Source: a virus. Taken from it: a stretch of 30,018 nt of DNA. The notes beneath the pieces were generated by a model, which ran no database searches, was not told where the DNA came from, and saw nothing but the letters and a program-made list of their open reading frames with translations. The stretch spans positions 1-30,018 of the IMG/VR virus record IMGVR_UViG_3300027906_000091. One strand, written 5' to 3'. The translations under genes and the position numbers were made by a program. Positions 1 to 30,018 of the stretch are shown here, piece after piece (positions within the stretch are counted from its first letter, which is position 1; each line of letters opens with the position of its first letter).

Positions 1-20
1 ATTGCATTTTTCAATATCAT
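1..20 (-). CDS. start of a leftward gene running off the window (partial)
   Basis: Only six codons are visible, read leftward from an ATG at 18-20 (M-I-L-K-N-A). I would not call it on the codons alone. It is supported by its upstream region: the distances palindrome, 4 nt, TTTACA, 16 nt, TATATG, 7 nt, ATG equal those in front of the 334-1611 gene base for base. Another in-frame-open ATG exists at 27-29. There is no Shine-Dalgarno sequence; like the 334-1611 gene, the predicted transcript would be leaderless or nearly so. Product unknown. Confidence 0.35.
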
Positions 21-27
21 GAGAGCA

Positions 28-55
28 CATATAATTATGTGAGATTATATGTAAA
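28..55 (-). promoter_or_regulatory. leftward promoter P2 next to the left operator
   Basis: On the minus strand TTTACA (plus 50-55) lies 16 nt upstream of TATATG (plus 28-33), and the ATG at 20 follows 7 nt after the -10 box. The palindromic operator at 60-78 ends 4 nt upstream of the -35 box. The spacing is identical to promoter P1 at 1619-1646. The -10 box is a weak sigma-70 match (4 of 6), which would suit an activated promoter. Confidence 0.45.
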
Positions 56-59
56 GCTC

Positions 60-78
60 ATTATCCAGTATGGATAAT
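60..78. promoter_or_regulatory. palindromic operator, left copy (ATTATCC-N5-GGATAAT)
   Basis: ATTATCC at 60-66 and GGATAAT at 72-78 form a perfect 7-bp inverted repeat around the spacer AGTAT. Identical arms with a different spacer occur at 1651-1669. The site is just beyond the stop of the 80-334 gene and 4 nt upstream of the P2 -35 box. A 7-bp dyad with a 5-bp spacer is typical of a dimeric HTH regulator. The candidate binder is the 334-1611 protein or its 84-residue partner. A hairpin terminator for rightward transcription is a weaker alternative, since a T-rich stretch follows the hairpin on the plus strand. Confidence 0.65.
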
Positions 79-79
79 A

Positions 80-334
80 TTATTTTTTTGAAATATCTGA
101 TTTGGTACGATTAGATGCGATTGAAACGATAGGAGCTTTTTTGTTCTTAATATGTCCTTCAAACCATTCAATAAAAGCTACTCTTGGATATAAAATTTTA
201 TCTCCTAATCTAAAATGAATTGGTCCTTGACTATTTAATCTCCATTTTTTTAAAGTATTAATTGGAATTTGAAAATCTTTCTCAATGTCATGATCTGTTG
301 CAGTTTGCTTTTCTTTTTTCCAATCATCAAACAT
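80..334 (-). CDS. small HTH DNA-binding protein, excisionase/MerR-like
   Basis: This 84-residue protein has a HTH_17-type layout: a helix-turn-helix around residues 15-35 (DIEKDFQIPINTLKKWR), then a small wing (GPIHFRLGDKILYP) and a helix RVAFIEWFEGH. That order is the hallmark of excisionase-family and phage regulatory DNA-binding domains. A short basic tail follows. Its ATG overlaps the TAA of the upstream gene by one base (TAATG on the minus strand), so it is translated with the HTH/coiled-coil gene. Its stop lies 2 nt from the left operator. It may assist or oppose the larger regulator or control excision. No integrase is visible, so the excisionase role is only a family analogy. Confidence 0.7.
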   Translation of the reverse strand: MFDDWKKEKQTATDHDIEKDFQIPINTLKKWRLNSQGPIHFRLGDKILYPRVAFIEWFEGHIKNKKAPIVSIASNRTKSDISKK

Positions 335-1611
335 TATTTTCTACCTCTAATAATTTTCAATGGTTGATAAATTTTATTCATTACAGATTGCTCTTTTTCA
401 AATAAATTTAATTTTTGTTTAGTCTCTTCACTTATTCTATTTGTAACTTCAGCAACTTTTGCCAATTGTATTCTTAATTCTTCTTCTAATTTTTTATGTT
501 GATCTCTTATTTCTTTAGTAGCTTTTTCAACTTGTTCTTTTTGGATTTTTAAATTTAATTGTTCTATTTCAGATTTTAATTTTTCTTCTTCTCTAACAAG
601 AGCTGCTTGAGGAATATTAAATTTTAATTTTGTTTTATCTACTACTGCTACTGGGTTTAATAAACTAATTACTGGAGCTATAAATTTTGGTCTAAAATTT
701 TTTAAAATAAATTTATTTTTATAAACATCAACATAAGGATCTGGATTAATTAAATTACTTTCTCCTCTAACCTCTTCATATAATCCAAAATAATATCTTT
801 CTTCTGTTGCATCAGTAAGCTCAGGTGGACCAAGTGGCTCTTCTACTCCAACAATACATAATTCATTTAAACATTCAGCATCTCTATCAGCAGCTCTATA
901 ATAAAAAGCAACTTTGTTATGGTACATAGATCCTCTTGCATCAATTTTAATTGCTTTAATATCTTCTCTATAAATATCTCTTGGAACTACAACTTTTTCT
1001 AAATTATTTTCAGCAGCATAAGAAAACAATCTGCCTGGCTTATAACTTTCTTCAAGTTCAGTAGATTTTAATAAATTAACTTTAGACCATACTGGAATAG
1101 AAATTTTATCAAACATTAGATCTACTGGATCACAATTTAATTTAGCTGCATATTCAATTGCAGTTTCTCTTGAGATCTCTCTTCCACCAGATACATGATG
1201 ATATAATGATGGAGCTGCTACTCCACTTTGTTTTGCAAATTCTTTTGTGTTTAAATTTAATTCAAATAATTTTCTTTTTAATAATGATGATGGCGATGAG
1301 CTTGGTTTTTCATAATCAGTATTTGTCCAGGATTCTTTAAATTTTTTTTGTAATTGAGCTGCTTTAACTGTATTTTTTTTCTCAAGAATTTTATGTACTA
1401 CTCTTTGATAAACTGCATCTTCTGGTCCAAATATAATTAATCTTTTTTGATCTTTATCTTCTTCTCCAGGTTTCTTTTTGTAAAGCAACATAACATCAGC
1501 TTTACCAACACCAAGTAATGACTGAGGAGCTAGTTTGATTATTTTAAAATCAACTAACTCGCTTACATTATTCCAATTACCATGTTTTTCTTCTTTATAA
1601 GGAAGTGCCAT
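334..1611 (-). CDS. phage regulator: XRE-type HTH, S24-like barrel, C-terminal coiled coil
   Basis: Residues 110-167 form an XRE-like helix-turn-helix (LKRKLFELNLNTKEFAKQSG, then a recognition-helix-like APSLYHHVSGG). Residues about 205-315 look like the beta-barrel of S24/LexA/CI repressors, including a G-S-M at 227-229 where active members have G-D-S-M-x-P. The proline is absent and I see no clear catalytic lysine, so self-cleavage is unlikely. Residues 337-405 are rich in Glu, Lys and Leu with strong coiled-coil character, and the C-terminus is basic. At 425 residues it is about twice a usual CI repressor. The N-terminal 100 residues are unrecognised. The ATG at 1609-1611 is 7 nt after the -10 of P1, so the mRNA may be leaderless. 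The product is most simply the protein that binds the paired palindromes, but this is inferred. Confidence 0.65.
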   Translation of the reverse strand: MALPYKEEKHGNWNNVSELVDFKIIKLAPQSLLGVGKADVMLLYKKKPGEEDKDQKRLIIFGPEDAVYQRVVHKILEKKNTVKAAQLQKKFKESWTNTDYEKPSSSPSSLLKRKLFELNLNTKEFAKQSGVAAPSLYHHVSGGREISRETAIEYAAKLNCDPVDLMFDKISIPVWSKVNLLKSTELEESYKPGRLFSYAAENNLEKVVVPRDIYREDIKAIKIDARGSMYHNKVAFYYRAADRDAECLNELCIVGVEEPLGPPELTDATEERYYFGLYEEVRGESNLINPDPYVDVYKNKFILKNFRPKFIAPVISLLNPVAVVDKTKLKFNIPQAALVREEEKLKSEIEQLNLKIQKEQVEKATKEIRDQHKKLEEELRIQLAKVAEVTNRISEETKQKLNLFEKEQSVMNKIYQPLKIIRGRK

Positions 1612-1618
1612 ATACTCT

Positions 1619-1646
1619 TATATAATGGCTTTTTTCTAATAGTAAA
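1619..1646 (-). promoter_or_regulatory. leftward promoter P1 of the regulator operon
   Basis: On the minus strand TTTACT (plus 1641-1646), 16 nt, TATATA (plus 1619-1624), 7 nt, ATG (1609-1611). The operator at 1651-1669 ends 4 nt upstream of the -35 box. A slightly shifted -10 choice, TATAAG at 1617-1622 with an 18-nt spacer, also fits. Either way transcription would start at or within a few bases of the start codon. Confidence 0.5.
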
Positions 1647-1650
1647 GGCT

Positions 1651-1669
1651 ATTATCCATAGTGGATAAT
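1651..1669. promoter_or_regulatory. palindromic operator, right copy (ATTATCC-N5-GGATAAT)
   Basis: ATTATCC at 1651-1657 and GGATAAT at 1663-1669 enclose the spacer ATAGT. The arms are identical to those at 60-78. The site lies in the only divergent intergenic region of the window, 4 nt upstream of the P1 -35 box and 3 nt before the ATG (1673) of the first rightward gene. A bound protein could therefore act on P1 while blocking expression of the rightward genes. Confidence 0.7.
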
Positions 1670-1672
1670 ATA

Positions 1673-2215
1673 ATGCTTGACTATTTATCTGAGGAAATTA
1701 AGGCTTTTTTGATGCCTAGAAAACAGTATTTTGACCAATTAGTAACACCTTTTAGTTATTGGCATAGAAATCAGCATAATGGAGTGGCTTATACAGATCT
1801 GGATATGTGCTCAATGTGTCCAGCATGTGCAGCTCCTCTTTTCCTGGCAGATCATATCTACAATAAAGATAATCAATTTAGATCTAAATCAGAATGGCTT
1901 TATAGACCTTATAAGATCCTGGCTAAAGCAGCTAAAATTCCATTCTTCACAATTTGGTACACTGTTGACGAAAACACCGAAAACAGAGAAATCACTAAAT
2001 TTCATGTTCGCAATAACCTCTCAGGAGCTCGTATATTAGAATTAGAGCCTGATTGGATGCTCCAGTACCTAGAATATAAAGTGGTCCAACACATTCCAGA
2101 TTGCCAATCAAAAGATTACTTATTGAAGAGAGTTACAGATACTAACGAACACAATCAAAACTTTTTAAGGCAAGATAATTATGTCAAAATTTTACTTAAC
2201 AGATCCGAACATTAA
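1673..2215 (+). CDS. hypothetical protein with CxxCPxC motif, first rightward gene
   Basis: About 180 residues, family not recognised. The N-terminal half carries C-S-M-C-P-A-C (three cysteines within seven residues), suggesting a zinc or metal site, although no second Cys/His cluster of a full zinc finger is obvious. A region rich in aromatics (SEWLYRPYKILAKAAKIPFF, then TIWY) follows. I start at ATG 1673, with GGA at 1663-1665 as a weak ribosome binding site; a GTG at 1661 is in frame but lies inside the operator. The 3' end overlaps the next gene by 35 bases. Being next to the operator suggests an early gene, function unknown. Confidence 0.65.
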   Translation: MLDYLSEEIKAFLMPRKQYFDQLVTPFSYWHRNQHNGVAYTDLDMCSMCPACAAPLFLADHIYNKDNQFRSKSEWLYRPYKILAKAAKIPFFTIWYTVDENTENREITKFHVRNNLSGARILELEPDWMLQYLEYKVVQHIPDCQSKDYLLKRVTDTNEHNQNFLRQDNYVKILLNRSEH

Positions 2216-2690
2216 TATTTTACCACTGACAGATCTTCAATTTAGGATCTATCAATATTTATGTGGTCAATACAATATTAAAAAAAAACAAGCATTTATT
2301 AGAATTGTAAATATAGGTGGACAGTTTCAATTAACAAAAGCTGAGGTCCAGGAAGAGCTTATTGCTCTATCTAAAATAAAACATTTAGATCTTCCATTAA
2401 TTAGTATTGAAGAAAAAAATTACATTTCTTTTGATATGCCATCTCATAAAAAATTCCTGGAAAGCATTGGTTTTAAAAAGTTTTCTAACTATGGATGGAA
2501 AGTATTAAATGGTCATTTAAAAGAGATAAACACTAAAGAACTAAATAAAGAATATTTATATCCAAGATTGGACCAGTATGAATTAAGAGAGCAGCTTGAA
2601 GATTTGCCAACAGAAGATTTATCTAAAATAAAAAAAGATCAACTATTATATCCATGGGTGCTTAGAGATGTTATCAAAGATAGAGCATGA
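2181..2690 (+). CDS. hypothetical protein, possible winged-helix domain
   Basis: 169 residues. The N-terminal half (LTDLQFRIYQYLCGQYN, then QFQLTKAEVQEELIALSKI, then LPLISIEEKNYISFDMP) reads as helix, turn, helix and beta-wing, as in winged-helix replication-initiator or DnaD-like proteins. The C-terminal half is charged and unrecognised. The start is preceded by AGG about 10 nt upstream. It overlaps both neighbours (35 bases before, 23 bases after), indicating an operon with the Cys-motif and DUF6362-like genes. A role in DNA binding or replication control is a guess from fold-like appearance only. Confidence 0.6.
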   Translation: MSKFYLTDPNINILPLTDLQFRIYQYLCGQYNIKKKQAFIRIVNIGGQFQLTKAEVQEELIALSKIKHLDLPLISIEEKNYISFDMPSHKKFLESIGFKKFSNYGWKVLNGHLKEINTKELNKEYLYPRLDQYELREQLEDLPTEDLSKIKKDQLLYPWVLRDVIKDRA

Positions 2691-3138
2691 GGTAGATATT
2701 TATATAAGAGTTAGAAAGAATATTATTCTAACTTTAAATGATGCTGGTAGCTGTGAAAGATTTTTATCAAAGCCAAATAATAATAGAGTGCCTTCAATGT
2801 ATCAGCTCCTGGAGGACCATGTTGGTTATGATAAAAAAGATTGGGGTTATCATATAGCTCCTAAATTAAAATTAAGAGCAACTCCTAGACAATTAACTAA
2901 TTACTCAACAGCAATAGATCTGTTATTAATGATTGATGAAAGCATATCAGAAGATCCTACATTGATGAGAAAGATATTATGGTTAAGAGCAACTCGAAAT
3001 AGTTATACTGCTATTGGAAAGTATTTAATCTATCATCGAACAACTATTAAACGAATGTATGATACTGTCCTGGATAAGCTAACAAACAAAATTATCAAGG
3101 AAAGCCTTGACATATACGACAAAAAATTTAGTTATTAA
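2668..3138 (+). CDS. DUF6362-like protein with sigma-factor-type HTH
   Basis: 156 residues. The C-terminal half has the pattern LxWLRATRNSYTAIGKYLIY, then HRTTIKRMYDTVLDKL. This is an HTH of sigma-70 region-4 type in the arrangement seen in the phage DUF6362 family (a WxRA segment, a spacer helix, then a recognition helix with Arg and Thr). Such proteins are often found near terminase genes, as here. The first 40 residues are variable. It overlaps the preceding gene by 23 bases and is the last gene before a 188-base gap. It probably binds DNA, perhaps as a regulator of the late genes; the family name rests on pattern memory. Confidence 0.6.
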   Translation: MLSKIEHEVDIYIRVRKNIILTLNDAGSCERFLSKPNNNRVPSMYQLLEDHVGYDKKDWGYHIAPKLKLRATPRQLTNYSTAIDLLLMIDESISEDPTLMRKILWLRATRNSYTAIGKYLIYHRTTIKRMYDTVLDKLTNKIIKESLDIYDKKFSY

Positions 3139-3190
3139 TTATATCCTCAAAATAAAAATAAAAAAAATCACATATAGGAAAACATCATAG

Positions 3191-3218
3191 TTGAAAAGTT
3201 ATCCTGGAGCTGTAAAAT
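3191..3218 (+). promoter_or_regulatory. candidate sigma-70-like promoter for packaging/structural genes
   Basis: TTGAAA at 3191-3196, a 16-base spacer, and TAAAAT at 3213-3218 preceded by TG. Each box matches consensus at 5 of 6 positions. The palindrome at 3228-3242 would sit in the early leader. Position ahead of the long rightward packaging/head cluster supports it. No phage-type promoter repeat was recognised. Confidence 0.4.
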
Positions 3219-3227
3219 AAATAGTAA

Positions 3228-3242
3228 CTGTTTTAAAAACAG
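3228..3242. repeat. short inverted repeat CTGTTTT-A-AAAACAG
   Basis: CTGTTTT and AAAACAG are 7-bp arms around one base, just downstream of the promoter candidate. It could be an operator. The loop is too small for it to be a good RNA hairpin, and no T-run follows. Confidence 0.35.
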
Positions 3243-3326
3243 AATAAGTAAGAACTGAATTTATATTTTCTTTTTCTCTTTTTTCTTTTTTCCTTCAATA
3301 AATATTAAGAATGAATTTCAAACAGT

Positions 3327-3554
3327 ATGGTCAAGTGGAAAGATTTAAGATTGCAATGTGAAACATTAACCAAGCAAGGTAAAAGACCATGTAGAGCTCC
3401 TGGTCAACTTTGTAAGAATGGAAGAATAAGATGTAGAGTTCATGGAGCTGCATCTACTGGACCAAGATCTAAAGAAGGTAAAGCAAGATCTGCCAAGAAT
3501 ATAATTAACTATAATGACAAAAGAATTAGTAATAACAGAAAACTTGACAACTAA
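3327..3554 (+). CDS. HGGxSTG-domain phage protein
   Basis: 75 residues. The motif HGAASTGPRSKEGKAR in the middle matches the HGGxSTGP-[RK]-[ST]-xEG-[KR] signature of a small phage protein family commonly encoded just upstream of small terminase. The N-terminal part has the usual Cys/His spacing (C at 11, C at 22, C at 29, C at 36, H at 39), suggesting zinc binding, and is very basic. It overlaps the small terminase gene by 41 bases. Function in packaging is likely from position, but the family's biochemical role is unknown to me. Confidence 0.75.
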   Translation: MVKWKDLRLQCETLTKQGKRPCRAPGQLCKNGRIRCRVHGAASTGPRSKEGKARSAKNIINYNDKRISNNRKLDN

Positions 3555-3951
3555 GATTTGCCAAGAATTGATGAATGGAGTTCCACTTGCTAGACTGGCA
3601 AGATCCAAGGATTATCCATCACTGACTAGAATTTATAAGCAGATCATGAAAGACAAAGGATTTGCCAACAAGATAACAGAGGCTAGAAAGTTTGGAGCTC
3701 AGACTTATATTGAGAAAGCAATGGATGAGCTTGAGACTGCTGACAACAGAAACATCATGGTTGTTAGAGAGAAAGTTCAATTAGCAAAATGGATCGCATC
3801 AAAGCTCATTCCAGTTTATGGAGATAAGCAAGAGATCAAGCAAGATACTAACATCACTATTCAATGGTCAACTAAAGATAATAATGTTGTTGATGTAACT
3901 CCTGATGTTGATGCTGTTGAGGTCGGTACTACTGAACTTAAACAAAGTTGA
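3514..3951 (+). CDS. terS: terminase small subunit (Sf6-type)
   Basis: 145 residues. The N-terminal region (ICQELMNGVPLARLARSKDY, then PSLTRIYKQIMKDKGF) is the helix-turn-helix used to recognise packaging sites, followed by EARKFGAQTYIEKAMDELE and the typical REKVQLAKWIASKLIPVYGDKQ block of Sf6/P22-like small terminases. The C-terminal 40 residues are acidic and low in structure, where the contact with the large subunit is usually found. It forms an oligomeric ring that recruits the large subunit to phage DNA. The start overlaps the HGGxSTG gene. No clear Shine-Dalgarno is seen, so translational coupling is likely. Confidence 0.85.
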   Translation: MTKELVITENLTTKICQELMNGVPLARLARSKDYPSLTRIYKQIMKDKGFANKITEARKFGAQTYIEKAMDELETADNRNIMVVREKVQLAKWIASKLIPVYGDKQEIKQDTNITIQWSTKDNNVVDVTPDVDAVEVGTTELKQS

Positions 3952-4176
3952 TCTTTGCGTCATGAGGTTTGGAATTAATAATGAATAGAATAATTCACTA
4001 TCCATTCACTAAGAGTTTAAATAAATAAAGTTAAATAACAAAGAGCAGTTGATCATTCATCAAAAGAAGTGAAATTCTGGCAGTAAAAAAAGGATTTTCT
4101 TTTGAGGTACTACACCACAAAAATTGGTGTGGCTCTCTTATACGATTAATTATAGGTCAAGCACAGACACAAACAG
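3952..4176. other. 225-base intergenic region after small terminase
   Basis: No convincing gene (the longest ATG ORF seen is 15 codons at 3981). It contains a direct repeat TTCACTATCCATTCACT at about 3997-4013 and a stem-loop at 4112-4130. A packaging (pac/cos) site is often inside or beside the small terminase gene, so this gap is one candidate location, but nothing in the sequence proves it. Confidence 0.4.
4112..4130 (+). terminator. stem-loop ACACCA/TGGTGT, possible attenuator
   Basis: ACACCA at 4112-4117 pairs with TGGTGT at 4125-4130 around a 7-base loop. No T-run follows (GGCTCTCTTA), so it is not a standard intrinsic terminator. It may be a processing or attenuation structure between small terminase and the methyltransferase genes. 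Confidence 0.25.
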
Positions 4177-4380
4177 ATGAACAAAGATAATAAGAAAAAG
4201 TTTTTACCTGAGAAATATAAAGATGTGTCTGCATATAGCTTTACGACATATAACAATGAGCTTGTTATTAGCTTTGATGGATTTGAAAACCAAAAGGATA
4301 TTTTAGAATTTGCCGACTTTGTATTTGCTAAGATTAAAATGAGGTATTGGCATTCCGAAGGTGTACCTACATTTCATTAA
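4177..4380 (+). CDS. small hypothetical protein
   Basis: 67 residues, basic N-terminus (MNKDNKKKFLPEKYKDVSAY), then a compact alpha/beta-like stretch ending KMRYWHSEGVPTFH. No family recognised. Its TAA overlaps the methyltransferase ATG by one base (TAATG at 4378-4382), so the two are translated together. It might be a partner or regulator of the methyltransferase, an inference from coupling only. Confidence 0.6.
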   Translation: MNKDNKKKFLPEKYKDVSAYSFTTYNNELVISFDGFENQKDILEFADFVFAKIKMRYWHSEGVPTFH

Positions 4381-5111
4381 TGAAATTATATAAAGGCGAT
4401 TGCCTAGATGTTTTGCCAACATTGGCAGACGAAAGCATTGATTTAATTATAACAAGTCCACCTTATGAAGATATTGCTGGAGCTGGTTATACATCCAATA
4501 ATAAGGATGTACTGTTTTTAAAACTATATTCAGAATTTCTGGATAAAATATTTAAAGAATACAAAAGAATTTTAAAACCTAATGGACAGCTTTTTTTTAA
4601 TATTAAAAGCAAGACATTAAAAAAGACTTTAAAAACTCCACACTGGATTGAGTTCACAGATGGATTTCAAAGTTTAATATATAAGAGCTTTATTATTTGG
4701 AAATACTCAGGATCTTTTGATAGCACAAAATCTAGGTTTCATTTAGATTATGAGATTGTTTATCATTTATCTAAAGGTAACGATATATATCTAAATCCAG
4801 ATTGTGATATTCATGATCCTTTAAGCAGTGTTTGGTATATTCCTCATAGTATTAAAAAAGAGGATAGAGTTCATCCTACTCAAATGCCAATAGCTTTAGT
4901 TGACAGAATTTTAGATGTAGCCTCAAAGCCTGGAGATGTTGTTTTAGACAATTTTTTAGGAAGTGGAACAACTGGCTTAGCTTGTAAAAAAAGAGATTTA
5001 GATTTTATCGGTGTAGAGCTTAATGAAGATTATTTTGAATTAGCAAAAAATAGAATAAATGAAAATAACAATACCTTATACTCCGAGAAAGCAACAAGCC
5101 TATATCCATGA
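4380..5111 (+). CDS. DNA methyltransferase, beta-class (N4-cytosine or N6-adenine)
   Basis: 243 residues from ATG 4380; a TTG 11 codons upstream is in frame but lies inside the preceding gene. Catalytic motif IV is T-S-P-P-Y at 25-29. The SAM-binding motif I region D-N-F-L-G-S-G-T-T-G is at 190-199, after HPTQMP at 165-170. Motif IV before motif I is the beta-class order. SPPY is the form common in N4-cytosine enzymes but is also found in N6-adenine enzymes, so the base cannot be fixed. No restriction endonuclease is next to it, so it is an orphan phage methylase. It probably protects phage DNA from host restriction or marks it for packaging or regulation. It overlaps the large terminase gene by 53 bases. 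Confidence 0.9.
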   Translation: MKLYKGDCLDVLPTLADESIDLIITSPPYEDIAGAGYTSNNKDVLFLKLYSEFLDKIFKEYKRILKPNGQLFFNIKSKTLKKTLKTPHWIEFTDGFQSLIYKSFIIWKYSGSFDSTKSRFHLDYEIVYHLSKGNDIYLNPDCDIHDPLSSVWYIPHSIKKEDRVHPTQMPIALVDRILDVASKPGDVVLDNFLGSGTTGLACKKRDLDFIGVELNEDYFELAKNRINENNNTLYSEKATSLYP

Positions 5112-6330
5112 GAATATAGAAAAGTTTAGATATAGCTTACTCTGTTGTCATAGAAGATTTGGCAAAACTGTGATGTGTATTAATCATCTGATTAAAGAGG
5201 CTATGATGAATAAACATCATAATCCAAGGTATGCTTATATTGCTCCGACTTATGGTCAAGCAAAGAAAATAGCTTTTGATTATTTAAAATATTATACGAA
5301 AGAAATTCCAGGAACTAAGTATAACGAAAGTGAGCTTAGATGTGATTTTGTAAATGGAGCTAGGATAATGCTCTTATCTTCTGAAAATCCAGATAGTATT
5401 AGAGGAATTTATTTAGATGGCTGCATCATTGATGAGACTGCACAAATTAATCCAGTTCTGATTAATGAAGTGGTTACTCCAGCTTTATCTGATAGGAAAG
5501 GTTTTATGATTCTTGTTGGTACTCCAAAAGGAATGCAAAATCTATTTTACGATTATTATCAGAAAGCTCAGGCAGATCAGAAATGGTTTCTGTATGTAGC
5601 AAAAGCAAGTGAGACAAAGATTGTAGATGAGGAAGAGCTCCAGGCAGCTTTGACTGTGATGGGATCTCAAAAGTATTCTCAGGAATTTGAATGTTCTTTT
5701 ATCGGCAATATTCAAGGATCTATATATGGCGACTTAATTGCCAGACTTGAAGATAAAAAGCAGATAACAAGATGTCCAATTGATCCTGGTTATCCAGTAA
5801 ATGTAGCCTGGGATCTTGGTTATAACGATGCCACTGCTTTAATATTTTTTCAGCAAATCGGACACATGATCCACATTGTTGATTTTTACGAAAATACAAA
5901 TGAGCCTCTGCCACATTATGCTCAGGTTATAAAAGAAAAAGATTATGTCATTGGTCAAAATTATGGACCACATGATTTAGAACAAACAGAATTTGGATCT
6001 GGCAAAACCAGACGAGAAGTAGCTTATCAACTTGGATTACGATTTAAAGTAGCTCCAAGAATGGCAATTGAAGATGGCATCCATGCAGTGAAGATGATAC
6101 TGCCAAGATGTGTTATTGATGTCGATAACTGCTCTAAATTAATTAATGCACTTAGACATTATCATAGAAAATTCTCTGATAAGGAAAGAGTATATAAAAT
6201 AAAACCAGTTCATGATTGGTCCTCACATGCTGCTGATGCTTTAAGAACTTTAGCAGTTGGATTAAATGAACATAAATTTAATAACACAACAAAACAACAA
6301 GAACACGAACTTAACTACAAGGTACTATAA
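5059..6330 (+). CDS. terL: terminase large subunit (ATPase/nuclease packaging motor)
   Basis: 423 residues. Walker A is HRRFGKT at 31-37; Walker B with the catalytic acid is IIDE at 123-126; the coupling motif GTP is at 154-156. The C-terminal RNase H-like nuclease shows D252 (VAWDLGYND), D306 (YGPHDLEQ) and D393 (HDWSSHAADALR). It pumps DNA into the prohead at the portal and cuts concatemers. Length is slightly short for the family but all motifs are present. The start at 5059 gives the usual 30 residues before Walker A, so the 53-base overlap with the methyltransferase is real. It is followed after 2 bases by the next gene. Confidence 0.95.
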   Translation: MKITIPYTPRKQQAYIHENIEKFRYSLLCCHRRFGKTVMCINHLIKEAMMNKHHNPRYAYIAPTYGQAKKIAFDYLKYYTKEIPGTKYNESELRCDFVNGARIMLLSSENPDSIRGIYLDGCIIDETAQINPVLINEVVTPALSDRKGFMILVGTPKGMQNLFYDYYQKAQADQKWFLYVAKASETKIVDEEELQAALTVMGSQKYSQEFECSFIGNIQGSIYGDLIARLEDKKQITRCPIDPGYPVNVAWDLGYNDATALIFFQQIGHMIHIVDFYENTNEPLPHYAQVIKEKDYVIGQNYGPHDLEQTEFGSGKTRREVAYQLGLRFKVAPRMAIEDGIHAVKMILPRCVIDVDNCSKLINALRHYHRKFSDKERVYKIKPVHDWSSHAADALRTLAVGLNEHKFNNTTKQQEHELNYKVL

Positions 6331-6332
6331 TT

Positions 6333-6563
6333 ATGGGTGGTATATTCAAATCTCCAAAAATTCCAGCTCCTCCTCCATTGGTCATGCCAGAGCCAACAGA
6401 AACTCCTGACTATGAAGATGAGGCTAGAAGAGAAGAGGCAGCTGAAAAAGAAAGACAAAGGATGCTTAATAGAAAAGGCAGAAGATCTACAATTCTTACT
6501 GGTCAAGGTTTAACAGAAATTGAAGATGATGAGATTGAAAAGAAAACTTTATTAGGTGGCTAA
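6333..6563 (+). CDS. small phage structural-module protein with RSTILTG motif
   Basis: 76 residues: MGG start, a Pro-rich stretch (residues 8-24), an acidic/basic helix at 26-47, then RRSTILTG at 50-57 and a KKTLLGG end. The [RK]-x-S-T-I-L-T-G plus terminal LLG signature is common in small proteins encoded between terminase and portal in T7/P22-like phages. The function is not known to me. The C-terminal 29 residues resemble those of the 6751-7428 product. Its stop overlaps the next ATG by one base. Confidence 0.65.
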   Translation: MGGIFKSPKIPAPPPLVMPEPTETPDYEDEARREEAAEKERQRMLNRKGRRSTILTGQGLTEIEDDEIEKKTLLGG

Positions 6564-6748
6564 TGTTTAAAGCAATAAAAAAATTATTTAAAAAAAAACC
6601 AAAAGAAGAAGAAGTTGATCCTTTAGATCTTAAATTTGAAATATTAGAAGATATAACTTTTGAAAACGAAGTTGCGAAATCTAATGATGAGAAAGCAAAA
6701 GTTAAAGATACTAAAGAAACAAAATCTTCATTAACATTCGGAGAATAA
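6563..6748 (+). CDS. small charged hypothetical protein
   Basis: 61 residues with a basic N-terminal amphipathic segment (MFKAIKKLFKKKPKEEEV) followed by an acidic, likely disordered region. No family recognised. It is coupled to the preceding gene by TAATG and followed by the MGG-starting 225-residue gene after 2 bases. The basic N-terminus could bind membrane or nucleic acid, which is speculative. Confidence 0.5.
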   Translation: MFKAIKKLFKKKPKEEEVDPLDLKFEILEDITFENEVAKSNDEKAKVKDTKETKSSLTFGE

Positions 6749-6750
6749 AT

Positions 6751-7428
6751 ATGGGTGGTAACTCAAGTGGTGGTCAAGGTGGTGGCAGAACAGATGCTGG
6801 ACCAAATAGAACGACAGCTTATAAAGCTGGTGTAGGTAATATAACTGAAAGTGGAAAGAAAACTAGAAGTTATAAATCTGATAGAGATGATGCTTTTAGA
6901 AATCGAGGAGCTACTAAAATTAAAAAAGGAGTTAGAACTCCATCAATGTTAGTTAATGCTGGAGTAGCAATTTTATCTAAACCATTACAAGCTGGATCAA
7001 AAGCTACTAGAGATTTTTTTACTGATAAAGTTCTAGGATCTAAAAATTTTAAAAATGTTTCTAAAACAGAATTTTTAAGTATGGATGCAGATAAGCAAGA
7101 AGAGATGTATGGAACTTATATATCTAATAGACAATCTGGAGCTGCTGATGCTTATGGAAATAAAATAAGCAATAGAGACAATCAAGGTGGAGGATCATAC
7201 AAAGATCCAAATAAAGTTTTAAATCAGCCAAAAGTAGATAGTCAAATGGATAACTCAGGCATTAAGTCAGATGGAATTACAGCTAAAGGACCAACAACTG
7301 CTGAAATGTCCGAAGATGAAAATATGATTAATGTAAAGAGAAGAGGAAGAAAAGTAACTACCTTAACAAATTTAACTGGTGTTGAAGAAAAACCAACTTT
7401 AACTAAAAAGATTTTATTAGGAAATTAA
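6751..7428 (+). CDS. hypothetical Gly-rich protein with terminal RxTxLT...LLG tail
   Basis: 225 residues. A Gly/Ser-rich start (MGGNSSGGQGGGRT) is followed by a basic region (residues 35-60), a short hydrophobic-helical stretch at 65-95, a low-complexity polar segment at 125-190, and a C-terminal tail RGRKVTTLTNLTG at 198-210 ending KKILLGN. That tail matches the end of the 76-residue protein two genes upstream. Its TAA overlaps the portal ATG by one base. Likely a minor head or packaging-associated protein from its place, but no family was recognised. Confidence 0.55.
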   Translation: MGGNSSGGQGGGRTDAGPNRTTAYKAGVGNITESGKKTRSYKSDRDDAFRNRGATKIKKGVRTPSMLVNAGVAILSKPLQAGSKATRDFFTDKVLGSKNFKNVSKTEFLSMDADKQEEMYGTYISNRQSGAADAYGNKISNRDNQGGGSYKDPNKVLNQPKVDSQMDNSGIKSDGITAKGPTTAEMSEDENMINVKRRGRKVTTLTNLTGVEEKPTLTKKILLGN

Positions 7429-9044
7429 TGCAATCACAAAATTTTAGAGATTTAGCTCGTCAATTAAAAGACAACCTTTCTAGGCTACAAGAAAAGAGAT
7501 CTAACTGGGAAAGCCATTGGCAAGAGGTTAGTGATTATATGTTACCTAGAAAAGCAGAGATAACAAAACAGAGAGCAAGAGGCGACAAGAGACACATACA
7601 AATATTTGACGCAACAGCCATACATGCTTTAGAACTGTTGGCAGCATCTTTGCATGGTATGCTGACGAGCTCTGCCAATAAATGGTTTTCTCTAAGGTTT
7701 AAAGAAACTGAATTGAATGACATGGATGAGGCGAAGGAGTGGTTAGAAAATTCTACTAGAAGAATGTACGATGCAATTGCTAAATCAAATTTTCAACAAG
7801 AAATCTTTGAATGTTATTTTGATTTAATTGCTTTTGGTACTGCATGTTTAATGATCGAAGAAGATCAGGAAGATACTCTACTCTTCTCTGCTAGACACAT
7901 TAAAGAAATTTACATCCAGGAAAATAAAAAAGGATTTGTTGATACAGTTTATCGAAAATTTAAAATGCCATCCCAGGCAGTTATAGATAAATTTGGAATT
8001 GATAATGTTTCCAAAGATACTGTAACAACATTTAAAAAATCTCCTTTTGAAGATATTACTTTAGTTCATGTTGCTAGACCAAGAATTGATTATGATCCTA
8101 AGAAAAAGGATAAACAAAACATGCCAGTTCAAAGTATTTATTTTGAATTTGAAACTGGACATATAATTTCAATTGGTGGATTTAATGAAATGCCTTATGT
8201 CATTCCAAGGTATTTAAAAGCATCAACAGAAGTTTATGGAAGATCTCCAGGAATGAATGCTTTACCTGATGTTAAAGTTTTAAATAAAATGGTGGAACAT
8301 TCATTAAAAGCTGCTGCTAAAATGATTGATCCTCCTCTATTAGTTCCTGATGATGGAATGTTAGCTCCGATAAGAATGTCTCCTGGATCTATTAATTTCT
8401 TTAGATCTGGATCAAGAGAAAGAATTGAGCCATTAAATATTAATGCTAATACAGCTGTTACTTTGAATAATGAAAATCAAAGAAGAGATGCTATTGCTAA
8501 AATGTTTCATGTTGATCAGTTATTAATTACTGAAAATAGAAACATGACAGCAACAGAAGTTTTACAAAGAAACGAAGAGAAGATGAGAATATTAGGACCA
8601 GTTCTTGGCAGACTACAATCCGAATTACTTTCTCCATTAATTATTAGAGTTTTCAATATGATGTTAAGACAAGGATTTTTTCAACCAGCTCCTGATATTT
8701 TATCTCAACAAGAATTAAATATTGAATATGTTTCTCCAATGGCTTTAGCTCAAAGAGGACAAGAATTACAAAGTTTAATGAGAGGATTAGAAATATTTGG
8801 ATCTCTATCTCAAACTCTTCCAGTTATGGATTATGTTGATGATAATGGAATGGTAAAACAAATTATTGAAATTTTAGGATTACCAGCAAAAGTAATTAAA
8901 TCAGATCAAGAAGTTGAACAGTTAAGAGCAGAAAGAGCTCAGGCTGAACAAGCTGCTATGCAGCAACAGCAAGAAATGGCTCAAGCTCAAATGGCAAAAG
9001 ACGCAGCTCCAATGGCAAAAGTAATACAAGATGGATCACAATAA
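7428..9044 (+). CDS. portal protein (T7-type head-tail connector)
   Basis: 538 residues, the usual size. It has the family's N-terminal block: a helical start, NWESHWQEVSDYMLPRK around 26-42, then FDATAIHALELLAASLHGML and NKWFSLRF. The central wing, then PRYLKASTEVYGRSPGMNALPDVKVLN and the crown region with TATEVLQRNEEKMRILGPVLG, match podovirus connectors (Head-tail_con family). The last 40 residues are Gln/Ala-rich and coiled, as in T7 gp8. Twelve copies would form the ring at the capsid vertex through which DNA is packaged by the large terminase and ejected. Translation is coupled to the previous gene, and it overlaps the next gene by 14 bases. Confidence 0.93.
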   Translation: MQSQNFRDLARQLKDNLSRLQEKRSNWESHWQEVSDYMLPRKAEITKQRARGDKRHIQIFDATAIHALELLAASLHGMLTSSANKWFSLRFKETELNDMDEAKEWLENSTRRMYDAIAKSNFQQEIFECYFDLIAFGTACLMIEEDQEDTLLFSARHIKEIYIQENKKGFVDTVYRKFKMPSQAVIDKFGIDNVSKDTVTTFKKSPFEDITLVHVARPRIDYDPKKKDKQNMPVQSIYFEFETGHIISIGGFNEMPYVIPRYLKASTEVYGRSPGMNALPDVKVLNKMVEHSLKAAAKMIDPPLLVPDDGMLAPIRMSPGSINFFRSGSRERIEPLNINANTAVTLNNENQRRDAIAKMFHVDQLLITENRNMTATEVLQRNEEKMRILGPVLGRLQSELLSPLIIRVFNMMLRQGFFQPAPDILSQQELNIEYVSPMALAQRGQELQSLMRGLEIFGSLSQTLPVMDYVDDNGMVKQIIEILGLPAKVIKSDQEVEQLRAERAQAEQAAMQQQQEMAQAQMAKDAAPMAKVIQDGSQ

Positions 9045-9252
9045 AGAAGTTGAAAAGAAATTAAAGCAACTACAATCAGATTACAAAATAGTTTTTGGAA
9101 CTGATGAAGGAAAAAGAGTTTTAGACGACATCTCTAAAAGATGTCATGAGTTTAATACTACTCATGTTAAAGGCGATAGTCATGAATCTGCATTCTTTGA
9201 AGGACAAAGATCAATCATGGTTTTCATAAAAAGTATTTTAAAAATAAAATAA
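9031..9252 (+). CDS. Bbp19-like phage protein
   Basis: 73 residues. The pattern YKIVFGTDEGKRVLDDISKRC, then H-V-K-G-D, then E-S-A-F-F-E-G-Q-R-S fits the Bbp19 family of small phage proteins first named in Bordetella phage BPP-1 (a FGT-x-EG-xRVL core and an FxEGxRS helix). Such genes lie between portal and scaffold in many podoviruses. Molecular role unknown. It overlaps the portal gene by 14 bases and its stop opens a TAACCAATAGG leader of the scaffold gene. Confidence 0.75.
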   Translation: MDHNKEVEKKLKQLQSDYKIVFGTDEGKRVLDDISKRCHEFNTTHVKGDSHESAFFEGQRSIMVFIKSILKIK

Positions 9253-9260
9253 CCAATAGG
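9250..9260 (+). promoter_or_regulatory. shared leader motif TAACCAATAGG before the scaffold gene
   Basis: The stop codon TAA runs into CCAATAGG, giving 11 bases identical to 11283-11293 before the decoration gene. The first ten after T match 9 of 10 bases at 10394-10403 before the capsid gene. It includes the ribosome binding AGG, 7 nt from the ATG at 9268. Confidence 0.5.
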
Positions 9261-9267
9261 TAAAATA

Positions 9268-10128
9268 ATGGAAAATCAGACAACTGAGCAAACTGCTCAA
9301 TCTGAACAGCCAACAGATGTTGTTCAGAATACTGAGGCAACAGCTGAGGTTAAAGAGACTGTTCTTACAGAAGATCAGCCTCAAGTAAATTTTAAAGATA
9401 GTATTCCTGAACAATTCAGAGAAGAAAAATCTTTAGAAAATATTAATAGTATGGATGATCTTTTAAAAGGATATGTTCATGCACAAAAGTTAGTTGGGAG
9501 TAATAAAATTCCTATACCTAACAAACATTCAACAGATGAGGATTGGAATGAAGTATTTAAAAAATTGGGTGCTCCAGATACACCAGAAGGCTATCAATAT
9601 AACTTCAAAGATCAAGAAGTGGATAGTCAGCAAGTATCAGAATTTAATAAAAAGGCACATCAATTAGGATTACTTCCTAAACAAGCTGAAGGTCTTATTA
9701 AATTTTATAATGAGATGAATGGTAACTTAGCTGCTACTCAAGAAGATCAAGCAGCTCAAGCTCAACTAACTACTGAGACAGAACTTAAAAAAGAATATGG
9801 ACCTCAGTTTTCTAAAAGACTTGACCAGGCTAAGAAATTGGCAATAGGTACTTTAGGTCAAGATTTTTTAGAAAATACATATTTAAAAGATGGATCAAGA
9901 TTAGGCGATAACTTAAATGTTATTAAAGCCTTCTCTTCTCTTGCAGATAAATTATCAGAAGATGAAATCATTAAAGGCGATGGATCTTCTTATATGACTG
10001 CTAAAGAGATCGAAAAAGAAATTGACGATCTAACTCAAGAAGGATCTCCATATTGGAATAAGACACATCCAAATCATCAAAAGAATATTGATGAAGTTCT
10101 TAAACTAAGAGAGATGCTAACTAAATAA
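9268..10128 (+). CDS. capsid scaffolding protein
   Basis: 286 residues, acidic, rich in Glu, Gln, Lys and Thr. The first 45 residues are disordered. A conserved scaffold-type block follows: IPEQFREEKSLENINSMDDL, then KGYVHAQKLVGSNKIPIPNK, then APDTPEGYQYNF. The rest is predicted helical, ending in a basic EVLKLREMLTK helix that in this class binds the capsid protein. It guides prohead assembly and then leaves. It sits directly upstream of the capsid gene as usual. The start is preceded by the CCAATAGG leader, and the stop overlaps the next ATG by one base. Confidence 0.85.
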   Translation: MENQTTEQTAQSEQPTDVVQNTEATAEVKETVLTEDQPQVNFKDSIPEQFREEKSLENINSMDDLLKGYVHAQKLVGSNKIPIPNKHSTDEDWNEVFKKLGAPDTPEGYQYNFKDQEVDSQQVSEFNKKAHQLGLLPKQAEGLIKFYNEMNGNLAATQEDQAAQAQLTTETELKKEYGPQFSKRLDQAKKLAIGTLGQDFLENTYLKDGSRLGDNLNVIKAFSSLADKLSEDEIIKGDGSSYMTAKEIEKEIDDLTQEGSPYWNKTHPNHQKNIDEVLKLREMLTK

Positions 10129-10328
10129 TGTTAGATGGTAAATTTGAGCCAAATGAAGATGTGCATCCAGATATTCAAATAAGATTAGAATGTTTGAGAT
10201 TAGCAACTGAATTTGGACCAGAAAATGATCGAAGAGATCCAATACCAATTGCAGAAAAATATTATGATTGGTGTTTAAATAGAAATTCTCAGCGACAATC
10301 CAAAAGGATCGCTAAGAGTAAAGTCTAA
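10128..10328 (+). CDS. small hypothetical protein between scaffold and capsid genes
   Basis: 66 residues. The core IQIRLECLRLATEFGPENDR, then a DPIPIAEKYYDWC helix, resembles small proteins often found at this place in marine podoviruses, without a known role. The C-terminal 15 residues are basic and likely flexible. It is coupled to the scaffold gene by TAATG. After its TAA the same frame stays open for 25 more codons beginning with TTG, see the next entry. Confidence 0.6.
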   Translation: MLDGKFEPNEDVHPDIQIRLECLRLATEFGPENDRRDPIPIAEKYYDWCLNRNSQRQSKRIAKSKV

Positions 10329-10406
10329 TTGCCGACTATAAAGGTAAAGAAAAGATCCGAGAAATCGGAAAATCAATTCGATAATTCACAATCAACCAAT
10401 AAGTAA
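10329..10406 (+). CDS. possible 25-residue ORF in the capsid leader
   Basis: It starts with TTG directly after the TAA of the 66-residue gene and reads MPTIKVKKRSEKSENQFDNS plus five residues to TAA. It is basic and resembles the tiny MPT-starting peptides found before capsid genes in some phages. There is no strong ribosome binding site, and the start is not ATG. It overlaps the hairpin at 10356-10369, so the stretch may instead be an untranslated leader. Confidence 0.25.
   Translation: MPTIKVKKRSEKSENQFDNSQSTNK
10356..10369 (+). promoter_or_regulatory. GNRA-capped hairpin in the capsid mRNA leader
   Basis: TCCGA (10356-10360), loop GAAA (10361-10364), TCGGA (10365-10369): a 5-bp stem with a GAAA tetraloop, 53 nt before the capsid ATG. 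It may protect or process the capsid message; no T-run follows, so it is not a terminator. Confidence 0.4.
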
Positions 10407-10418
10407 GAGGAGGATGAT
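10394..10418 (+). promoter_or_regulatory. capsid leader: AACCAATAAG plus strong ribosome binding site
   Basis: AACCAATAAG at 10394-10403 is followed by AGAGGAGGATGATAAT. The GAGGAGG is one of the strongest Shine-Dalgarno sequences in the window, consistent with the very high expression needed for a capsid protein. It shares the AACCAATARG element with the scaffold and decoration genes. Confidence 0.6.
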
Positions 10419-10421
10419 AAT

Positions 10422-11285
10422 ATGTCATCACAAATAACAACAGCATTCGTACAGCAGTATAGTTCTAATGTATCGATGTTGTCGCAACAAAAAGGCTCTC
10501 TTCTTAGAAAGGCTGTTGAAGTTGAAAGTGTAGTCGGAAAAAATAGTTTCTTTGACCAAGTTGGAAGTGCAACTGCTCAAAAGAGAACTTCAAGACATTC
10601 TGATACACCTCAAATGGATACACCTCATTCAAGAAGAAGAGTATCATTGGTAGATTACGAGTATGCTGATTTAATCGACAATCAAGATAAAATCAGAACT
10701 CTTATCGATCCAACATCATCATACGCACTAGCTGCTGCTTATGCTTTAGGTAGAGCTCAAGATGATGAAATAATCACTGCTGTTTCTGGAACAGCTTACT
10801 CAGGAGAAACTGGATCTACTTCAGTTGCTCTTCCAGTAGGACAAAAGATAACAGAAAGTGGCTCAGATGGATTAACTATCGCTAAACTTAGATCTGCAAA
10901 AGAGATCATGGATAGTGGTAATGTTGATCCTTCAATTCCTAGATGGATAGTTGTAGGACCAAAACAAATTACAAATTTGTTAGGAACTACTGAGGTTACT
11001 TCTAGCGATTTCAATAGTGTTAAAGCACTAGCGAATGGCGAAGTAAATTCATTCTTAGGATTTAACTTTATAGTCTCAAACAGATTAACAATCGCATCTT
11101 CTAAAAGATTATGTTTGGCTTGGGCTCAAGATGGTATGAAAATGGCACTTGGACAAGACATCATGACTAAGATCGATGAAAGATCTGACAAAGGCTATGC
11201 AACACAAGTCTATGTGTGTCAGTCAATCGGTGCAACTCGTCTCGAAGAAGAGAAAATTGTAACGATCCAGGCACATGAGGCATAA
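10422..11285 (+). CDS. major capsid protein
   Basis: 287 residues. It has the sequence pattern of a HK97-fold phage capsid protein of the small podovirus type (Phage_capsid_2-like). Recognisable parts are the N-terminal TTAFVQQYSSNVSMLSQQKG, the basic RHSDTPQMDTPHSRRRV loop with aromatic YEYADLID after it, the long helix DPTSSYALAAAYALGRAQDD, the helix KLRSAKEIMDSGNVDP and WIVVGPKQITNLL of the A-domain. The C-terminus is beta-rich (GYATQVYVCQSIGATRLEEE). It builds the icosahedral shell with the scaffold encoded just upstream and the portal. It has a strong ribosome binding site, and it is followed by a probable decoration protein. Confidence 0.92.
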   Translation: MSSQITTAFVQQYSSNVSMLSQQKGSLLRKAVEVESVVGKNSFFDQVGSATAQKRTSRHSDTPQMDTPHSRRRVSLVDYEYADLIDNQDKIRTLIDPTSSYALAAAYALGRAQDDEIITAVSGTAYSGETGSTSVALPVGQKITESGSDGLTIAKLRSAKEIMDSGNVDPSIPRWIVVGPKQITNLLGTTEVTSSDFNSVKALANGEVNSFLGFNFIVSNRLTIASSKRLCLAWAQDGMKMALGQDIMTKIDERSDKGYATQVYVCQSIGATRLEEEKIVTIQAHEA

Positions 11286-11300
11286 CCAATAGGAGGATAA
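11283..11300 (+). promoter_or_regulatory. decoration-gene leader TAACCAATAGG with AGGAGGAT
   Basis: TAACCAATAGG at 11283-11293 begins with the capsid stop codon and runs into a strong AGGAGGAT ribosome binding site. The 11 bases equal those at 9250-9260. Confidence 0.5.
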
Positions 11301-11310
11301 TAGAAATATT

Positions 11311-11754
11311 ATGGCAAGTGTTAAAGGTGTAAATATAACAAACATAGACGCAACTCCTGTTGTAAATGTAGATAGCGAGAATGCTGGTGGCAAACTTAGA
11401 GTGTTTCATGACACTTATGAGGCTGCATCATTAGCATCTGGCTCTGACATTACGATTGCAAGAATACCAGTTAATGCAACTATTCACGATGTTATTGTGA
11501 AAGCTGATGCGTTAGGTGGATCTTCTACATTGAAAGTTGGCGATTCAGGAGACGATGACAGATATTTAGCTGCTGTCGGAACTTGGAATGCTGCTGGTCA
11601 ATGTCAATCAATGTTGGCTGGATCTACTGCTGCAAATACAGCTGTTGCTGGTCTAGGTTACAGAACAACTGCTAGTACAGACATAGTGATCACAACTGGG
11701 GGTGCAACAATCTCTGGTACGATTTACTGCTGGGTGTATTACACAGTTGAGTAA
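11311..11754 (+). CDS. probable head decoration/structural protein
   Basis: 147 residues, beta-rich, Ala/Gly/Thr-rich, with no charged clusters. The layout is an N-terminal VNITNIDATPVVNVDSENAG, then KLRVFHDTYEAASLASGSDI, repeated short strands and a YCWVYYTVE end. This suits a small beta-sandwich that coats the capsid, and its place directly after the major capsid gene with a strong ribosome binding site supports a high-copy virion protein. I cannot match it to a named family. A hairpin terminator-like structure follows at 11772-11795. Confidence 0.7.
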   Translation: MASVKGVNITNIDATPVVNVDSENAGGKLRVFHDTYEAASLASGSDITIARIPVNATIHDVIVKADALGGSSTLKVGDSGDDDRYLAAVGTWNAAGQCQSMLAGSTAANTAVAGLGYRTTASTDIVITTGGATISGTIYCWVYYTVE

Positions 11755-11771
11755 TCAATAAATAAAATTGT

Positions 11772-11800
11772 GGTGGCGATGAAATATTCGCCATCGCATT
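11772..11800 (+). terminator. hairpin terminator-like structure after the capsid genes
   Basis: GGTGGCGA at 11772-11779 pairs with TCGCCATC at 11788-11795 (8 bp, one G-T pair) around an 8-base loop, followed by GCATTTAAAAAAATTT. It is GC-rich against a very AT-rich background. There is no pure T-run immediately downstream, so termination may be partial. It would lower transcript levels of tail genes relative to capsid genes. Confidence 0.5.
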
Positions 11801-11812
11801 TAAAAAAATTTA

Positions 11813-12046
11813 ATGAAATATATTTTGGTTTTATATATGTGCAGCATGGCAACTGGTAAATGTCCAAGTAATTCAATTGCTGGTTATCAATTTAATACAC
11901 ATTATGATTGTGTTAATTCTGGTTATGCTGTTGCTCAAACAACATTTAGAAATTTATTAGAAATAGAAGATTGGGATCAAGATCATATAAATAAAAATAA
12001 AATAGTTATAAAATTTGAATGTAGAAAATTAGGAGAACAAACATAA
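11813..12046 (+). CDS. small cysteine-containing hypothetical protein
   Basis: 77 residues with cysteines at 10, 17, 33 and 70 (YMCSM, GKCPS, YDCVN, FECRK), a pattern that could hold two disulfides or a metal. The N-terminal MKYILVLYMCSMATGKC is hydrophobic but too short and polar for a clear signal peptide and has no good lipobox. It starts 18 bases after the hairpin and its stop overlaps the next ATG by one base. Family not recognised; similar small Cys proteins occur at this spot in other marine podoviruses as far as I recall. Confidence 0.6.
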   Translation: MKYILVLYMCSMATGKCPSNSIAGYQFNTHYDCVNSGYAVAQTTFRNLLEIEDWDQDHINKNKIVIKFECRKLGEQT

Positions 12047-12624
12047 TGGCATCAACAGTGGACATCTGTAATTCAGCTCTAAATCTTTTAGGAGCATCAA
12101 CAATCTCAGCATTAACTGACGACAGTAAAAATGCGAGATTATGCAATCAAAGATATGAGCCAGTAAGAAATAGAGTATTTAGATCTCATGCCTGGAATTG
12201 CTTACACAAAAGAGTTCAATTAGCTCAAAACAGTACAGCTCCAGTAGTAGAATATACTTATGCTTATTCTTTACCTTCAGATTGTTTAAGAGTTTTAAAG
12301 GTCCATAATGGAACGACAGATAGTATTGCATCATCAATAGATTACAAATTAGAAGGAAGAAATATTGTAACAGATGAAGGAACTGTTTATTTAATTTATA
12401 TCGCTTTAATTACAGATCCTAACGAATACGATAGTTATCTTCAGGAAAGTATTTCACATCAGTTGGCAGCAGATATTGCTTATGCTGTAACTAATAACGC
12501 AACTCTAGCAAATAATTATATGACTAGAGCTGACGAAAGATTAAGAGAGGCAAGATTTATAGACGCAACAGAAAATTCTTTAGGAACAATTGAAAGTTCA
12601 GAGTTCACTGATGCAAGATTATAA
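12046..12624 (+). CDS. tail tubular protein A-like (head-tail adaptor)
   Basis: 192 residues, matching T7 gp11-type adaptor proteins in length and pattern. The start is VDICNSALNLLGASTISALT, then the helix NARLCNQRYEPVRNRVFRSH, then AWNCLHKRVQLA, the strand YAYSLPSDCLRVLKV, and the helix YDSYLQESISHQLAADIAYA followed by ADERLREARFIDATE. It forms the ring below the portal and joins the head to the tail nozzle. It is coupled at both ends by one-base TAATG overlaps. Confidence 0.9.
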   Translation: MASTVDICNSALNLLGASTISALTDDSKNARLCNQRYEPVRNRVFRSHAWNCLHKRVQLAQNSTAPVVEYTYAYSLPSDCLRVLKVHNGTTDSIASSIDYKLEGRNIVTDEGTVYLIYIALITDPNEYDSYLQESISHQLAADIAYAVTNNATLANNYMTRADERLREARFIDATENSLGTIESSEFTDARL

Positions 12625-12842
12625 TGACAACTTCAGCATTTGATCCAAGATTAATAGAAAAATATTCTAAACCAAAATCGCTACTTCATTTTCAATGGGG
12701 AGATGACACAAAAGTTTATAGATATTGCTTAGTAGAAATCATAGACGAAAAAGATATTGATCCAACGACTAAATGTAAAAAAGAAGAACAAGGTTTAACG
12801 CAACAAGAAATTTTTAAAAAGATATGCCAAGAACAACACTAG
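12624..12842 (+). CDS. small hypothetical protein between tail tube genes
   Basis: 72 residues, no recognised family. The core is LLHFQWGDDTKVYRYCLVEI followed by an acidic/basic linker and a Gln-rich helical end. It starts in the TAATG overlap with the adaptor gene and its 3' end overlaps the nozzle gene by 19 bases. A virion or assembly role is inferred only from position. Confidence 0.55.
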   Translation: MTTSAFDPRLIEKYSKPKSLLHFQWGDDTKVYRYCLVEIIDEKDIDPTTKCKKEEQGLTQQEIFKKICQEQH

Positions 12843-14818
12843 CTTTAACTTCATTTGTATCAGGAGAATTTTCTGCAAAAATGGATGGCAGAACTGATTT
12901 TGAAAAATATAGTTCTGGAGTTAAAACTATGGAAAACTTTTTAGTGCATCCTCAAGGAGCTGCTACTAGAAGAATTGGAACTCAATTTATTTCTGAAGTT
13001 AAAACTTCTTCTGCTAAAACAAGATTAATACCATTTGAATTTTCAACTACTCAAACTTATGTTTTAGAATTTGGAAATACTTATATTAGATTTTATAAAG
13101 ATAAAGGACAGATTGTAACTGGAGGATCAACTCCTTATGAAATTTCTTCTCCTTATTTAACTGCTGAACTATTTGACATCAAGTTTGCTCAATCAGCTGA
13201 TGTTATGTATATCACACATCCTAATCATGAAGTGATGAAGTTAAGTAGAACTGGACATACAGCCTGGACACTTACTGAAATTGATTTTACTGATGGACCT
13301 TATTTAGCTCAAAACACATCAGCAACAACAATGTCTCCATCTGGAACTTCTGGATCAGTTACGATAACTGCAAGTACATCAACTTTTGCTGCAACTGATG
13401 TTGGAAGATTAATTACATTTAGCTCAGGAAGAGCAAAAATAACTGGTTATACTTCTGCAACTCAAGTTGCTGCTACAACTCAAGTTAATTTTTCTGGAAC
13501 TGGAGCTGTAACAACTTGGAAGTTAGGAGCTTTCAGTAATACTACTGGACATCCTTCTTGTGTATCATTCTTTGAACAAAGATTAGTTTTTGCTGGAACT
13601 TTATCTGAGCCACAAACTTTATATTTCTCTAAAGCTGGAGATTATGAAAACATGACGACTGGAACTAATGCTGATGATGCTATGGTTTATACTATTGCCT
13701 CAAATCAGGTTAATGCCATTCGATACATGAAAGCAGTAAGAACTTTAGTTATTGGAACTACTGGAGGAGAATTTACAGTATCAGCTGATGGAACTAACGC
13801 ATCGGTTACACCAACAAATGTAACGATTAAAAAACAAAGTTCTTTTGGAGCTGCAAATGTGGATGCTATTCCAGCTGGTAATGCAATTTTATTTTTACAA
13901 AAAGCAAAAAGAAAAATTAGAGAATTAGCTTATAACTTTGATAGTGATGGTTATGTTGCTCCAGATTTAACAATATTAAATGATACAGTTACAAAAACTG
14001 GAATTAATGAAATGTCATATCAACAAGAGCCAGATAGTATTATTTGGTGTGTTAGAGATGATGGTCAATTAGCTGGTTTAACTTATCAAAGATCTGAGAA
14101 TGTAACTGCTTGGCATAGACACATTTTCGGAGGAGTTTTTGGATCTGGTAATGCAGTTTGTGAAAGTGTTGCAAGTATTTCTGGAACTTTAACTGAAGAT
14201 GAAGTTTGGGTAATTGTTAAAAGAACAATTAATGGTGCTACAAAAAGATATGTAGAAGTTTTTTCTGATTTTGATTTTGACGAAACAACTTCAACAGATT
14301 TTAAATTTTTAGACAGCCACCTATCCTACTCTGGAGGATCTACTTCAACATTATCTGGATTGGCACATTTAGAAGGTCAAACAGTTTCTATCCTGGCTGA
14401 TGGAGCTACTCATGCTACAAAAGTTGTAAGCTCAGGTGCAATAAGTTTAGATAGAGCATGTACTAAAGCATGTGTCGGTTTATCTTATGATAGTGTTTTG
14501 CAAACTATGAGAATTGAAGGAGGAGCTGCTGAAGGAACTTCTCAAGGAAAAACAAAAAGAATTTCAAAAGTTGTTTTAAGATTATTTGAAACAGTTGGTG
14601 TTAAAGTTGGACCATCTCTAACAACCTTAGAGACAATTCCATTTAGAACAACATCATCATTATTAAGTTCTCCAGTAGATACTTTATTAGCTGGAGATAA
14701 GGAAATAGAATTTAGAGACGATTATAACTCAGATGGATTTATATTTGTTAAACAAGATCAGCCTTTACCATGTTCTGTTTTAGCAATCTATCCAACTTTA
14801 GTTACATCGGATGGCTAA
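12824..14818 (+). CDS. tail tubular protein B-like (tail nozzle)
   Basis: 664 residues. The N-terminus SFVSGEFSAKMDGRTDFEKY, then SGVKTMENFLVHPQGAATRR and IGTQFI, is the signature of the T7 gp12/P22 gp10-class nozzle family. Further family blocks are YVLEFGNTYIRFYKDKGQI, HPSCVSFFEQRLVFAGT, GDYENMT and RKIRELAYNFDSDGYVAPDL. It forms the hexameric nozzle at the tail tip through which proteins and DNA leave. It is somewhat shorter than T7 gp12 (about 790). It overlaps the next gene by 8 bases. Confidence 0.92.
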   Translation: MPRTTLALTSFVSGEFSAKMDGRTDFEKYSSGVKTMENFLVHPQGAATRRIGTQFISEVKTSSAKTRLIPFEFSTTQTYVLEFGNTYIRFYKDKGQIVTGGSTPYEISSPYLTAELFDIKFAQSADVMYITHPNHEVMKLSRTGHTAWTLTEIDFTDGPYLAQNTSATTMSPSGTSGSVTITASTSTFAATDVGRLITFSSGRAKITGYTSATQVAATTQVNFSGTGAVTTWKLGAFSNTTGHPSCVSFFEQRLVFAGTLSEPQTLYFSKAGDYENMTTGTNADDAMVYTIASNQVNAIRYMKAVRTLVIGTTGGEFTVSADGTNASVTPTNVTIKKQSSFGAANVDAIPAGNAILFLQKAKRKIRELAYNFDSDGYVAPDLTILNDTVTKTGINEMSYQQEPDSIIWCVRDDGQLAGLTYQRSENVTAWHRHIFGGVFGSGNAVCESVASISGTLTEDEVWVIVKRTINGATKRYVEVFSDFDFDETTSTDFKFLDSHLSYSGGSTSTLSGLAHLEGQTVSILADGATHATKVVSSGAISLDRACTKACVGLSYDSVLQTMRIEGGAAEGTSQGKTKRISKVVLRLFETVGVKVGPSLTTLETIPFRTTSSLLSSPVDTLLAGDKEIEFRDDYNSDGFIFVKQDQPLPCSVLAIYPTLVTSDG

Positions 14819-15272
14819 TTATAAAATAATTCCATATTACAAAGAGCATGGAGACGAAATTATTGCTCTTGGTATGAATGATAAATTAATGGAGATTGAT
14901 GCAAGTTTTACAGAAAATAGGCTCGATACTGCAATCGCTGGGATGTCATTTACTTTACTGGTCAATAATAATATTGTGTTGGCTGGTGGCATTATTCCTC
15001 TTTGGCATGGAGTGGCTGAAGGCTGGGTTATGTGCTCTCAAAGAGTATTTAACCACAAAATTAGAGCAGCTGCGTCAGTCAAGAAGAGATTAGATTATCT
15101 CTGTCTTAATAACAAAATTCGTAGATTACAAACAGCAGTTAAAGAAGAATTTTATACTGGTGTTAGATTTGCTGAATGGCTTGGATTAAAAAAAGAAGGT
15201 CTAATGAAATATTATGGATTAGACAAAACTAACTATTGGAGAATGGCAAAATATTATGAGTTTTATAGGTAA
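14811..15272 (+). CDS. internal virion protein, gp13-like with GNAT-type pattern
   Basis: 153 residues. The central LLVNNNIVLAGGIIPLWHGV, then AEGWVMCS, followed by IRRLQTAVKEEFYTGVRFAE, then WLGLKKEGLMKYYG, matches the acetyltransferase-like fold of T7 gp13-type proteins (an AGG strand pair and the LGFxxEGxMxxY end). In T7 gp13 is needed for assembling the internal core rather than for known catalysis; enzymatic activity here is untested. It lies between nozzle and gp14-like genes, as in T7, overlapping both neighbours. Confidence 0.8.
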   Translation: MANYKIIPYYKEHGDEIIALGMNDKLMEIDASFTENRLDTAIAGMSFTLLVNNNIVLAGGIIPLWHGVAEGWVMCSQRVFNHKIRAAASVKKRLDYLCLNNKIRRLQTAVKEEFYTGVRFAEWLGLKKEGLMKYYGLDKTNYWRMAKYYEFYR

Positions 15273-15720
15273 CATAGCAGCTGCAAAAACAGCAAGTGCT
15301 TTAGGAAAATATAATCAGCAAAATTATTATCAACAAGCTGCATTACAAAGAAGAAAAACAGAGATTGCAAAAAATGCTTACGATCAGATTGATCGAAAAA
15401 GATTAGTTATCAATCAAGAAAAACAATACGATAGTTTATTTGTTAATCTACTTAACTCAGGTGCAGAATTAAGATTAGGAGATACTGGTTATGAAGTGTT
15501 GCTTGAAACTAAATATAATCAAATGACTGATCTTGCTATTGAAGATTTTAATTCTCAACAAGCATATTACGATGGAATTAATCAATCTTTATTATTAGAG
15601 AGCAAAGGTGTTGGCGAAAACTTTAAAGGTCAATTAACTGCTAGAGCTGAATATATGAAAGCAGTTGGATCTATGGCTGGAAATTATTATAGCTCAGGAA
15701 GTATTTTATCATCAGGTTAA
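15256..15720 (+). CDS. internal virion protein, gp14-like
   Basis: 154 residues with an Ala/Gln-rich helical N-terminus (IAAAKTASALGKYNQQNYYQ) and long helices (RRKTEIAKNAYDQIDRKRLV), followed by a Gly/Ser-rich end. Length, composition and position between gp13-like and gp15-like genes match T7 gp14, an ejection protein that inserts into the host outer membrane. Sequence identity to T7 itself is not evident, so the assignment leans on gene order. It overlaps the previous gene by 17 bases. Confidence 0.7.
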   Translation: MSFIGNIAAAKTASALGKYNQQNYYQQAALQRRKTEIAKNAYDQIDRKRLVINQEKQYDSLFVNLLNSGAELRLGDTGYEVLLETKYNQMTDLAIEDFNSQQAYYDGINQSLLLESKGVGENFKGQLTARAEYMKAVGSMAGNYYSSGSILSSG

Positions 15721-15721
15721 T

Positions 15722-17365
15722 ATGGCAAATATAAAAATACCACAATCTACTGCTCAGGTTAAAGTTGGAGCTGCTACTCAAGTTGGAGCTCTTGCTCTTC
15801 CAATAACTCAATTATCTAATGTTGTTGGATCTGGCTATAAAGCTCTTGGAAAAGTTGTTGAAGATATACATAAAGAACAAGTAACAGCAGAAGATAATGC
15901 TCAGTTTCAAGATATTGTAAAAAAAGCTGCTGTTGATATTGAAAGAATAAGCACAGCTGCATCAAGAGGAACTGATGTAAAATTAGCAGTAGATACATTT
16001 GAAAAATTAACTAAGCCTGAGAAATGGAATGAATTAACAAATGGCAAAAGAAAGAAAGTTAAAACAAAATTTAATCAATGGTTAAATAAAACTAAATTAG
16101 CAGAATATGTTTCAATAACAAAAACTGTAACTGGCAATCATGTTAAGCATGTTAAAGTTTCAAACAATACATACTTAGATGATTTAACTTTAAAAGCATC
16201 AAGTACAAATGTTGAAAGATCTGTTAATGCTCTTAATGAATTAAATGGATGGTTTGAAGATCCAGCAAATAGTATTCCTTACGATATTGATGAGTGGGAA
16301 AAATTAAAAGAAGAAAAATTAAATCAAGCTCAAAAACTTGCATATCAATTTGGTGCTAAAAACAATCCTGATTGGACACTTGCAAACAGAAAAGAAATTG
16401 AAAAAGTTGTTGGTCCTGAAGAGACTGAAAAACTTGTTGAAACAGCTAAGTTAAAAATTGCATCAAATGTAAATGCTGAGGACCAGGCTGATGAGGCAGA
16501 TATAAAAAATAGACAAGATTATAAAATAGGTAACTTTACTGAATTTCTTATTAGAATAAAAGATCAAGAGGATGTTCCAAGTTTAGATGTCATTAATGAT
16601 TTTTGGAAAGAAGATAAATTGAATACACCTCAATATGAGGCTTTAATTAAATTTTATGCTAATCCAAAATTTACTGGTAGCGATGATATTTATGATTTAA
16701 TTAATGAGCAAGTATTCTTAGCTGATACTGCTGAAGAAAAAGATGCTTTACAAAGAAGATTAAATTTATCTCCAGATTATTTAATAGGATTAGGTATTAA
16801 AGATATATCTGCAATTTCTGGACTTATTGAAAAATCTAAAGACCGACAAGTATTTCAAGATATGAAATATTATAAAACTGTTTTAGATGATACTTTAGGA
16901 AAATTAGATGAAGGAGGATTTATTTCTTTATCTAATTCAGAAGATCCTAAGAAAGATAAAAAATTAAGAACAAAAGCTCAAAGATTATATAACGAAGGTT
17001 TAGATAATAACTTATCTCCAGAAGATGCGTTTATGAGAGTTGTTAAAGGTTTCTTATTACATGAAAACAGAATGCCAGTTATTTATGACATTGCAGCAAT
17101 AACTTCTATTGCAACACCTGAGCCTTCTGATGCTGACAAAAAAGGAAAACCAGAAGATGTGTTTGATGGCTGGAGAACAAAAGCCATGGATGAATATAAA
17201 AAAGGCAATATTGGTTTTGATGAATTGTTAAATGATTTAGATGGATTAGATACTATGCAAGATCTTTTTAACATCAGAAAAAGAGCAGAAAAACATATTA
17301 AAGGTTTTGATGCCTGGAGCTCTAACAACAGCACAACATCAGGTGCATCAGGAGATTTAGGATAA
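15722..17365 (+). CDS. internal virion protein, gp15-like
   Basis: 547 residues from ATG 15722, which directly follows the previous stop; a TTG 19 codons upstream is in frame but lies inside the preceding gene. It opens with IKIPQSTAQVKVGAATQVGA, an N-terminal pattern I associate with marine podovirus internal proteins, and is otherwise almost all helical and polar, with no enzyme motif. In T7, gp15 with gp16 forms the periplasmic channel for DNA ejection. The gene order 13-14-15 and the coupling (TAATG) to the next gene support this role. Confidence 0.7.
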   Translation: MANIKIPQSTAQVKVGAATQVGALALPITQLSNVVGSGYKALGKVVEDIHKEQVTAEDNAQFQDIVKKAAVDIERISTAASRGTDVKLAVDTFEKLTKPEKWNELTNGKRKKVKTKFNQWLNKTKLAEYVSITKTVTGNHVKHVKVSNNTYLDDLTLKASSTNVERSVNALNELNGWFEDPANSIPYDIDEWEKLKEEKLNQAQKLAYQFGAKNNPDWTLANRKEIEKVVGPEETEKLVETAKLKIASNVNAEDQADEADIKNRQDYKIGNFTEFLIRIKDQEDVPSLDVINDFWKEDKLNTPQYEALIKFYANPKFTGSDDIYDLINEQVFLADTAEEKDALQRRLNLSPDYLIGLGIKDISAISGLIEKSKDRQVFQDMKYYKTVLDDTLGKLDEGGFISLSNSEDPKKDKKLRTKAQRLYNEGLDNNLSPEDAFMRVVKGFLLHENRMPVIYDIAAITSIATPEPSDADKKGKPEDVFDGWRTKAMDEYKKGNIGFDELLNDLDGLDTMQDLFNIRKRAEKHIKGFDAWSSNNSTTSGASGDLG

Positions 17366-20154
17366 TGGCTAAAGAAAAATTTACAGAACAGCAATACGAA
17401 GAGTTTGATTATATTACTGACTTCTATATGCCGATTAAAGAAGTTGAAGATAAATATAACTCTCCACATTTAAAAAGATTAAGAGATGCTAAAATTGATA
17501 CTCATGAATATTTAGGTTTAGAAAAAGTTGAAGGTGTTGGAGAAATAAAAAAGATTGAAGATAAAACAGAATTAGCTGAGGCAAAGAAAACTATTGGTCA
17601 ACATTTAATAGATTTTGCAAAAGATCTTCCAGAAGGAACAGTAACAGAATTAGGAGAGGCTGGAGCTAATGTTTTAAATAATGTTGTTCAGCTATTTGGT
17701 TTTGGATCTAATATGATTTTTAAAGGATCTGATAAAGGACAATTTATTTCTGATGCAACAACAGAATTTGCTCAAGGTTATAATAAAGGAACAGAAGAAT
17801 TTATTGCCAAACTAAATAAGTATAAAGAAGAAAACGATGTTAATGGAGCATCAGAATTTGTTGGAGAAATAGGAATTGATATTGGAGCATACTTTCCAAT
17901 TAATAAAATGTTAAAGAAAGCTGGTATTCCAGATAAAGTCTCTACTCCACTTGCTTTTGGTTTAGCCTGGGGATTTACTGGAGGAGATGCTGAGGCTGAA
18001 AAAGGAATGTTCATCGACAGTGAAGTGATCCATGGAGTAAATGACATTTTAGGAGTTTTAGAAGATACACCAGAAAGTGAAGTTGCAGAATTAGTTGGTA
18101 ATACTTTTGAAGGAACTATTTGGGGAGTTGCTGGAGATCAATTAATTAGAGTATTTAAAATTATAAAAAATAATGTTCCAGCTTTTATTAATCCTCAAAC
18201 AGCGACAACAATGGGAGGAACTGCTATTGCAACAGAAGGAGCAATAAGAGTTCAAGAAAACGCAGAAGAAAATTTGAATGTTGAAAATCAGAATTTAGAC
18301 GAGGAAAAAAAAACTCTAAATTTTGACGATCAAAGCAATAATAAAACAATGATGGAAATGTTTTATGGCTTAGATAAAACACAACAAGAAAAAATTTCAG
18401 CAGCTACTGGTTATCCAGTGGACCAAATTAAACAAGCTGGATTTCTTGATACAGTTGTTAAAGAAGGTGCAAAAAAGTTAGGTCCAGTTTTTAAATCTAT
18501 TGTAAGAGAGACAGCAGAAAAATTGCCAAACAAAGGAACTGGAGAACAAATGTTTAACCAGTTAAAAAATACTCCTGGAGTTAAATCTTCAGAATTAAAA
18601 TGGACTGGTCTTGATGAATTTCTTAAAGGCAAAAAAAGTGTAACTAAACAAGAAGTACAAGATTTTCTTAAAAATAATTCAGTAGATGTATCTGAAGTAA
18701 AATTTGGTGGACCACAAAGAGAATTATTACAAGATACAGTTAAAAGAAAAAATGCTTTTGAGGAAAAATGGTTAAATAATCAAGAATTAAAAAGAGGTAC
18801 AAAATATAGAAGTGAAACTGATAGAAATTTTGAACTTAGACAAGAAAGTCTTGATTATGATAATTATGAAGTTTTAGACAATGCTGATGGAACTTATTTA
18901 AGAATACCTTTTGATATGATGGCAACTTATTTTGGCGATGATTTTGCTAAAGGAGTTATAAAACCTAATAAAGTATTTAAAGGACCTGAAGGTCAAAATT
19001 TTCAAATATCTGCTTTAGAATTAGAAAAATGGAATATTGAAAATGAGATAAGAAATTTTAATAAAAGTGGAGGTACACCTAAATTTAATAGACCAGATTT
19101 AGTTGAGCCAGGTGGAGAAGATTATACCGAGTTAGTATTTAAAGTTAAAAAAGGTGGAATGGATATTGGTATTCCAACAGAAGTTAGAGGTAATAAATTA
19201 TTAGAAACTAAAAAAGGTGTTTTCTCTACTACTGATACTAGAGAGATGAATAAGTCAAATTGGATGACTACAACACCTTATAAAAATCCAGCTCACATGG
19301 ACACTAAATCAGAGATAGCTCATGTAAGATTTAAAACCAGAAATCTAAATGATATGAAAGTTTTAACAGTTGAAGAAATGCAATCAGATTTTGCAACAGC
19401 TGTAAGAAAAGGTCAAATGGATATGCCAGGATTAGATGATCTTGAAAAGCAAGTAGTTCAAGATTTTCCATTTAAAAATACTTGGTATGAAATGACAGTT
19501 AAAAGATTAATTAGATATGCTGCTGATAATGGATTTGATGCAGTTGCTATACCTAAAGGATCTGTCATTCAAGATAGGTATCAACTAACAAAAAAAATAG
19601 ATGACTTTGATATTGGCTCATTTGATCTAGCAAGAAAAGAAGTTGGATTAGAGGCAACAGATCGAAAAGGAATGTTACAAATATCTGAAGTATTTTCTTT
19701 TGATAAAGTTGAAAAAGAATTTGGTAAAGAAGTATTAGATAGAATTATTGCTAAAGGTAAAAAGATTAACTGGGCAGAAGTTGCAGAGCCTGGAGGAATA
19801 GATACTAGAGTTCTATTACCAAAAACTATTGAGTATGGTGGAGAAGGTAAAACACAATTATACAATGTAGCAATTCCTAAGTTTATGAAAAAGTATGGCA
19901 AGAAATGGAATGCTAAAGTTTATGATGATAATATTAAACAAGGACCAACTGTTGCTATGGATAGTATAAGTACCAAAAAAAGAAAGTTTGGTTTTGATAT
20001 ACCAGTTACAATAATTAAACTTACACCAGAAATGAAAAAAGCTGTTCAAACAGATGGACAAGCTCTATTCAGTATCTTTGGATTAGGTGGTGTTGGAGCA
20101 TCTGTAATATCGGATAGTATAAAAAACAATAATATTTCACAAACGACAAATTAA
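17365..20154 (+). CDS. large internal virion protein with polyvalent-protein-type domain
   Basis: 929 residues in the gp16 position. Residues 1-300 are helical with hydrophobic patches at about 95-118 and 192-206. From about 392 there is a region I recognise from giant phage 'polyvalent' proteins. It begins GEQMFNQLKNTPGVKSSELK, then WTGLDEFL. It continues with AHVRFKTRN at 652-660, VLTVEEMQSDF at 666-676, FPFKNTWYEMTVKRLIRYAA at 701-720 and GFDAVAIPKG at 723-732. It ends with IIKLTPEM (883-890) and GQALFS (898-903). The EMQSD/TW/AIPKG blocks are the conserved core. I see no lytic transglycosylase motif like that in T7 gp16. It is probably ejected into the host with the DNA; whether it has enzymatic activity there is unknown. 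A terminator-like hairpin follows. Confidence 0.75.
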   Translation: MAKEKFTEQQYEEFDYITDFYMPIKEVEDKYNSPHLKRLRDAKIDTHEYLGLEKVEGVGEIKKIEDKTELAEAKKTIGQHLIDFAKDLPEGTVTELGEAGANVLNNVVQLFGFGSNMIFKGSDKGQFISDATTEFAQGYNKGTEEFIAKLNKYKEENDVNGASEFVGEIGIDIGAYFPINKMLKKAGIPDKVSTPLAFGLAWGFTGGDAEAEKGMFIDSEVIHGVNDILGVLEDTPESEVAELVGNTFEGTIWGVAGDQLIRVFKIIKNNVPAFINPQTATTMGGTAIATEGAIRVQENAEENLNVENQNLDEEKKTLNFDDQSNNKTMMEMFYGLDKTQQEKISAATGYPVDQIKQAGFLDTVVKEGAKKLGPVFKSIVRETAEKLPNKGTGEQMFNQLKNTPGVKSSELKWTGLDEFLKGKKSVTKQEVQDFLKNNSVDVSEVKFGGPQRELLQDTVKRKNAFEEKWLNNQELKRGTKYRSETDRNFELRQESLDYDNYEVLDNADGTYLRIPFDMMATYFGDDFAKGVIKPNKVFKGPEGQNFQISALELEKWNIENEIRNFNKSGGTPKFNRPDLVEPGGEDYTELVFKVKKGGMDIGIPTEVRGNKLLETKKGVFSTTDTREMNKSNWMTTTPYKNPAHMDTKSEIAHVRFKTRNLNDMKVLTVEEMQSDFATAVRKGQMDMPGLDDLEKQVVQDFPFKNTWYEMTVKRLIRYAADNGFDAVAIPKGSVIQDRYQLTKKIDDFDIGSFDLARKEVGLEATDRKGMLQISEVFSFDKVEKEFGKEVLDRIIAKGKKINWAEVAEPGGIDTRVLLPKTIEYGGEGKTQLYNVAIPKFMKKYGKKWNAKVYDDNIKQGPTVAMDSISTKKRKFGFDIPVTIIKLTPEMKKAVQTDGQALFSIFGLGGVGASVISDSIKNNNISQTTN

Positions 20155-20161
20155 TAGTAAT

Positions 20162-20191
20162 AAACAAGTATCTTAAAATATTTGTTTTTTT
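20162..20191 (+). terminator. intrinsic terminator-like hairpin with T-run
   Basis: AAACAAGTAT (20162-20171) pairs with ATATTTGTTT (20178-20187) over 10 bp with one G-T pair and a 6-base loop, and seven consecutive T end at 20191. It is AT-rich, so moderate strength is likely. It lies in the 60-base gap between the two large internal virion genes. Confidence 0.5.
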
Positions 20192-20214
20192 AAAACAATA
20201 GGATTTCATTATAT

Positions 20215-23088
20215 ATGTCAACATTAGCAAAGGAAGGAACTAAGCAACTTTTAAGAACAGTAGATGATTTAATCTTAAAGAATAAAGGTCTTAAAAATCC
20301 TGAAAAATTATTAAAGAAAAAAAAAGATTTACAAGTTGGCGATGAGACTATTGCTGTTGGACCAGGAACAACACAAACAAAAGTTGGTATAAAACAAAAA
20401 GTAAAAGTTCCAGAAGTTCCAAAAGAAACAATAGAAGAATTTTTAACTAGCTTTAACAATAATACTATTCCAAAAAAAATACTTGCTGATTTTAATATAG
20501 ATAAAATCACAAATAACGATGACATCTTTAAGATGATCAATGGAATAGCAAAAGGATTTAAAACTTCTGAAGTTGTTAAACAAACTAGAGGTGCTAGAAA
20601 GCATGGCACAACTAAAGCTGCTGGAACAAAGTTATCTAAAGACAATGATTTTCTTTTAGAAGTTTTAGGAACAAAGCCTGGTAAAATGTATAATGCCGAT
20701 CAGATTTATGGCATAAGACAATTACTTGAGGCTGGTGCTGCTAGAACAAGATACTTGGCTGAAAAACTAAATACAGTTGGAGCAGATAGTTCTGAAGTTG
20801 CTTTAAAATTTAGACAGCATTACGCACTAATGGCTCAAATTCAGAAAGTCTTATTAGGTGTAAAAACAGAAACTGGAAGAGCTTTAAACCAATTTAAAAT
20901 TCCATCTAATGCTAGTAAAAAATATTCTTTTTTAGGTGGCAATATAGATGAGGTAAATAAAAGAGAATTATTACTTGAGATTGGTGGATTTGATGAAGTT
21001 AAAAAAGTTGCTGAATTAGTTATTAGAACTCAAGACAATACACAATTATTAAAAGCAGTTGAAAAAACTGGTTTAAGAGAATTTTCAATTAAAACTTCAG
21101 ATGCTATTGCAGAAAGTTTTATAAATGTAATTTTATCTAATCCATTAACTCATGTAAGAAATGGTTTAGGAAACTGGATCTCTCAAGCAATGGTCCAGGC
21201 TGAAAAAAAATACGCAGCTACTTTTTTTAAAAAATTAGGAGCAGAAGGAACTGGAACTAATTACATGGCAGCTCATTCTGATATTGCGAGAGCCTGGGGA
21301 AAACACATGGCAGCTAAAGAAATTATGTCTGCGATGGCTGATGTATATAAAATAAGTGGATCTAAAATTGAAAGCAAATTAGGTAAAGTTACAGCTCAAA
21401 ATTTTAATATAAAAAACAAAACTCTTGGTGGAGCTTTTGATTTATTCGGCAAAGGAATAACTTTAAATAATTATCCGACTAAATGGTTAAAGACAGCTGA
21501 TGATTATTTTAAGAATAGAGAATTTAGAGCAGAGCTTTATGAGTTAGCTTTTAATGATGGAATGGAAATGTTTAATAAAGGATTAATTCAAAGTGAAGAT
21601 GATCTTGCTTTATACATTGCATCAAAAGTTGCTCATCCAACAAAAGAATTTACTGATCTTGCAGTTAAACAAGCTAGGTATGTAACTTTTCAAACTCCTT
21701 TAAAAGATCGACAAGATATTTTTAGAGTTGGAAATGTTGCTCAACAATTTAAAAATACAACAGCTAATGCTGGACCTTTTTCTTGGCTGACTAATTATTA
21801 TTTGCCATTTGTTCAAACTCCAACAAACATCGCTGGATTTGTTGCAGAGAGAACTCCAATATTAGCAAAAAGATTAACAGCTTATAATACTGAGATTGCT
21901 GCTGGTGGAAAAAGAGCTGCTATTGCAAAAGCAAAATTACAGCTTGGCTCAATGTTTTATATGGCAACAGCTCCTCTTGGATATTATGGAGTTGGAAGAG
22001 ATAAAGTGGAAGGAGCTTTAGGTGTTGAACTTCCAAGAACAAGAGGATCAGATATTAGAGGTGGAAGATCAAAATTAACTGGTGGAAAAAATTTATTACA
22101 AAAGACAATTAAAGCTCAACCAATGCAAATTGAGTTACCTCTTGGAAATGGTAAATTTCAAAAAATAAGTTTTAGAAGTTTTGATCCAGTTGCTCAAATG
22201 TTTGCTAACTCTGCAAATGCTGGACAGTTTTTATCTTTAATGGAAGGATCTATCCAAAATAATTTAGATCCAGAAGATCCACAATATGCACAATTAGCAA
22301 ATGATATGTTGCATTATACAGTTGCCTTAACTTTTTCAATTGGAGAAAATATATCTAATTCTACAATGTTAGCTGGTGCTGGAAAGATGGTTAATGATAG
22401 TAGAAAAATTATTAATGGAACAATTGCTGGTAATCCTGGAAAAGCATTTAAAGAAGTTGGATCAGAAATGGCAAGTTCTTATGTTCCAACAGTAGCAAAA
22501 GAAGTTGGTAAATTATTTAACGATGATAGCCAAAAGTTAATAACAGAATTTAACGAATATTTTAAAAAGAATATTGCAGAAAGTGATCTTTGGTACGATT
22601 ACGATATGCGAGGCAGAAAATACGATAAGTTTAATTACTTTAATCAATTTGAAAGAGATGCAATTGATGATGAATTAGAGAAAGTTTTTCCTCAAATTAT
22701 GCCAGTGAAGAATTATATTAGAGTTGGTTATGGTAATAAGAAATTAGGATTAGAGGTTTCTGTTCCATTAAATTCTTTAGAAAAAAGTTTTGTTAGAAAA
22801 AATGCTGGATTAATTTTTGACAACAATATGAAGAAGTTAATGAATGATCCAAGTTATACTAATGATGAAAGACAATTTATAAAAGAAAATTTAATTAAAG
22901 TAAATTGGAATAGTGCCAAATCTGCTGCTTTTGAAGAACTTAAAAAAAACACAAACAGAACTATCACAAATAAAGATGGAGAAGAAATAACAGTTAATTT
23001 TGGAATGGACCTTACAAGTAGAGCAACAGAATTAGCATTAAAAGAAATACAAAATTCTCAAAGAGGATTTGTAAATGAGGAGCAATAA
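20215..23088 (+). CDS. large internal virion protein, LPD38-like polyvalent-associated
   Basis: 957 residues. Three blocks typical of large polyvalent proteins are visible: FRQHYALMAQIQKVLLGVKT, then ETGRALNQF at about 199-227; VILSNPLTHVRNGLGN at 305-320; and YLPFVQTPTNIAGFVAERTP at 529-548. These resemble the LPD38-type region found at the end of giant phage and plasmid proteins. The middle is helical with Ala-rich stretches, and the C-terminal third (residues 750-957) is charged and helical. The start has AGGATTTC 12-19 nt upstream. Expected to be packed in the virion and ejected, inferred from its place after the 929-residue protein. No catalytic motif was identified. Confidence 0.7.
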   Translation: MSTLAKEGTKQLLRTVDDLILKNKGLKNPEKLLKKKKDLQVGDETIAVGPGTTQTKVGIKQKVKVPEVPKETIEEFLTSFNNNTIPKKILADFNIDKITNNDDIFKMINGIAKGFKTSEVVKQTRGARKHGTTKAAGTKLSKDNDFLLEVLGTKPGKMYNADQIYGIRQLLEAGAARTRYLAEKLNTVGADSSEVALKFRQHYALMAQIQKVLLGVKTETGRALNQFKIPSNASKKYSFLGGNIDEVNKRELLLEIGGFDEVKKVAELVIRTQDNTQLLKAVEKTGLREFSIKTSDAIAESFINVILSNPLTHVRNGLGNWISQAMVQAEKKYAATFFKKLGAEGTGTNYMAAHSDIARAWGKHMAAKEIMSAMADVYKISGSKIESKLGKVTAQNFNIKNKTLGGAFDLFGKGITLNNYPTKWLKTADDYFKNREFRAELYELAFNDGMEMFNKGLIQSEDDLALYIASKVAHPTKEFTDLAVKQARYVTFQTPLKDRQDIFRVGNVAQQFKNTTANAGPFSWLTNYYLPFVQTPTNIAGFVAERTPILAKRLTAYNTEIAAGGKRAAIAKAKLQLGSMFYMATAPLGYYGVGRDKVEGALGVELPRTRGSDIRGGRSKLTGGKNLLQKTIKAQPMQIELPLGNGKFQKISFRSFDPVAQMFANSANAGQFLSLMEGSIQNNLDPEDPQYAQLANDMLHYTVALTFSIGENISNSTMLAGAGKMVNDSRKIINGTIAGNPGKAFKEVGSEMASSYVPTVAKEVGKLFNDDSQKLITEFNEYFKKNIAESDLWYDYDMRGRKYDKFNYFNQFERDAIDDELEKVFPQIMPVKNYIRVGYGNKKLGLEVSVPLNSLEKSFVRKNAGLIFDNNMKKLMNDPSYTNDERQFIKENLIKVNWNSAKSAAFEELKKNTNRTITNKDGEEITVNFGMDLTSRATELALKEIQNSQRGFVNEEQ

Positions 23089-23095
23089 ATAATAA

Positions 23096-25108
23096 ATGAC
23101 AATATCAACTACAATAATTAAAAACAGTTATTCTGGAAATGGCTCAACAACAGCCTTTACTTATAATTTTAAAATTACTGATGAAGATGACATCCAGGTA
23201 ATAATAAGATCAGCTGCTGGAACTGAAACAGTAAAAACAAAAACTTCTCATTATGTAGTCGGAGGAGTTGGCAGCAATTCTGGAACTGTAACTTTTCAAT
23301 CTGGTCATATACCAGCATCTGGAGAAACAGTTGTATTAAGAAGATCTACTCCTAAAACTCAGACTATGGATCTAATCGATAATGATCCTATGAGTGCCGA
23401 CACAATTGAAACAGCACATGATAAAGCTATGGCTGTTACGCAAGAGCTGCAAGAACAAATTGATAGATCTTTAAAATTATCAAGAACGAACACAATGACA
23501 TCAACTGAATTTACAGTTGCTGCAACTGATCGAGCAAACAAAATTTTAGCTTTTGATAGTTCTGGAGAAATTGCTGTTACTCAGGAACTTGGAACTTTTA
23601 AAGGTAACTGGGCTGCATCTACTGCTTATGTAATTAGAGATATAATTAAAGATACAAATAATAATAATATTTATATTTGTGTAACTGCTCACACTTCATC
23701 TGGAGCTGTTCCAATCAGTTCAAATACTGATGTTGCAAAATGGTCCTTATTAGTTGATGCTGCATCAGCCTCTACTTCTCAAACTGCTGCTGCCTCTTCT
23801 GCAACTGCTGCTGCAAGTTCAGCGACAGCTGCTGCATCATCGGCATCGACTGCAACGACTAAAGCATCCGAGGCTACTACTGCCAAGACTGCTGCTGAAA
23901 CAGCTAAGACTGCTGCCGAGACTGCAAAAACTGCTGCTGAGACAGCTAAGACTGCTGCTGAAACTGCACTTGATACTTTTGATGACAGATTTTTAGGAGC
24001 TAAGTCTAGCAATCCAACAGTTGATAATGATGGTAACGCACTTATAGATGGAGCATTATATTTTGATACGACTAATGATATAATGAAGGTTTATAACCTG
24101 GCTAACACTACTTGGTATCAATTAACTTTAACTACAAGTAATCAAAATAATGTTAATACTGTTGCTGGTCAGATTTCGCCAACAAATAATATTTCAACAG
24201 TTGCTGGAGCAAATTCAAATATTTCGACTGTTGCTGGACAAATATCTCCAACAAATAATATTGCGACACTAGCTGGAATTTCTGGATTATCATCTTTAGC
24301 TGCTGCTCATGCTGCTGTTTCAAATGTATCAAGCAATTTATCAGCTGTTCAAAATTTTGCTGATGTTTATAGAATTGCATCATCAGCTCCAGTATCAAGT
24401 TTAAATGTCGGAGATCTTTATTTTGATACTTCTGCTAACGAATTAAAAGTTTATAAATCATCTGGCTGGGCTGCTGCTGGTTCTACAGTTAATGGAACAT
24501 CTGCTAGATTTATTTATAATATTACTGGAACTCCAACTACTTTAACTGGTGCATCTGGAACTGGCTATGCTGAGGCATCAAGTTCAGTTCTTGCTTATGA
24601 TGCTGGATTTGTGGATGTGTTCCATAATGGAGTAAAGATGGTTTTAGGAACTGATGTTACTGCAACATCTGGAACTTCTTTAGTCTTTGCATCAGCTTTA
24701 GCAAATGGCGATGTGGTGGATGTAGTTGCTTATGGAACTTTTAATGTAGCAGCAGTAGCTGGTTCAGCAATTAATTCAGGAACAATTAGTGAGGCAAGAT
24801 TACCAGCATCTGCTTTAGGAGCAGTATGGGAAAGTAAATCAGCAGATTTTACAGCTGCGGCAAGGAAAAATTACTTTTGTGATACTTCAAGTAATGATAT
24901 TGATGTTACTTTACCATCAGGAACTATTGGAGATGAAATTCATTTCTTAGATGTTTCAGGTACATTTGACACAAACGATTTAACAATTCTAAATGGTTCA
25001 AGCAAAATTCAAGGAGCATCAGCAAACTTAGATGTTTCTACTGAAAGAGCTGGATTTACTTTAGTTTATTATAACTCAACTCAAGGATGGTTATTAAAGG
25101 ATAAATAA
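23096..25108 (+). CDS. tail fibre protein with T7-type N-terminal anchor
   Basis: 670 residues. Residues 1-130 form the T7 gp17-type anchor (YSGNGSTTAFTYNFKITDED, then the VLRRSTPKTQTMDLIDNDPM block and the helix QELQEQIDRSL), which binds the tail. Residues 225-292 are an Ala/Thr coiled coil with four TAAETAK heptads. Two G-x-LYFDT modules lie at 319-340 and 438-457 (LYFDT, then KVY and W). Residues 505-550 carry a VDVFHNGVKM strand module. An SGTISEARLP motif at 561-570 precedes a beta-rich C-terminus. It attaches to the nozzle and contributes to receptor binding, perhaps as an adaptor for the fibres encoded next. Confidence 0.92.
   Translation: MTISTTIIKNSYSGNGSTTAFTYNFKITDEDDIQVIIRSAAGTETVKTKTSHYVVGGVGSNSGTVTFQSGHIPASGETVVLRRSTPKTQTMDLIDNDPMSADTIETAHDKAMAVTQELQEQIDRSLKLSRTNTMTSTEFTVAATDRANKILAFDSSGEIAVTQELGTFKGNWAASTAYVIRDIIKDTNNNNIYICVTAHTSSGAVPISSNTDVAKWSLLVDAASASTSQTAAASSATAAASSATAAASSASTATTKASEATTAKTAAETAKTAAETAKTAAETAKTAAETALDTFDDRFLGAKSSNPTVDNDGNALIDGALYFDTTNDIMKVYNLANTTWYQLTLTTSNQNNVNTVAGQISPTNNISTVAGANSNISTVAGQISPTNNIATLAGISGLSSLAAAHAAVSNVSSNLSAVQNFADVYRIASSAPVSSLNVGDLYFDTSANELKVYKSSGWAAAGSTVNGTSARFIYNITGTPTTLTGASGTGYAEASSSVLAYDAGFVDVFHNGVKMVLGTDVTATSGTSLVFASALANGDVVDVVAYGTFNVAAVAGSAINSGTISEARLPASALGAVWESKSADFTAAARKNYFCDTSSNDIDVTLPSGTIGDEIHFLDVSGTFDTNDLTILNGSSKIQGASANLDVSTERAGFTLVYYNSTQGWLLKDK
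23882..23968 (+). repeat. 21-base tandem repeat coding for TAAETAK heptads
   Basis: About four copies of a 21-base unit (ACTGCTGCTGAAACAGCTAAG with third-base differences) encode a heptad coiled coil in the fibre shaft. The repeat number could change by slippage, altering shaft length. Confidence 0.75.
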
Positions 25109-25110
25109 TT

Positions 25111-26466
25111 ATGACAACATATAAATCAGCAAAATATAATATTAGTGGTGCAGACTTAACCGCTTTAAATGCAACAGAAATAACATCAGGTACTTTACCT
25201 GATGCTCGTTTAAGTAATCAAGCTAAAGTAATTAAAGGAACATCTGCTCCAGGTTCTCCACAAGCTGGAGATTTATGGTTTGATACAAATACTGGAATTA
25301 ATCTTTTAAAAGTTTATAATGGTTCTGTTAGTTCTTGGGTTGCAACCAATGTAACAGCTCCTATTATTACAAGCACTACTGGGATAGAGAGTGGTGGTGC
25401 ATCAAATATAACTTTAACTGGTTCTGCTTTTGGTACTGCTCAAGGAGTTATGTCATTTACTCCATCTGGTGGAAGTGCATCTACAGTTAATGCAACTCCA
25501 ACATCCGACACATCTGTTACTGCGGCTGTACCAGCGGCTATTTATGGTCAATCTGCTGGAACAGTTATCGCTGTTACTTTTCAAAATAATGCTGGTTTAA
25601 CATCTGGTGCAACTAATATTACTACTACAGAAACAACTGGTGGAACAATAGTTACATCTGGTGGATATAAATATCATACATTCACATCATCTGGAAATTT
25701 TATTTTAGGTGGCACAAAAAATGTTGAATATTTAATAATTGCTGGAGGAGGTTCTGCTGGTTCTTATGCTGGTGGAGGTGGTGCTGGTGGAGTTTTATCT
25801 GGTACTAAAAGTAGTTTATCTGCCGCAACTTATGCTATTGTTGTTGGTGCTGGTGGAACTAACTCTACTGGTACTAGTTCTGGCTCACAATCTGTCGGTG
25901 CTGATGGAAGTAACTCAACTGGATTAAGCGAAACTGCTATCGGTGGCGGTGGTGGTGGAGATGGTTCAAATGATGGTCGAGCTGGTGGTTCTGGTGGTGG
26001 CGGTACTTACGCATCTGATTCAGATGGAGGTGCTGGTACATCTGGTCAAGGAAATGCTGGAGGTAATACTAGCATTGGTAGAGGTAATCCATACGCATCT
26101 GGTGGTGGAGGTGGTAAAGGTAGTGTTGGAGGAAATTCATCATCTGACACAAATGCTGGTGCTGGTGGAGATGGAACAAACTCTTTTTCTACTTGGGCAA
26201 CTGCAACATCAACTGGCGATGGCGGATTATATGCTGGAGGTGGCGGAGCTGGAGTTTCTGCTGGTGGAAGTTATAGTGGCGGAGGAGTTGCTGGTGCGGC
26301 TGGTACTGGCGGAGGCGGAGCTGGTGGTGTTGGTGGTTCTGGTCAATCTGCTGGAGATGCTAATACTGGTGGCGGAGGCGGAGCTGGTGGTTACAATGGC
26401 TCAAGCAGTCTTTATAAACCACAAAATGGTGGTTCTGGAATAGTAATATTAAGGTATGCGGTATAG
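25111..26466 (+). CDS. glycine-rich tail fibre / receptor-binding protein
   Basis: 451 residues. The first 40 carry a fibre motif (EITSGTLPDARL). Residues 53-76 are the GDLWFDT...LKVYNG...W module, also found twice in the preceding fibre. Residues 83-172 look like an IPT/TIG-type beta sandwich (APIITSTTGIESGGASNITL). Residues 211-443 are dominated by Gly runs (GGGGAGG, GGGGGG, GGGGGAGG) split by variable Ser/Thr/Asn loops, ending in GGSGIVILRYAV, the end typical of marine-phage Gly-rich domains. This resembles a polyglycine-II sandwich adhesin. The variable loops would touch the host receptor. It follows the anchor fibre after 2 bases. Confidence 0.85.
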   Translation: MTTYKSAKYNISGADLTALNATEITSGTLPDARLSNQAKVIKGTSAPGSPQAGDLWFDTNTGINLLKVYNGSVSSWVATNVTAPIITSTTGIESGGASNITLTGSAFGTAQGVMSFTPSGGSASTVNATPTSDTSVTAAVPAAIYGQSAGTVIAVTFQNNAGLTSGATNITTTETTGGTIVTSGGYKYHTFTSSGNFILGGTKNVEYLIIAGGGSAGSYAGGGGAGGVLSGTKSSLSAATYAIVVGAGGTNSTGTSSGSQSVGADGSNSTGLSETAIGGGGGGDGSNDGRAGGSGGGGTYASDSDGGAGTSGQGNAGGNTSIGRGNPYASGGGGGKGSVGGNSSSDTNAGAGGDGTNSFSTWATATSTGDGGLYAGGGGAGVSAGGSYSGGGVAGAAGTGGGGAGGVGGSGQSAGDANTGGGGGAGGYNGSSSLYKPQNGGSGIVILRYAV

Positions 26467-26475
26467 GAGAAAATT

Positions 26476-26823
26476 ATGGCACATTATGCAAAAGTTAAAA
26501 ATGGAATAGTACAACAAGTTATTGTAGCAGAAAAAGATTTCTTAGATACATTTACTGATACATCTGCTGGAGAATGGATACAAACTTCTTATAATACTAA
26601 AGGAGGTGTTCACGAATTAGGAGGAACACCATTAAGAAAAAATTATGCTGGAATAGGATATACTTACGACAGAGAAAGAGATGCTTTTATTCCACCAAAT
26701 GATTATCCAAGCTGGACATTAAATGAGGAAACTTGTCAATGGCAATCTCCAGTTCCTTATCCTAATGATGGAAAACTATATAAATGGAATGAAGAAATTA
26801 CAAATTGGGAGGAAATAGCATAA
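26476..26823 (+). CDS. conserved marine-phage tail-region protein
   Basis: 115 residues. The block YTYDRERDAFIPPNDYPSWT, then LNEETCQWQSPVPYPNDG with a repeated Y-x-W-N-E-E-x-x-x-W end, is one I recall as widespread next to tail fibres in marine phages, in both long- and short-tailed types. The start has a good AGGAGA site (26466-26471) and MAHYAKVKNGIVQQVIVAEK is a beta-hairpin-like opening. Structural or fibre-associated function is likely but unproven. The stop overlaps the next ATG (TAATG). Confidence 0.65.
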   Translation: MAHYAKVKNGIVQQVIVAEKDFLDTFTDTSAGEWIQTSYNTKGGVHELGGTPLRKNYAGIGYTYDRERDAFIPPNDYPSWTLNEETCQWQSPVPYPNDGKLYKWNEEITNWEEIA

Positions 26824-28088
26824 TGACAAAAGCAAGAGATTTATCAAACATAATATCAGGTGGATTTACTGAAAGCGATATACCAAATTTATCTACATCA
26901 AAAATAACTTCTGGTACATTTGCTGATGCAAGAATTTCATCAGGTAGTGTAACTCAACATGTTACAGCAACAGATTTGCAACCAGTTAAATCAGACATAT
27001 CTGCTTTAGCTTTAAGAGAGGCTACTAATGAAAGTTCTGCTGCATTTAATTTACCAAATCAATTTATAGATACTTTTGCTACAGATACTTTAGGAACAAA
27101 AACAAATGTACAAGTAGATTCTGGTTATGTATCTTCAATTACAGGAGGAGCTTTAACAGGCTCTTTTACTAATATGTCATCTTCTAATTTTTCAGCACAA
27201 GGAAATTGGACTATAAGTGGTAATAATATAACAATGGACACTTCGCCTGATAATGACACAGGCTCACACACAGGACAAGGCTCAAGTGCAATAACTTTTG
27301 GTGCTAATAAACCATTTCAATTTAAAGCTGGACCAACTTATAACAATACAGGATATGGTCCTTATTTTGGATTTAGAAAAACCTCAACTTCAACTGCTGT
27401 TCAAGCAGTTGGTGCAAATTTAGATGATCAAGGAGAATTTTATTATAGACATGGCTCAAATGCTGGTAATCCAGGTATCTATGCTAATGATGGTGCTGGT
27501 GATGGAAATGAAAGTAGAGTTTATACAGACTCATCTGATAGTGGTCGATATGTTGGAATAGAAAGAACAGTTGCTGGAATTTTTAAATTACATTCGTCAA
27601 GCTCAAATAATATTGCTTTTGATAATTCTAATAGTACATTAAGATATACTTTCACTAATGCTTATACAGGTGCATATTATTTTATTATTAGTGGTCAAGG
27701 TTCTCACAGGTCAGATTTAGATAATTTAGCATACGATTTAGGCACTGCTCAAACAGTAAGTGCTACTGGAACAGCAATACAAAATACAAATACTGTAGGC
27801 TCAGCCAAAACTAAAGTTGGAGGCACGATTTTATATAAAGACAATTCTGGTACAGCTACTCTTGGAACAGACTTAAAAATATATTTTACATGCAATGGTG
27901 GAACAAATTGGACAGAGGCATCAAGCTATTCTGCAATCACTCCAGTTTATTCTACTGGAATTAAACAAGTAAGATTAGGCGAAACAACTTGCACATCTGG
28001 AACAGATATTAGATATAAAGCTGTCTGGGCAAATCAAGCATCTGGATCTAAAGAAACTCAGCTGCATGGTGTCGGTATAAATTACTAA
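26823..28088 (+). CDS. tail fibre-like protein with jelly-roll-type C-terminal region
   Basis: 421 residues from ATG 26823 (GGGAGG site at 26808-26813; a TTG at 26805 is rejected because it lies over that site). The N-terminus TKARDLSNIISGGFTESDIP, then STSKITSGTFADARI, is a marine-phage fibre motif sharing SGTxxxAR with both fibres upstream. Residues about 75-260 look like a lectin/concanavalin-type beta sandwich (FNLPNQFIDTFATDT, FQFKAGPTYNNTGYGPYFGF). The C-terminal part repeats short strands and ends GIKQVRLGETTCTSGTDIRY. Probably a second receptor-binding or host-glycan-binding protein. Confidence 0.7.
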   Translation: MTKARDLSNIISGGFTESDIPNLSTSKITSGTFADARISSGSVTQHVTATDLQPVKSDISALALREATNESSAAFNLPNQFIDTFATDTLGTKTNVQVDSGYVSSITGGALTGSFTNMSSSNFSAQGNWTISGNNITMDTSPDNDTGSHTGQGSSAITFGANKPFQFKAGPTYNNTGYGPYFGFRKTSTSTAVQAVGANLDDQGEFYYRHGSNAGNPGIYANDGAGDGNESRVYTDSSDSGRYVGIERTVAGIFKLHSSSSNNIAFDNSNSTLRYTFTNAYTGAYYFIISGQGSHRSDLDNLAYDLGTAQTVSATGTAIQNTNTVGSAKTKVGGTILYKDNSGTATLGTDLKIYFTCNGGTNWTEASSYSAITPVYSTGIKQVRLGETTCTSGTDIRYKAVWANQASGSKETQLHGVGINY

Positions 28089-28089
28089 C

Positions 28090-28326
28090 ATGGCTAAAAA
28101 ACTTACACCTAAAAAATTTGCAGAAGTTTCAGCTGGTGTAAGACTATCTAGTCATGAAAGAATTTGTGCAATTAGACACAAACATATTTTAGAAAATATC
28201 CAGGAATTAAATAAAGAAGTTAAATCATTAAGGAATGATGTTTCAACTGGAAAAGGCATGGTTAAAGTTCTTGTATTTTTAGGAACAGCAGCTGCTGCTT
28301 GTCTAGGCTATTTTAATTGGAGATAA
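28090..28326 (+). CDS. small C-terminal membrane protein, lysis region
   Basis: 78 residues. A charged helical N-terminal part (LSSHERICAIRHKHILENIQ, then ELNKEVKSLRNDV, coiled-coil-like at 21-52) is followed by one membrane segment at 57-75 (MVKVLVFLGTAAAACLGYF). The topology, a coiled coil and then a C-terminal TM, resembles XhlA-type holin accessory proteins. It lies directly upstream of the endolysin. A holin-like or membrane-recruiting role is inferred from topology and position. Confidence 0.6.
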   Translation: MAKKLTPKKFAEVSAGVRLSSHERICAIRHKHILENIQELNKEVKSLRNDVSTGKGMVKVLVFLGTAAAACLGYFNWR

Positions 28327-28327
28327 A

Positions 28328-28717
28328 ATGATTACAGAAAAAGAAAATTGGAATGAGGAATGGCAAAACTTTTCTCCTGATGAGGTTAAATGTCAGCATT
28401 GTGGAGAATTGAAAATTGATGAGGAATTAATGGATCTTATCCAGGAGGCTAGAGAAAACCTTGGACCATTAAGAATAACATCAGGCTATCGTTGTAGTGA
28501 ACATAACAACAATATTTCTAGCACTGGTCCATCTGGTCCTCATACAACTGGCAAGGCTTTAGATATTGCTACAAGCAACAGCCAACAAAGAAAAGAGTTA
28601 ATAGACTATTTTGCTCCTAAAGTTTCTGGATTAGGAATTGCAAAAAGTTTTATTCATATTGATTTACTTACAGATGAAGATGGTTTTGATGCAAGACCTA
28701 ATTCCTGGATTTATTGA
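28328..28717 (+). CDS. endolysin, M15-family zinc peptidase
   Basis: 129 residues matching Peptidase_M15_3: SPDEVKCQHCG at 16-26, LRITSGYRCSEHN at 48-60, GPHTTGKALDI at 70-80 and SFIHIDLL at 107-114. Zinc ligands by family analogy are H72, D79 and H110, with D112 next to them. Enzymes of this family cut peptide cross-bridges or stem peptides of peptidoglycan. No signal peptide is present, so a holin is needed; a GTA-type holin follows at 28805. The unusual N-terminal C-x-x-C (22, 25) is common in this subfamily. The stop codon overlaps the TTG of the 48-residue ORF. Confidence 0.92.
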   Translation: MITEKENWNEEWQNFSPDEVKCQHCGELKIDEELMDLIQEARENLGPLRITSGYRCSEHNNNISSTGPSGPHTTGKALDIATSNSQQRKELIDYFAPKVSGLGIAKSFIHIDLLTDEDGFDARPNSWIY

Positions 28718-28860
28718 AATACCTTAAATTCTTTTTAACATTTTTATTTTTTTATTTTATAGGTACTTGCACTATCTATAAAGCAACCAATCAGGATATA
28801 TTTAATGATACAATTTCTAGGACTACTGAAAAATCCATTTGTAAAGATAATTGCAGATAA
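28714..28860 (+). CDS. possible small lipoprotein (o-spanin candidate)
   Basis: 48 codons from a TTG that overlaps the endolysin stop (TTGA). The N-terminus is a signal-like KYLK followed by a strongly hydrophobic FFLTFLFFYF and I-G-T-C, then a short polar tail with cysteines at 43 and 47. I-G-T-C is a sub-optimal lipobox (Thr before Cys). The size, the location in the lysis cassette and the overlap with the following gene (28805) resemble Rz1-type outer-membrane spanins. The start is weak (TTG, no clear Shine-Dalgarno). The alternative is a noncoding 87-base gap. Confidence 0.4.
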   Translation: MKYLKFFLTFLFFYFIGTCTIYKATNQDIFNDTISRTTEKSICKDNCR

Positions 28861-29188
28861 AACTTTCGGAGCAATTACTCACAAATTAGAAAAAGATAAG
28901 ATAATTAAAGCTAAAGAAATAGAGGCTGCAACTAAATTAGATGTAGCTAAAGTTGGTGTTCAATTAGAGCAAGTTCGCCAACAAGAAAACTCACTTAAAG
29001 ATGAATGGCTTTGTTTATTTTTTACAATTTTAATGGGATTGCATTTCTATCCACCAGCTCAGGATGCGATGGATCGAGGCTGGAGTATTCTTGAAAAAGC
29101 AGATCCTATGTTCTGGTACATTATTCTAACAATAGTTGGTGCATCATTTGGTGTAACTACAATGAATAAATTAAAGAAAAAAAAGTAG
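28805..29188 (+). CDS. holin of the GTA 3TM type
   Basis: 127 residues. The C-terminal half carries LKDEWLCLFFTILMGLHFYP (TM about 68-84), then AMDRGWSILEKADPMFWYII and LTIVGASFGV (TM about 102-120). The [SW]KDE-W/L...FxP...RGWxxLxxxxP.W..ILxxxxASFG pattern is that of the GTA_holin_3TM family. The N-terminal half is a basic amphipathic helix plus a coiled region. It forms membrane lesions that release the endolysin encoded upstream. An AGGATAT site lies 8-14 nt before the ATG. Its start overlaps the possible small lipoprotein ORF. Confidence 0.82.
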   Translation: MIQFLGLLKNPFVKIIADKTFGAITHKLEKDKIIKAKEIEAATKLDVAKVGVQLEQVRQQENSLKDEWLCLFFTILMGLHFYPPAQDAMDRGWSILEKADPMFWYIILTIVGASFGVTTMNKLKKKK

Positions 29189-29249
29189 GCATCCAAGTAT
29201 CAAACAACATCAAGAATTGAATCTGCGTAGCTCTCAGGAGCTCTAATCT
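29189..29249. other. 61-base gap with RBS-containing stem-loop
   Basis: AGCTC-TCAG-GAGCT at about 29230-29243 is a 5-bp stem-loop that contains part of the AGGAG site (29236-29240) of the next small gene, so it might mask that site. The stem is short, and nothing else was seen in the gap. Confidence 0.3.
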
Positions 29250-29393
29250 ATGGCAAAAAAGAAAAATAACCTACTTAATAAGATTGAGCATGAAAGTAGA
29301 GCTAAATTCAAAAAGACCTCGATTTCAAAAAACAAAGCAAGGATTAAGTGGAGCAGCATGAATAAATCTAAAAGGAGAGCTCATAAGAAATGA
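29250..29393 (+). CDS. small highly basic hypothetical protein (47 residues)
   Basis: ATG 29250 with AGGAG about 10 bases upstream reads MAKKKNNLLNKIEHESRAKF and continues to a very basic end with KSKRRAHKK. Roughly a third of residues are Lys or Arg. Its TGA overlaps the next ATG (ATGA at 29390-29393), supporting coupling and a real gene. Could bind nucleic acid or membrane; no family recognised. Confidence 0.6.
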   Translation: MAKKKNNLLNKIEHESRAKFKKTSISKNKARIKWSSMNKSKRRAHKK

Positions 29394-29764
29394 AAGATCA
29401 AATATCTGTATCAGACAATAGTAAGATTTCTCTTCCAGTTCGTAATCTTTTGGCATTACTCGCTACAACAGCTTTTGGAATTTTTGCTTATACCGAAATT
29501 ACTTCAAGGCTTACTAGCCTGGAGACATCAAGACATATAATGGAGACTGATTTAATTTCTAAATCAGATCAAAAAATTGTGGACCAGGAGCAATTTCTTT
29601 TATTGGAAATGTTGACGACATCTCAGGAGAATACAGATGAAGAAATGCAAAGCATGAGAAACAACAATGTAAATCTAAATAGAGCTATGGATGATATTAA
29701 AGAAATGAAACAAACAATTGAAATATTAAAAGACAAGGTAAGAGCAAATGGAAATAGTCATTAG
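29390..29764 (+). CDS. N-terminal TM plus coiled-coil protein (i-spanin-like)
   Basis: 124 residues. A short cytosolic segment with ISLPVRNLLALL leads into one membrane helix (about 17-35), followed by a long helical coiled region (36-118) rich in Glu, Gln, Met and Leu. This topology (TM anchor plus periplasmic coiled coil) matches inner-membrane spanins, and the gene lies in the lysis region. The [K]ISLPxRNLxAL motif is one I recall in marine phages. AAAGGAG precedes the start by 12 bases. A spanin role is an inference from shape. Confidence 0.6.
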   Translation: MKDQISVSDNSKISLPVRNLLALLATTAFGIFAYTEITSRLTSLETSRHIMETDLISKSDQKIVDQEQFLLLEMLTTSQENTDEEMQSMRNNNVNLNRAMDDIKEMKQTIEILKDKVRANGNSH

Positions 29765-29951
29765 TTTATTAATGTTCCTTGGAGAGCCACCAGTTTTAAA
29801 AGAGCATCTTTTTATAAAAGATCAAAAGATGTCAACTTGTTTAAAAATGAAAAGGATTTCTGAGAGATCAAGTAATGCAAAATATCAATGTGCTAAAGTT
29901 AAAGCTGTTGTTAAGGATGGCAAAATAATTTCAATATCAAGTTTAGATTAA
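29748..29951 (+). CDS. small conserved phage protein, hydrophobic N-terminus
   Basis: 67 residues. MEIVISLLMFLGEPPVLKEH is hydrophobic at 3-11 and contains a FLGEPP motif I recall in marine podoviruses. Cysteines at 31 (STCLKMKR) and 48 (YQCAKVK) may form a disulfide, and the end VVKDGKIISISSL is a beta hairpin. It overlaps the previous gene by 17 bases. Possibly exported, with no known function. Confidence 0.6.
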   Translation: MEIVISLLMFLGEPPVLKEHLFIKDQKMSTCLKMKRISERSSNAKYQCAKVKAVVKDGKIISISSLD

Positions 29952-29954
29952 TTA

Positions 29955-30018
29955 ATGCGAAGAAGAAAACGACAGCCAAGGATTGCTGTCAAATGCGACT
30001 ATTGTAAAACCGAAACTG
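29955..30018 (+). CDS. start of a zinc-motif protein (partial)
   Basis: Twenty-one codons are visible to the window end, starting at ATG 29955: MRRRKRQPRIAVKCDYCKTE. The basic start followed by V-K-C-D-Y-C suggests the first half of a zinc-binding site, as in DUF3268-type or HNH-like phage proteins. The rest lies outside the window, so the family is not decided. Confidence 0.5.
   Translation, partial: MRRRKRQPRIAVKCDYCKTET

Follow-up and report, generated by a model that had tools for sequence, protein, structure and literature searches.

A gp16-type internal virion protein and an adjacent protein with an exchangeable domain in a relative of Pelagibacter phage HTVC028P

Results

Gene order and phage source

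The window analysed here is a 30,018-nucleotide stretch of viral DNA (positions 1-30,018 of the IMG/VR virus record IMGVR_UViG_3300027906_000091), whose closest named relative is Pelagibacter phage HTVC028P. The gp34 protein of HTVC028P is 34% identical to a 929-aa protein encoded in the window (E 2e-53), and its gp33, annotated as 'putative internal virion protein', is 29% identical to the 957-aa product of the following gene (tblastn, E 1e-77). Homologues were further found on three Pelagibacteraceae contigs, which supports a SAR11 host. The genes of the window run in the order portal (Pfam Head-tail_con), capsid (Phage_capsid_2), tail tube A, tail tube B, two proteins of ~150 aa, the 566-aa open reading frame at the gp15 position, the 929-aa gene, the 957-aa gene and the tail fibre [Table 1]. 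This order is identical to that of HTVC028P gp47-gp32, and the core gene order of four further loci of our comparison set (L004, L005, L007 and L011) matches it as well; by this synteny, the placement of the two genes at the gp16 position of a T7-like ejection cluster, as put forward in the original prediction, was borne out, and both reading frames were recovered with exactly the predicted boundaries. The 929-aa and 957-aa genes are confirmed as real genes, both encoded among virion genes within the ejection cluster of an HTVC028P-like relative of Pelagibacter phages, the latter being the final large ejection gene ahead of the tail fibre.

The ATG of the 929-aa gene overlaps the stop codon of the upstream frame in a TAATG junction, and the gp15-position gene more likely starts at the ATG at 15722 than at the TTG at 15665 given in the list of open reading frames. 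An AT-rich hairpin followed by a U-run lies between the 929-aa and 957-aa genes (20155-20214); it was rejected as a candidate signal, shuffled sequences giving a non-significant z of -1.23. Elsewhere in the window, an N6/N4 DNA methyltransferase gene (4347-5111; Pfam N6_N4_Mtase, E 1e-38) is located between the small and large terminase genes; no methyltransferase is annotated immediately ahead of the large terminase gene in HTVC028P.

Table 1 Position and supporting evidence of features in and around the putative ejection cluster of the window.
Feature	Position	Strand	Evidence
Tail tube B	12824..14818	+	phrog_376 tail protein, E 1e-220
gp15-position protein, from the more likely ATG start	15722..17365	+	Position equivalent to HTVC028P gp35
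929-aa gene, ATG start	17365..20154	+	Homologue of HTVC028P gp34
N-module, ~residues 1-310 of the 929-aa protein, predicted carrier	17365..18294	+	Profile; stands alone in 14 relatives
Cargo (EMQSD) domain, residues 370-898 of the 929-aa protein, GNAT-like predicted fold	18472..20058	+	Profile, AlphaFold model
Invariant EEMQSD motif, residues 670-675 of the 929-aa protein	19372..19389	+	E671, Q673, S674 and D675 in 93/93 homologues
Tail motif NNNIS, residues 921-925 of the 929-aa protein	20125..20139	+	NNxIS conservation
957-aa gene, ATG start, putative gp16-type internal virion protein	20215..23088	+	HTVC028P gp33; six Autographiviridae; L049
SNPLTHVRN motif, residues 308-316 of the 957-aa protein	21136..21162	+	T312 and N316 invariant in 43 homologues
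PFVQTPTN motif, residues 531-538 of the 957-aa protein	21805..21828	+	F532, T535 and P536 invariant in 43 homologues
Tail fibre, T7-type N-terminus	23096..25108	+	phrog_1640 and others; position equivalent to HTVC028P gp32

The 957-aa protein as a gp16-type body

On the strength of profile homology, we assign the 957-aa protein as the body of a gp16-type internal virion protein. In six marine phages of the Autographiviridae, the profile of its family matched the proteins at the gp16 position with E values of 1e-124 to 5e-89, several of these proteins being annotated as 'internal virion protein D', and the homology begins, in the best cases, around residue 290-310 of the marine proteins and reaches nearly to their end. 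One relative (L049) bridges the family to P-SSP7 gp16 and Syn5. The protein contains a GRAL motif at residues 221-224 besides the two motifs listed in Table 1, and residues N304, L307, T312, N316, F532, T535 and P536 are invariant among its 43 homologues. A lytic transglycosylase was absent from the 957-aa and 929-aa proteins in Pfam searches with E up to 1; an N-terminal lytic transglycosylase is a feature of T7 gp16 itself and is not universal among gp16 proteins. Pfam, NCBIfam and PADLOC returned nothing significant for either protein, and sequence searches of the PDB yielded no meaningful match.

The original prediction linked the motifs of both proteins to multi-thousand-residue polyvalent proteins. 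For the 957-aa protein, the resemblance stood at the level of predicted fold. Its AlphaFold model (mean pLDDT 61.8) matched chunks of polyvalent proteins in BFVD by Foldseek over ~950-1,050 columns, the foremost being an ART-PolyVal-like chunk (E 1.4e-17) and a 'Large polyvalent protein associated domain' chunk (E 2.8e-17), followed by MuF (6.7e-14) and PolyVal ART (1.9e-10) chunks. The gp16 internal virion proteins of Pelagibacter and Synechococcus phages appear alongside these chunks in the same list, the quality of which drops beyond about rank 40. The models superpose loosely (TM about 0.4, rmsd 15-25 A), which is unsurprising for long helical proteins at this model confidence, and a structural search of the PDB gave generic helical matches only, with Z below 6. 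The likeness of the 957-aa protein to polyvalent C-terminal chunks is thus supported by models.

Sequence homology to the C-termini of giant proteins is, by comparison, only suggestive. When the giants were searched with the 957 family, only L093 (4172 aa) stood out: its C-terminus, a single sequence, was matched at 53-82% by hhalign, with a score of 54.2 where 40 shuffles reached no more than 25.5, and its FPIVKVPSN segment aligns opposite PFVQTPTN. Profile comparison with the C-termini of L058/L100-type giants gave 6-19%, NPVVHMNN falling weakly in register with NPLTHVRN. Both the L093 and the L058/L100-type scores exceeded those of all column shuffles. A viral scan with the C-terminus of L093 matched only itself. 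The 957 family was not linked to the LPD38 profile by profile comparison (0.3-2.6%), while LPD38 and the L058/L100 C-termini were mutually linked at 91.6%.

Architecture of the 929-aa protein

The 929-aa protein starts with an N-terminal module of ~300 aa (hereafter N-module); residues 370-898 make up a cargo domain, and a short tail at the C-terminus ends in NNNISQTTN. It was the N-terminal third and the C-terminal tail, which the original prediction does not mention, that proved to be the key to the locus. The N-module profile matched 78 reading frames in the loci. In 14 relatives, the module stands alone as a protein of 218-307 aa. It was found in none of the giants retrieved here, and comparisons with the gp15-position protein, with mid-type N-termini and with L008 gave no match. 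Another N-module protein (L141, 8254-9843) carries a 236-residue N-terminal extension and no C-terminal cargo. Of the 22 proteins that combine the N-module with the cargo domain found here, 21 carry an NNxIS motif among their final 20 residues, as do 13 of the 14 stand-alone N-modules and the L009 protein; the motif occurs there in none of 3212 other reading frames or 35 giants. Since the tail is kept with and without cargo, the cargo often sits between two fixed ends; the forms of the protein found in L121 and with DUF7178 (see below) lack NNxIS, so that the tail is not required in every form. In all two-gene relatives examined, the gp16-type gene directly follows the 929-type gene, which in most cases is itself preceded by a gene at the gp15 position.

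Sequence, spread and predicted fold of the cargo domain

The cargo domain, which we refer to as the EMQSD domain, contains the motifs WTGL (residues 413-416), EMQSD (671-675), TW (706-707) and AIPKG (728-732). The 93 aligned homologues share R655, E671, Q673, S674 and D675 without exception, and the invariance of these polar residues suggests that they may form an active site. The motifs of the 929-aa and 957-aa proteins alike are conserved to a degree far above chance. In the first 154 loci, the cargo profile matched 122 reading frames, including proteins of 1,300-4,369 aa; the region was recognized, for instance, within a 2150-aa protein (E 6e-41) and a 4012-aa protein (E 4e-10). A Pfam scan of 14 EMQSD-bearing giants revealed ART-PolyVal in six, LPD38 in five, InPase in three, LPD22 in two and DUF7178 in two, in addition to LPD37 and MuF_C. 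As defined by Iyer et al. (PMC5512222), these giants are polyvalent proteins, and for the 929-aa protein the predicted link of its motifs to such proteins was thereby corroborated by sequence. The EMQSD domain is shared with these giants; neither the 929-aa nor the 957-aa protein contains a named polyvalent domain (LPDs, ART-PolyVal or others) by Pfam scan and LPD5 and LPD38 searches. The 929-aa protein harbors one predicted enzymatic domain, and none was recognized in the 957-aa protein by Pfam scan, so that neither chain combines several disparate activities. The cargo domain matched no Pfam or NCBIfam family, GNAT families among them; an assignment to Pfam LPD5 was considered and rejected upon an empty LPD5 search of the window, and a search of the window with Pfam LPD38 also returned nothing. 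The EMQSD domain is an unnamed but widespread domain that we did not find described in the literature searched.

Among its other carriers, a 4012-aa protein of Nostoc phage Nsp-JY18 (L014, 3165-15203) and Microcystis phage Mel-JY33 (L015) combines an EMQSD domain with a near-threshold LPD22 and occupies the gp16 slot of a podophage cluster; its annotation as 'lysin' is probably misleading. A 2387-aa protein of the 209-kb Dolichospermum phage Dfl-JY45 (L152, 10027-17190) seemingly harbors two EMQSD copies, as judged from two places matched by tblastn.

The AlphaFold model of the cargo domain reaches a pLDDT of about 90 or more in most blocks of residues 650-860. Every one of the 50 structural matches listed was an acyltransferase of the GNAT fold, the best at Z 10.2, and 94 chains reached Z 8 or more; Foldseek against solved structures retrieved the same kind of match at non-significant E values (above 0.05). 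A GNAT-like fold is thus supported by modelling, on the basis of one AlphaFold model. Motif A of GNAT enzymes, (R/Q)xxGx(G/A), follows the fourth strand and binds the pyrophosphate of CoA. In our alignments, this motif has no counterpart in the cargo domain, where VEEMQSD stands in its place, the position being taken from the order of secondary structure elements; by the same reasoning, ExQSD may occupy the site of CoA-pyrophosphate binding. Because the usual glycine-rich loop is missing, we call the domain GNAT-like and refrain from classifying it among the GNATs.

Exchange of the cargo between relatives

Proteins starting with the N-module were found in several states: without cargo, with the EMQSD domain, with DUF7178 (L119, L120, L122, L123 and L131), with a segment common to LPD38 giants (L121; E 2e-4 to 5e-4) and with a further domain in L009. 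DUF7178 in L122 and L123 scored 41.7 and 35.7 bits, respectively, against a Pfam cut-off of 27. The L009 domain was negative in Pfam and matched phrog_4301 (E 4e-8); its designation as kinase-like, which came from inspection by eye only, was dropped upon the negative Pfam result. In two cases (L041/L149 and L045/L137), the N-module and the EMQSD domain are encoded by separate genes. The breakpoint was sharp when L030, which carries EMQSD, was compared with L122, which carries DUF7178: as far as residue 250, each block of 50 residues contains 46-49 identical positions, and beyond it a common linker around IPGTVNEYGFEKT is followed by background similarity only. Mapping the slot states onto a tree built from the adjacent gp16 proteins (52 rows) requires at least 11 changes, and the well supported branches alone force seven changes for EMQSD; the closest relatives of the window on this tree carry EMQSD, an L009-type cargo or none.

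Many of the relative contigs are fragmentary, and assembly errors may account for some of the gene breaks. Genes of the gp16 or cargo type are distributed over at least two frames in L041/L149, L150, L131 and L329 (Methylophilales phage MEP301). A real split, frameshifting and sequence error are all candidate causes of these breaks, one of which (MEP301 gp24/gp23) occurs in an isolate genome.

Relation to giant polyvalent proteins

A search with the EMQSD block located this region in giants of 1,300-4,369 aa that carry ART-PolyVal, LPD38, InPase and LPD22, as the original prediction had anticipated. No single frame combining EMQSD with a gp16 body recognizable by sequence was found in 328 loci. 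By fold, chunk 1 of the BFVD entry A0A516LVQ9 matched the 929-aa protein (E 1e-11) and chunk 2 the 957-aa protein (E 2e-10) in Foldseek, and chunk 4 of A0A6J5P8Z9 matched both; from these predicted structures, fusions of an EMQSD domain with a gp16 body probably exist. In a tree of the EMQSD domain, all carriers of the N-module fall in one clade (31 rows, SH-aLRT 100), which adjoins giants such as L008 and mid-size proteins, several of them encoded immediately 5′ of gp16-type genes. Because the tree is unrooted, it accommodates either direction, giants built from ejection proteins or broken into them. Outside the bacterial viruses, the archaeal Methanosarcina virus MetMV (L169, 1621-10629) encodes a 3002-aa protein, the C-terminus of which is 43% identical to LPD38-bearing giants of bacterial viruses.

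Discussion

In T7, the ejection proteins exit the head ahead of the DNA to form a channel, and gp16 reaches the cytoplasm (reviewed in PMC8954989); the proteins of the cluster described here would thus be expected to exit the head first and form a channel. From the gene order, homology, domain sharing, slot exchange and tail conservation observed here, we propose, with a probability of roughly 60%, that the locus encodes an ejection apparatus of the gp16 type whose cargo slot draws on the pool of polyvalent domains; packaging, ejection, catalysis and target of the 929-aa protein and its cargo are what we infer beyond these observations. The 957-aa protein would be the gp16 body that, together with its neighbours, exits the head ahead of the DNA and helps build a channel across the cell envelope. 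The 929-aa protein would be co-ejected with the proteins of the cluster and deliver the cargo. Its N-module and NNxIS tail may be the fixed delivery parts, serving docking in the internal core, passage through the channel or both, and its middle would be the slot, occupied here by a divergent, GNAT-like domain in which ExQSD is invariant and in sister phages by DUF7178, other domains or nothing. Early in infection of the SAR11 host, the cargo might act as an acyl- or similar group-transferase. The same cargo domains are building blocks of the giants, which other phages presumably inject, and both kinds of phage would use one pool.

We also entertain a broader picture, which is tentative and which we lean against more than towards: SAR11 podophages would possess a dedicated effector-delivery chassis (N-module plus NNxIS tail) that loads swappable effector domains into the ejection apparatus, in the manner of the cassette exchange of polymorphic toxins, and giants would be the same cargo stacked in one chain with a gp16-like body.

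A first alternative, the chances of which fall a little short of even, concerns origin and is compatible with the cargo slot. Here, a gp16 was divided in two, the N-module being its former N-terminal part and the 957-aa protein the rest, with the cargo inserted secondarily at the break. In profile comparison, the second half of the N-module pairs with the gp16 region that immediately precedes the 957-like body, at a probability of 26.7%, with a score of 35.1 where 60 column shuffles gave no more than 19.0, and with a probability of 0.1% for the reversed profile, and the start of 957-like homology at ~residue 290-310 of several gp16s agrees with such a division. The probability is nonetheless well under 50% and covers 71 columns only, the N-module is without a counterpart over its first 180 residues, and single gp16 sequences score under 2%.

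Doubtful, although in keeping with the missing canonical CoA loop, the non-significant Foldseek matches to solved structures and the constant association with virion proteins in small phages, is the notion that the cargo is a structural or DNA- or protein-binding part of the virion core that uses a GNAT-like fold as a scaffold. Against it speak the invariance of charged and polar residues, the persistence of the gene cluster in phages with an empty slot, and the unrelated nature of its other contents, which is incompatible with a structural part. It is improbable that the 929-aa protein is not packaged and is a late protein acting in assembly or in the infected cell: its HTVC028P homologue is annotated 'hypothetical protein', yet the gene directly precedes the gp16-type gene in each two-gene relative examined, its start overlaps the upstream stop in the window, and its cargo domain is common to proteins encoded among virion genes. 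Least probable of all is the original proposal that the two genes are halves of a former single giant polyvalent protein separated by a stop and a start codon, or else the two genes that directly gave rise to it, which could appeal to the fold matches of A0A516LVQ9 and A0A6J5P8Z9 to both proteins, to the cargo shared with giants and to L008, a single 2150-aa protein with its cargo on the neighbouring branch of the tree that follows a 557-aa gp15-position protein, but against which stand the absence of the N-module from the giants found, its solo occurrence in 14 relatives, the swapping of cargo between near relatives, the two-gene or further split state of all near relatives, the lack of named polyvalent domains in either protein and the absence of a fused frame in 328 loci. 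The cargo slot describes the locus better than a split giant.

If correct, the cargo-slot interpretation would link T7-like ejection proteins and giant polyvalent proteins, two separate bodies of work. A fixed chassis with a visible slot would further make the cargo of an ejection apparatus readable from the genome, and the activity of the ExQSD GNAT-like domain could be tested in small proteins rather than in proteins of 4,000 aa. The phages concerned are relatives of phages infecting SAR11, bacteria that are among the most abundant in the sea. A fixed chassis with swappable cargo beside gp16 was not found described in the literature searched, nor was any paper pairing 'internal virion protein' with 'polyvalent protein' found in this search, which covered few subscription papers.

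Compared to known systems, the 957-aa protein shares with T7 gp16 and the 'internal virion protein D' of Autographiviridae (P-SSP7 gp16, Syn5 gp45, HTVC025P gp39 and CRP-118 gp34) its gene slot and a homology that is nearly full-length, the marine gp16s having about 290 N-terminal residues that it lacks. The locus differs from T7-type gp16 in that no transglycosylase match is present in the 929-aa or 957-aa protein and that an extra, cargo-bearing gene precedes the 957-aa gene. That polyvalent proteins are encoded near virion genes and are 'pieced together from solo versions' has been described by Iyer et al. (2017, PMC5512222). With these proteins, the 929-type proteins share the vicinity of virion genes, the EMQSD domain, DUF7178 and the L121 segment, and the 957-aa protein resembles polyvalent chunks by predicted fold. 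In contrast to them, however, the 929-type protein carries one cargo rather than many, is under 1,030 aa in size, has no detected LPD or ART, and has a fixed N-module and tail, its cargo being swapped and not accumulated. An example of a single polyvalent protein in a podophage is gp69 of the Bcep22-like JC1, in which a lytic transglycosylase-like (LT-like) domain (residues 80-192) at the N-terminus, as in T7 gp16, is combined with a methylase, a helicase, LPD3 and, near the C-terminus, LPD38 (residues 4195-4401) (PMC9144972). JC1 gp69 is one chain of over 4,400 aa with other cargo in a temperate host system, and LPD38 was not detected in the 957-aa protein.

The predicted fold of the cargo is like that of GNAT acyltransferases (ICL2 C-terminal domain, AtaT/TacT, GCN5 and RimI; Z 8-10), and two RimI-like GNAT families have been reported in polyvalent proteins (PMC5512222). 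It differs from GNATs in giving no sequence match, in the apparent replacement of the acyl-CoA loop by ExQSD and in a large insertion ahead of the last helix. Finally, mosaic exchange of domains among ejection proteins is known from the transglycosylase, which moves between gp16 and gp15 (PMC8954989); there, a peptidoglycan hydrolase relocates, whereas here unrelated domains are swapped at one slot between fixed ends.
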